A stretch of 64,000 nt of DNA from Acarospora socialis (Eukaryota > Ascomycota > Lecanoromycetes > Acarosporales > Acarosporaceae). This document shows, in pieces, positions 1 to 64,000 of this stretch. The position numbers were made by a program, and so were the translations under genes. The stretch is taken from NCBI GenBank assembly GCA_025617375.2, contig JAMYGW020000012.1, forward strand, positions 1,302,001 to 1,366,000, given 5' to 3'. Under the pieces are notes generated by a model. The model had not been told where the DNA came from. It saw only the letters and a list, made by a program, of their open reading frames with translations, and did no database searches. Position 1 is the first letter of the stretch. Each line of letters starts with the position of its first letter.

Positions 1-1414
1 AATCTGGATGGAGCAATTATTAAATGTGTAGAGGCGTGTCTGCCGTGCTCTTCGTCGTGCATGCAATGCAGTCAGAGGTGAGGTAGTGAGGTACAGTAGT
101 AAGGTGATGGCTGACACTACTCGAACTTGTATCCGCACACGATCAAGACATTCTTCAGAGGTATTTTACCACAACGAAGTTCCCATAAACATCGATCTCG
201 ACTACCTTCGTAGACAGTGCTGGCCTTTGACGTGGTGGAAGCAGGAGAGGAGCATTCAGCATCACTCACTCAGCATCAGCAAATAGTGCAGCGACGGCGG
301 CGACGGCGGCGGTGCACGGGCGAAAAGTGACCTTGATGCTAAACTACAAATAACAAATGTGATATCACAAAAGAGATCGAAAAGACGAGCCGGCACTACC
401 TAGCTTACCTTAACTACCTTATTACCTTAAGGTATTACCTGCTAATCATGATTACATTTAGAGCCCTCGCCTAAAGCGTGGCTAGGGCATTCATTGGCTT
501 CGGGAACGGCCAGAGGCGAAACCTTCCTCTTCCTCCTCCTCCTCTTCCTCTCCATCCTCCACTTGCACTCGCACTTGCACTCGTATGATTACCATCGTCT
601 TACCTGTGGGTATCATCAAGCCTTCTCTACCTCGTCCAAGGTCATCTTGTATAGCGACGCATAGGTACTCCTTGTACGTAATCTACAGTACAGCAGCGAG
701 CAGCGAGGACCGAGGTGCTTCCTGCTTGCCACCCGTCGCACATTAGTTCGAAATAGGTTTACGGTACTTTTCGATGTTCATTTGATGTACAGCCAAGGGA
801 TATTCCCAGGACAGACCCGCAACTGGTGCAAGGAACGAGCATGGTGCGAGATTCACCCACTGACATTTAACGATCATGGCTTGAGATAGAGTACATGTAC
901 ATGTACGGAGTACCTAGGTAGGTACAGAGTACGGGTACTCGTAGTGCAGAACCATTTTCAAAGGCAAGCAGGTGGTACTTACAGCTACCCGTGGCTACCT
1001 TACAACCTACCAAGGTACGCTGCTTGTACCTACCTAGCAAGGGACGTCAACCTGACTTTGCAGCACCTACCCGGAATGACCCCCCCGCTGGATGTGCTTA
1101 AAGGCCTGTGCGCCAGTTTGGCTTTGCTTGGCTTTGCCTTTCTTCCCAGGTTCTCTCACCGTTTGAAATTCTCAAACGAGAAGGCCCCCCGGTTGTCGTC
1201 AGAGCACGGAAATCACGAAACGCTGTTGCAGCCGCAGATGCATCTGGCAGTCTTCTCGCTTTCCTAATCCACCCATCCATCCCGGGCTGACCGCGACACC
1301 GTTCCCAAATCCAGCGCCAACTCCGCCAAGTCGCCGTCCGTTTGCGCAACACCAATACTTGATCCGAATGGCCTCGTCAGCTCGGACCACTGGTGCATCG
1401 GGGATGCCTGCTGC
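1..1414. other. Intergenic, no gene seen
   Basis: No reading frame here looks like protein. It holds a CGG/GAC trinucleotide-rich patch (about 290-315), a CCT/CTT pyrimidine-rich patch (about 520-560) and several short palindromic ACCTTAAGGT and ACCTAGGTAGGT-type runs (about 400-440 and 905-935), as often found in this genome's spacers (another at about 48,920). The right end is presumably 3' UTR of the CSN2 gene. Confidence 0.6.
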
Positions 1415-3183
1415 TCATTTGAACCCAATCGGCGCCGCTCGTCCCGAGAGTCCCTTCCCCTTCATCCCACTTCTCATCCCTCTTCCGCCGTGCATGAAAT
1501 TGGCAGGGTCGCCGAGCATCGACTGGAAGCTTTGACTGCCACCGCCGGTCCCCAAGTGAGAGGATTCGTCGGTTCGGAAACCTTCGCCCTCGTTGAGGAT
1601 CGTCGACCACAGCAAACTGATTGCCGAGTTCCATTTTTGCATCGACTGCGTCCGATCGGTGTCACTGTCGCTCTCCATCTCGACCGTGCCCGTTTCCTGG
1701 TTGATCTTCCCTTTGAGCATCTGGGCGACGATGAGGAAGCCGATGATGTCTTGAACTTCGGGAATGGAGATTTTCAGCTGTTTGGCAACAAAGGCAAGTG
1801 TGAATCGCGTGTAGGGTGCGATCAGTTTCAGGACGCCCTTCGTTCGCATGTTTCTGGTGACTTCGTCAATGTTTTCGGCAATGAACGGGTCCGACAGGAC
1901 GTCCTTGTTCTTCTGCAGCACGGACTCGTACTTCTGAATATCATCGCGCTGATATGCGTCAACCAAGTCCGTCATTGCCGATACCCGAGGATCATTCTTG
2001 TAGGGCTTCGTTTCTTGGGAGTCGAAGGGGTTGATATCGGACTTCATGAGCATAGTCGTCAGGACTAAGTATTTCAGGACCTGGATCCGCTGTAATGAGC
2101 CAGCTTCATCGTAGTTTCTGAACGATTCGAAAAAGTCACTCTGCGCTTCCTTCCAGTTCTCTACACCCGAGGTCAGCAGAACATCGACAAGTATGAGTTC
2201 GAATAGTGACCTTCGCTCATGTGCATCTTGCCGCCACATTCACGGATAATCCCCATGATTTTAGGATGCGGCACCGCCGACCTGACCTTGAGCGCTTGCT
2301 GGTATAGAGCCTACGGCCATGGAATTCAGCATGAGCCCAGTCCCTCATGGTGGATATATAACATGCCTTCAGCCGTTTGTTATTCCTCGTGTCTGCATAC
2401 ATCTGAATCTCAAGAGCGTAGATTTCGAGCGAGTACGTTCCTTTGCTAGGGTCGTCTGATCCATCTTCCCTCTGACAAGCCTTGTGCAACTCCCGAACTT
2501 GTCTGCTCAGCTGTCCGTATTCTTTCCTATCCAGCCACAAGCGCGCCAGCTTGATGTTGGTCTTCAGCCATAACCGTTCGTTATTGGTGCTTTGAAAGGA
2601 TTCGAGTGTCTGTGAATAAAAATTCTCCATGCAGTGATACGCCCGTTCGTCGTCGGACCCCTTCTCGATATAATCCAGCATGTTGTTTATAGATTTCTCG
2701 GAGTAGTTGCGCGTAACGGCGGATTTCACATAGGTCAAAAGCTCCCGGTAGTGCTCGATTGCCTGTGGGAAGCTGTCAGTTATAGACGCTATATCGGCAA
2801 CCCCTCCGGACCTTGTCATATCGGCCAAGCTTGAATTCGAGCTTTATTGCTTGCTTCAACCCTTTAAAGCCCCTGAATCAAGAAACTTTAGCTACCATCC
2901 ACCTTCTTCACCAGCGTTGAGTTATACCAATCCCCCTTCTGCTCTTCCAGCGCCGGAATTCCTAAGAACTCGTCTATAGCTTCTTCTGGGTTGTCGGCCT
3001 TCATCTGCTTGGCGTTGTAGTACTTGTTCTCAATGTTGACATCCCCGGTCTCCTCTTCATCGTCGTCCTCGTATTCAAAGTCATACCTAAACTGTGAGCA
3101 TGAGTGATCCAAGTTGTAGAAGAAGTCCGGAGCTCGTACTGATCTGGATCCGAATCTTGCATGAAATCATCATCGTCTGACAT
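1415..3183 (-). CDS. csn2: COP9 signalosome complex subunit 2 (PCI-domain protein)
   Basis: Scaffold subunit of the COP9 signalosome, the nuclear/cytosolic complex that removes NEDD8 from cullin-RING ubiquitin ligases. Six exons read on the minus strand: 3183-3140, 3086-2928, 2872-2812, 2762-2367, 2310-2211, 2160-1415, giving 501 residues, close to the family length plus a Gly-rich tail. Seen directly: acidic N-terminus starting MSDDDDF, the conserved SAVTRNYSEKSINNMLDYI stretch, LEIYALEIQMY, INPFDSQE and KPYKNDP, then the PCI/winged-helix region ending near residue 430. The C-terminal ~60 residues are Gly/Met-rich and not conserved. The intron 2366-2311 has a GC donor (AAG|GCATGT) and an AG acceptor; only this choice restores the conserved ALYQQALKV reading. 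Introns are 49-56 bp. It is divergent from CWC25, 397 bp away. Identification is by family recall and very secure. Confidence 0.95.
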
Positions 3184-3580
3184 AGTTGAAGCAAGCCAGA
3201 GATCTCTTCACGTTACGCAAGGCTTTGGAGGTCAAAAGGTATGATAGGTACTGAAGGTGACGAGGAAGTTCGCGTAGATGATGAGTTGTTGCTGTCACCT
3301 TCAAGTGGGTTATCGATTGAGCTCCAAAGGCGGTATAGCGCACAACCGCTAGCGTAGCAAGACGAGCCGTGCTGGTGGAACTTCCAGCCTGGAAAGCCTT
3401 CGTGCACGGCAAGTCAACGACCTATCAAGACTGCACTCACATCTGGTTATTGGTCGTAAGGTATTTGGTACTGGGACTTGGCTGAAGATTACGGAGGTTA
3501 TTTTTCTCGACTAAAGCTAGGAACGGTTTTCTTTCCCATCTAACAAAGCCCTCAATAACTCGAAGGCCACTTCTGACAAG
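3184..3580. promoter_or_regulatory. Divergent promoter region, csn2/cwc25
   Basis: 397 bp lie between the start codons of two outward-facing genes. I see no TATA box or clear operator; the role as a shared promoter is inferred from layout only. Confidence 0.5.
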
Positions 3581-4768
3581 ATGGGAGGAGATCTAAACTT
3601 GAAGAAATCATGGCACCCGGTGCTTATGAGCAATCAGCGGAGGGTATGGGAGGAAGAGAAGAAAGCGCTCGAGGAGCGCAAGCGCATCGAGCAGATGAAG
3701 AAGGAAAGGGAGGAGGAGAGACAAATACAGGAACTTCAGCAGATGCAAGAGGCTGCGGGTGATAAAAAGCGCTTGAACCGTGTCGAATGGATGTACTCCG
3801 GCCCAGCCAGCGGCCAGGCTGGGACTACGGAGGAGATGGAAGGGTATTTACTGGGGAAGAGACGCATCGATGGCTTGATCAAGGGTACTGAGCACAAGAA
3901 GCTGGAGAAGGCCGCGTCAGAGGACTCATTTATGGCTATACAACACGCGAACACTCTGAAAGATACAGCTTCAAAGATACGGGAGGACCCTATGCTGGCT
4001 ATCAAGAGGCAGGAGCAAGCGGCTTATGAGGCGATGATGAACGACCCGGTAAAAAGAAGACAGCTACTGAAAGCCGCTGGCGGCGATGTGAAGGTGGAGA
4101 AGAAGCGAAAGCACAAAAGACACCATCATCGGGAGGAGGACCACGATCATGATCGTCACCACAAGCGGAGACGAGGGGAAGATAGGGACAATAGACATAG
4201 TTCAAGTCGGCAGCACAGAAGACGAAGGTCGGAGTCACCCGCTCATCCAAGGTCACGATCACGATCGCCTTACAGGCGCAGGGAGGAGGAGGCGGATTAC
4301 CGGAACCGAAGCAGAGACTATGGAAGGAGACGATCCAACTCATCTTCGTACTCTCGGTCACCATCACCATATCGAAGGAGGTCGCCGTCACCATATATGA
4401 AGCGTGGTGATGACCATCGTTTAATGAAGAGTAAAAGTTGGAGTGCTCCGTCAAACGGGGCTCAAGCGTCGACTCACCATAACCATCAACCAGAAGCCGA
4501 AGACACAAGAGCGCGGAAGCTAGCAGCCATGCAGCAAGCTGCATCGGAGCTCGACCAAGATCGGGAAAAGAGAATTGCCGGAATCGAGGAGCGGGAAAGG
4601 GCAGATCGTGATGCAGATGAGGCGGCACGAGCTAAGTCAGCCAAGTATGGCGGCAAGGGCGATTTCGTGCATGGACTAAATCGTAAAGCTGGGGAACTCG
4701 ATCTGGGCGAAAGAGTTCGCAGGGGCAGGGGCGGGGGCGGGATGGAGCGGGAACGGGACGAGTACTAG
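3581..4768 (+). CDS. cwc25: Pre-mRNA-splicing factor CWC25
   Basis: Spliceosome step-I factor that joins the catalytically activated complex before the first transesterification. It is a single exon of 395 residues. The N-terminus starts [13 protein letters not shown], followed by the long charged helix of the CIR N-terminal domain (about residues 9-50) and the hallmark [11 protein letters not shown] (about 65-75). Residues ~170-280 are an Arg/Ser, His- and Asp-rich low-complexity domain (many [15 protein letters not shown]), typical of splicing proteins. The C-terminus keeps the family motif [17 protein letters not shown] and then a Gly/Arg tail. Start chosen because the conserved N-terminal motif begins there. 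Several long antisense frames over it are shadows of the RS-rich composition. Confidence 0.95.
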
Positions 4769-5193
4769 GCCTTGGCGCTTCGTAGACCATGAGCGATGCT
4801 CGAGTCAGTTTGTATTTTGCGTGCACAATATTAGCTAACAGAAGCTTTTTGTCTCTTGTCATTGTAGGGCACTCGAATACATCACCCAGTATCTTAATCA
4901 AAGACGTCAGTAAAGTACGTCTAATGGTTCAGTATTGTGCGAAGCTACTCTGCTGATCCTCCCGCGTCTCTCGAGGCGCAGTGGAGGCGGTCCTACGCAT
5001 GACGCTATGTACCGTAGATGTACCCCAACCTTTCACGACCGCCAAGGTCCTCGGCCACTATTATCGCGGTCTGCGCAGCGACCACCACCAAGTTCTTGCT
5101 CCCGACCACCTCTTCAAGCCAATCTAGCCATACCTCGGAAGTTCCCTCCCTAGCAGATAGAAGCATACGCCGCGACGAGCTTGGTCCTTCATC
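4769..5193. other. Intergenic / rho3 5' region
   Basis: 425 bp between the CWC25 stop and the RHO3 start. No coding sequence was recognised; it is likely the 3' UTR of one gene and the promoter and leader of the next. Confidence 0.5.
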
Positions 5194-6278
5194 ATGCCTT
5201 TGTGCGGCGGGAGTAAGACGGTGCAGCGGAAGCTGGTGCTCTTGTGCGTACAGTTCTAGTCTTTGCGTCGAGACTGTCGGAGTACGCTGACAAGCTGTAA
5301 GAGGTGATGGTGCTTGCGGAAAGACGTCATTGCTCAACGTATTCACTAGAGGGTGAGTCCCCCTTGAACCTCCTAGTCTCGAGCGCATGCTGCAGAATGC
5401 TAATGCGCTGGCGCATCGCAGTTACTTTCCCACTGTATAGTATGTCTTTATCATTTTAAAGCTGTCGGAATATCCATTGACAGCGCCATTCACTTCCGCA
5501 GCGAGCCTACGGTGTTTGGTGAGTGAATATGACCAGACCGCGATACTGGGCTATGCTGATACCGAGCGCAGAGAATTATGTACACGGTATACACCACAGA
5601 GGCAGGGCACTTGCTCCGACGTAACCAGAAACTGAGATGCAGCCAGATATATTCGTCGACGACGTCCACATCGAGCTGAGTCTCTGGGACACGGCCGGCC
5701 AGGAAGAATTCGACCGACTACGCTCGCTCTCCTACGACGACACGCACGCCATCATGCTCTGCTTCAGCGTACGCCCGATCAAACCTCTCCTCCTCTTCCA
5801 CCTCATAGAGAACAGACACAACTAACTCAACCCCCGCACCCACCAGGTCGACTCCAAAGACTCCCTCGAAAACGTCGAATCGAAATGGGTCGGCGAGATC
5901 GCGGAGAACTGCCAAGGCGTCAAGCTCGTCCTCGTCGCGCTGAAATGCGACCTGCGGGAAAACATCGCCGAGGACGAGGACGAAATGGGCGAGAACGGGA
6001 CGGAGCGGAGGGAGAAGGAGATGATCGATTATAAGCAGGGGCTGGAGGTCGCGAGGAGGATACAGGCGTTGAGATACCTCGGTATGCAACCTCTTTCTCG
6101 CCGCACGGACGGTGTTAGTTGGGTGAAGGGGATGCAATGATTGGGCTGATGAGGAACAGAGTGCTCCGCGATGAAAAATCGAGGTGTCAACGAAGCGTTT
6201 GCGGAGGCCGCTCGGGTTGCGCTCTCGGTCAAGGGGCCGAGCGGGTCGAAGAGCGACAGTAAATGCGCCGTTATGTAG
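5194..6278 (+). CDS. rho3: Rho3-type small GTPase with CAAX box
   Basis: Membrane-anchored Rho GTPase controlling polarised growth and exocytosis. Eight exons: 5194-5243, 5302-5352, 5422-5439, 5502-5518, 5572-5586, 5647-5768, 5847-6081, 6160-6278, giving 208 residues. Start [17 protein letters not shown] matches fungal Rho3. Seen: P-loop GDGACGKTS split across exons 1-2, effector loop YFPTVYEPTVFENYVHD spread over exons 3-6, switch [14 protein letters not shown], base-binding ALKCDL, ECSA (G5) and C-terminal CAVM, a prenylation box. Exons 3, 4 and 5 are only 18, 17 and 15 bp, yet together spell the invariant effector region, so they are very unlikely to be artefacts. An alternative start at 5637 would lose the P-loop. 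Total coding length is a multiple of three. Confidence 0.95.
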
Positions 6279-7209
6279 ACGCCATCTTTGACGATTCCCC
6301 GCTCCTTCTTCCTGATATGTATCCCACCATCTGTGTTTATCATATCTTCCATTTGCCGAGTGTGGGTTCTCAGTCGCATTTTCAGCGGTTCCCAGGTCCC
6401 TATTTTTTACGTTAATGGTATCGTTTCTGGTCATCTTGTGTTTGTTCCTACTGGCATCCTTTTGAGGTTGAGATCTGAGGTGACAGCTAGCTTTACATCT
6501 ATACCACGGTTGCGGGTTGCGTTTTGTACATATGCGGATCAATCAATGGGATATTCTTGGCTCACTCTGGCTCTGCTTTCGTTTCTGCTCGCTCTCAGTT
6601 CGGCCTATTCCCGCGCCGCAACCTGAAGTTGGCACGGCCGGTCACATTTCGGGAACCTGGAGGTTTGATAAGTACAGTAGGATTCAAATCTCGCGGATAT
6701 TAAGCCAGTCATATCTTACTCCTTGCAGGTCCCGTCTTCGTCTCAACCCTCATATCCCGCACACGTATCCCTTTGCAGCCATCCCGAACACATACGACCA
6801 CAGACTAAGGAACACTGGGCATCCCGTCCGCTCTGCCATACATAAGCCTTAGATCGGCGGATTAGTAGTTGGGTCGGTGACGACCAGCGAATACCCGCTG
6901 TTGTATGTTTTTGTCTTTTTGATCTCTCGAGGTAGGGCAGGGTCAAGGGCAGGGAGAGAGGCATGATGGCGCGGGAGAGGGGCGAGGTGTGGGATGGATG
7001 TTATGGACGGAATGAACGAACGACTGCACGTTCAGATTCAGGTACATGTCTCCTATAACGTACAGAGTCATGTACCAACACTCGAAGACGTTCAGCTTCA
7101 ATCTTGCAAAGAGCACCAAACACCAATGCTGAGACATGATACTCCGTCCTAACGAGACACTCAAACTGCATCTTCCCACAAATCACCACCCTTCCTGCGC
7201 GTGGACCTT
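6279..7209. other. Convergent intergenic region
   Basis: 931 bp between the stops of rho3 (plus) and the Rogdi/RAV2 gene (minus). No convincing coding sequence; expected to hold both 3' UTRs. Confidence 0.5.
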
Positions 7210-8382
7210 TCACTCCTCCTTCCCCATCACGATATCCAACGCCTTCCGACTAACCGCCACCCCGTGCTCCAGCGCGCTCAACTTCGCCATCACCGCCATC
7301 AGGCTCGGATCCTGGCTCTCGACCCGCACCTTCTCCCGCACCTTGACCTCCTGGCCCCTGTACCGAAACACCATATCCGCCTCGTCGTGATCCGGGCGTT
7401 TGGGCGCTAAGCCGAGACGTTCGCGGAAATTGAAGCCGGTGAAGGAGTCGGGTGCGGTGGTTGATGAGGAGGAGGGGTCGAGGGGCTGCAGGGTGCGGAT
7501 GCAGAGGACTAGGGCGGCATCGGCGATGATGAGGTTGAATGAGAGGGTTGGTGGAAGGGGTGGGTCGAAGAGCTGCAGGCGAGTTAAGAACATTTCGTGC
7601 TGATGGTCTCATGATATTTTCAGGTAGAGCGATAGATACCTTTTCGTCAACGGGACTCTCGTGCCATCGACCCTGGATCTCGTCGCTGCCTTTCAGAGCT
7701 TGTCGTGCTTCTTGGATGTTGTCGAATAGTAGTCGTAGTTGGCCGGAGATGAAGTTCGCGTCGTGGGCGTCGCCCGTCCAGGTGCTGACGTCGACGACGT
7801 CGAGGGATTGGTTGATCAGGTTGCGGACAGAGACGAGTTGGTCTAAGACGAGAGAGGGTGCGGTCGGTGCGGTGGAGAGGTGGAGCGGGTAGGAGGCTGC
7901 GCCGCGGGGTGGGGGAAGTGTTGGCAGGCGGAGGTGAATGTCCTAGGAGGAAGTAAGGTTAACGCGCTGGTGGAAGACTGGCCATCATCACAGAGTGGAA
8001 AGAAGCGTGCAGGGCACGACATTCTGGGATATCCTTTGCTACATCGACAGCAGGATGATTAGAGTACATACTCCCTTGACAACCCTCGTGCCTATTCTCG
8101 TTACGAAGCCTTTCACGCTTTCAGACCTGAGTGAGGATAGGACAAGGGTTGAGCCCGGTTCTTGTGGCGCCAGCAGGGCAATGCATTCTTCTAATCCGTC
8201 CCTCAAGGAAGCTAGAGTCTCTTGGAGGGAGCTGAGTAGCCATTCGAGCTCTCTGGCCTAGTACGCTTCAGACAAATTGTTGCTGGTTTGTGGAAGCAGA
8301 GAATGTGAAGTAGTACCAATGACGCTTCTTCCTCTTTCAGTAGCTGATCTGGCGGCAGCGGTGGGTATACTTCTGTAGACAT
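7210..8382 (-). CDS. rav2: RAVE complex subunit 2 / Rogdi family protein
   Basis: Cytosolic factor that, in yeast with Rav1 and Skp1, promotes reassembly of V1 and V0 sectors of the vacuolar H+-ATPase. Four exons: 8382-8317, 8257-8072, 7942-7640, 7572-7210, giving 305 residues, about the family size. Start MSTEVYPPLPPDQLL leads into RELEWLLSSLQETLASLR (conserved N-terminal helix). The middle has DQLVSVRNLINQSLDVVDVS, then WTGDAHDANF, then FDPPLPPTLSFNL near residue 190. The C-terminal end reads KLSALEHGVAVSRKALD. Introns are 59, 129 and 67 bp with GT-AG ends. It is divergent from the SUR7-family gene (568 bp). Both are membrane-physiology genes, but no functional link is implied. Confidence 0.9.
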
Positions 8383-8950
8383 CTCTCGATCATCAACAAT
8401 CGACGCTGAGAAGTCGGTATAGGAGCCCTCGTAGATGCCCTAAGCTGATGGCTGTGAGAATGACGAAGAAGAAGCATGTGATCATGCACAACGGCGTTGA
8501 CATCTAACTTACCTGTCATTGGTTGAAGCTCAGCAAGCTTGACCCAACCACGCCTAAAGATTACCTATGACGCACACGTTCGTTAAGCGAAATTGACTGC
8601 CACCATACCAGAAATGGCTTAGGTAGCATCTTCTGCTTCCAAGCTAACGGAGTCAGGAGACATTACGTCGTTCCGCCGGCCCCAAGCCCCAAGCTATCAT
8701 TCAGCTCTTCCGTTCTTCTTCCCTGTCCTGTTAATCCTTCCTATCAGCCATCCACCTTGCAAGCAGTGTTTCATCTTCTTCACCGAGCAGGTACGTGATT
8801 GCTCACCGAGCATTGAGATTTCTCATCCACGTCCATGGCAATGATGCGCCTCTAACATACGCAGTGTCCTAATTGCGACCGTTGTCTCCCGGAAAGCAGA
8901 AAGCAGCGCATAGCCGAACCCGCACATCCTAGTGAACATCTTCTTTTACA
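8383..8950. promoter_or_regulatory. Divergent promoter region, rav2 / SUR7-family gene
   Basis: 568 bp between two divergent start codons. A CT-rich stretch lies at about 8,700-8,790 upstream of the plus-strand gene, as usual for fungal promoters; no specific site can be named. Confidence 0.45.
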
Positions 8951-9879
8951 ATGGCAACGGCCAGTACGTTCACACTGAGCTTCTTTCCAGTACCAGTCTC
9001 AATCATACTTACAGCGTTACAGGGCCTCTCTTCGCTTTTCTTTCCCTTATTCTTACAGCGGGCGCTATCCTACTTGCACTCCTGGTCCTCCTCGCCGGCA
9101 CTGTCGACCACATTCCGTTGAATCAGATATTCTTCCTTCAGGCCGATACCTCTAAGATCCCCGGCGCTCCAGCAATCTCGCGATGGACATACTGGAATAC
9201 GTGCAGCGTTGATCCAAATTCCTACAATGTCTGCCCGTCCGTACACCCAGCATATCCCCTTGACCCTCCAAGTGGTCGCAACTTCGGCACGACTAAAGGC
9301 GTTCCTGATGCCTTCGTTGGGTGAGTGTTTACAGAGATCGTCTATTGCGTCTACTAACACCTTCCCAGCACGCGCACTTACTTCTACCTAACGCGCTTCA
9401 TGTTCGCCTTTGCGCTCATCGCTCTTTTCTTCGCCGCCTGTTCGCTCTTCACCGGCATGCTTGCACTCTGCAGCCGCATCGGAGCCTACCTCTCTGGCCT
9501 CTTGAACATGATTGCGCTCTTCTTCCAGACCCTCACGGCAGCATTAATGACGTAAGCTCCTAAAGCTCCCACAACAGCTCTTCGATACATTACTAAGAGC
9601 ACCTGCAGCTCCGCATACGTGATGGGCCGAAACAACTTCCAAGCCAACAATCAAGCCGCCAACGTCGGCGTCAAAGCCTTTGCCTTCATGTGGACTGCCG
9701 TGGCGTGCCTGTTCCTGTCCACGGTGCTCTTCTGCATAGGCGGCGCTGCTTCACGGGACAAGAATTACTCGAAGAGGAGCAGCGGTGGCATGTTCGGCCG
9801 CAAGAAGAGCACCCGCTCGAGAGGCAGCTTCATTGACAGCGAAAGCCAACGACGAGTTGTCAAGGACGAGTACTCATAG
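8951..9879 (+). CDS. SUR7/PalI family eisosome membrane protein
   Basis: Four-pass plasma-membrane protein of the SUR7 family, which in yeast marks eisosome/MCC domains. Exons 8951-8963, 9023-9320, 9369-9551, 9609-9879 give 254 residues. The first exon codes only MATA plus one base. Seen: membrane segment 1 (LTAGAILLALLVLLAG), an extracellular loop with WTYWNTCSVD and a second Cys followed by SVHPAYPLDPP and the family motif NFGTTKGVP, then segments 2 and 3 in exon 3 and segment 4 in exon 4 (AFMWTAVACLFLSTVLF). The cytosolic tail is basic and Ser-rich, ending KDEYS. An in-frame ATG at 8932 exists but would read through the first intron; the model chosen gives the usual short N-terminus. Confidence 0.88.
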
Positions 9880-10578
9880 GCGAGGTCTCGCATCGGATTG
9901 GAACGGTATAGTGACGGTGACGGCTACGACGGATGTGAATGTAAGGTGTACGTGGAGGATTCTGGAGAGAAGAAAGAGGAGAGAACTGAACTGCGTGGCG
10001 GGTCGATCCACAAGATACCTAGGATCACGTTGGTGTGAAACTGCATTTACAAGCGTCCCACGGGAGCTGTTGCACTCGGCGTTATACTTTACAGATTATC
10101 AGTATGTGTATGTGTAGAATAGGCAGGGAGGGTCACATTGGTGAAGATAGCGGGGGCAGGGTAATAATGTTTAGTGGAATCAATCCAGAACTATATCTAA
10201 TCAATCCCGTGACCCGTCTCAAGTGCTCATAGATATCTTGCTTTTGCTGACGCTGGAAGCCTTGCCCTGATACAGAAATCGTCCCTCACCTGTTCCCATC
10301 TTATACAAAAGCCCTTTCTCGCGGTGGCGATTCCAGGAGTCGAGCTGTTCCCAATCGTGCCTTTCCGTCTAGGACGCACCTCACTCATTCACTGGCTTCC
10401 ACTCTGGCTCTCTACCACGGCGTCTGTCATGGCGATGAAACTTGCGGCGGTCCAGGAATTCCTGCAATGACTGTTTCTTGTTCCATTCGCAACCCTTTCG
10501 CTTCCCTATCTACAGCACTGCCCATAACTCGTTGCCGTCGTTATAGGTCGACTAATTGACAGCCTTGGCTTTGCGACC
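9880..10578. other. Intergenic, possible missed 3' exon on minus strand
   Basis: About 10,390-10,512 on the minus strand is an open, charged frame with KKQSLQEFLDRRKFHRHDRR that looks protein-like and could be an extra last exon of the adjacent zinc-finger gene. I could not find a splice pair that joins it in phase, so it is not included there. The rest shows nothing recognisable. Confidence 0.35.
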
Positions 10579-13534
10579 CTAGTTGTAGCGTATACCAAGA
10601 ATTTGGTTCCGCAGCTCAACCTCAAGCGGAAGACGCTTCTTAGTTTGGAGCCGAGGGTGAAGGGTTTCGTGCCGTGGTGCATGTTGATCGAAGAAGCCGA
10701 ACGGGCCCAACTCGTCCTCAGGGATGCCAAAGTCAAATTTCACCTTCGAGGATTCCGCCGTCGGTTGAGTCGAGTAAGGCTCTGACGATTGCGTAGGCAA
10801 GTAGTTCCAAGATTGATCAGGCTGTGGACTGCGTTTCTTCCTCATGGAAGTGGGGTCCGGCATCGATTGAAACGACCGCACCACCGTCTGAGGCGTCTCC
10901 AAGCTCCAGCTGGGTAGATCTTCCAAGGTTCTTCGGTCTTCCGTCACTTTGCCGACGTCGACGACTGAGATCTCCCTTGTGTCAATAGGCTCAACGTAGA
11001 ATTCAACAGCACATTTCTTGTCCTTACTATGCCGTAACTGGTTCTGGAGCGACTTTTTACTGGCGCGAATGAACCCTTCATACCCTTCGGTATCGTTCAT
11101 TTTGACCAGATATGTCTGTGTTATTGTTTCGGTTTGGAGCTTGATTCTGAGTACCTGGATGTTGACGGTTCGAGAGTTGTACTCAATACAGCGAAATAGC
11201 TCCGCCAATGACCTCAGGATAGTGTTATTCGCTAACTTCGTCCATCTTGGTTCGGGCTTTCGAGTTTGTAGAACGGAGATCGAATACGAAAAAGGGGTTC
11301 TCGGATTGGCCGTGTTGAAAGGATGCTCTTCGGTGGCAGACTCTGTGTTGTGGAGATTTAGGGAGGCTGTGTATGTGGGCACTGAAGTTTGCGCTTGAGA
11401 GGTGACACGCGTAAAGGTGCATTTTTGCTTCCTCTTCTGGCAGTTGTTGCAGGCCCCAACTTCCGAAGCTTCAAGACCGGAGCAACGCATCTTAAACCGT
11501 CAGTTTTCAGGACAAGGCAGAAACAGGGCATGACATGGGAATTTACATGGCGCCTCCTGCATTGCCAACAATTGATTCCAGGCTTCTTTAATTTAGCTAC
11601 CTCTTTGGGAATTATGACTCGCCACGATTCTGTGCGTTCGGAATCTTGAGGATGTTCTGAACCCATGGAGCGAGGCGGAAGAAGCAAGGAAAAGTCTTGC
11701 GGATGTTCTGGCTGTAACTCGACCATGTCTGTCCTCAGGAGTGATGACGGATGACTTCTCAACTCCGATGGCTCCTGTGGACTGCAAGGAGTTTGCTGTT
11801 CTGTACCTAGTCCGACTCCTGCTCGTTGGTCAGACTCGATAGGATCAACTCTGCCGGAATGGGAAGCCAATGCCGACTGGTGACTGATGCCTTCGGTTCC
11901 ATCCGCTAGGCATGCATCATAGGCGTCTTTCTCTGAGAAATCGGCTTCTAATTCAGTATCGAAATCCATTTCGGGCGGAAGCACAGTCAAGGCGATATCT
12001 TCCATGTGCTTTCCCACGTGTGTTGCGAAAGTCTTCCACGTAGCTCCGATGGGAATATGACACATTGGACATTCCGTGCCCTTTGGCAGCCCAGGAACGT
12101 CCTTCTCCCTTGATGCAGCTGCGATTGGAAAGTGCGCTGCGCTGAAAAAGATATTGTGGCTGGATTCGACATGCTTCCGCCAAAGCTCAACTTCGTTGAA
12201 AGTGTCCGGGCACTCCATACAATGCCAGATCTTCTTCACCCGATGTTCGCTGAGCTCATGGTCCGCCCATAACCTGCGGGTAGGAAATGTTTTAAATTGG
12301 TCCTGGCAAGTCGGAAAGGTGCAGATGTATGGTTGAAGATCTGAGAGAACATGACGTCTGCAACGTGTCAGCTCTAATAGTTGTTTCGCGGTGAGATGTT
12401 ACTTGCTTCCAGGCAGTACTTCGCGTTATATTCTCCAGCATCTTGCCACAGATTTTGCATTGAGAAGGCTTTCCTGCAGCAACTTCAGGAGGTGTAGAAC
12501 GAACACTCCTTGTTTCTTCCGGATAGTCCGCGTTGCTCGAGTCAAGTGAATCATCTGAAGCTGCTGAAGAGGCATAAGTTGATTGAGGTGGAAGGGAAGT
12601 TCCCAAGGTAGAGTCATGAAGTATTGAGTAACGTCTATGGACTGTGGAACCAGCTTCTGGGACGCTTGGATCTTCATTTTGGGGAGCTGTAGTATGGCTC
12701 GAGACATCCTCCTTATGTGATCGCACATACATGCGTCTCCGCCAGGTAGCTTCGCCCAATCGCTCTATCAGCTTAATGTCAGCTCCAGGAAATTTGTCAT
12801 GGATGCTCCGCACGTATTTCGAAGCGTGTTCAGAAACCAGAAAGGGGACCGTTGGGGGTAGACCCTCCTCCGGACGCTCAGATAATAAACGGCTAAGGGT
12901 TCGTTCCATTGAAGGAATTAATTCCATAAGACAGGTTGTGTAAAAGCTAATATCCTCAACAATATCAGACGTTGAGTAGTCGGAGGCATCGCAGTCGGAG
13001 TCTTGATCGCTGTCATTGTCTCTCTCGTGGATACTATCAACGATTATGGATTCGGCTTTCTCGATCATTCTGTTCAGGTAGCTGGCCTGCTCCGGAATCT
13101 TCCCTCCTTGCTGTGATCTACAAACCCTCGTAAGAACCTCTGCGCAACAATTGTCAGGTAGCTGAAGCGGCACCGTCATATGCTTCCTTATGACTTACTA
13201 ACTGTAAGCACTTTCCCAATGCCAGCGATGAAGCCAAGAACTGTGGTCTTCAAGTCACTAGACCGTCCTAGAATACGGTCAAGCATCCTGCCGCCAAAAC
13301 CGTCTCCCCATAAGAACAACCTGCCCAGCTGTTCTTTGAGATGTTGTTGCTCCTCTATCGAAAGAGAAGAACATATACGGGATTCTTTGTATAGCTCCTT
13401 GAAGAGGTCCAAACAGTTCTCGTAGAGACAGCTAGCGAAGCCTTCTTCACCTTCCTCATATTGGTCTGCGCACCCTGTGTGTTCTCTTCGATCCATTCTT
13501 GAATATGGGCTTCGGTGTTTAGAACGTCCGCCAT
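10579..13534 (-). CDS. C2H2 plus Zn2Cys6 zinc-finger protein, fungal-specific
   Basis: Probable nuclear regulator of the large fungal family with an N-terminal helical domain and central C2H2 fingers; target unknown. Firm exons: up to 13203, then 13161-12407, 12357-11547, 11490-10579. The start is not settled: ATG 13496 gives 923 residues with no further intron, while ATG 13534 (MADVLNTEAH) needs a splice I cannot place. N-terminal domain: CLDLFKEL, then LGRLFLWGDGF, as in many fungal C2H2 proteins. Fingers: CKICGKM...H, YICTFPTC..H..H, WHCMECPDTF..H..H, ECPMCHIP..H..H. After an acidic/Ser-rich linker comes C-x2-C-x6-C-x10-C-x2-C-x6-C (CWQC ... CNNCQKRKQKC), assembled across intron 11546-11491, a Zn2Cys6 DNA-binding cluster in an unusual C-terminal position. 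Intron 12406-12358 is GC-AG (AA|GCAAGT). Confidence 0.75.
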
Positions 13535-13832
13535 TGCAACGTTGCGTGTCGTAAGCACACTATGAAAAATCCATCACCTCAGTTGACTGCAGGTTTCAAT
13601 GGATTCTGGTCCAGGAAAGATAGCCATGTACATGTAAGTGGAATTAGAGGCGCTCCGCAGCACAACCCTGCCGCCGCGCAGCGAGGCTGAGACACTACAT
13701 ATGCGATTGGTACACAGCTCAGTCTCTCACTCTCAGATAGTGCCACAAGAAACTATCAAGTGGCATTAGTAGTGCGTGTGTCCCATATTCGTAGTGGATT
13801 CAATCAAATTCTGGCTCTTTACAACATATGCC

Positions 13833-15778
13833 ATGTCCGGAACTGAAGCAGTTGCAGGCTTGGTGCTTGGCGTCCTCCCCTTATTAGTTGCTGCAGCAGA
13901 GCACTACAAAGACATCTTTCGACCGTTTATACGGTATCGCAAATACACCCAAGAGCTCCAGAAATTCCAGAAAGTGCTCGAGGCCCAGAAGACCATCTTC
14001 CGTAATGAGTGCCAACATTTACTGACAAGCATAACCGATTGGGAGGTGGCGAATCAGATGCTCCAGGACCGATGTCATCCCTTGTGGACAGACACCGAGA
14101 TGGACCATAAGTTTGCGCGCCAGCTTGGCAGCTCCGGCAATGCATGTGCGGCGCTGATAGCATTGATTGAAGAGAGACTCAAAGACATTGACAGGGAGAG
14201 CGAGGGATTCACTAGTGTCATTTCAAACTCTCAAAAAGTGAGCTAGAACAAAGCCCAGTCGTCCTCCTCCTGCACTGATATCTCCCCAAAGACAGACTTC
14301 TAATGGAGTCCTAGCCAGACTCCTTCTCTGCTAAAGAATGGCGTCGCTGCCTGGGAAAAAAGCTGAAGTTCAGCTTCTCCAAGTCTAGTCTCGATGAATG
14401 CGTGGCTCAGTTACGAGATCACAATCGGGATTTCGTGACGCTGTGCAGCCAGCTTGTACGAATCAAAGATGGCAATAAACTCACAGTGAAGGGGCCTGGG
14501 AGATCCGCTGATGCAGACCGGGAACTCACGAATTTTCGAGCTATACAGAGGGCCTCGGAACAGGTCTACAATGCGTTGGGACAGGCCTGCACAGTTCATA
14601 CTAGACACTCGGCACAGCTTTGCTTGGAAGCAAAACGCGTTCCTTCGAGCCGGACCCAGATCCGCTTTGACATGGCCTTCAATCATTTGGCTTTAAGCGG
14701 TTCTGCGATGTCGGTCGACCCTATTTGGTTGGCAATTGAGTCCATCAGCAGTGATTCACTAGCTGGTGGTTATTCTACCACAACTCCCAATACGCCTCGG
14801 AGGCCCTCAGACGAAATCTTATCTGAGCTCACCAAGACCCTCAAACGGCAGGAAGAAGTACCGTCACCCGTCAACACTAAGAAGCTGAAGGTCACCGGGA
14901 GTGTATTGTTAACAACCTGGAGGCCGTCAAGAGACTCCGTTGTGGCGTTTGAGCAGGGGCCGCGCCCAGAGTCTATGTTTACCCCGGACCGTCCACTTCC
15001 AGACTTGTGTACCCGGCGTAACTTTTGCGTGCAAGTTCGCAAATGCTCGGACCAATTTCGTAAGGATAGGGACGTATGCATAGGGGTTCTTGAAAGGACC
15101 AGCAACTGTCACCATGTGGTGTACCTGGCGGGCCCCAGCACCACCGATTGCGTCAAGAAACCTGTATCCCTGGAGCACCTCATCTCCCTAACGAGTAGGC
15201 CGGATCAAATAGGATCGCTACCGCAGTACGAGAAACTTCGCCTCGCCAAATTGCTGTCAGTCGGCGTCCTGCAGTTCCACGAAACACCGTGGCTCTCCTC
15301 AGGAGGTTGGCGAAGTCAAGATGTAGTCTTTTTCACTCCTGGTGGCGTTGGACCCCTCCAGAAATCAGCCCTAACCACGCCTTACTTGAACGTGCCAGTC
15401 ACCTCAGCGCAGAACAGGCAATCAACTAGCTCAGGCAAGGGTTGCTTGGCACGAAACGCACTACTTTACAGTCTCGGTGTTATCCTCCTGGAATTGGCAT
15501 ATGAGAGCCCCCTGCACAGTTTGCAGGAGCCTTGCGATCTGCAAGACAGCGGAGGAAGTCGATATACCGAGTTCTTCGCGGCCAGACGACTTAGCAAAAC
15601 GCTCGGATCGGTTTTAGGCTCAACATACGGCCAGATTGTTCGGAAGTGCTTGAACTGTGACTTCGGCTGTGGAGACGATCTCAGCGAACCGGCGTTGCAA
15701 ATAGAGTTCTATCGGGATGTTGTCTGTGAGCTGCAACGGCTCGAGGAGGGGTTCAGCAAGTTGCAACTTGGACCTTGA
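13833..15778 (+). CDS. DUF7580-type protein, pseudokinase-like C-terminus
   Basis: Fungal-only protein of unknown role. Exons 13833-14237 and 14315-15778 give 622 residues; the 77-bp intron is in phase 0. Start MSGTEAVAGLVLGVLPLLV matches the family's usual N-terminus; an ATG 57 bp upstream is also in frame. Residues ~1-140 form a helical region beginning with a hydrophobic stretch. After the intron comes KEWRRCLGKKLKFSFSKSSL. The C-terminal ~250 residues contain LRLAKLLSVGVLQFHETPWLS, then LYSLGVILLELAYESPL, which resembles kinase helix F (SxGVxLLEL); no catalytic HRD/DFG was found, so it would be a degenerate kinase fold. That reading, and a likeness of the N-terminus to HeLo-like helical domains, is inference. 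It sits between the zinc-finger gene and the STAND gene. Confidence 0.8.
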
Positions 15779-16749
15779 GGGCCTTCACCTGTTTCTAGCA
15801 GACAATGCCATCTCCGGTGTTTCTGGTCACAAGCAATTGTTATACGAGCATTGTCGGGAGTAAAAGCATCGGTATGCATCACCCACTTAGCCCGGTTACA
15901 ACCTCCGTCACCTTCTTCAACAGTATTAACTCACGCCCAATCTTCAGACGCCTAAAACGATGCTGCATTGCCACCGGAACATGCACAGTCTCACACGGTC
16001 AGGCAGTTGCATGCAGTTATCTGAGATCTTTCATGAACCCCGAGGCAGCCACCAATCCAACCTCCACCTCCACCACTCTTACAAACAGAACGCGAATCGC
16101 TTCAATGAGCAACCATACCTCACCTAGCCAGCACCTTTGCCATCACGTGGATCAACTGTCATGTGATTCGCCACATCACGAACAACAAGATTGCCAACAC
16201 TTCGATGCTCTCGACTCGACCACAAGTCGGATCAATGGCTTACTCGGCCGAATCGAAGATCGACTTACACATGTTGCGGGAGATATACCACTTTGGGGAA
16301 CAGAGATAACATTTACAGAGCGGTCATAGGGAGGGGAGCTGAAGGCAGTAAGACCAACGCAAAGATTTGCGGTTCCTGACGTACCCCGGGGCGATGGGAG
16401 GTGGAGTCTCTCGTTGCACGACGTCCGGGAAAATACGGACAGCGTGTGGGTGGAGGATATTCAAGGCGTACGAGGCATACCTTAGGAAGCAGGCGACGGG
16501 GTTCTGATGCGTTTAATTACTATACTTGCAGCGCTCACCAGAGCCGACGGGAAGTGAGTATTTCACATATACGGATTCGACAAGAAAGACTGTCGCTAGA
16601 TTCGTAAGCATTGAAACGCTCATTACTTAAATCAGACCTGATCCCATCCAAAACACCCGCTCCTCTCTATATGCACAGTTACCCGCGTTCGAGGACCTCA
16701 AGAACATCCACACAGAAACCTCGGTCTCAAGCACGTTAAAGCTGCAACA
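15779..16749. other. Gene-poor stretch with coding-like scraps
   Basis: An open plus-strand frame at 16,033-16,329 (start MNPEAATNPTSTST, later FDALDSTTSRINGLL) and an adjacent frame at about 16,350-16,485 (PTQRFAVPDVPRGDGRWSLS then VWVEDIQGV) look protein-like but cannot be joined by a plausible intron. They may be remains of a gene or exons of an unrecognised one. No family was recognised. Confidence 0.3.
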
Positions 16750-17070
16750 CTACCAAGCCCAATCCTTCCTCATACAACCCCTTCCGCAACTCTGTTCCGT
16801 TCCGAGTCTCCCAACCTCAAGCGGGAGAACGCTTCGGGGTTTGGAAGACGAGGATTCAAGCGTTTCTTCCGACTTTCCAAAAAATGATCTAAGTCAAACT
16901 CCCCCTCAGGGCCCGGTTCCAAACTTCAGTAAGTCCGCCATCCGTTCGGTCGAGTAAGTCTCCGGCGATTAACCGGGTCAGAAGTACCCGAGTGTCTGTC
17001 TGTGAATTCAACGGTAAGTACTAAGGGATTCACTGCCCTACTATGCCGTAGGTATTCTCACCATTCCTCA
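16750..17070 (-). pseudogene. Relic copy of the 3' end of the C2H2/Zn2Cys6 gene
   Basis: Diverged partial duplicate of roughly 10,596-11,040. Matching landmarks occur in the same order: TACCAAG, CCTCAAGCGG(G/A)A, CGCTTC, GTTTGGA, AAGTCAAA, TCCGCC.TCnGTT, GTCGAGTAAG, CTGACGATT/CCGGCGATT, GAATTCAAC and CTACTATGCCGTA. The source gene codes for its C-terminal ~150 residues there. The copy has several small insertions and deletions and no open frame across it, so it is not coding. It lies just downstream of the STAND gene's stop. Found by eye; a pairwise alignment would settle its exact limits. Confidence 0.55.
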
Positions 17071-17192
17071 ATGTCTTTGATCTCCGTTCAATATTCTCCA
17101 TGGCGGTCAGGTAGCAGGACCAGTGATACTGAGTTAGAGTCAAGGGTCGGAAAGCACAAGTGGGTCAGGGTTAAAGAAACGTCTATCAGTAC

Positions 17193-20100
17193 TCACCTCC
17201 ACACACGCGCGCGCATATCTTCACCCGCTGTTGCGAAGAATTGGCCAGAATTGCTAACTGCAACATGGTTTACTAGAGCCAGTCAAGGGAGTCAGTCAAG
17301 CCGATGCTCTTTACCTGATGTTAGGTGCGAAACACTGTACATGGTATAAATCAAGCAGAACGATCTAGGCATTAAGAAACCAGGAAAGTTACCGGACGCT
17401 TTGTGACCTTTCAGGCGAAGGAGGGCTGTCTCATTTTTCCAATCCCAGAGTTGTACTCCACCGCTGACTGAACCGCTCAAGAGCCATGTCGTATGAGGTA
17501 TTGGAGCTGCACAAAAGACAAAGTCCTATGATGCATTAGGTTAATCTAGTCCAGACTAGCAGATGGGAAGGATGATTTTAGTATACCCTGTGGCCTTTCA
17601 GGGTTTTTACTGTCATGTTATCATCGTCGTGCGTTAGCCGAAAACCTTCCCATATCTTGACTGTCTCATCGAGGCTTGCAGAAAACAGGGCTGTGCCGTA
17701 CATATTAAACGCGACGTGATAAACGGAAGCTGTATGACCATCCAGCAGCGTCTTGTCCATACATATACCGTTTCGACCATCAGGAAGATGGGCAACCAAT
17801 TCTCCAGTCTGTGCACTCCAAATTCGAATAGATTTGTCAAAAGAGGCGCCAGCGAGGAGTAAACCGTCACTAGAGAAGGTAACTGATGTGTAACCGGCTT
17901 TATTGGGGAGCCGCAGTTCTTCTCGCCCGCTATCTGTATACCAGGTGCGTATAGTGCAGTCTCCACTTGCGCTCACTAGGTATTTCCCACTTGGAGCATA
18001 ATCTAAGTCGTAGATATCCTGCTCGTGGCCTTCGAAATTCATTGCCACGGACCGCGTTTCAAGGTCCCATAACTGATCAAAAAATCAACTTGTTTCCTTT
18101 TGCCGTCGGAAATACTATACTTACTCTTAGGAGCTTGTCTTCCCCACCCGTTGCCAGGAATTTTCCACAAGGGCTAAAGCGAAGACCTCGGACATACATG
18201 GCGTCTTCTTCATTGGACCAATTGTGCCTTAGAGTGGCTTCAGCCAATCCAGTTAACGCCTGGAAAATGTTTGCTTCCCGGTTGCATCCAAATGCGACGA
18301 ACTTGTCGTCGGGACTAAAGCAGATCGAGCAAACGACACTTTGTGACGAGAAACTGCAGACGTTGTCGAGACTGAGGTTTCGCGGGACGGCTGGGTTGTA
18401 GACAACGCCCCAATCGTGATGCAGGTCCTTGAAGTGTAGGGGGAGGTCCTCGAGGTTCAGATCAGCTAAATAATTACCAACATCGCCTATCAAGGCCTCT
18501 GCTCTTCTGGACTGTTTGTTTTGGCTATCAGAGATCGACGATTCAAGCTGAAGAAGAGAGCTATCCTGGTGCGGACTGGGGAGTCTTCCGGGCAGAAAAT
18601 CCGGTATTGAAGAGGCATCTCCTTTGTTGTGGTATTGGCGTGCATGCTGGTTCATAGCAGCTCGGGTTTTGAACGTTAGACCGAAAAACCCGCAGCCTAC
18701 TAGGGTGCATCGAAATTGTGGGATGTGGCTATCCTCATGCTTTTGGCGCAGCTCCGAAGAACCAAAGCCTTGTGTAGCACGAGGGCAACTCCGGTAGCGG
18801 CAAAGGAATGCTCCAGAACCATGATGTGCTTGAAAGTGACACAAGGGTGAATCGGTAGGATCTTCGGTTTTCATTAAGTCCTCGACGGTAATTTGATATT
18901 CCATACGCATACTTGAAAGTAAGGTAGGATCGTAGTGATTGTCTGAGCTAGCTGCACAAGGCCTTAGTATCAAGCAGGATACACAGGATACCTTGGGATG
19001 CATACAATCCGTCTTTGTAAGCAAGCCACCGCCCACAGAAGCATTTCTTCTATGGATGAATGATTTGTTGAGGAGAGTTCGCACTGCCATCGAGACACCT
19101 AACGTATTCAAGAATTCCTGTAGCTGGGTATTAGCAAGCTTGCTGTCATCTTGAATGCCATGGCCCTTCAAAGACGCTAGCTCGTTGTGGCGATCAGTGA
19201 ATGTTTCAAGACTTTGTCGCAAAGGCGACATTCCGCTTCTAGTGGTATACGAGCCCACAGGAAGGTCTGCTAAGGCTAGTAGATGGTCAAGCCAGTGGTC
19301 GTTAGCATACAGATGCAGCTCGTGTGAAAGTTGAAGAACCTTTGACCGTATGTCGTGCGAAGCAATCCGCGGATCGACAAGGTCAAGACTAGATTTCAGA
19401 TAGAGGATACAGGACAGTGACACCACAATGTGGGCTTGTGGCTGTTGTAGGATTTCAGGGGTAACCAAATTTCGGATATACCTAAGCAAAACAGACATGA
19501 TCAGTAAGGAGAGCAACAAAGATCGGCCGGAAGTAGGACTTAGCACTAACTCCAGAGCGGTGAAATGAATGAAGCTAACGACCCCACTAGGGCCATCCTC
19601 GACATCGAGAATTGGATGACACAGGCTTATAACGTCCCCTCGTGCTCTGGTTGCCTCTGTGATATGCGAGACTCGATCGTCTAGAACGATGCCACTCTCA
19701 AGTTCGTATCTTTTCAATGGCCGCTGCGCAACAGAGGTCCACTGCAAGATTCTGATGGCAGTGCGTTGGTTTGGGGACTTCGCATCTCCGCATATGCGCG
19801 ATATGATCTTCTCATAACTTGATTGTAGTTAGTTGAGCTCGGATGCTTGGCCGGTAAAGAGTTGCGCACATGGCTTCGAGATCTTCTGGAAGCGTGTTCA
19901 TCGCATCTTGTACGTGGGACTCAAAATGTAAGTCTTTTAGAGTGAACACGATCAACTTGACCCAGAGGAACATCCCTTGGACGTGTTAGCATACACCGGT
20001 GAGGAGGTTAGGGCTCCAGCCTACCATTGGCCTTTCTCAAGATTCGGGACTCCAGCTCATCGATCATGTCAGATCTGAATTGCTCGCGGAGAGGAGTAAG

Positions 20101-21946
20101 CTGGCCATGTATAAACGCAGCGATTGTAGCTTGCACATTGTCGACGTTGTCGTCTAGCCGGAGGGTTGGTTTGGCTTGTAAAAGCTTGGATATGGTAGTT
20201 AGCTTTCTGCTTGAGATCAAGAGCTTGCAAGCTCCGGGCTTAGGTGCTTTAATTCTCAGCAGATCGTCAATGACTTCTTCTTGGTCCTTTTGCGGCCATT
20301 CATCCAGGCCATCAACGACTATTCGCACCGATGGGAGCGTTGCAATCATCTTCTCGAACACCAACTGCAAGTTCCTTTTGGAGGGCCTCAGGCCATGATA
20401 TGCAAATGTTTCGAGGATATACAGCGCCATATCATTGTTCGCGACAAGAAGTTGGGCTGTAAAGCTCCGTAGAATCTCGTTCGTCTGCCTCTGAGAAGAC
20501 TGTTGATGTTGACAGAAATAAAAAATGACAGCAGTATCATTCATTTCTTGAATATGTTCTATGATTGTAGAACATATAACGCTTTTGCCTTGGCTCAAAC
20601 TTAGTACAAGCGTGTTGACGGAAACGGAGAAGCACAGGATTCTAAGCAATATCCACGTCCGCAATGGTATCCAACCTCAACCTGAGAAATAACTTGGCAG
20701 ATAGAAGCGTAACTCACCAGCTCCAGGCTTTCCGTTTAGCCAAACTACTGAGTTATCCTGGCCTCGGTCCAACCAGGACACGATCGTACGGTGCCTCAGA
20801 GCCCAGTGATCATCCGCGCCATAGCATGTTCTCGCTAGCTTTGCACATAAATCTTCCCGACCTTCCTGCTCTTCACTTGCGCCTAACCATGCAATTGCAT
20901 CTCGTACCTGACCAGCAAGTCGTTCTCGTTCTGCTCTGTCTAAATCATCAGCACGTTCCGCTCGCCACTGCCTGATCTGCTCAAGCTGCTGAGACCTCCA
21001 GGCTTTTGCCTCAGCAATGCTTATTGCATTGGCCTCCTGGTCGATCAAGTCTCGATGCCTCCTGAGACTCTCAAGTATTGCTTGAAATCGCAAGTTAAAT
21101 GTCTTCCATAGCGAATCAAAGACCATTTTCCAAGCTACACAAGCAGTTAGACTTCTTGCCATCTCAATTATCTCTAGATCACGTAAATATGACCCACCAT
21201 GCCGTCGAAAGAACTTGTACGCCCGACGATGAAATTCCAGTATGTCCGCATAGAAAAGTCCCAACACCTGCTGAAATTCTGTATCATCTTTGAATGCAGC
21301 AGAGAGCCTATCAAAGCGAGGCATCGCCTCTCCGATCATGGCGTAAGCTTCAATCAGCCTCTCGAGAGCGGAAATGTGGCCTTGAGCAATCTATACTAAC
21401 ATCGAGCGGTCAGGAAGGCGACAATAAGACCGGGGGATCATAATTTCCGTTTCATATCCAAACACCAGACACATTCGCCGTGGCTTGGATACCAAACATG
21501 CAATGTTGAAGGCTTGAAGCAGTGCAGCTTCAATTCACCGTCTCGGTAACTCAGACCTTCTCACTATACATGATTGCCCAGACAGTAAAGAACGCACTGA
21601 CCTGGAGTAGAAGCTTGATCGGTGCCTAGGTCCGGGGTCAACGTGATACACGAAAGCAAGGAAAGGACTTAGCTACCCATATAAACGCCAAATAAGGTGT
21701 CTGATTGCACAAAACCTCGATCACTTTCGAGTATTGCTCAAGTCCGGACAAGAATGATTGGATGCGGTAAAACCCCCGAAGAGATCTGCGCGACTCAAGC
21801 TTGCGCTCAATGTCTTTGGCAGCGGTCCAAACATCTTCCATGGTTGTGGATGCAAAAGAGCGCGCATCATCTTTGCTTACAGAATCTTTGAGCCGTTCGA
21901 ATGCGACGCTGAATGACAGAGGTAGCGTAGCCCCCGGGGAGGCCAT
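17193..21946 (-). CDS. DUF7708-NACHT-C2H2-WD40 STAND (NLR-like) protein, Tup1-like propeller
   Basis: Predicted signal-transducing NTPase of the fungal NLR-like class. Eleven exons: 21946-21677, 21625-21602, 21390-21198, 21134-20718, 20588-20025, 19975-19870, 19817-19551, 19481-18125, 18072-17587, 17525-17393, 17272-17193; 1298 residues, in frame throughout. Order: DUF7708-like helical N-terminus (YRIQSFLSGLEQYSKVIEVL, then APIKLLLQ in a 24-bp exon); NACHT with Walker A GKPGAGKS (~296-303) split by an intron, Walker B-like VRIVVDGLDEWP, and LLISSRK; two C2H2-like fingers (~839-899); and a seven-blade WD40 region (~970-1298). The WD40 part tracks Tup1/TupA: DWGVVYNP, VVCSICFSPDDKFVAFGCNR, LATGGEDKLLR, FEGHEQDIYDLDYAPSG, LKGHRDFV, VQLWD, then FFATAGEDMRARVW at the end. 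The stop after VWR is the likely end. Head to head with a SNF2 gene. Confidence 0.85.
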
Positions 21947-22409
21947 GGCGAGCCTTTCAGCGTGTAGCCGGGAACTGAGGCAAAGGACGGAAAAGCTCCT
22001 TAGTTGACGAGTCCACCCTCATTATCTCGGAAAGTCTTTTAGATCGCCGTGAGGACGCCCCGCGAGTGATTATCAGAGTGCAGGCTCTGGATAGGTCAGG
22101 GCAAGACAGTTATGGATACAATGGTGAATTGCCCGCTGGGAGGAACATGAGGAAAATGAAAGGAGCATGACAAGGGTTCGCGACGAACAGTCATGCAAGG
22201 CTGTGAGCAATCAGCCTCATCAAGTCTACCAGGCTCTCACGAGCGGGGGCTGTGTATAGTGCTGCATGCCCACGTAATTGCGGCTGAAATGTGGCCAATG
22301 AGATAGATCAGTGCACTTCAGTTTGCGTTTGGTCTTCAGGAAAGCAAATCCCTTTAAGTTCGAAGATTCTCGAGTGACGGGCGTGTAAAAGCATGAGTAT
22401 CAGGGAAAT
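21947..22409. promoter_or_regulatory. Shared upstream region of STAND and SNF2 genes
   Basis: 463 bp between two outward-facing start codons. Spacing would suit a bidirectional promoter. No named motif seen. Confidence 0.45.
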
Positions 22410-25400
22410 ATGGCTGGGTGGGGGCAGAACTGCAGGCCATCCAAACGAATCCGCTTAGACAATGTCGATAAAACCTGTGTTCGTTTGAGCAACTCTCAAG
22501 ATGAAATACTATATGAAAGGCATTCTGGATATAGTCATGGCTTTCACAACCCCACCGAATCACAGTCGACGTCGACCCCAAGTGAAGCAGGAGGGTTGAC
22601 TCCACTCACTCGGCATCATGGTACCCACCAACACTTGACCACCAAGACCCACGTCACACACTTCGTAACGAACGCTCAGCATACTGCTGAAGAAACCAGA
22701 GGCGCCGTGACTACTGGCAATCTACCTGTTTTGGATGGCACGTTTGGCGAATCTCGGCCCAGTGGCCACCATGGGCTCCGAGACACAGGTGTTGTGGATC
22801 AAGTATGCTTTGGCATGGTGCGTCTTTCCTGTTTACATCCCTTGTTTACCTATCATCGGATAAAGCTCATCAGGACTCATGTAGCTTGATAACATTCCTG
22901 TCCAAGTATTGCAATCCACCGGTCTGGACCTGACTGCTGCCTCCATCTCAGTCATTTTTACGACAGTCTCGAAGACTCTGCAGCTCCAGACCGCCGCAGG
23001 CTCTGTGCTTGGAAGCCTTGATCCACGCTATTCTAAGTTGCTCCAGGTTTTGCAAAAAGCACAAGAAATTGAGTTGCAGGCATACCTGATACCCACTCTC
23101 TCCCGAAACCCTAGTCACGGTCGATCCCAACAGCCAGACACACAGGCAGCGCGACAGCGGAATGAGTCAGTGACGTTATCGGTAATATTGTACGGGTCCA
23201 TTGACGTATTCGAATCAATCGGCGAATTTCTGTCGCATTGCTCGGAATATCTTCAATCTCCTCTGCGCTGCAATCGTAACGTTCCTTACCGCAACCCACA
23301 GAGTCTTTCCGGAAGAGATGAAGAAACCCCCTTGACATTTCAGCTCGAAGCGGATCTCTCATCCTCCCAAATTGAGACGATAGCTCAAGGCAGCGATCCA
23401 TCTGCTGCCCTGGAAACCAAATGCACTTTCCCGGAAATAGAAGCACCACCTGCTGTTCGAACTTGCCTTTATAGGTCAGCGTACAAGGGTCTTGAAGGAC
23501 ATGAGCCTCAACTGACTTTTCTAGTCATCAAAAGCAGGCCTTGTCGTTCATGTTAAAGAGGGAACAGGGCTGGGATCTCTATAGCGACCGAGACGATATC
23601 TGGAAGGCTGCTCCTAGTGAACCTAATGGGATTACTAGGTAAGTCTTGCTTGACCCTGGCTTGAGCATGTCGGAAATGGGACTCTCATCATTTCCAAGGT
23701 ACTACAACACAGTGACGGGAGACGTCTCAGTTTACCGCCCTAGGGCATTCCGAGGAGGCATTCTCGCGGACTCTATGGGGCTAGGCAAATCGTTAACCGT
23801 GATTTCGTTGCTAGCGACGGACTGGTCAGAACACGTCCAAAAGTCGATAGGAGTTCCGCCAACGCTTCTGGTCGTACCACTCTCACTGCTTCGAACGTGG
23901 GAAGAAGAACTCGAAAGACATCTTTATCCACAAACCCTTCGCTGCTTGAGATATCACGGGCCGAAGCGCACTAATGATCTTGCCACAATGCTCTCGCACG
24001 ACATCGTGCTTACAACGTATGATCTAGTGGCTTCACAATGGCGGACTCTCGAGAAGGGACCAAAACTTCTCTTTTCTACGACCTGGCGTCGCATTGTACT
24101 AGATGAAGGTAAGCAACATTCTCAGGCGACCAAGTGAGCAAGCCAAATTAACTTAAATTTACAGCCCATGAGATTCGTACTGGCACTATCGAAAAGGCTA
24201 AAGCGGTGTGTGCTCTTCGAGGAGACTTGCGATGGGCTGTATCCGGCACTCCCATACAAAACCGATGGGAAGATCTTGCCGGGCTGCTCGGTTTCCTCAA
24301 AGTGTACCCCGATGGTGACATAAGATCACTCAAGGCCATGCTGAGAACCAACGCAACAAACTTACAGGTGAGGCGTATGCTCGCCTTGCTATGCCTTCGA
24401 CGATCCAAGAAGACGATAAAACTTCCTCGTCGGATTGATAAGATACATATAGTGAGGTTCGATGCCGACGAAGCTATTCAGTATAATATCTTGAATAAGT
24501 CCATCTCAGGCTATCTCCAACAAGAAAGTTTGCATGAACACGTTGGGACTTACTCCAACATATTATCCAAGATCAATTCACTCCGACAAATGTGTAACCT
24601 TGGTACATATTTTCAAAGGGAGTTACATACGCCTGTGGGGTCTGGGACCCGTGATGCTGGGGTGCAAGGCCTCTTTGATGGGATGTTATCGGCAGGGCTT
24701 GCTATGTGCTCTATTTGCAATCGAGACTTGTCGACGGGGGACGATGGTAATGAGTGGCCACTTGCGGACACTGACGCCTCTGAAGCATCTCAGCCCCGCT
24801 TAACGACATGCGGTGAACTCATCTGCGCCTCCTGCTTCACGCCTTCCAAGATCGCGACGCGCCCTAAGGATCGAAGATGCCAACATCAGCCCTCATGCGA
24901 ATTCTTTGCCGTCACTCTCTTTAGCTCTTTCACCGCTCCAACATTCCACGCCGTATCTCGCCTACCGGTCAAGATGCGGGCGTTGCAGAAGGATCTTGTG
25001 GCTTTGCCGGAGACAGACAAGAGGTAAGTGATCTATCCTGTATGACAAGGTCGCTCTCAAACTTCTTCAAGTATCATCTTTTCGTTCTGGACTACAACTC
25101 TGAATCTCGTCGGGAGCGCACTCAACGAACTCCGACTTCCCTATACCCGCGTCGACGGGACCATGCCTGTTAAGCAGCGGCAGCAGGCTCTTACGTCTTT
25201 TATCGAAGACTCTCACGTTCGGGTACTTTTGATATCTCTCCGTTGTGGGTCAAATGGGTGGGCAGAGCTTGCAACTTTCGTGGTTCTAGTCGCCGCTAAT
25301 ACCTCTAGGCTAACATTAACGGCTGCAAACCACGTTTTCCTCATGGAGCCCCAGTGGAACCCCATGCTAGAGGATCAAGCCCTTGACCGCGTGTACAGAA

Positions 25401-25693
25401 TCGGGCAGACAAAGGAGGTCACCACAGTTCGCTACATTGTCCAAGGGACCTTGGAGACGGTACGCTAGAATTGCTAGAATGGTTCCCCTTTTGAGGCAAT
25501 TAGATCTGACATTGGCATAGAGCATCCGTCATCAGCAGTCAAAGAAGAGAAATCTGGCCGAGCAAGCATTTGCTCTCACCCAGCAACACAATAGCTGGAT
25601 CGAGGTAAGTACGACCGTGGACCTAGCAACACGGGGCTTGTCTAACTTGTCTCACAGCGCATTCGGGCCATGCTCTCAAATGCACCAATATAG
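22410..25693 (+). CDS. SNF2-family helicase, Rad5/HLTF/ULS1-like
   Basis: Predicted nuclear DNA translocase. Nine exons: 22410-22817, 22885-23474, 23525-23638, 23699-24108, 24165-25023, 25072-25257, 25309-25459, 25521-25604, 25658-25693; 945 residues. Seen: PHQKQALSFM-type entry motif (HQKQALSFML), Walker A ADSMGLGKS (~395), VVPLSLLRTWEEEL (Ia), DEAH box at an exon junction (VLDE|AHEIR), WAVSGTPIQNRWEDL (III), LLCLRRSKK, and helicase C motifs RVDGTMPVKQRQ, CGSNGLTLTAANHVFLMEP, QALDRVYRIGQTKEV. Between the lobes a Cys-rich stretch (MCSICNRDL ... CGELICASCF, ~693-740) looks like a degenerate RING, as in Rad5-like ligases, but spacing is irregular. No HIRAN domain was recognised. Related fungal genes are often multicopy; a role in the STAND locus is only a guess. 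Confidence 0.9.
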
Positions 25694-26145
25694 TTATATA
25701 AAGGGAGCACTTAGTAATACACCAAATTACTTTACCAGAAGCATATAAAAGATTCCGATGCTCGACCAAGCTAGTGTACTGTCCTGGAATAGGGCTTTTG
25801 CCGCTGTCATCTCTCTTCGGTTCGAGGAAGAACTTTAAAGTGTTTTCAGCACCTCCATTCCACCCTCATTCCACGCGTCTTGTCACCAACGATCGACGGA
25901 GGTTCTAAGCTTCGCAATGAACGCATCATGATCAGCGCGGCAAAGCGTCGCGTATCTGCAGGATTCCCGCAACCCCCCAGAGAGTCACCACTGAGCTGCT
26001 CCATGAAGATGCTACGGGGACTCAAATTACGATTGTTTTAGATTGAATTCTTGAAAGTGATATCTAAAGTGCTTAATATTAGAGTCTTAAGAATCACAGT
26101 CCAAGTACACCTAACGCTCCCCATTAACGCTAATCCCCTTCCCAG
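25694..26145. other. Convergent intergenic region
   Basis: 452 bp between the stops of the SNF2 and siroheme genes; nothing recognised. Confidence 0.5.
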
Positions 26146-27957
26146 TCAACCCACCGCAAGCTCCTCCGCAACCCTCCCACGTCCCAAGTCCGGCACCACC
26201 CCCTCCAGCCCACTCTCCAAGCCCTCCAAGCCCCTAAACCCCTCTTCGACAACCCACTTCTGCCCGCCGGGCTTATGCAGCACCTCGCAACTCCACCCAA
26301 CGACGAGAAGGCCAGGCGGTCGACTGCCTTCTTCTTCGACGGCAGCGCAGACGTGCTGGAGGGTCGAGCGGATGACGCGCTGGTCCGGGCAGGAAGCGCG
26401 CTCGATGACGGCGCAGGGCGTCTGTGGTGGCCATGGGAGTTTGGAATTGGATTTTTGAGCGTCGGAGTCGGGGTCGGAATTAGAGGCTGGGTTAGGGATA
26501 GGGTTAGTGAGGGAATCGACGAGCGGACCGAGCCGATGAAGCGCCATCAGGAGGACAACGGTCTGGCTAGGAATATAAGGCGGTAGGTCAGGGCTCGCGC
26601 CTTTACGACCGGTGCCCGTGCAGATGAGGACTTGGTCGGCGACAGCCCGATGCGTAGGTGGTATGCCCGCAAATAACGGGGCACTGAGCGCGGACGTGAT
26701 ACCCGGCAAGACGGTGGCGACATAGCCGTGCTGTCGGAAGAAATGGAATTCTTCGCCGCCGCGGCCATAGATGTAGGGATCGCCTTGCTTGAGGCGGACG
26801 ACGACCTTACCTGCCTTGAGCCCCTCAAGACCCATGGTCAGGAGCTCTTCTTGCGCTTTTTCCGCGTTGCCGGGGAATTTGCGGGCGATGTAGACTTCGG
26901 TGCGGCGTGGGACGAGATCCAGCACGGGAGCGGGGACGAGTTTGTCGGCGAGGATGAGGTCGGCGGTTTGGATGGCGCGGTGGGTGGCAAGTGTTAGAAG
27001 GTCTGGGTTGCCCGGGCCGGAGCCGGCGAGGATGATCCGTCCTTTGCGTCGTCGTTTGTCAAGGGCAGCGGGATCTAGTGGTGCGGTGGAGCTCGGCGCG
27101 TTGCTGGTGGTGTACGATTGAAGGATGCTGTCGACGTCGGCGTCTGTGATGGTGGCCAAACGGCGTAGAGGCCAGTACTCGCAGATCTGTGACAACCATC
27201 GCATGCGTCTGTTGCGAGCTGTGTCTCTATCTTCGGGAGTGACTAGTTGATTGAAACTCGCTTTTTGCGCGGTGGTGTCGTCCTCCTCTGTTTCCAAACT
27301 GTTGTCTTCAAGGTCTGCTGCTCGGTGATCCTCCTCCCAGATGCGCTTTCGTATTGTTCCAAGTCTTTCGACGGCGCTGCCGAGATCCGGTGGGAGTGAC
27401 GAGGCAATTTCTCGCCTGATGCGAGAAGCAAGCTTGCATCCTTTGCCGGAAGTGGTGATGCCAATCTGGAGAGGTCCATCCGAATGTATGGACAGAAGAG
27501 TGAACGTACAAAGGTTTGGTGCATCAGCGACATTGACTGGTATACGAAGCCTACGGCAAAGAGTCGATATATGCGTACCTATAGCAAATTCAGCAATAGA
27601 AACAGCTTTTAGGAAGTTGCCCTGCATACTCAAAGCATTCTTTCCTCCAAGCGTGACGAACACCGCATCCACTACACCGTCGACCGCATTTCTTCCCAGA
27701 CTTTGCAAATCCTCGTCTCGGAAGCCCCTTTTCAGCCACTCCAGCGTCCCCTCTTCAAATCGCTTCATTAGGGCATAGTGTACCTCCGCGTCCTCAGCTG
27801 CCAAAACCTTGACCTGCGCGCCAACTTCTATACTTCTGGCACATCTCGCACTGGCCAACGGGTTCGACCCAATGACTAGATGCACATGACCGGTCGAATC
27901 GACAGCCGTGAGGAGCTGGCGAGACGGCACCTCTGTCGCCAATCCAGGGTGGACCAT
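26146..27957 (-). CDS. met1: Uroporphyrinogen-III C-methyltransferase with Met8-like N-terminus (siroheme synthesis)
   Basis: Makes precorrin-2 by two SAM-dependent methylations of uroporphyrinogen III; the N-terminal half resembles the Met8-type dehydrogenase/ferrochelatase, so one protein may run much of siroheme synthesis for sulfite and nitrite reductases. The frame is open for 603 codons, but 27629-27579 (GTATGC...CTATAG, 51 bp, no stop) is almost surely an intron kept in frame: removing it joins GGKNALS to THISTLCRRLRIPVNVADAP as in the family, giving 586 residues. Seen: N-terminal VIGSNPLASARCARS (Rossmann-like), NVADAPNLCTFTLLS, GITTSGKGCKLASRIR; then the SUMT domain with ILAGSGPGNPDLLTL, VVRLKQGDPYIYGRGGEE, VLPGITSALSAPLFAGIP. 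Start taken at the first ATG. Confidence 0.92.
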   Translation of the reverse strand: MVHPGLATEVPSRQLLTAVDSTGHVHLVIGSNPLASARCARSIEVGAQVKVLAAEDAEVHYALMKRFEEGTLEWLKRGFRDEDLQSLGRNAVDGVVDAVFVTLGGKNALSMQGNFLKAVSIAEFAIGTHISTLCRRLRIPVNVADAPNLCTFTLLSIHSDGPLQIGITTSGKGCKLASRIRREIASSLPPDLGSAVERLGTIRKRIWEEDHRAADLEDNSLETEEDDTTAQKASFNQLVTPEDRDTARNRRMRWLSQICEYWPLRRLATITDADVDSILQSYTTSNAPSSTAPLDPAALDKRRRKGRIILAGSGPGNPDLLTLATHRAIQTADLILADKLVPAPVLDLVPRRTEVYIARKFPGNAEKAQEELLTMGLEGLKAGKVVVRLKQGDPYIYGRGGEEFHFFRQHGYVATVLPGITSALSAPLFAGIPPTHRAVADQVLICTGTGRKGASPDLPPYIPSQTVVLLMALHRLGPLVDSLTNPIPNPASNSDPDSDAQKSNSKLPWPPQTPCAVIERASCPDQRVIRSTLQHVCAAVEEEGSRPPGLLVVGWSCEVLHKPGGQKWVVEEGFRGLEGLESGLEGVVPDLGRGRVAEELAVG

Positions 27958-28685
27958 CTGGCTGTGTAACCAACTGCGAACAATCCGAAAGTTGAAGTAT
28001 TCTAAAACGACCAGTCAGAAAAAAAATGACACTGAATAAAATCCGATCTCTCAGAGCCTAAAGTGCTTCGAGAAGTCGTGTATAATATCGAGAAATCAAT
28101 ATGAAGCTCGGAGGGTGGTTCGAGGAACTAAATGGGTATAAAACGTTTATATATCTCTTGCTTATACTGAAAGACAGAGGCCCCACGCACGAAGCAATGA
28201 CACAAAAAAGAAGTAAATACGAGCTATTAAGACGATGGTAGTTAGTAATGGAAATGTTTTGCCGTTGACACGAAATTTGTTCTGATATCGAGATTTTGGT
28301 ACCGATAACGCCATCCCGCACCGAAGCTTATCTTATCGTTATCTCGGCGACAACTGGGCCGACCCGCCGATAAACAGTCCTCCGAGGAGAATTCCGTAAG
28401 GCTGAGGAAATGTTCCTTTTCATCAACCTTGGGCTTCTCCTAGGGTACTTGTACCTAAGATAATATGCAAAGAGCACTCCGCGCGGTACAAGACGAGTCA
28501 AGATGAGCAGATATTGATCGAGTCCCATTGCAAGAGATGCTCTTATGTTCTAAGCTTGCCTGCAGAATGATGCGTGGATAGACACTACGAGTACGGGTAG
28601 AGTACACACAACCTAGAGATCATAACTACTTTGTAGGTCACCCGCTTCCCTCCAGCCTCTTCTCTCGAAGAGGACTGCACGAATC
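27958..28685. other. Intergenic, no gene seen
   Basis: 728 bp. The right part (about 28,560-28,640) has the spacer-type short repeats GAGTACGGGTAGAGTAC. No coding sequence recognised. Confidence 0.5.
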
Positions 28686-30137
28686 TCAAGAAAAGACAGC
28701 ACTAGGCTTGATATCGCCGCTCCTGAAACTACTCAATGGCGGCGTGCCTTCGGCCGGCGGGCCCGAAAAGCGCGTCTGCACGAACGTCTTCATGATACCG
28801 TCCACCTTTCTATCGAACGCGTCATACAGCTCACTAAACTCATCGATCTTGAAGCGATGCGACAGGATCAGCGTCGGATCGAACTTGCCGGACTCGATCA
28901 ACTGCAGCAGATCCTTCCAGTACTTCTGCACGGGCGACTGTCCCGTGCCGCGCAGCGTCACTCCCTTCTCCATCAGCGCGCCGATGAGGAACTGGTTCGT
29001 CATGGCGGCGTAGTCGGCGACGAGCGCGATGTTGCCGAACTTCCGCACCGCGCGGAGGCACTCGTTGACGATTTCCGACGAGTCCGTCTCGAGACCCACG
29101 GCGCGCTGGACGGAATGCAGGACCGTCTTGGTGTAGCGGAAGGCGGCGGCGTCAATGCAGCAGTCGACACCGTCGGGCTCGAGCTCATAGATGGCCGCCA
29201 CCACATCCTTGGTCTCGTCGAAATTAATGACGTTGTCCACGCCAATCTTGTCCGACTTCGCCAGCGCGAGCCGCTCGGGCACATTGTCGATGGCGATGAT
29301 GCGCCGGGCGCCGCCGAGCTTGCTCCATTTGGCGGCGAGCAGGCCGACTGGACCCATGCCCCAGATGGCGACCGACTTGCCTTCCTGCACGTCCGCGCAC
29401 ACGGTGGCGTGATACGACGTCGGCACAATGTCGCTGAGGTAAAGAGCCTTCTCATCCGGCACCGAGGACGGGATCTTGAGCAGATTGGTGTCCGCGAAGG
29501 GGCAGCGCACGTATTCGGCCTGTCCGCCCGCGAAGCCGCCGGCGAAGTGCGAATAGCCATAGATGCCGGCGAACGGCTTGCCGTAGAGCTTCTCTTGCAG
29601 GCTAGAGGTATTGGTCCGGTCGCACATGGACGTCAGGCCTTCTTTGCAGAAGTTACAGGTTCCGCATCTGTCCACCATATATCAATCAACCAACATGTAT
29701 CTTCACTAATACAAATTGATAAAATGGGAAGGGGGACGGGGTTAGGCGTCAGTATTAGGTGAAGTAAAATAGACTCACGCGATCTGAAAACTAGCAACAA
29801 CCCTATCGCCCTTCTTCACATTCTTCACATCCGCCCCAACCTCATCGACAATGCCCATCCACTCATGGCCCAAGATCTCGCCCGGCTGCAACTGCATGAT
29901 CTCCTTGTGATAGAGGTGCAAATCGCTTCCGCAGACGGTGGTGCCGGTGACCTTGATCACGGCGTCGGTGGGCTCGGTGACAGCTGGCACGGGCACCTCT
30001 TCGACCCGGACGTCCTTGTTGCCGTACCAGCGGAGCGCCAGCATGGTTTCGTTGGGCCGCGTCGCATGTTGGTTCGTGGTCGCGGTGGGGCGGTCGCCGA
30101 GCTTCTCCTCGACCTTGTTGGCGACGAAGGTGTTCAT
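28686..30137 (-). CDS. Zinc-dependent alcohol dehydrogenase, formaldehyde-dehydrogenase-like MDR
   Basis: NAD(P)-dependent medium-chain dehydrogenase acting on an alcohol or aldehyde; substrate unknown, the closest remembered type is the glutathione-independent formaldehyde dehydrogenase group. Exons 30137-29779 and 29667-28686 (111-bp intron) give 446 residues. Seen: catalytic zinc ligands in TTVCGSDLHLYH and GEILGHEWMG, structural zinc loop CGTCNFCKEGLTSMC (Cys x4) right after the intron, nucleotide fold IWGMGPVGLLAAKW followed by acidic IAIDN, and CCIDAAAF. An upstream in-frame ATG at 30197 would add 20 residues; MNTFVANKVEEKL at 30137 is the usual family start. A long plus-strand frame over the same DNA is its GC-rich shadow. 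Confidence 0.9.
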
Positions 30138-30495
30138 CTTTCGCCTTTCTGTCTGTCTCTTAGGAAGCGAGTCTGAAGTAGAGGGAATTGAGTTCACAGA
30201 AGGAATATTTTCTCCTCATATATTTTAGGGTTGTCGATGGGATGATGTTAAAGTGTCGTGATGTAGTTACGTCACTATGCGTATTGACAGAGTCATGTCA
30301 TTCAACCTTTCGTACGCAATCAGATATGACCATTCAGGATCCCAATCACCAATAGTTGAGCCGAGGTTTCATCAGAGCAAATTGCTCTTTGAAGACATTC
30401 CGCCGGTTTGACTACGTAAAATAGGCAGACGGCAGATCTAGAGGTAAAACAAGTATGCAACGCTTTGTGAACCCGCATAAACCCTAGAGTCGATA
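30138..30495. other. Intergenic
   Basis: 358 bp between the dehydrogenase start and the SEC21 stop. No gene; promoter of the dehydrogenase expected here. Confidence 0.5.
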
Positions 30496-33400
30496 TCAAG
30501 CAACGGTGGAAAGTACCAGCGCCGAAACCCCTTCCTCCTCGCTCCTGACAGTAATCTTCGTTGTCGCACCCGTCTTTGCGGAGTATGCCATCTTGACCAT
30601 TGCAGCTACCCTGCCGCCGGTGATGGTCTTGCCGTATAGTTTGATGGTGTGCGTGCTTGTGGAGAGAGTGACATCTGTACCTTCGAGTGGTTGAAGGGAG
30701 AGAGTCTTGGTGATTTGTTCGGTAGCATCTGAGTAACCCCGGAGCCGATTAGCAAGCGTATCACACAGGTATTAGCTCAATGAGCGAAGGATAGCATACC
30801 TGCGATACTAGTCACATTGACAAGCCGGACTGTCTCTGACGCTTCATCACCGCTCGCTCCAGTCTGCTCCCACACGTGGTCAAAGCTACCGGCGAATGCA
30901 GGAATAAGGTAATCGCTTCCTGCCAATTCCAAAGCTTCAATTTCGTACTCGTCTTCGTTTCCGTTCTCCTCGGGCTCGCCTGTTGTTGGATCAATCTCCT
31001 TGCTGGTGAATTTGAGGATATTGGTAAATGTCGTGATCGGGAAAGAATGTTCACCCCCTGACTTCTTGAAAGCAACGTATATCGTCCCTGGCTCATCGAT
31101 TGTGACTTTGGTGGCCGGAATGATGAAATCTTCCTCAAGAGCCTCATCTTCGTTACTCGGTGAAGCCATCACAGAGACATCTTGAATGACGATTTCAGGT
31201 AGAGTATTCTTGACCTGATACTGTAGGACAATGTGCTCTTTGAAAATGTGCTTGATGACACTGACTACATACTCCATCTCACTTTCCGTCAGCTCAAACT
31301 GTTGACACGACTTGAGAACGGGACCGTAAGCCTTGAGTTCGGGTATTTGCATAAGTTGTTGAGCGTATTTCTGGGCAGTGGCTGTGACCGATTCGGATGA
31401 GTCTGCACCTGCGTCTGCTTGGGACTTCTTGGGTCCCGCGCTTGGTGCTTTGAGAGTAGGGGTCGCTGTTGTAATCTTTTTGGTGCGCTCTTCTGCAAGA
31501 GCTTGTTCGTGTGAAACGATAGGAATGTTGGACAGGTCGAACGCTTTTGCAAATGTGCCTTTATCATCCGCAGTGACATACATGACCAGTTGATGCTCGA
31601 AGGTAGATAAGGAGAACATCGAGTCTGGTAGGTCTTAGCATATCACAACCTGTAGGTAGCGGGTGCATTCAAGTTTACCATTCTTTATAAAGCGAGTTGC
31701 CATGTCATCGGTTTCGCTCATTAGCCTCAGATTCAGTGCAGCTCGATCCCGAACTTCATCATCAACATCATCAAGACATCGGGTCAGTAAAACCGTCACA
31801 CTCCGCTTGACTTCAGGATCTTTTTGTCCGACGCCGAACTTTGCAAGTGCTGTGACCGCCGCTGCTCGAACGACGGCATTCTCTAGAACCACCCGGTTGT
31901 AGATATATCTAATGTACTTTGTAGGTTGTGATGTTTTGGGTCCCTCAACGCCGAGTAGGTGCAGTATTCGTACGGCAAGCTTGGTGAACTCGCAGTCCTC
32001 AATGAACTCGCAAAGATGCGCCAGGGCTGGCAGAGTAAGCGAATGCCAATGACATGCCTAACAGAGGGAAGCTTACCGTCTTCTTTACTGCCGGGAACAA
32101 ACTTGATAAGGTCAAACATACTCTCCACGACGCTTCTCTTGAACTCGTAGCCTCCCTCATCCCGGAGTATTCCACTCAAGAAAGCAAGCATTCCGGCTTG
32201 TTTGCTGGGGAACTTCAGGCACAATGTTCGGATGGCCTCGACTATGGTGATCTTGAACTCGTCTGTGATATCGGCCATGAAGCCCGAGATCTGTTTCATT
32301 AACCGGTCCACGCTGGCCTCGTTTCCGGTTTTGAGTAGTGTCGTGATTGCGAACGTCGCGATGGAACGGTTGCTGTTGGAGATCAAGTTCTCAATATCTG
32401 GGTTGCACGGATGTACTGCCTGGGGTTTGAACGAAGCAAGGTTATGGAGGATGCGGATAGCAGCGAATTTAGTGACTGCGCGAGGGGAAGTAAGGAACAA
32501 CTGGAGGACGTGGATGGCTTGTGTGAGCTCTGCGTCCGTGACATCCGGCATATCGCAGATCGCTTTGGCTGCTTCAAAGTTGACCATCTCCTTCTGGTGT
32601 CGCAGCCAACCATCCAAAAGTTGCATCATTGGCTTCCTTAAGCTAGTGTCGTCTTCCGCCAGCTTTGCGGCCAGTCTTACTAAAATCACAGTAGCAGCGG
32701 GACTTTTGACAACCCCTGGCGCACCGAATTGTTGTACCATTTTCACCAGCGCCATCCTATCATGTGATCGCATTTGGTACAGCAACCCAATGGCATGGTA
32801 CTGGGTCATGAAATTTGTATTGGAGGCAGCGAGCGAATGTTGGCTTCCGGAAGTTGAGAAACCAAGAGAAAATCCTCCCGAAGATTTTGCTGAAGATGCT
32901 GCCTCTTGGGTTTCGCTCTGCCATCGTCGAACCACGTCTCGGGCTATTGGAAGAAGGTGATACGACGATACAAGCGCGGCGGAAGAGACTGATGGGGTCT
33001 TGTCGACTATAGCGGTTTTGATCAAGCGCTCAATTGCCTGCACAGTCGTCGCCTGACACATCCATCAGCATGGTCCCTTGGACTGTGCCGGCATGAAACA
33101 AAACCTCACATCGATTATCCTGCAGAGAGCGCGAATGGCATTTGCTCGGTATAGAACATCGCTACCGACTGCCGTGTCCTTCATTATGCTACTCGTAACC
33201 ATAATGACATCCTCTGCAGTGCTAGCAAGCTCTTTGATTACCAGGTATACCATTTGCCTCAGTGAATGGTCCTTGTTTTGGAAGAGTTTGGAAATGCTAA
33301 AGAAGAGGGAGGTAGCTTCGTTGGTAGGGAATCTTTCGCCGGTGAAGAGGAGAAGGGCAATCTTTGTGAGTAATATTCGACATCTTCGGGGCGAGACTGG

Positions 33401-33562
33401 GGATGAGTTGAATAGTCGTGCTGTGATATGATTATGAGTATGAGTGGATGGATAGCCTTGACCGCGCTCCATTTAAGCAATCTCACCTTCTTGAAAGACG
33501 GATGTCCTGTCGACCTTGACGATAGCCTGGTCGGCATCTTCGTCCCTCTTGCCGTAGCTCAT
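30496..33562 (-). CDS. sec21: Coatomer subunit gamma (COPI)
   Basis: Large adaptin-like subunit of the COPI coat on Golgi membranes, needed for Golgi-to-ER retrieval. Exons 33562-33487, 33420-33110, 33052-32077, 32026-31679, 31624-30800, 30728-30496 give 922 residues, the normal size. Start [20 protein letters not shown]; then [37 protein letters not shown]-type text (seen as [18 protein letters not shown]), the HEAT/adaptin solenoid to about residue 560, a Lys/Ala/Pro hinge, then the appendage domain ([21 protein letters not shown] near the end). All introns are GT-AG, 50-71 bp. The gene start lies only 280 bp from the edge of the large AT-rich transposon. Confidence 0.97.
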
Positions 33563-33841
33563 CTTGCCGTACGACCAGCGTGGCCTAACCTAGTGTCCCT
33601 TTCGGAGGCAGAGGGAGGGTATTGACAGCAGTGCCCACTGCAGTTACAAGCCGAACTTTTTTCTCTGATCACAACGGCGCTGGCTTGGAACGATTGCAGT
33701 GAAATGAATGTAAGCCCATTGAGGTTCGCGAGAGTATTGCCCTTAGCAACATGCGTACAAAGTAAGAACACCCTTTGCTCTGAATTGTGATGTGTTCACG
33801 GCTGCTGAATCCCTGCCACGGTGGTGTGAAGTGCGAGTGCA

Positions 33842-34357
33842 CTACGGTGGACGATAACGAGGTTACCGACACATCAAATTTTTTTCGAATTTTCGCAAAG
33901 TGTTAATGAATATTCACCATTAACAACACATAGTCATAGATTGTAGTAGAGAAATCATGATCTATAAGTAGATAATCAACATTCTTATCATCATATGAAC
34001 AAATTCATCAACTACAACAATGATCATCTTCATCTCAGTCATCAATGATATGACACAAGCACAGAGAGACAGAGTAAATACTTTTTAGTATGAAGACTGA
34101 TCTGAAAAACTGATTGTACAAAGATATATGATAGTGAATTTCAATTCAATAATGTTCAGACACAGATTCTGAAGAAGTGAAAAGATGAAATGAAAATTAA
34201 AATATAATCAGAAAAAAATCACATCATGATCAGCATGCTGCAGCAGACTTTATATATTAAAGCAATTATCATACAGTTCTGATTTGTACAATCTACAGCA
34301 ATATACAACATTACACACTACTGACATCTTTCTAATGAGAAAGAAAATGAGAAAAAA
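33842..34357 (+). repeat. Left terminal inverted repeat
   Basis: Inverted partner of 44,990-45,481. The outer ~57 bp match almost perfectly (GGACGATAAC(G/T)AGGTTACCGAC and onward), the rest with many transitions. This arm carries an extra ~27 bp at about 33,899-33,925 absent from the right arm, itself bounded by GTTAATG/CATTAAC. Confidence 0.85.
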
Positions 34358-36649
34358 TGTGCTGAATATGATAAAAAGAACAGTTCATTTCAAGTATTAC
34401 TCTCTAAAATCTGAGTCATACAATATTAATGATGTACAGAAATGTATTTTTATACTGAAGAATTTTTGAAATGTTTGTAACAACTGTCACTGATATGATC
34501 ACATGATCAGATGTAATCATAATATGAACATCAAGATCAACAAGATCAAAAAAAAGAAAAAAAAGAAGAAGCAGAAGAAGCAGACAGTTTGAATATGTTC
34601 AGATTGTACAACTCAGATATCAGTCAAATATTCTAAATAAAAAATAGATATGTATTAATACAACAAAATAATAAGCTGTCAAGAAGTACAGTGTTTTAGT
34701 TGCTTTCATTATTCTAATTAGCTCTAGTGTCAGAATCTGAATTATACAAGTAGATCAAGTTGACTGCAGTTAACTTAATTAATTAATTAGTCTGTACAGT
34801 CAATGATGACAACAGTGTATGTTTTTAGCACAAGTATTCTATATATTTCTCAATACAAACACACAAATCATTTCTTGTGATCATCAATTCTCATATAATG
34901 CATCAACAAACTATCATCTGAAGAAACATCAAATTCTGCAGCAGTAAAGTTTTTTGAAATTGTTGATTGATCTTTGAATGATGTATCTTTCTAATATAGA
35001 GATTAATAGAGAATTTTAGAGATAAAATTGTATGATTTATTCAAGATGAGTTGAATAATTAAGTAATGTTCAATTTAATTCTTTGAAAAGACTTCTTTTT
35101 CTGTTCTTTCTTCTTGATCTCTTTTAAATTATATGACTCATTCTTTACAAGAGCAATCAATCACAACTTATATATATGATTTGTTTTGATGCAATAATCT
35201 CTCAATAGAGTCAAGACATTCAAAATCTTCATGACTGCTTTGTTCTCAATATGTTTCAAATCTGTCTTAATATTTCATGCAACTGCAAAACAGAAGAGAT
35301 CATAAGAATATTGTATAACTGAAGAATATTTGATTTCTGAAAGAATGTTGCTTTGTATAAAAGATAATAAATCATCAATAAAATGATTGTTCAACAAAAA
35401 TGTACAGTGTTGTTCTGTACAATATCAAAAGATTTGAGTTAAAAAAAGTTTGTACAAATTGCAATGATGTTAAAATTCAAATCACTATATAATTCAAACT
35501 CTCTCAACTTCTTTTCATCATTAGAAGTTTATGAGAACTTTTGTCATGCAAGAATGATAATTGTGCAATGTTTGAAAGCTTGACTGTTGATGATCACTGA
35601 TGAAGAAGTTATACAATTACTTAAAACTGTTGTGTCAGCATGAGTTCTTTGACTTTTAACAGCATGAGTTGCTTAAAGTACACAGTGATTTGCAACTTAT
35701 CAAGCATCTTCTTCATATCTGAAGAGAAAGTTTCAAGTTGTACAACTGAAAGAAAGAGTATTCAAATCAATGATGACAGAAAAATGAAAATTAATAACAT
35801 TACAATCATGAGAACAGTATTTATATTGAGTGAAGAAGTATTCAGTAAAATACACAACATCTTTAAGAATGCAACATGAATTTCATGATGATGAAGAAAT
35901 CATTTTGTACAATCTGAATTATCTAAAAAGAAAGAAGATTTGCAAGCAAAAGAATTACAATTTCTGAAGATAGACATTCAACATATCTTTTGAGTTAACA
36001 TCAATGAGCATTTCATTCTTAACAAAACTTGCTTTGTCACTGTTTTATACAAAATTCTTACTTAGCTCATGATGTTCATTACATTCAATCAGCTCTCTGT
36101 TTTAATATGCATAATCTTTATAAGATTTAGCAGATTCTATCAGAATTGAATGTATCTTGAAGACAATATATGATTATACAATAGTACATAATTGCTTGTA
36201 CATCTCAACATGATGTCATGAATCATCAACAAGAACATCTTTCACTCTTACATCTTTCAGAACTATGCTCAATGCTTGTAATTATAATGTAAATTACTCA
36301 AGAGTTACAGCAGAAAGATATTCATCAATATCTTTTTAGTCAGTATCTATTGTACAATTAATTGTGATGAAGACTTATCTCAATCATTATATGATGCTCA
36401 TATGATTATCATCACTTCTTCATTCATTCTCAACACATAATTCTCAGTATTGATAATTTCTGAACAATAATATAACATTTATGAACTACTCACTACTGAA
36501 TTTGATCAATTGACTTACTTTTGTACAAGATGAATGTTTTATAATTTCACATAGTCATGAACTTCTCATCAAATAATGAACATATACAGTGTCACTAGTG
36601 TGATGCAGTCTGCAAAACTGATATCATCTTAAAAATCTTACTGCATAAG

Positions 36650-37010
36650 TGTAACATTCTAATCTGAGCTTTCTTGAGTATGTAGAACTAAAAGTTTATG
36701 CTTATTAATATAATAACTGATCTGAAATGATTCTGATCTTTAATTCTTAGATGATTATTTAAGTTAAACATGATCATTTTCATAAGAAGATTGATTCTAC
36801 TATATAGAGTGAGCTTGATGTTTCTGCATTGAGCACTCTTGATGTCTTGATGTCTCAATGTTAAGAGATTAAGTTCTCAGCTTGTCTGCTCATCATTAAG
36901 TTATTGCATTATTATGTGACTACTGTTTAGCAGTTTTCTTCATATACACTTTGAGTGAACTTCTGATCACAGACTCATGAGTTTTTTTCTTTTTAAATAT
37001 AATTATAACA
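36650..37010 (-). repeat. LTR (3' LTR in element orientation)
   Basis: 361 bp, directly repeated at 42,471-42,831; flanked on the outside by the ATAAG duplication. Confidence 0.88.
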
Positions 37011-40000
37011 TCATTTTTTCTTTTCAGATGTTAGTTCTCTAGAATTTATTTAAGCAAGAGTATATAATAACTTCATTGTCAGCAACAATGCTTTCTAAAA
37101 ACTCAAATTACTTAAGAATCACAAAGAAAATTCAACTCAGTGATAGTTTCATTGCATTTTCTTGTGAATTCTGTACTGCTTGCAGTCTTGATTGCTTTGT
37201 TATGACTGATGAAAGATCAAAATGTGATAAGTGTACTTGCTGCAGTCATTTATATGTTGCAGTTTTGTGAAAGTCTCTTAACAGAACTTGTCTTTTTCTC
37301 TGAAAAAAAATAAGTAATGTAAATGCAGTTCTTGATGTCTCTGTCATCAAGATGATGCATTTTTAAAAAACTTTAAATTAAACAAATTGTTGTGTTGCAC
37401 AAAAGATCAACTGTCTTGCTGCTGAACTTAATAGTAATAATGATGAGACTGAGAATGAAGATTCTCAAACAATGTCATAACTTATCAATTCAATATCATC
37501 ATTTTTCTGAGTTAATATCAACTTTCTTTCTCAAAACATTAAAGTGTTCTCACACAGTTCTTAAGATTCTCTTTGAATTCTCAGATATTTTCTGAGATAT
37601 TGTATTCTTTTTATTTGATGAGATAGTGAATTTTTTCATTAATCATTCTCTTTTCTAGAATGTTCTTCACTTTATATTCTTCATTGAGTTTGACAGATGT
37701 TTCAATGATTTGAAGTGATATGAATTGATTGTAGTGCTGTAACATGAATGCATGAAATATTAAGTGTATCTTCATTTTCTTGAGTAAGTCTAGTTTATAG
37801 CTTAATTTCTTAATGTTTCATATAATCTTGAATGATTCAATGCTCTTGTTCTTCAGCTTCTTGCTTTTCTTTTTAATTTGCATGTTATTCATTTTTAAAT
37901 ATATTTTTTCTTCTTTTTCAAATGATTTTGTCTTTGTTGTTCATTCTGTCTGCTGTTCAATTCATTTTGTTAGATCTTGATGCAGTTTCTTCATCTGAGT
38001 GATATTCAAAATCACTTTTTAACTTCATAATTCATGTTCTTTAAAATCTCATTATATCTCTGAATCATAATTATAGTTCATATAGAAAGACATTTCTTCT
38101 GTGATTTCATTTCTTGTGTTATTGTACACAAATTGTGTTGTTGACAATAGTTGTATTCAGTTATCTTGACTTTTGTTAACATAGTGTCTCAAGTACATCT
38201 TCACTGTCTGATTCATTCATTTGCTCTGTTTATCTATCTGTGAGTGATATGTTGTCAACATCTTATACTTTATTTTAAGTTCTGCTGTAAGCATTTCTCA
38301 AAATTTACTTGTAAACAGCTTGTTTCTGTCAGTGATAAATTCTTTTAATAGTTTGTAATTGTTAATCAATTCTTGCAGTATAATATACATCAATATTGAT
38401 GCTGTCACAGTTTCTCTGAATGAAATAAACATTGTGTATTTGATTAATCTGTTCACTATAATCAATATATTATCAAACTTTACTTCTCATGCTGAGTTCT
38501 TTGATGATGATAACTTTGTGATGAAGTTCATGATAACTGACTTTCATGATGTATTTGATGCATTCAGTCATGTTATTTCATCATATTGTCTATTTTAATT
38601 AATCTTATTTCTTCAACATAAATTGCACACAGCAATCATTCTGATGACTTAATTTCTAAAATTACTGACATTGTGTCTTCTTCACACTAAATTCTCAGTG
38701 CATTTAACTTTTAGATGTTCTTCAACTCTACTGTAATAACACATTTTAATGAGTTCTTTATTCATCAAGAGAGCTTGCTTCATCTTGTATGTTGCTGTTA
38801 AGTCTTTAATGAGAATTTCTTTGTTGTCTTTGTTCAGAATTTCAATGTATACTGTTTGTACATCTTCATGATCAGATTGTCTGTTCAAGACATTTGTCTT
38901 GTTATTTTCATTATTTTTCTTGTAATATATCTGAAATTCATAGTCTGCTAATTGCTTCATTCAATGAATCTGTTATTGATTGAGTTGCTTTGTCATTGTG
39001 AAGTTTCTCAGATTCTTGTGATCTGTATAGATCTGAATTGACTTACTTATTTTTGTAAAATAAGATCTTCAATCTTGCAGTGCTTTCACTATTACAAGAA
39101 GTTTCTTGTTATGAACTTCATATCTTTTCTTGAGTTCTGCTAGTTTTCTAAATCAGTATGTTATGAATTTTTGTTGTTCATTCTCAATCTGATACAAACA
39201 TACTTTTACTGTAAAATCTGAAGCATTGATTTTCAGTGTCTTCTTACATGCTGAATTGAGTATTTTTAGATATGTCATTTCACTAAGACTTCTCTTTAAT
39301 ATGTGAAATGCATTCTTCTGTTCTTTATTTCAATGTTATTTTTCACTTTTGTGTGTCAAATGCATCAGTGATTCTGCAATTCTTGCATAACTTAATACAA
39401 ACTTTCAATAATAGTTCATTAATTCTAGAAAGATCTGTACTTTCTTGATTCTTTTCAGCATTAATCAGTTTCTGACTGCTTCTGTCTTCTTTAAATTCTT
39501 TTTAATCTGTTCAGATCAAATTACATAGTTTAGAAACTTAATTTTTTTAATTTTAAATCTGCTTTTTGATCTTTTCATATACAGAACTCTCTCTTTGAAC
39601 TTTGTCAGTATCTTGTGTACATGCTTACAGTACTTCTCAAGGTCTTCTGAGTATATCAGAATATTGTTGAGATATATGATTACAAAATTGTTGAGATATT
39701 CTCTTAATATATTGTTGATCAATCATTGAAAAATGACTGAAACATTCTTCAGTTCAAATGACATAACAGTATATTCATAATGTTTATATTATGTTTAAAA
39801 TGCTGTTTTTCATTCTTCATCTTTTTTCATTCTGACTCAGTAGTAAACATTTTTAAGAATTAAGCTTGTGAATCACTTAGTCTTGTTTAACTGATCTTGC
39901 AATTCTTCTATTAATGATAGAAAATAACTGTCTTAATAAGTTATCTCATTGAGTTGTCTGTAATTAACACATAATTGTTTTCAGTCATTCTTCTTCAGTA

Positions 40001-42470
40001 CAAACAGAATCAGATATTCTGTTAGTGATTTTGATGATTTTATGAATTCTCTCTTGAGATTCTTGTCAAGATAAGTTCTTACTTTCTTGAGTTGATTCTT
40101 ACTCATTGAGTATAATGACATTCACTTAAATTGCTTTTCATTCAACAGCAGTATCTCATGATCTCATAACTTATATTTTAATAAACTCATCTCTGATTGT
40201 TCAGAAATCTTGTATGCATCTTTAACTGTGCATATTTCTTTTGTAATTCAATCAATTCTAGAATTCTTTTCACACAATCAAGATATTCTTAGCATTGCAT
40301 CATATCTGATTGATTTCATAATGTTGAATGTTATTTCTTGTGAGTTTTCAAGAATTGAGACTTTCACACAGATTTCTTTGTCAATTCTTTCAATAATTTT
40401 GTTTGTCATTTGTATGTTGAATGAACAGCACACTCATTGTGTCACTAATTTTAACATGTTGACTACTCATTGACTCATGATGTTACTGTCTGCTTCAAAA
40501 TTCACTAATATATTAATTTGATGTTCATTGATCAGAATTTTAATTCATATTCAATGATTATTGTTTTGTCTTTGAGACACTGCTAGCTTCTTATTCTCTA
40601 GTTTCATTGAGAAAGCTTTTTATTTTTTGACTCATTTAATTGTTCAACTCATCTTCAAAGCTCTTAAAATCATCTTGATTCTCTTCTGATCATAAAATTT
40701 GCATACTTTAAACTGTACTGCTCAATGTGTCTTTTCAGATGTAGTCAGAGTTCATACTGATTGTACTTCATCTGCAACTGACTCTCAAAGACTTTTATTC
40801 TTTGCAGAAATTCAAATAATATATATTCTTCACTGAAGATTCATCTGTCTTCATTCTGCATGATATATCTCTCAGATAAGCATATTTCAATCTTGTAACT
40901 CTTTGTTTTTCATACAAAAAGTTCTGACATTGATTCTCTTATGACTGTTCATATATCTTTTATTAGATCATCAAATTCTTTACATGTCTCTGCTTTCTGA
41001 TTTTAAGCTTTTTGCTTTTTCTTTCACATCATCTTGCAGTTTAATGTTATTTCTCTCTGAACACTTAGATCTTTTTTGACTTTTGTTCAGTACTTTCTCA
41101 AGAATTCTGTCTCAGCATTGTTTGAACTTTCTCTTGTGAGTGTATTACTATTGAGAAATATTCATGATTCATCAATCTAAAATTCATGATTATCAATCTC
41201 TTCAATATCATCTTCAAGAACATTATCTTTTTTCTCAGCATCAAGAGCTCTTTTCTTGATAAGAATAGCTAATTTTTTTTTGTAGATTGATTAATTCATC
41301 ACATTATATCTGTTTCTCATGTCTTTGCATGATTTCTGAAAGTATTATTTAACTTTATCTTTTGCACTTCTGTGTACTCTGCACATGTTATTGTAACAGA
41401 CTGTTCAGTTAAGAGTGTCATGTACTATGTATGTATTCTTCTTGACTGTCACTGCAATATTTTTTCTTTTTATTTGAGATTTATTGCATTCTCAGACAAG
41501 ATGTTCAGATTTTTCACAGTTATAATATATTCACATTTTATTTTGCAGTGTCATCTAAAACTTAGTGAATCACTCTGTCTGATGTTCAGACTTTATTCAT
41601 TTAGTTTTTTATGATTTCTGATGACACTTCTTGATTATATTGAGATTTATAAAGTTCATTTCTCTATGTTTTATTAATAAAACATATCACTTTATTCACA
41701 GTCAGAAGCTTTCTTCTTGACCTTTTATCATAGATGACATTCAATATTTCTTTCATTTCATCTGTCATTCTCACTGACAACTATTGATGTTGATACTTAA
41801 ATTAATCATTTTCTAAAGATTGTCTGATTGTTCTGCTCAGACTATTTTATCTTTAATGAACTTTTTTAATTCACAGTAGTACTGATAAATGAGTACTTTG
41901 TTGTTTTATCTGATAAGTGTCACTAATTACTAAAACTTGATGATATATACTGCTGCTGATTCACTTTATCATAAAGTGTGAACTCATTTCTCTGCTGCTC
42001 TCTCTTCATTGATTACTTCAAAGACTTTTCTTAGTTCTTTCTTAAATCATCTGTAGTCATTGAACATAGACTTCACATTAATGTTGCATTCTTTGTACTT
42101 CTTTTCTAAAAACTTGTGCAGCTTAAAATTGACTCAATTGAAGACTGTATTCACAAGATAGATTATTGCAAACAGTGTCTTTTCTTGATTGATTTAAAAC
42201 TTCAGTTGATTAAATTCAATATACAGATTGAGCTTAGTCACAAAGACTCACAGCTTTTCTCATTCTTCATCAAAGATATCTGATATCTGTATCTTAAATG
42301 CACTCAGAAATAATTGTATAGCTTGAACTGACATCATCATTAATTGTGTTATCATTCTATCTGAAGTAAATAATAGAGATGAGTTTGTCTGAACTTGTTT
42401 CAAGAACAAGATTGAGACATTCTTCTGTGTGTCAAACATCATACTTATTATATCATAAGAGTATTCAAAG

Positions 42471-42831
42471 TGTAACATTCTAATCTGAACTTTCTCAGAT
42501 ATGTAAAGTTAAAAGTTTATGCTTATTAATATAATAACTGATCTGAAACAGTTCTGATCTTTAACTTTTAGATGATTATTTAAGTTGAACATGATTATTC
42601 TCATAAGAAAATCAATTCTACTATATAGAGTGAGCTCAACATTCTTATGTTGAACACTCTTGATGTCTCAATGTCTTAACATTAAAAAATCAAGCTCTCA
42701 GCTTATCTGCTCATCATTGAGCTGTTGTGTTATTATATGACTGCTGTTTAGCAGTTTTCTTCATATATACTTTGAGTGAACTTCTGATCACAAACTTACA
42801 AGTTTTTTTCTCTTCAGATATGATTGTAACA
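42471..42831 (-). repeat. LTR (5' LTR in element orientation)
   Basis: 361 bp, directly repeated at 36,650-37,010; followed by the ATAAG duplication. Confidence 0.88.
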
Positions 42832-43954
42832 ATAAGATTTCTGAAAAATGTCTGTACAAGTTTCTTAGTAAATTATACAAAGCAATATCAACATAGAAAT
42901 AACTTACTCATCATCAAAACAGTTGACTTTTGATTAACTAACTTTATCAAGCTTCAATTCATTGATTTACAGTGTTGATATCAAAGAAATAAATCTTTAA
43001 CAGTTGTATATGTTCATTTGCAGTCATACAACTCAGTGCATGATGAACTTCTGCACATAATAATGTTTTTTTGTTTTGATTAGAGTGTAAAATTTGAGAA
43101 TGTGCTTTCAGATTGTGAACAACATTCAGATACTGACAGAGTACACTAATTGTTATATGATTTGATACATCAACATAAATTCATAATAAGTATCTGAAAT
43201 AGACATCAATTTCAGCATAGATCTCAATGTCTTAACAAAACAGTTTGTCATGATCATCAATAAATTATAGATAATTGAGTCTCAGCACAATATATTCTTC
43301 ACACTGACATTGAAGATTTTTTGTACAACAAATGTGATCTTAAGAATTCAAATATTTAATTATATCAAACAAACAATCTCTAATACAGCATGTCAAAAAG
43401 TGATTAGAAATAAAATCAGAATGACATATTGACAGATGTTGAATTCTTTTGTATAAAAGTGAATATGAAGCAATTCTCATTTATATTTATCAATGACATC
43501 AGTATTCAACTCTTTTAACACAAGCTGTGTCATCTCTTCTTTTATTTCTTCAATATTAAACAGAGAATGTTGATGAATCATTTTCATCTCTTTTTGTAAT
43601 TATACAATTTTATACAATTCAATTTCATGTTCTTTCTTCTGCAATATATGTAGTATTTGAACATTATTGAGATATGCTTCATAAAACAAAGCAATAATCT
43701 TAATTTGTAGTTCAGAAGTGTTAATGATTTTGATTTTCTTTGAGATTTATCATTCTTGCAATTTTTACTCAATCATACAATAACTGAAAGTGATGTTCAA
43801 CTCATCTTGAAGTTTTCTGCTAATATCTTGACTGAAGTGATTTTCTCAAAACAACTATATAACATAGTCTTTGCAGAAGTCAAGATTCACAGCTTGTGCT
43901 GACATTATAAACAATGAATTCTATTTGTATGATTTAGAAATTAAAATTTGTGTA

Positions 43955-44030
43955 ATTGTGACTGTGTATATTATTACATAAGCAAGAAAATTGAAACTTG
44001 TGTATATTTTCACATAAGCAAGAAAATTGA
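43955..44030 (+). repeat. Short tandem duplication inside the long-TIR element
   Basis: Two ~36-bp units each containing CTTGTGTATAT/CTGTGTATAT followed by ACATAAGCAAGAAAATTGA. Probably a local duplication inside transposon sequence. Confidence 0.6.
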
Positions 44031-44989
44031 TTTTCTTTCTATAATATCAATGAACTACAGTATTGTACAAATTGAATACAGTTATATTAATTATAGATTT
44101 AATCTACTGACTTACTTAACTTCATCATTGATATGACTATTAGTTCTGAGCACTGTAAAGAAGTACAAGTCTTGTTTAGATGTCATAACAACTCATATAA
44201 TTAAATGAGAAGTAAAGAACAGAAATCAACAAGAAGATTAAAAAAATTTGTATGTATTCATCACAACACAATAGCATTTTTTGATGATGATTCATCTTCA
44301 TGCTCAACAGACTCAGAATTTAAACTCAAGCAATGCTCTTTAACTATCACAATATCATCATCATTTTCATCAACAACATTTTCATTGTTGTTTTGTACAA
44401 AGCAGTAAGCTGTATGATCACATTATTTGCAGTTTTCATATGTCTCATCAAAATATTCTGCAATGCAACAACATTTTGAAAAGAGTCTTAAAACTGACAT
44501 ATACTGTGTGCATATTTGTTTAACTCTTTCATGAGACTGAATAAGAATGTCATTAATGTATGAAGAACAATGTGTTGAAATCTGCTGTGAAGTAATTACA
44601 TTTCATATAAACTTCACAAATTGTTCAGAAAAAGTCAGAAGTCTTTTACTCTGTGAACTGTGAACAAAGAGAATGAGTTGTTGTTGTTTTACTTAAAGAA
44701 TAAGATTTTGCTGAACAGCAGCAACAGTAATGACTGCATTGTATATGATAAAAATTCTATATTGTATAATCTGTTAACATCACTGTATCAAAACTATTTC
44801 TGTGTACTTACATGATGATTATGATTGAGACTGTGATAGTAACAAATCTGAAAGTGAGAATAAAAATAAAGTTAAATAAAAAGCAGAGTATCAGTTGTAC
44901 AAAGAACTTCATTATTATTCACTTAATAAAACTGTACAGCTTGTAGAATCTATGAATTAACTCAACAATCTACTATAATTTAAAAAATT

Positions 44990-45481
44990 ACATTTCTTCT
45001 TGTTCTCTTTCTCACTAAAAAGATGTCAGTAATGTTTAATGTAGTATATTGCTGTAAATTGTATGAATCAGAACTATATAATAACAGCTTCAATATAAAA
45101 AGTCTGTTGCAGTATTAAGATTATTATCTGATTCTTTTTCAATCATAATTCTATTTTCTTTTCATCTTTTCACTTCTTCAGAATCTGTGTCTGAATGATG
45201 TCAAATTAAAATTTACTGTCATATATCTTTGTATGATCAGTTTCTCAGATCAGTCTCTATATTGAGAAGTATTTACTTTGTTGTTCTGTATCTACACTAT
45301 ATCATTGATTACTGAGATAGAAGTGAACATTTTTGTAGATGATTGATTTGTTCATACAATGATGATGATGTTGATTACTTACTTACAGATCATCATTTCT
45401 CTACTACAATCTATGTCTATGTGTTCGCAAAAATTTGAAAAAAATTTGATGTGTCGGTAACCTAGTTATCGTCCACCGTAG
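44990..45481 (-). repeat. Right terminal inverted repeat
   Basis: Inverted copy of the left arm; shared landmarks include ACACATAG(T/A)CATAGATTG, CAGACACAGATTCTGAAG and ACAGCAATATAC in reverse orientation. Homology stops near 44,990. Confidence 0.85.
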
Positions 45482-45769
45482 TGCACGGCCACATGTGGCT
45501 CAAAAGTTTTGATGCTGCGCGTTCCCACAGGCACTCGTATCCTCCACGCACGCAACTGACGAATCATAGTACGAAGTTGAAGAGGCAATTCCATTCTGTG
45601 CTATTGAATCTTCTATACGACCATTCTCTCCTGTGTCTTTTTGGTAGGCATGTCAAAGCCAAGCACAAGACTTTCAGGGTATATTGATCGGCCATAGGCT
45701 TGATCTATCTTACCTTCTCCTACACAGACCCTGACTTGAAAAGCTCAACAGCCGTGAGTCGATTACATT

Positions 45770-46701
45770 ATGGACATGCCCGTAAATGTCCCTGTGGATG
45801 ATCCCAATGCGGACACGGAATGGCATGTGAACTGAAATCTTCCACTGCAGCCACTGACTGGTATTTAGGAACGACATCCTGCGTAAGCATGGGGTAATCC
45901 CTGAGAAGCCTCCATCTCCTACGCCCGTGATTGAGGAAGCAATTCTCGAAGGGCGACGACTTGCACACGAGAACAGATTGGAAGGGAAAGACCTCAGTGA
46001 GCTAGACGAGCTGGAAGACGAAGAGGACGAGGAGTTCCTGGACAAGTATCGGTAGGCTACCACCTGATCTGTCACAAAGGTCACACGCCGACTCACTCAA
46101 TCGACGACTGATATCATAATGTGGTCTTAGCCAACAGCGCTTGGCCGAGCTTTCCACGATCTCCGCCGCATCTACATACAACCAAGTCTACCACCTTCAG
46201 AAACCCGACTATTCCCGGGACGTGACCGAGGCCTCGCATAAGAGCTTCGTACTGGTACATCTTACCTCATCTCTCGGCTCGAACGTCGAGTCCAGAGTCC
46301 TAACCGAGCTATGGCGAGGTCTTGCACGTACATATGGGGACATTAAGTTCTGCGAGATACGGGCGGACATGTGCATAGAAGGGTACCCGGAGAAAAACAC
46401 ACCGACAATACTCATATACAAAGACGGTGACATTAGAAGACAAGTCGTTACCTTGAGGGAAGTTAGGAGTCAAAACACCACTGCAGAAGGTATGCGTTCT
46501 CTCGAGGGCTGTGAACCAAGGCTTTTGCGTTGACAGCAATCTGCAGATATCGAGAGGATTCTCGTAGACCTCGGTGCGATCAAGCCAAATGATCACCGTC
46601 TCCGACGCCGGAATCGCGACGAGAACGAATCAAGTATCAGCAAGACACATAATGGAGTCCTAGCCGATAACGACCTTGACGACGACGACGACTGGGACTG
46701 A
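45770..46701 (+). CDS. plp2: Phosducin-like protein, PLP2/PDCL3 type
   Basis: Thioredoxin-fold co-chaperone of the CCT chaperonin (yeast Plp2 assists actin/tubulin folding). Exons 45770-45822, 45869-46051, 46131-46489, 46547-46701 give 249 residues. Seen: N-terminal EWNDILRKHGVIPEK (family signature, split by the first intron), acidic LDELEDEEDEEFLDKYR, then RQQRLAEL, and the thioredoxin-like core with KSFVLVHLTSS, FCEIRADMCIEGYPEKNTPT and ILIYKDGDI. The tail is acidic, ending DDDDWD. Intron 45823-45868 (46 bp) has a GC donor (TG|GCATGT) and an AG acceptor; the GT four bases on would break the conserved frame. The start is 288 bp from the transposon edge, facing away from SEC21. Confidence 0.93.
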
Positions 46702-47722
46702 ATCCGACATCTCGAGGACAGAACAGTCAAGCAACGCATATCAGCTATCCACAAGCACGACAACACGCTTCCAAAATGCGAACCGTGCGCCACATGTCGT
46801 TGCCGTGGGTTCAACAATTATCGCCCATGTGCGACCCCTACGCAGCACAACGTACCTACCATCACCCCTTAAACCAGCCACAAAGCCCCACGACCATGCG
46901 CGCGAAAGATTACGGCTCTATTCATTCTTCACCCTCCCATCGAAAGCCATCCGAGCTCATCACTGCAGTGCATCATCTTGTAGCAACGACGTTGCACAAC
47001 CCTGCATGATCGCCGCTTAGACGAGACTCGGCATGGCAATCAAACGTGACACATACTGTACTTCCACCTAAGGTACGTATACATATCTCTGGCGACAAAA
47101 CACCGTGCTCGCGTCTTCGTCGGTTGCACATGCACACAAAATGAAGGTAGGTAGTCGACATCCTCGCTACATTAGGGCTCTGTTGAGAAGGCTGGGCTAT
47201 TTTCGGAGTTTGAATTCAGCCGACTTGAGGTTTGGGCGCTGCAGGGTTGCGTTAGGCCCCAGATGGATGGATTTGTTTTCGCGTCACGTCGTTCGTGTGT
47301 CGCTACGCAGCTACGTAGACGGCCGTCCTTGCGTGCAGTTGGTAGGGACTTGGTGGCGTGATTAAACAGGGCGAAGTGAACAAATAATGAGGACATGCGA
47401 AGGATAATGAGATAGCATCGAACCCAATCCCGACTGCTGTATTGCTCGATATGCCTAGCAAGCAGAGACAGTTCTGCCATTGTGAACCTGATCTGAATTA
47501 CGATATTACTAATATCGACGCCCTGCTTCGAACGCCGTGACGAGCGCAGGTATATTCCCCCATATCCATCCGGGCCTCCACAATCCAACAATATGTAAGA
47601 CGTAGCCCTGAACCCATACCACGCTCCACGCACTCGTCCAAACTCCCACTGATTTCCCAGCCCAGAAAGACTCCCATACCAACCAACAACAACCCTTCAC
47701 CCTCATCCTGTTTCATCCCCTC
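46702..47722. other. Convergent intergenic region
   Basis: About 1 kb between the stops of plp2 and the bZIP gene. Several open frames occur but none has protein-like features. Nothing else recognised. Confidence 0.5.
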
Positions 47723-48782
47723 TCAAATCAACTCATCACTCCCCGCCGCCACGCTCTCCTCAATGGCCCTTCTGATATCCCCCTCCGCAAACACCGGCCC
47801 CTGCCCATCGCACTGAAACACCTTCCTCAGCCTCTCGCTCACATCGCCAATGTCGACGAGGCCCTTCTTGAAGCTGGGATGCGCCTGGATCAGATCCCAC
47901 GTCGCGCCCGCGCCCAGCAGCCGCTCGCCCGTCGTCCGGCTGACGGTGATCTTGTGCGAGATCTCGGTCGGGTTCGCGGGGTGTGCGGCCAGCATCGTGG
48001 TGTAGAACTGGGTGGGGGAGAAGGAGGCGGGCCCGTTGACGGCGTCGGGGAGGAGGGCGTGGCCGTGCTCGTTGCGGGCGGGGTGCGAGTGTGCGGTCTG
48101 TGAGCCGGCGGACGCGGTCGTGGCGCGCAGCATCTCGTTTTCCGTGGCGATCTTTTCGAGTTCGCGTTTCAGCCGCTCGTTGTCCGACGCCAGCGTCGTC
48201 GAGGTTTGTTCGAGCGAGGTCAGTTTTTGCTCGAGGTCTTTGACGTGTCGCTCTTTGCGTTCGCGGAAGGCGCGCTGACTGTGTGTGGAATGGGGGCGTT
48301 AGATGAATGCCGTGATGGAGGATTGAGGTCAGAGGTAGGGGGTCACGGGGACATTTACGCTGCTCGGTTTTGCGCCTTCCGCCTACTTTGCGCCGGCGTG
48401 AGGTTGTCCTTCTCCTCGCTGCTGTCTCGTACATTCGGGTCATTATCGAGGTCTAGCGGAGGGCTTCCTCCGTCACCGATGATATTCGGCACTGGCACGC
48501 ATTTGGGTAGTGATGTTGCAGGAGGCTGAGGCGGTTGGATTGGGGCATGAGGATCGAAGCGAAACGGGGATTCGAAGGCTTGGAAGGCGGCGTGGTCGTA
48601 GTTGTCCTGTTTCCAGGCATTAGTTTGTCGAGAGTTGAGTATGGGACAGTTTCGAAAACGCTTACCGATGAGGATCTATTGTGGTATTCCTCCAGTTGTG
48701 GTGTCTGTGAGTGAGCTGGCGTCGGCGGGAGTCCCAAGAAATGGTATGGCTGAGGTGCGGCGGTAAAGTAGGAATAGTCCAT
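47723..48782 (-). CDS. AP-1/Yap-type bZIP transcription factor
   Basis: Sequence-specific nuclear factor. Exons 48782-48666, 48606-48359, 48278-47723 give 306 residues. The bZIP spans about residues 108-165: basic signature NRAAQRAFRERKERHVK (NxxAQxxFR of the AP-1/Pap1 group, split by an intron after NRAA), then leucine-zipper heptads LEQKLTSLEQ, LASDNERLKREL, ENEMLRA. The N-terminus is Pro/Tyr-rich and non-conserved. The C-terminal region has TWDLIQAHPSFKKGLVDIGDVSERLR and ends IEESVAAGSDELI, a fungal-conserved module. Only two cysteines fall outside the bZIP (CVPVPN, QCDGQG), so the Cys-rich redox domains of true Yap1 are missing. Start chosen at MDYSYFT; an in-frame ATG lies 75 bp upstream. 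A GC-rich alternate frame is a shadow. Confidence 0.88.
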
Positions 48783-50480
48783 CTCTGCGGCAAAGGTGAC
48801 AGGCATTTGATATGAGAGTCGACTGAATTTGAGCTCTGCCTTATGACGAGCGCCCAAGCCAGGCCCAGGTTGAAGGTCAGGTCAAGTAGGGCTGAGTCTT
48901 GGTACCGGAAGCTACCTTACCTACTTAGGTAGGTACAGATAGCTGTATTCCTCTGTCACAAGTATCAAGGAAGCAGTGGCTCTGCAAACCCAGAATATCA
49001 ACTGAACTCGATACTGTGGAGGACTACCAGGTAGCGTCGACTGACTCGGAGGAGGTGATAATATTAATGAACTCTTGGTAGGACATACACAACCTTGGGC
49101 TGCAAGGTGGACTAGGGGATGGGGGCTCGAACGGCACCCCGCCACGAGGAGGAACGGCGGGCAACTATTTTACCGGTCCGAGCAACATTAAGGCACTACA
49201 CTACCTACCGTACTCAGGGACGATGATAGCGGTATACCGATCCCAATTGACTGAGGCTTAAAACCAGTCTCCCTTGTGTCGAGACCATATTTGTAGATCG
49301 GGATGGGATGTGATACCTATGGTGGGGTGTAGTACGAAAGGCGCAGGATGAGGGCCAGTTGGTTATTATTGGGTACCATATGCTCGAGGGTTCGAAATCA
49401 GACATGATCCTCTCCACAGGTACCCAGTCACTTTGCTTGCTCACAAACGAATACTTGTACCTATCTGTTGTCTTCTTGCGTTGCGAATACGAGTGTCTCC
49501 GTCTCCACCGTCCGCAGAATACTCGAATGCAGCACCAAGTACGAAATTGCTACCTGTGCCCATCCAATCTCAGTAACGTCTGGACCGGATCTTCTTCCAC
49601 GCTGTACTTTGCAGAGTCTAGATCTTCGAGAGATGAAGAGATTTCCCCTCAACTCTCGGGCTGGACAGTCATCCGTTCCGCTCGCGAGCAGTCTAGGATG
49701 AGAAAGAGTACTCAAGAGGCTCTTCATTGCAAGACCGCACTCAGTCGAGCTCCCCCTCGGTGTGACAGCAATTTGTGAGCTTGACCGCAGGCAGTCGATC
49801 ATCTGCTTTCCCCCTCACAAGGCGTGGGTCGACCCCAAGCTGCCTAATCACTGGTTATAGCTGTGAGTGAGTCGCAACCGACGTCGGACTTAAGCCTTGA
49901 CGTGGCTGATCGAGCCGTAACCTCCTGTAACCTTACCCCATCAGCCTTCCCGCAAAGTCTACCCTCGTCAGCTTGGCAGGTCCACGTGGAGTGGTCGCTG
50001 CCTTGTCGGTTACAGTGCTTATGGCTCGTACACTTGACTCGTGTCTCGAGTATACGAGTAAAGATGGGCTTGTCGGTGACGGGGCTGCCGCATCCATCCT
50101 AGATCTGCAGCCACGCCATTTAATTGCAAGAGCGGTGTGATAGAGGCTTGTCCACCAACGTCGGTGCGAGTCATGTACTATCAAGGTCTTTAGCACCTTG
50201 GGCAATCCAATGCAGTGCATGTACTTCGTACTGTACGAATTCCCCAAGTCAAGCAAAAACGTGCAGAACGGGGCTCGGCTTCGGACTTTACACACATCCG
50301 ACCGAGGTGAAAGACATCAAAACGACTTCATCGATAAACTGTTATTTGATTCCTCGAGACGAATAACCCTGAACCTTGATATGTCTCGTCACTCTTTCTA
50401 GAGGAAACTCCATAAAAGTAGATACGGTAAGCTCATCATAATAGCGGAGCGATAAAAAGAAAAGAAATCAAAAAAGCATT
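48783..50480. other. Long intergenic stretch, no gene seen
   Basis: 1.7 kb. It contains a palindromic CCTACTTAGGTAGGTA run near 48,920 and several unconvincing open frames (longest at 49,359-49,778, 139 codons, no family likeness). No further RNA gene detected by eye. Confidence 0.5.
50471..50476 (-). terminator. Pol III terminator of tRNA-Glu
   Basis: On the minus strand the tRNA 3' end is followed after five bases by a run of six T (AAAAAA on the plus strand, with the sixth at the junction), a standard RNA polymerase III stop. Confidence 0.75.
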
Positions 50481-50569
50481 TCCGCACCGGGGAGTCGAAC
50501 CCCGCTCTTGCCGGGTCACAAAGATGATTTCATGAAAGCGGCAGATGCTAGCCGATACACCAGTGCGGA
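50481..50569 (-). tRNA. tRNA-Glu (UUC) with 18-nt intron
   Basis: Read on the minus strand: acceptor arms TCCGCAC and GTGCGGA pair fully; the D arm has GTGTATCGGCTAGCAT; the T arm GCGGGGTTCGACTCCCCG contains box B GGTTCGACTCC. The anticodon stem TGCCG/CGGCA closes loop C-T-TTC-A-C once an 18-nt intron (50,516-50,533 approx., TGAAATCATCTTTGTGAC) is removed just 3' of position 37, the canonical site. Mature length 71 nt before CCA. Anticodon TTC gives glutamate. Confidence 0.92.
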
Positions 50570-50874
50570 GTTGAAGGACTCTCTGATGAAGCGACAGATA
50601 AAATCCAGTTTTATTTTAGTATATATAGATCTCACTCATCTTGACGTGCTCTGCCGCAGTAGCGTACCTACAACAAGCGAGAGGGCAGCAGCCCCCGTTC
50701 GCTAAAGTTCAAAGTTACCTTAGCGAAGTTAGCGTTTGCCTCACACGACTCACTTGCATCTCCATCATCGACATCCATCGCACGGGACAGCGGGCTCATC
50801 TAATCTTTCCCACTCTCTCGACACCGCTTACTCAAACCAACAAGACAAGCCTAATCCACCCCACATCCGTCAAG
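50570..50874. other. eS27 upstream region
   Basis: 305 bp between the tRNA and the eS27 start codon. The last ~100 bp are CT-rich, as in ribosomal protein gene leaders. Confidence 0.45.
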
Positions 50875-51255
50875 ATGGTATGCAAAGCCTGTTCCGTCGT
50901 GACGACATACCAGCAAACTGACCGTCACCCCACCCTAGGTTCTCGCCGTCGATCTCCTCAACCCAACCCCTCAAGCTGAGGCGCGCAAGCACAAGCTCAA
51001 GGTAAGCCCTGCAATCTCAATCCTCACGATAGGTTAGACACCGGCCAGTACTCACACGCAGTCTTGTCCTAGACCCTCGTGCCCGCCCCCCGCTCCTTCT
51101 TCATGGACGTCAAATGTCCCGGCTGTTTCACCATCACGACCGTCTTCTCGCACGCGCAAACCGTCGTCATCTGCGGCGGCTGCTCGACGGTCCTGTGCCA
51201 GCCGACGGGAGGAAAGGCTCGGCTGACGGAAGGCTGCTCGTTCCGGAGGAAGTAG
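50875..51255 (+). CDS. rps27: 40S ribosomal protein eS27
   Basis: Small-subunit ribosomal protein with a C4 zinc knuckle. Exons 50875-50877 (the ATG alone), 50939-51001 and 51073-51255 give 82 residues, the family length. Seen: [57 protein letters not shown], and [13 protein letters not shown] at the end; zinc ligands CPGC and CGGC plus later Cys. The first intron starts straight after the ATG (ATG|GTATGC). Confidence 0.97.
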
Positions 51256-52097
51256 AGTACAGTGATAGTTGTTGTTCCGAGGAGGAGGGGGTTTGTAGAG
51301 TACGCTGCAGATAGAAGATGGCATCTCTCTTCGTCGAACCGAATCGAACCGATTAAAAGGGAGTTCCGGATATCTGGCATGGCTTCATTTGTTTTTGCGA
51401 GGTTGGCTTTTGGTGCCTTTGTGTGTGTGTGTGTGTGCGCGCGTGCATGTGGAGGGGAGATGAAGCATCGGCATGAGCGAGGGGACGGCTGTGAATGGAG
51501 ATGCGGATGCGTCGTTGAGGATACCTACCCTTGCCATATGATGTGGAGGGAAGTACTTGTACTCTGAACATTGGTCTCATATGATCTTTGATATGTTCTG
51601 TGACCTTCGCCTCTGTTATCCCCCCAACACTGGGGTATACAGCCGGCCCCGTGTCTGGTGCTTCGGACTCTACTGCAACCGACATCATATCCATGTCGTC
51701 ATCACCTGCGCGAGAACGACGTTGTTCTGTCTTATTTGCTTACCTTACCATGCTCCAAAGCTATGCTCCCCTCCCTCATCCATGTATAGCAGACCAACCT
51801 CTGCTCATTCCTCCTCCTTCCCTATCTCTAAACTGGCGCCCATCTCTCAATAACCTCCGAACATACTTAGTGCTCACATAGTCTTACGACCATTTTTGAA
51901 GCCTATCAAAGCCTATACAGTACTTCACGAATGTTGTAAGTCAGGCCATGACAACAGACTTTTAAAAGAAATAACAAGCCTAAATGCAACTGGGAGCAGA
52001 CATCGACTATATGACGTCCAAAAATTAATCACGCTACCTGGCCAGCCATCTCCATCTCCTACATTTCCAATGGTATATCCCTCAACTCGGAAGAGAA
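51256..52097. other. Convergent intergenic region with GT microsatellite
   Basis: Includes a (GT)n/(GC)n tract at about 51,420-51,446. Otherwise nothing recognisable between the eS27 and LRR gene stops. Confidence 0.55.
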
Positions 52098-53705
52098 TCA
52101 TAGACCCGAAGGCACACACGACCAACTACACCCCCTCCTCAACAACGGCGCTCCCCACCAATCATCGATCCCACCCTTTCGACCCTCACACTCCGGCACG
52201 CAATCCCACCACTCCACCCACTCCGTCCTCGCAACGATGAATTCCCTCCCGCAAATAGAGCATTTGTGCCCGCCAGCGTTTTTGATCGAGAGGGCGATGG
52301 TTAGAAGGCGAGTTACGGACTCCGGACTGTCGGGTGGTAACAGGTCGGAGAGGTGCTGGAGGTAAGGAGAGCGACTGCATTCGCGGAGGGCGAGTTCGAG
52401 GAGGGAAGGGACGAGCGAAGGGGGTGTGGGGAGGGGCGGAACGGCGTGCGGAGACTTTGGAGCGTGAAGGCGCAGATGGGAGGAGTCGGGCGCTGTTGAA
52501 GGTGGTGGGGGTGTGTGGCGGACTGGTGAGCCGTCGATGTGTAGGAATGTGGTGGCGGTAGATGCTAGGAAGGTTGGTCTCCATAACTGGGGCGTGATGC
52601 CATCCGTATGAGCGGTCGAGCTAGTTGGGGCTTTGGAAGTAGCATTAGTTGCACTGGAGTGCTCTTCCAAAGACCTGTCGGGAATGTTGAAGAATGGATT
52701 CGGATAGATGTTCAAGATCCTCAGCCGCTGTTTGACGAGCTTGAGAATCTCCCAAGGTAGCCATCTTAGCTTATTGATGCCGATATTGAGTTCGACAAGA
52801 TTCTCCAGATCGCCAATCACAGGCGGTAGTTCGGTTAGTTTGTTGTTCCGCAAGCTGAGCACCGTCAAATGCTTTAAAGTGAATAGTTCACCGGGAAGGA
52901 TCCGCAGCGCGTTGCGCGAAAGGTAGAGGTGGAGGGATGGGGTTAGGGGGCTGTATGCTTCTTGGCTAGGGGGATGATGGTCGACGCCCAAGTGAGCCTT
53001 GGTGAGGTAGCGAAGAGGTCGAAGTGTATCTGCAGAGATTCTCTCGAGCTTCAATTCCCTGTCGAATGGTTAGCTGGTCGCTTTGTTGGCTGAGGATGGT
53101 GCTCACGAGAGGTCGGCTATCTCGCGACTTTCATCAAGACACAGCTGTATAATCTGGTCCGCACGGTTCTCTGGGTCGGCTCCGGCAGCGTCAAGGGTGT
53201 ATGGATGCTCTGCACTGCACTCCGTTGCTCGATGGAACACGGAGTTAGCGGCGTCCGTTCTGTGGGCTGCTGGCAGTGTATCCTCGTCGAGAGTACGCTT
53301 CAGTGGCCTCCACATTGGCAAACGATCATCAGGCTCCAGCTTGTAGTCTTCATCCAAACTCAAGTCCGTATCCTCACTCCCCATCCACACACCGCTATCT
53401 ACCGCCCTCTCGAGCTTTCTCTCGCGCCGAGTTACTCGCACAGCTTCCTCAACGGTGCCGCAAGAAGCCTTTGCGCCCCACCATGTTCCGGGGTAAAGAC
53501 GTTTCTTTCTCTTGTGTACATAGTTCTCCGACGAAGGCGGCAAGTCATCGCTGGAGAAAAGAGGTGGGTCGCTTGATGATAGGATGTCAAAGTCTTGCGT
53601 CCGTTTGCGCCCAGTTGCGCCAATGTTCGGACGGTGGACTAGGGAAGGAAGGGATAGTGGAAGGAAAGATTCTGTAGGCGGGATGTCTTCAGCTTCAGGC
53701 ACCAT
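52098..53705 (-). CDS. Leucine-rich repeat protein with C-terminal CxxC motif
   Basis: Conserved fungal LRR protein of unknown function. Exons 53705-53107 and 53058-52098 give 519 residues. N-terminal ~200 residues: disordered, acidic/Ser-rich with DFDILSSSDPPLFSSDDLP and KRLYPGTWWG, which I recall in other ascomycete homologues. The repeats (about 230-320) read LHLYLSRNALRILPGELF, LTVLSLRNNKLTELPPVIG, LVELNIGINKLRWLPWEIL, RLRILNIYPNPF. A Pro/Ser-rich linker follows, then LLELALRECSR and a zinc-like CSICGREFIVART near the C-terminus. The open frame extends 48 codons upstream of the chosen ATG (to 53849); MVPEAEDIPP is preferred because homologues start near there. Function unassigned. Confidence 0.85.
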
Positions 53706-54187
53706 CAGTAAAGTACTCAATTGACCCGTGTCGATTAGGTAGTAATAATGAAGCTTGCAGAAGGCGAGACGCGAGATTGGGAGACGCGACGGGCACACGG
53801 ATGACGTCAGCAGATCTCCGACAAGGATCTTTTTGATCAACCAAATCAACTTATACCTACATCACAGTCTGACATTCAGTCGATGACTGTTCTGGAGAGG
53901 TACGCTCGCTGTTACGAACTCAATCTAGCTAAGGCGACATTGTTGCAAACGCAGCTGAAGGCCATTATGGTGTGATCGCAACTCCTGTACTCAAGCACCG
54001 TTGGCATGCTATGCCTTGTTCGATGTATAGTTCATTTCAAAATGCATATATCCAGCTCTCCTGCGGGCTTTCCATATCTACTTAACTCTCATGTTAAGCC
54101 GCCTGTTTTCCTTTGGTTTTACCTATGGAATCCCGGCAGGGAAGTCATCCCATATTGGTACCAGAGAAACATGTCAATAGTGCCTTC
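53706..54187. promoter_or_regulatory. Divergent upstream region, LRR / permease
   Basis: 482 bp between outward-facing genes; no motif named. The permease may start further upstream, since its frame is open to 54,113. Confidence 0.4.
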
Positions 54188-55992
54188 ATGAAAGGGTCTG
54201 GAATAATTTTAGATGGATGGGAAAGCAAGGTCGACGAGGCTCGTACTATTCAGCACGGGAATTTGAATCTAGAAGAAGATGCTGCTGGAGGATTAGGTCG
54301 ACATCTGGGGCTCTTCTCTACAACTCTTCTAATGTTGGTTCACCGGTGCGAGTATTAGTGGAGAGATGGCTGACTGTCTGGTTTTAGAGTTGGACGCATT
54401 GTAGGCACAGGCATTTTCTCGACGCCATCATCCATTACAAGTAGTGTTGGCAGCGTAGGGGCAACCCTGTTGCTCTGGGTCCTGGGCCTTGCTCTTTCTT
54501 TCGCAGGACTTTGTGTATGGCTCGAGTTGGGATGCATGTTTCCCCGAAGTGGAGGGGAAAAGGTCTATCTCGAGGCTGTGTATCAGCGCCCGCGGCTCTT
54601 GGTTACCATAGTCTTTTCGACTCAGGCTATTCTACTCGGGTTCACAGGTATGCTATCCTAAGGGTCTTACCCTCCCGAATTGTAACCGAATTGCGGCAGT
54701 CTGGTTAACAGCAATCCTTTCCAGCGTCTGGCAGTACAGTCTTCGCATCGAACGTCATCTTGGCCACTGATCAATCGGCTGGAGAATGGGCGAAGCGGGG
54801 CATTGCAATCATCATTATCACCTTCGTCACGTTGCTCCATACATTCTTTCCTAGAGCGGGCGTTCGTCTGATGAATCTACTCGGTTCGATCAAGATCATC
54901 GTTCTTTTGTTCATCGTCACCACTGGCTGGGTGGTGCTAAGCGGCAAAGCTGATAATGTTCCCGACCCTCTGGCGAGCTTCAGAGACCCTTTTCTAGGTT
55001 CTGCTCAATCGAGCAACCCCTATGCAACAGCTCTCTTCAAGGTCCTGAATTCCTTTCAAGGGTACGTATAATCATCTACAGCCTTGACAACCGCATTCTG
55101 ACCTTTGACGGCACGAAGATGGTCAAACGCAGCTTACGTGCTTAATGAAGTCAAGCGCCCAGTTCGGACGCTCAAGCTTGCCGCTCCTCTCGGTCTTGGA
55201 ATCTGTGGCGTGTTATATATACTAGCGAACGTTGCGTACTTCTCCGCAGCAACGCCTGAAGAGATAAGCCAGAGCGGAGTGACTGTGGCTTCCTACTTTA
55301 TTGCCAAAGTGTTTGGAAGAATCGCTCAGCGCGTCCTCAGGTATACCCTATTTCATTCCTCCGACTAAGCCGTCACTGCTGACTCTGCTTCTTCTAGCGT
55401 CTTGGTCGCTCTATCGGCTCTTGGAAATGTCATGACGATAACCTTTGCTCAATCCCGGGTGAACCAGGAACTGGCTAAGGAAGGTGTCATCCCGTTTCCC
55501 CGTTTCTGGGCCTCCAACTGGCCATGTGGGTCCCCTTCCGCTGGCCTTCTCCTGCACTTTGTGCCTTCGTTCATTGTTATCGTTGCTATCCCGTTCGGAG
55601 ATGCTTACAACTTCATCCTCGATCTGGAAGGGTATCCGAGTTCCATCATCAACTTCTTTGTGGTACTCGGGCTTGTCGTTCTACGGTGGAAAGTACCGGA
55701 AGCGCCGAGACCCTTCAAAGCATGGTTACCCATTGCTGGGGCATTCATGGTTGGCCAAGCGTTTCTGCTTGTTGCGCCTTTCTTAAGACCACCTGGTGGA
55801 AGGGGAGACACGAGCTTGCCTTACTGGCTTTATCCAATCGTTGGCATTGCAGTGCTACTTGCTGGTATGTTGTACTGGTTTGGCTGGCGAGTAGTAGTAC
55901 CTTACTTGGGTGGATTCGAATACGGCGAGCGGAAGTCGGCTCTACAGGACGGGACGATCGTAACGGAATATTTCCGAATAGAGAAGAGATAA
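54188..55992 (+). CDS. MUP1-type amino acid permease (APC superfamily)
   Basis: Plasma-membrane amino acid importer; nearest known type is the yeast methionine permease Mup1/Mup3 group, substrate not proven. Exons 54188-54333, 54388-54647, 54725-55061, 55119-55340, 55398-55992 give 519 residues. Seen: first membrane segment with the family motif IVGTGIFSTPSSI (GxG(I/V) substrate-binding turn), WLELGCMFPRSGGEKVYLE, long hydrophobic segments about every 30-40 residues (about twelve), NAAYVLNEVKRPVRTLK (loop after segment 6), and RWKVPEAPRPFKAWLP near segment 10. The N-terminal tail is ~45 residues. The in-frame upstream ATG at 54113 would lengthen it by 25 residues; either is possible. Confidence 0.9.
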
Positions 55993-56583
55993 GAGATGGT
56001 AAAGCACTGGAGATACCAGTTGTTTGTTTGGAAGCTCTAAAGGCGCTAGCTGCAAAAAGATGGTCATGTCTCTTTTTCTTTTGAACGGTTGCTAGATTTT
56101 CGCATCACTGGACGGATGGACGCTACAAGGCCAAGCTTCTACGACTCCCTATGGTCATATCATTCTAGAACCCGATCGCTACTCATCAAAGAGTCCCGGA
56201 AGGGGTAGTTCGGTGTGCCATCAGGATCGGACCGTGGCGGCTGTGCGGAGCGGCGGGAAAGTCCTCTATTGCCGCGCTATAATGACGCGCATCGCATACA
56301 ACGACTCAAGCGTTCAGTACCTTCAGATACGCGAACATCTGGGATCCCACGAGCAGAGGAAACTTCTGAAACAGTCTTGCGCCCATTGCCGGCGTCTTCT
56401 AGTTGAACCCCACAATCGCTGGTCAAATGTCACTTTGGAAGAGCCGGGCGACAGACCATGTCAACCAGCATCATGTAGATTATACGAACTTTCTGGTGTT
56501 ATCATCATTAGATGCTTGACATATCCGTCGGTTAACCTCTTTCTCGATTTGACATATTAAACTCAGTACCTGAGCTTCTCATT
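55993..56583. other. Intergenic
   Basis: 591 bp between the permease and the secreted protein gene; an open frame at 56,213-56,560 has no protein-like features. Confidence 0.45.
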
Positions 56584-57551
56584 ATGTCGTCGTCACTCGT
56601 TCACATTGCTATCGCCATCGCCTTTCTATTCTCCTCCGCCCACGCCCAATGGGTACGCTGTAGCCCAGAGTTTGGCCATCCTACCCTGAGAAATTGTCAC
56701 GCTGCGCTCGACGCTATGGCTGCCGTGCCTCATCCGGCAACTCCATTCCTGGTAGGACCCCGCCACGAACTTCCTATACCCGATATCTACCTCCCATTTT
56801 CCATACAAGTTGGTGGGTGTTCTCCTCTTTGCGCGCCTGATCATCAGATCAGTCCACCGCATTTTGGCCTTCAGACTCTTGGAAGCATGGACGGCTACTG
56901 ATGCTGCATAGTCGACTGTTTGATAGTACTCAACGGAACAGCGGCGGATATGGTGACTTGGGCGGAGCTGACAACCATGGCTGACTTCGCCATCTCCGGA
57001 ATACCTTATGGACATGGATGTGTGGCGGGACAGGGCACGGGTGGGATAGCCAAGTGTAAGCCACAAGCCTTCCCACCATCATCGTGGACTCGAAAGAATC
57101 CCCTGCCACCTCATTCCACACGTCACCGTCCCAATCCACGCCCTTCCCTTGATGGCCCCTCACGCACCGCCATAACTACCCTACCCCACAACCCGCTAAC
57201 TCCACCCACCCCACCACAGTCGCCGAACACGATCCCATCTCCGCCACCATCTCAGCCGCCTCTCCACATACTTTCCAAATCCCCCTCGAACTTCCCGTAG
57301 ACCCCAACTCCCACCCCAACCTCAACCCCCAAAACCACGGCCAAGACCAAGCCCTCTGCCGCCTCCAGCCGCCCGGCAGCTGCGACAGTGGCAGTTCCTG
57401 CAAGACCAAGGCCTACAACAACATGCAGCAGTGCGAGAGCGCGCTGCGTTCGTGCAAGTCGGATGCGGGCCCGGCGGGCCCGACGTGCGTTCTGCGGCCT
57501 GCTAGGGGGAGCGCGACCCAGAGGCGGAGGGGGAGGATGCTGGCTAGTTGA
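56584..57551 (+). CDS. Secreted cysteine-rich protein, unknown
   Basis: No family recognised. Exons 56584-56812, 56912-57055, 57220-57551 (introns 99 and 164 bp) give 234 residues. It opens with a clear signal peptide (MSSSLVHIAIAIAFLFSS, cleavage likely after AHA-Q at ~22). The mature chain has ten cysteines (in RCSPEF, RNCHA, DCLIV, HGCVA, LCRLQ, SCDSG, SCKTK, QCESA, SCKSD, TCVLR), enough for five disulfides. The region before the first cysteine pair of the C-terminal cluster is Pro/Asn/His-rich. The C-terminus is basic (QRRRGRM), with no GPI signal. The start is fixed by the signal peptide; splice sites were chosen for frame and cysteine-rich continuity, without homologue support. It could be an extracellular effector-like or wall protein. 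Confidence 0.65.
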
Positions 57552-58649
57552 TTGAGTGCTGGAAGAGGGGTTGTGGTGGGTGGAGGTGGGTGTGTGTTTG
57601 GCAATTCGGGCGTTGCGGGCTTGGCAGAAAGCGATGGGTGGTGTAGATGAATGGTAGCCGGGTCTATTGGGAAAATGGGGATAGAGGTTGCAAGTTGACT
57701 GCTGGTTTCAGGATCATGTGAGGTATCTGAAGTGGCGCGTCATATGTCTCTACTTACGCAATCACAAATCCAATCCGTAGGCAGGAGAGAGGAGAATAAC
57801 GGTTGAGCACCGTTTCGCGTGGAGAAATAAAGCTTCACCAGTCGCACCTCAAGCCTGCCAACAATCACGTGGATTGCTTCAACCCTTTGAAGGGCTTCAT
57901 TGGTGCAAAAGACACGACGAGAGAGCGACATCGAGACCATCAAAGTGGGCTTCTAACTCCAAAGTCCAACGAGGACCCTTTTTCGAACCCAGGCCCCTTT
58001 TACTCATCACCACTTCCAATTCCTTTCAACAACTTCGTTGAACGTGAGGGACTTTTGGTTCCATGTGCATAAGAATGAGGTACGATAACCTCTACTAATC
58101 CGCCTTATCGGCCTCAGCCCTTGCCGAGCAGGTCGCCAGGTTGCTGCTGGCAAGAGTTGTTCAGTTTCTGATGCATTGGCTTCTGCACACTCCATATGAG
58201 GGCATAGCGCAGACATCGCAGCGCTCTACTGCTACCGTGGCTGATGGTCTGAAGATGGAGCTTTGTAAGAGAGGCATGCGAGTTGCCAGGTCGCATGCTG
58301 TACTGCCTATGCACTGTAAGTTGCAGCTCTGTGTCGTATTCAGGATTCCGAGTTCGATAACGACTACCTGAGGAGTGATACTAGTAGGTACATAAGAGAA
58401 GTTAATTGCTCAAGCCGCGTGTGAAGTGTGGCCAGCAGGCACGTCGCTTACGGAACCTGAGAAGCATGGTGTTTTGTTGCCTTACCTGCGAGGACAGTGA
58501 GTAAAGGCCTAACCACTGTTTTCAGACTCTGCAGGTCCTCGCACGAAGTCACCCTCCTTGATGTTCTCATGCACACACCGATCTCGAGCCTCGCGGTCTG
58601 CAAACGCCGTTTCGATCTCCCTCTGTGAGATAGACTGATCGACGAAGTG
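57552..58649. other. Convergent intergenic region
   Basis: 1.1 kb; short open frames only, none with recognisable features. Confidence 0.5.
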
Positions 58650-60296
58650 TCATAAATGTGGCAGATACTGTGACCAGCCGACTGTCTCGAACAAGCTCGA
58701 AGGTAGATTCCGCAGCGCTAATACGTCCTCTATGAGGATGTATGCCCTCGCGATTGAGTATAAGGCGCAAAGAGTTGTGACGGGAACTAGCATCCTTAAA
58801 GGTACCTCCATACCCGGATCACCATCAGGGGAATTGTTCCGGAGGTGTGCTGCAATATCTTTGGCACGAACTTTGACCCAGTCGAGTCCCTTTGATGGAG
58901 CTAAGCTTCTCTCCTTCCGCGCCGTAGACGGTAGTCCCGGAGCTTTTCGGTTCGGCAGCAAGATATGATGGAAGAGCCCTGCGGTTGCAAGACCAACGAT
59001 GCCGTAAATAAGGGTCATGAGGCTCGCAGCGCGCCATATAATGTGTTTGGCATGCGATGGGAACGAAAAATCCTAGGCTAGCGTGAATATGGCACTGTAC
59101 ACGGCTATGAGGATCCCGCCCGCGACACCCGTTGCCAGGGTGGTTGGCGGCCAGTTGTCGCTCGGGATGCGATTGATGGGCCGATCCTTGAAGCGCCGAG
59201 TAAAAAGACCACCGGGGTACATCTTTGCGAGAATCTGATTGAAGTATGACCAGATAAGGCTCATAAACCACTCTTCACGACTGATGAAGTCGAGGGGTGT
59301 GTGTCTGTAGCTAGACTGGGTACAAACACCGGCCTGTTGCTGGTGTAAAGTCAATCTCAGCAACCCGTCATTATCGTAAGGTGAGAATATAAGACTCGCC
59401 TTGCTTCGGATATCAAAGACATCCGCACTCGTCTCCACGAAAAGAGGCTGCGTCACACCTGAAGGCTTGTGTCTCCAACAAAAAGAGGTAGCGAGCATGA
59501 GGAAGATGAAGCCGAGGGTAGTAAGCTTGAGCGTTGTTAGGTTGATGTGCTGTGCCAATCGGTTAACACAAGTTACGCTGAACCAGATTACCTGCCAGAC
59601 AGTAATGAGTCCAACAAAGGGAGTTAGAATCGAACTACGAGTTGATCCTCTGTCATTAGTCACATACCGAGCGAGTCCGTCTGCTTTGTCCTTGTCGTCG
59701 ATGACCGCCTTGTCGATCTTTGGATAAGTGAGGTAGTCTTTCGAAATCAAGAAGTAGAACTGCTCTGCATCGAGTGGAAAGGGTGGGAAATTAGGTGATC
59801 GGAGGACGAAAGCCTCCCATATCGGCAAAGAAAGCGTGGGTCATGGTCCAGTCAGAATATCCTGCCGATTGAAACTTCTGGAGAATGACTTGATCAGTAT
59901 GCATGGCAGGAGTTGAAGTCAACTATGTTAGCTAGAGTACACACACCTTGACGGAGCGTCGTGCCGAGTCCCACTGCCCTAACGCGAGAGTAAAGAGAAA
60001 ATCTGGCCCCAGGATCCAAGACCGGCGAGGTTGAGCTTGTCACGGAAGCGATCCCAAGAGCTATCCGTTATCGCCGGAATGTTGGGGATTATTGATGACC
60101 AACAACACAGGAATGTGGTAATGGTACAGGAGCAGAGGATGTCAAAGGTTCCTCGGCCGCTTGGATGAGGAACCCAGCCTTTATCAGTGGAAACATTCTG
60201 ATAACCATTTGTGCTCAGATTCCCAGCCATAGAGGTATAAGATATAGCAATGGAAACGGAGAAGAAATGCAGAACGACAAAGTAGCTATATCCCAC
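58650..60296 (-). pseudogene. Decayed fungal multi-pass membrane protein gene
   Basis: Remains of a widespread fungal membrane protein of unknown function. Seen in order on the minus strand: GWVPHPSGRGTFDILCS, then LALGQWDSARRSVK, YSDWTMTHAFFADMGG, FPLDAEQFYFLISKDYLTYPKI, LITVWQVIWFSVTC, LTTLGFIFLMLATSFCWRHKP, and FETVGWSQYLPHL at the natural C-terminus. The frame is broken at least twice (a shift near 60,015 before LGPDFLF, and another near 59,800 between DMGG and FVLRS) and by a TAG near 59,076 where family members have Trp (in the stretch before DFSFPSHAKHIIWR). Introns cannot explain these because homologous residues abut. Its 5' end lies about 420 bp from an AT-rich mutated block, so the G-to-A stop could be spill-over. 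Confidence 0.75.
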
Positions 60297-60719
60297 AAAG
60301 CTTCACGGACGCGCCGGAATTGCGCGTTGCTGACTGTAGTCAAGTCAAAGGCTCGTTTTGAACCTCGTCGTATTGTTATCATGTTGAAGTTGTCCAAGCT
60401 TAAGTGCTCAGAGACGACCTTAATGCCTTCCCTTGCCGCCTGGTCATATAGAAGCTTACCGTGCTTGCTCAGCCCTGCTCAGAAGGATGTGGCGTAGCTT
60501 CAGCCAATTGAATAGGAATTCTTCTATAGAACGGGCACGATATCAGACAAGCACGTGGTCTGCCCTACCTTAGGAGTAGTTGTACAGACCTTACCGTATT
60601 GAGAAACCACTAGCGTTAGTGTTGTAACTATCTCCCCAGAGTCATCTAATTTCCCCAGATACCTTAAGGTACATGTACTGTATGGATCTTGAGCAAATTA
60701 ATCTATACTTGTACTGTCC
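60297..60719. other. Spacer next to the AT-rich block
   Basis: Normal base composition, including a CCTTAAGGTACATGTAC run near 60,660-60,680; possible 5' part of the decayed gene at the left. Confidence 0.4.
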
Positions 60720-62025
60720 TACATGAAACTTCCTCTTTCAGCAATTCTACATTATGACTTCTTCTTTAGACATAGTGACTATTTCTTCACATACAATTCT
60801 ACACAACACAGTATATAGAAAAAAACATAAAATTTAGACATACATCATGATTACACACATAATTGACTTTAATCTTGCAAATAAACAATTCAAGAATCAA
60901 GTGAAACATCATGAACAGCATTGATGATATTAATTGACAAATTATCAAAGTTATGAAATATAAAAGATGAATTCTTCATAATTTCTGTAAATACACTTTA
61001 CTAACTTTACTGATTTTACTGACTATTTTATGAACTACTTTACTGACTGTTTTACTGACTGTTTTACAGTGAAAGAATTCAAAAACAGACTTCAATTAAA
61101 TATTCTGTGTCTCAGTTTCACACTGAAATAAATTTTTATTCAGTACACTGATTACAACAGTATAAAAGTGTGAATAATTTGTCTGTTTTTTGAATTCAGT
61201 CTTAAGTGCAGTCTATAAATATTGCTGCATTACAGATTTATGACAGAGTATGAACAGCACAATACTGTTAAGTATGTCAGCAAGTTAAAAATAAGTTTAT
61301 GAAACAGACATTATGAATGTGAAAATTGTGAATGAAATGAAAGCATAAAAAATGAACATTATTATGAACATTGAAGTTGCAGATCAATTGAATGAAGAAT
61401 TGCATAAAGATTCATAATAAAAGAATTAGAATGAAGATAAAGAAGTTTTGTGAGAGTGTGAATGTGAATGAAATAATGAATGAAAGTGAGTTCTGTGAAG
61501 AAAATATGAGTGATGAAAATATTAATAATGATGAATGAATTTATGAAGAATTTTACAGAGAAAATATGAATAATATTGAGATCAGTGAGAGAACTTGTGA
61601 TAAATTTCATTCTCAGTACTCAAGAGAAATTCTTACTTTCACAGTTTTTTCACAGAGAATCAAAGATTTGAAACAAAAAAAACTGATATATTAGATCTAA
61701 AGATTTACAGAGAGACTTATAAAGAAAACATGAACAGCAGTAAGATCAATGATGATGAATGAATTTGCAAAGATGAATGAACTTACTGAGAAACATATGA
61801 AGAAAATATGAGCAGTGATGAGATCAGCAAAAATGAATAAACTTGTGAAGAAATTTGCAGAGAAATTTGCAGAGAGTGTATGAACAGTGAGAAGATCAAT
61901 GAGAATGATGAGATGAAGAATTTATATTTTTATTGTTTTAATGACTACTAAATTTTAAATATGTAGTCACATTGTGTATATAAGTCTATAAATTGTGTAT
62001 ACAGAAAAAAGTCTCTTCTTGTGTA
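60720..62025. mobile_element. Second AT-rich mutated repeat remnant, type unknown
   Basis: 1.3 kb with the same composition as the 34-45 kb block: CC, GG and CG almost missing. No terminal repeats or target duplication were found, so family and true limits are unknown. Inside: a TTTACTGAC-type short tandem tract (about 61,005-61,068), an inverted pair (61,075-61,090 versus 61,181-61,197) and a degenerate tandem array (61,500-61,900). It is a fossil repeat, heavily broken. Confidence 0.6.
61500..61910 (+). repeat. Degenerate tandem array
   Basis: At least five diverged units starting GAAAATATGAnnAGnnnTGAGATCA at about 61,500, 61,560, 61,725, 61,804 and 61,877, spaced 60-80 bp where adjacent. 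If once coding it would have encoded a repeated acidic segment. Confidence 0.5.
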
Positions 62026-62875
62026 AGTGAGGGCCTCAATTCTAGTATTAAATGACTGTGGCAAATTCAGAACAATTCTTTGAATCCCATTTAGTGTAAT
62101 TGTAGATCAGCAGATGTAGGATGACAACTACCGCTTTGGGATCTTTCCAAAATGACTACGAGTACCTTAGGTATGGAGCGCGCTTTAACCTTAACATTGT
62201 GCGGGGACGCAGAGATTTGAGCAATACAGTACCAGTGTATCAGCCTTGCCGGCTTCTCTCGTTAATAATACGATACTTCTCGTTAATAATACCATACTAT
62301 CCTCCTTTTCATTCACTCACTCACTCTCTCATTCATATGCGCCGGCGATCTGTCATTATCGTGCTCGAGTTTCACATTCATTCAGTTGTCGCTCAATAAC
62401 TCCCATCATTGGGATCTACCTGTCCGTCTATTATTGTCTCTCATTCACTCGAGTCGAAGTCTACTCGAACCGCGCCCTTTGAAACCGTACCTGTCGCAGA
62501 ACTTGCGCCGCCAACGATCTCTCGCGCCCAGAACAACAGCTCAAGTATACCAACGCGGAATACATAGCCAGGTCTTCGGAATCTTTCAATCTTCATCGCT
62601 CCATCTCTACGGAATTTCCGCGAATAAGTCACCTACAAAATCATCTTTGCGCCATCACTCCGAGAGGGTACAATCGGGTTGCGACAACCTTCGCCATCAT
62701 CGAGAGACCATCCTAAATAGCCCGAACCACACTGTCGCATTTCAAGATATCCCGTTTGCCTCGCCCGAGCTTCCACCAGCAGCAAGGTACCGCCGCCTAA
62801 AAGTGCGAGTCATATTAAACACCCCAGGCTCCAAGGTTCCCACTTCCGCGCTCCCGAAACTACGAAGCACTCGCG
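62026..62875. other. Upstream region of the wall-protein gene
   Basis: 850 bp of normal composition. Contains TTCTCGTTAATAATA(C/A) twice in tandem (about 62,259-62,295) and CT-rich promoter-like sequence. An overlapping frame 62,386-63,102 has no protein-like features. Confidence 0.4.
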
Positions 62876-63358
62876 ATGCGTCTCTTAAACCCTCTGTTCA
62901 GCGCCCTTGTCATCGTCTTCTCTTTGCCGCTCATCTCCGCCGAATCCTCGGATGCAAGCGTCCAGACTACCTTCTTGACGTCCACGACGTTTACGACCAA
63001 GACAGTCGTCCAGGCATCCACGGTCGTTATCACCGGAACTGCTCCACCCTCTTCTTCCACTCCTCAACCTTCATCGACCATATCCGACGCTGCCTCCGCT
63101 AGCCACTCCACTGGCGTGGTCATAGCTTCTGCTTCTTCATCGTCGACATCGACTCCACTGGTACGACCCACGTCTACGCTTATAATTGTCGCGCCAACTT
63201 CCACTGCTTCGATCGCTTCCGCCCCCACGGCGACGACGGCGGCGACTACCTCGTTACCGCCTTATTCCGTTCTTGGCGCTGCTGGCAGGCAGCAGGTGAA
63301 TATAGGTTTGGCGGTTCTTGTTGGCGGTCTTTGCGTGGTCGCTGCTGGGCTTGTATAG
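62876..63358 (+). CDS. Ser/Thr-rich GPI-anchored-type cell wall protein
   Basis: Small secreted protein, single exon, 160 residues. N-terminal signal peptide MRLLNPLFSALVIVFSLPLISA (cleavage likely before ESSDA, in part quoted: LVIVFSLPLISA). The body is almost wholly Ser, Thr, Ala, Pro and Val with no cysteines, suiting dense O-glycosylation. The C-terminus has a short polar stretch (GAAGRQQ) and then the hydrophobic tail NIGLAVLVGGLCVVAAGLV, the layout of a GPI-attachment signal. Role is probably structural at the wall; low-complexity sequence prevents a family call. Confidence 0.7.
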   Translation: MRLLNPLFSALVIVFSLPLISAESSDASVQTTFLTSTTFTTKTVVQASTVVITGTAPPSSSTPQPSSTISDAASASHSTGVVIASASSSSTSTPLVRPTSTLIIVAPTSTASIASAPTATTAATTSLPPYSVLGAAGRQQVNIGLAVLVGGLCVVAAGLV

Positions 63359-63828
63359 TCGGTGGGATGACCAGGGGGCACCGGACATGAGGACGCTTTC
63401 GCAGGCTGAGCCTCTCCGTTCCGGCTCCTGGGACGGGAGGGGTTCGTTGTTTGATATGTTGGTTATGATTTATCGATTATGATTTAGCAGGAGATGAGGT
63501 TAGTCGGATTCCAAGGTGTAGGGGAAGCTTTCGACAGTTTAAATATCCCTTCCGCTTCTGTTGACGGAGCTTTGTAGTTGTCGGTGGCTCGTAGTAGATG
63601 TTTAGAAATCTAGATTTGTGTCGTCCATATAAGGATGTATCACGTTCATGATAGCCCTGATATGCCATGATATGGATATGTAACCTGGCAACTCAGCGTT
63701 GTCACGAGAACCTTGCTGGCCTGACCCTGAACGTAACAGTATGCTTGACCTAAAGCAACCTACATCGAACTCCTGTTTCACTGTACATGATGCCTAGCTG
63801 GTCCAACGCAATGATACTATATGAGTAT
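63359..63828. other. Intergenic
   Basis: 470 bp; a minus-strand open frame at 63,477-63,668 lacks protein-like features. Confidence 0.45.
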
Positions 63829-63958
63829 TTATACACTTTCAGGTCGCCGGTTCTGCTGCCTCGGCATGATAATAGGCTGCCGCCTGGCTCGCGCAAACGC
63901 TTCCGTGGCTGTGGGTGGACCCTCTGTCCTAATCACACTCCCTATCGACATGAAGAAG
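63829..63958 (-). CDS. Last exon of a gene running off the right edge (partial)
   Basis: A minus-strand open stretch after a good acceptor (TTGCAG|C with an upstream CTGAT branch-like site) reads FFMSIGSVIRTEGPPTATE, then AFARARRQPIIMPRQQNRRP and a TAA. The basic, Pro/Gln-rich text resembles a cytosolic tail, for example of a transporter, but no family can be named from 43 residues. Confidence 0.35.
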
Positions 63959-64000
63959 CTGCAACGGGAAATATCAGCCAAATTCCCAATATGGCAAACC

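Follow-up and report, generated by a model that had tools for sequence, protein, structure and literature searches.

Plant NLRs with integrated domains (NLR-IDs), such as RRS1-WRKY, are integrated decoys. In fungi, T-NACHT NLRs of the Chaetomiaceae and Podosporaceae (Sordariales) have captured the CHK-2 kinase as a proposed integrated decoy, and one integration was inferred there from the NB tree (PMC12258605). In the HET-E and HET-D NLRs, a NACHT switch is combined with a WD propeller at the C-terminus, the surface of which, in the HET-E type, holds residues under diversifying selection (PMC1805685). A working link between an NLR and a corepressor of the Groucho/Tup1 type is described for Arabidopsis SNC1 and the TOPLESS-class protein TPR1, which there is a separate partner (PMC7935258). 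In yeast Tup1, the WD40 part alone binds repressors, and residues 1-339 make the Cyc8, mediator and histone contacts (PMC10163088).

We analyzed a window of 64,000 nucleotides from Acarospora socialis (contig JAMYGW020000012.1, positions 1,302,001 to 1,366,000), in which one gene, hereafter called NLR-Tup1, encodes a predicted NLR ending in a Tup1 propeller. Similar to the CHK-2 NLRs, it bears the domain of a single-copy host regulator at the C-terminus of a NACHT NLR; in contrast to them, a general corepressor has been captured, shared introns show a DNA-level copy, and the evidence supports two captures or more. As in plant NLR-IDs, the exchangeable extra domain is copied from a host transcription-related protein, but the switch is a fungal NACHT rather than an NB-ARC, and the function of the fungal copy is putative. 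The differences from HET-E and HET-D are DUF7708 in place of the HET domain, the lack of near-identical repeats, and the Tup1 descent of the propeller. While SNC1 and TPR1 are separate proteins, NLR-Tup1 contains the propeller itself, without the repression part. Finally, NLR-Tup1 shares with Tup1/TupA/RcoA/rco-1 the entire C-terminal propeller, a linker of 23 aa and three intron positions, and has DUF7708, NACHT and C2H2 fingers instead of Tup_N and the Q/P-rich middle. In a search of journal articles, few of them from subscription titles, no listed paper pointed to such a fusion.

The gene runs from an ATG at 21946 to a TGA at 17193, the bounds given in a preliminary description of this DNA, and its product is 1342 aa long in our splice model, microexon included, rather than the roughly 1298 residues proposed there (Table 1). 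The model was built on GT/AG sites; every splice site in it is of this type, and no stop or frameshift is required. Exon 6 is open for 564 codons over its 1693 nt, with a chance of about 2e-12 under uniform codons. Because this one exon covers the NACHT arm, the fingers and the first blades, we regard the locus as a single gene. The position of the C-terminus, 17193 or 17107, is uncertain, as a GTGAGT donor follows the last Trp, where the genome's own Tup1 also has a donor, and permits the second ending.

Table 1. Predicted features of NLR-Tup1 (positions in the window)
Feature	Positions	Strand	Remarks
Whole coding region	17193..21946	-	9 exons, 1342 aa; GT/AG splice model, open frame; relatives with the same domain order
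Exon 1: start codon and N-terminal part of the DUF7708 region	21677..21946	-	
Exon 2: 24-nt microexon encoding APIKLLLQ	21602..21625	-	WAPIKLML is the family consensus here
Exon 3: remaining DUF7708, linker, first part of NACHT including GKPGAG	20718..21390	-	
Exon 4: NACHT / NPHP3_N body with VDGLDE	20025..20588	-	
Exon 5	19870..19975	-	
Exon 6: STAND arm, the two C2H2 fingers, linker captured from Tup1, blades 1-2	18125..19817	-	Single open frame
Exon 7: Tup1-type propeller from the end of blade 2 through blade 5	17587..18072	-	Both borders are Tup1 intron positions
Exon 8: blade 6	17393..17525	-	133 nt; homologous exon of own Tup1 also 133 nt
Exon 9: blade 7 and C-terminus	17193..17272	-	Possible alternative ending 17107
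DUF7708 match, residues 62-161, exons 1-3	21202..21763	-	Pfam
NACHT / NPHP3_N match, residues 293-450, exons 3-4	20206..20808	-	Pfam
Two C2H2 zinc fingers, residues 885-942	18629..18802	-	Motif and family alignment
Tup1-captured segment: 23 aa linker (DVGNYLADL...) and entire seven-bladed propeller	17193..18484	-	43% identity, 3 shared introns; border seen against the Usnea relative

By its NACHT P-loop (GKPGAGKS at residue 318), its Walker B motif (VDGLDE at 414) and its N-terminal domain, the predicted protein is a fungal NLR-type STAND receptor. In residues 1-1113, Pfam scored DUF7708 at 57.7 bits (cut-off 25), NPHP3_N at 117.7 (24.8), NACHT at 34.9 (26.7) and WD40 at 41.3 (27); together with the motifs, these scores agree with the DUF7708-like N-terminus, NACHT domain and C2H2 fingers read earlier. 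The fingers occupy residues 885-910 and 916-942, and the zinc ligands of both are invariant or almost so in a family alignment of 46 rows. The winged helix that follows NACHT (GPIID_WHD, PF22939) was not listed for residues 1-1113 at E 0.01; it is listed for many relatives and is a weak feature of membership. DUF7708 is a distinct domain in the effector position and a putative effector; no convincing relative was found among solved structures (best E 0.35).

How is the propeller related to Tup1? The propeller contains all seven motifs named in the preliminary description, the first being DWGVVYNP at 1014 and the last DMRARVW at 1335, and the Tup1-type seven-bladed fold, with its DWxxxxNP entry and GCNR, is complete. 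Over residues 991-1341, the identity with Tup1 of the same genome is 43% (288 bits). The blades, cut by hand, are at most 39% identical to each other, and the propeller contains no direct DNA repeats of 30 nt or more, in line with the earlier remark that it differs from near-identical WD repeats. Among the 60 listed of 675 solved-structure matches, only yeast Tup1 (1erj) and chain 5afu_3 of a dynein-tail entry align over the whole propeller in one stretch, and the repetitive WD proteins 2ymu and 7bie score slightly above these when several stretches are added up. Similarly, a protein-database search with the propeller alone (120 listed of 5874 matches) put long repetitive WD proteins first by summed score, a ranking that we did not use for kinship because the scores of such proteins add over many repeats. 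By best single alignment, the propeller scored 297 bits against a listing of 120 Tup1 orthologues and 161 bits against the ordinary WD proteins of that search, with P0057 set aside. P0057 itself carries two Tup1-like propellers and scored 209 bits. Ordinary WD repeats as best matches, which the preliminary description would have taken as refutation, were not seen by this measure. In the tree, the 17 NLR propellers included form one group with Tup1, apart from three ordinary WD propellers of fungi (support 100/100). On the single-alignment scores, the tree and the shared introns, we reject an ordinary WD40 identity; they support the derivation of the propeller from Tup1 rather than from a HET-E/NWD repeat domain, as first proposed.

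The three introns inside the propeller coincide with those of the own Tup1 gene in position and phase, with a rough chance of 6e-9 for three exact coincidences if sites were random. Because these introns match and the 23 aa linker came along, we conclude that the segment was copied from a Tup1 gene at the DNA level, and by these signs the capture is nearly certain. The own Tup1 is still present at G000:C11:977238-979661 (its last exon lies outside that model). It scores 69 bits for Tup_N (PF08581), which was not listed for residues 1-1113 of NLR-Tup1, and the Q/P-rich middle is likewise missing. The captured part is therefore without the Cyc8-binding and tetramerization half of Tup1.

Full or partial Tup1 propellers occur on the same scaffold in 18 of the 120 listed relatives, and each of these scores higher against the Acarospora Tup1 than against the Acarospora NLR-Tup1 propeller. 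A single origin of all 17 NLR propellers is rejected (AU p 0.011), while a single origin of 16, with Sclerotinia left out, is not (p 0.096). The Sclerotinia propeller shares 68-73% of its residues with the Tup1s of Leotiomycetes used for comparison and nests inside them, with starred support in the full tree and slightly lower support in a second tree (94/92 and 94/85). On the tree of the NLR scaffold, the Tup1 tail requires six changes, five of which are forced by starred branches. When each set of propellers was placed separately (with 4 of the 10 Xylariales rows; NLR rows P0188, P0190, P0164, P0194, P0153, P0156 and P0197 and Tup1 row P0298 left out), those of Acarospora, Chaetothyriales, Xylariales and Sclerotinia fell inside Pezizomycotina Tup1, and the Fusarium pair just outside. 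A position outside was rejected only for Chaetothyriales (p 0.03), and not for Acarospora (p 0.38), Xylariales (0.39) or Sclerotinia (0.11, as the sole NLR row). The Acarospora propeller is a very long branch: with all NLR propellers included it lies outside the Dikarya Tup1 rows, and without the others it lies inside Pezizomycotina Tup1, adjoining Pezizales. An origin from a Lecanoromycete Tup1 is not rejected for it (p 0.35). Since a single origin is rejected and the Sclerotinia copy is nested in Leotiomycete Tup1, capture of Tup1 probably took place at least twice, two being a lower bound in view of the long branches.

The architecture is therefore not a one-off, as it recurs across a family of relatives, and some members carry other predicted chromatin or transcription modules at the C-terminal end instead of Tup1. 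By Pfam, the tail of P0140 contains a bromodomain and an FHA domain, and that of P0170 a Zn2Cys6 domain. PHD matches slightly below the cut-off were found in P0125 and P0134, the one in P0125 being closest to that of SET domain-containing protein 3, and the own-genome paralogue L041 ends in Myb and DUF7896. A recognizable tail domain was absent in 10 of the 19 relatives scanned, and the nearest three, P0121-P0123, are annotated without the propeller (annotated proteins only; two are short, 740 and 830 aa). Acidic patches were seen by eye in several relatives' tails. Readings of the Alternaria P0163 tail as a Med15 KIX domain (Pfam 16.6 bits, cut-off 25.6; no solved-structure match at E 1) and of the Ilyonectria P0180 tail as Med15 (15.1 bits, cut-off 25.2) rely on matches below the cut-off, and an ELL-like elongation-factor reading of two other tails, made by eye, was dropped for want of Pfam support.

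Next, we compared the ligand face of the propellers. The Acarospora copy keeps 11 of 16 Tup1-specific ligand-face residues, as compared to 21 of the 61 other Tup1-specific residues (p 0.021, uncorrected; one of 17 NLR rows, a value that would fail correction for all). This test was devised after the result of a first, broader one on all Tup1-invariant columns (16/21 versus 100/176, p 0.10, not significant), and was limited to Tup1-specific columns because many Tup1-invariant ones are common to ordinary WD proteins. The counts support a better retention of the ligand-facing residues in the Acarospora copy. The face is kept in Sclerotinia (12/16) and in the Xylariaceae protein P0152 (8/12 versus 16/54 elsewhere, p 0.022). 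With Sclerotinia set aside, fewer than half of the Tup1-specific face residues survive in 13 of 15 further NLR copies, including those of Phialophora (2/16 versus 26/61 elsewhere, p 0.039) and Fusarium flagelliforme (1/16 versus 20/61, p 0.055). Ordinary WD controls have 1-2 of 17-18 face residues. Among seven yeast Tup1 residues that we take to be ligand contacts, S448, L542 and N673 are changed in the Acarospora copy, and because of its very long branch this propeller may have lost Tup1's binding.

We propose that NLR-Tup1 most likely uses its copied Tup1 propeller as a C-terminal sensor and integrated bait, and we give this function about an even chance. Whatever binds the propeller of Tup1, or damages it, would also engage the NLR copy; candidate triggers are effectors from mycoparasites, bacteria, viruses or selfish elements, and Tup1 partners that have been displaced. 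Engagement would release the NACHT switch and allow the receptors to assemble, and the DUF7708 end would then probably set off cell death or a nuclear alarm. Its C2H2 fingers may keep the receptor on chromatin, near the bait's normal place. The repeated capture, the loss of the Tup1 N-terminal half and the kept ligand face strengthen the decoy idea of the preliminary description without establishing it, and the apparently separate captures in related fungi suggest that some attacker of fungi targets Tup1; a limited literature search, including Tup1 with mycovirus, found no effector that targets fungal Tup1.

Could the fusion instead act directly on transcription, the other role named in the preliminary description? 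NLR-Tup1 would then be a nuclear STAND regulator, with fingers that bind DNA and a propeller that docks on DNA-bound repressors or competes with Tup1 for them; NACHT activation would change expression directly, and other members would do likewise with other modules. The bromodomain and FHA, Zn2Cys6, sub-cut-off PHD, and Myb and DUF7896 tails fit this account, as do the acidic patches seen by eye and the action of SNC1 through TPR1 (PMC7935258). The captured half, however, is the one bound by repressors and not the repressing one, and 10 of the 19 scanned relatives show no recognizable tail domain, so that we hold this output role to be possible but on the unlikely side. Transcription-related modules are frequent among the integrated domains of plants as well, and the theme of the tails therefore cannot separate bait from output.

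According to another account, the Tup1 origin became irrelevant after capture, and the propeller diversified into a plain WD40 platform that binds non-self ligands. The erosion of the face in 13 of the 15 further rows, as in Phialophora and Fusarium flagelliforme, and the diversifying HET-E type surfaces (PMC1805685) favor such a platform, but it leaves the repeated choice of Tup1 unexplained, the face is kept in Acarospora, Sclerotinia and P0152, and the Acarospora blades are not internally homogenized; we consider it unlikely. Wrongly joined neighbors, a misassembly or a pseudogene are scarcely credible: although the splice model comes from sequence alone and the nearest three relatives are annotated without a propeller, the junction lies inside one 1693-nt exon, all sites are GT/AG without a stop or frameshift, and in other genomes, 18 of the 120 relatives listed also have a Tup1 propeller behind this scaffold.

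Returning to the integrated bait, we tentatively extend it to the family, with rather less confidence: a widespread group of DUF7708-NACHT-C2H2 NLRs at chromatin may use an exchangeable sensor end and repeatedly capture pieces of the fungus's own transcription and corepressor machinery as baits, Tup1 several times, and also bromodomain, PHD, Zn2Cys6, Myb and perhaps Mediator Med15. It is largely an open question whether the NLRs of fungi act against other organisms and which sensors they would use (PMC5658179). A well-mapped corepressor propeller in an NLR would provide a defined bait with a single known surface, and proteins of mycoparasites, endobacteria, mycoviruses and rival fungi could be screened for binding to it. 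When a single NLR scaffold captures the same host gene again and again, this is a sign of the kind that led in plants from integrated domains to the real targets of effectors. Hyphal fusion in Neurospora needs Tup1/rco-1 (PMC3068686), and the bait reading would link Tup1 in this role with fungal immunity. If the chromatin bait family is real, parasites or selfish elements hit the Tup1 hub often enough to select the same defense several times.

The gene lies on the minus strand, with its start codon (ATG) at 21946 and its stop codon (TGA) at 17193, as the preliminary description had placed it. Splicing at GT/AG sites gives nine exons (the smallest 24 nt) and a stop-free product of 1342 aa, which comprises, from the N- to the C-terminus, a DUF7708 domain, a NACHT/NPHP3_N domain that carries the motifs GKPGAGKS and VDGLDE, a STAND arm, two C2H2 fingers and a WD40 propeller. 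In the family alignment (46 rows), the finger ligands show no variation or almost none. Since exon 6 (1693 nt) alone reaches from the STAND arm across both fingers as far as the second blade, the NLR-propeller fusion is independent of splice choices.

Where does the propeller come from? The preliminary description had called it Tup1-like rather than built of ordinary WD repeats, and this holds. In a tree of 53 propellers (29 of 120 listed Tup1 orthologues, the genome's own Tup1, 17 propellers on NLR scaffolds, three basidiomycete Tup1-like and three ordinary fungal WD propellers), the Tup1 and NLR rows split from the ordinary ones with support of 100/100; moreover, no repeated DNA of 30 nt was found in the window propeller, and no two of its blades exceed 39% identity. 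In the whole-genome search (31.1 Mb, 38 contigs), the single other end-to-end propeller match is the own Tup1, with a Tup_N domain (69 bits), a Q/P-rich middle and a propeller, and sister to the five Lecanoromycete Tup1 rows in the propeller tree (98/93), a position that makes a lichen-forming or related fungus the probable source of the genome. From DVGNYLADL onwards, the NLR protein is 43% identical to this Tup1 over 357 columns (288 bits), and the remaining WD matches are shorter and at most 41% identical. Three introns of the NLR propeller coincide with Tup1 introns in exact codon and phase, with intervening exon lengths of 486/471 and 133/133 (NLR/Tup1); the chance of three such coincidences is of the order of 6e-9, assuming random sites. 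In addition, a GTGAGT after the last Trp of the NLR gene lies at the site of a further Tup1 donor. Judged from the identity, the three shared introns and the matching donor site, the propeller is that of Tup1, a piece of whose gene was evidently joined to the NLR at the genomic level. The border of the captured segment appears sharp: the Usnea relative P0121, 53% identical to the window protein over 988 aa, tracks it about 45 residues past the fingers and diverges at the start of the Tup1 linker.

Introns shared by the NLR propeller and Tup1, neighbouring genes, and related loci of the same genome
Feature	Position	Strand	Remark
Shared intron 1	after EDKLLR (NLR) / EDKLIR (Tup1)		phase 0
Shared intron 2	after GHR/GHK, ahead of DFV		phase 0
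Shared intron 3	within codon following GHKAS/GHKNS		phase 1
DUF7580 protein gene	14315-15778	+	72 bits; ~1.4 kb past NLR 3' end
Gene with SNF2-related domain	22410-25027	+	divergent from NLR 5' side, ~0.5 kb upstream; start guessed by eye; domain in frame 24152-25027
Open frame with leucine-rich repeats	52098-53069	-	side observation
Own Tup1	C11:977238-979661		span without last exon
L041, DUF7708-NACHT-C2H2 paralogue	G000:C2:3206000-3212500	-	1435-aa open frame
L040, DUF7708-NACHT gene	G000:C6:142500-149500	+	1578-aa open frame

Siroheme synthase and coatomer gamma genes come next in the neighbourhood. The leucine-rich repeat frame is of interest because passages of one survey report that LRR motifs were not found in fungal NLRs (PMC4986451).

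How often was Tup1 captured? Among the 120 listed of 179 relatives found with NLR residues 1-1010, 20 gave blast matches to the Tup1 or NLR propeller; P0225 and P0235 were set aside as weak matches (23-24% identity). The other 18 carry a Tup1 propeller (12 full, 4 truncated, 2 short), and for all of them the score with the own Tup1 is higher than that with the window propeller. That of Sclerotinia nivalis (P0126) is 68-73% identical to nine Leotiomycete Tup1s and 60-65% to four others, among those compared, and nests among Leotiomycete Tup1s (99/96 and 99/90). A single clade for all 17 NLR propellers was rejected (p 0.011); without P0126 it was not (p 0.096). When the window, Chaetothyriales, Xylariales (4/10 rows used), Sclerotinia and Fusarium-pair sets were placed singly, four of the five fell inside Pezizomycotina Tup1, the Xylariales set closest to a Xylariaceae Tup1. 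Placement outside was rejected for Chaetothyriales alone (p 0.03), and not for Sclerotinia (p 0.11), the window (p 0.38) or Xylariales (p 0.39). On the NLR-scaffold tree (simple LG+G4 model; the window protein with 77 of the 78 relatives P0121-P0198, P0197 being below the coverage set), the Tup1 tail occupies six separate places with six changes, five forced by starred branches, and the three nearest relatives of the window protein (Usnea, Alectoria) are annotated without it. The clade, nesting and scaffold-tree results support at least two captures of Tup1 by the NLR scaffold, and the rest of the scatter may include losses. A separate re-use occurs in the basidiomycete Marasmius sp., where in P0057 two Tup1-like propellers come after a protein kinase.

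We also scanned with Pfam 19 of the 120 listed relatives, picked by eye from their tails so that no rate is derivable, and two paralogues of the same genome. Bromodomain and FHA (P0140) and Zn2Cys6 (P0170) lie above the curated cut-off; PHD (P0125, P0134), PHD_5 (P0124) and WW (P0142) lie just under it. The best solved-structure match of the P0125 PHD is SET domain-containing protein 3, which we take to be yeast Set3. Med15-type matches in P0163 and P0180 are far under the cut-off, and the P0163 tail found no match among solved structures. The P0161 tail is a partial propeller, ankyrin tails occur in Pfam lists of relatives, and 10 of the 19 have no recognisable Pfam tail domain. L041, 27% identical over residues 98-954, ends in Myb and DUF7896 modules above the cut-off. 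This variety shows the C-terminus of the NLR family to be exchangeable, and its readable tails often resemble chromatin or transcription proteins. By eye, the long C-terminus of L040, without a Pfam match, is perhaps a diverged propeller; the tails of P0123, P0142 and P0170 have a common motif type (DYQMxLMLLEQQNKKRLxMARQEQ); and those of P0144, P0151, P0170, P0173 and P0182 have acidic, Phe-rich, transactivation-like patches of the FDFDSFL type.

What does the captured propeller do? According to passages on yeast Tup1, its WD40 part suffices for repressor binding, the contacts with Cyc8, mediator and histones being made by residues 1-339 (PMC10163088), and repression requires the middle region (PMC2882346, in part). 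The NLR took solely the part bound by other proteins, which is more in keeping with a bait or sensor than with a built-in repressor. We give an integrated bait, as the preliminary description had raised, about an even chance; a direct role in transcription seems rather unlikely, and a plain recognition platform somewhat less probable again. Comparable proposals appear in passages on Sordariales NLRs, with the CHK-2 kinase as an integrated decoy and with zinc fingers and SPRY in a probable sensor role (PMC12258605), and on a zinc-finger decoy of Podospora (PMC5658179). A text search combining NACHT, Tup1, fungal and NLR matched only PMC1805685, where Tup1 is named as a structural comparison and in the references; PMC12258605 was not matched, so Tup1 is missing from its text. 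Neither Tup1 nor zinc finger occurs in the text of the survey PMC4986451.

The R1, R1-2 and D-1 rule marks the top-face positions of WD40 propellers. By this rule, the face set comprises 21 positions, each 97-100% invariant across 30 Tup1 rows; 77 Tup1-invariant columns are found in none of three ordinary WD controls, 16 of them face and 61 other. A broader face test, run before this Tup1-specific one, was not significant for the window. With nominal p values and 17 rows tested, the window copy retains 11/16 face vs 21/61 other residues (p 0.021), the Xylariaceae P0152 8/12 vs 16/54 (p 0.022), the copy of Phialophora 2/16 vs 26/61 (p 0.039) and that of Fusarium flagelliforme 1/16 vs 20/61 (p 0.055). 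The Sclerotinia copy retains 12/16 and 45/61, and in the remaining 12 NLR rows the difference is absent at p 0.05. With the window and Sclerotinia set aside, under half of the face is left in 13 of 15 NLR rows. This retention pattern fits a propeller that would serve as a recognisable bait in some lineages and as a re-used surface in others.
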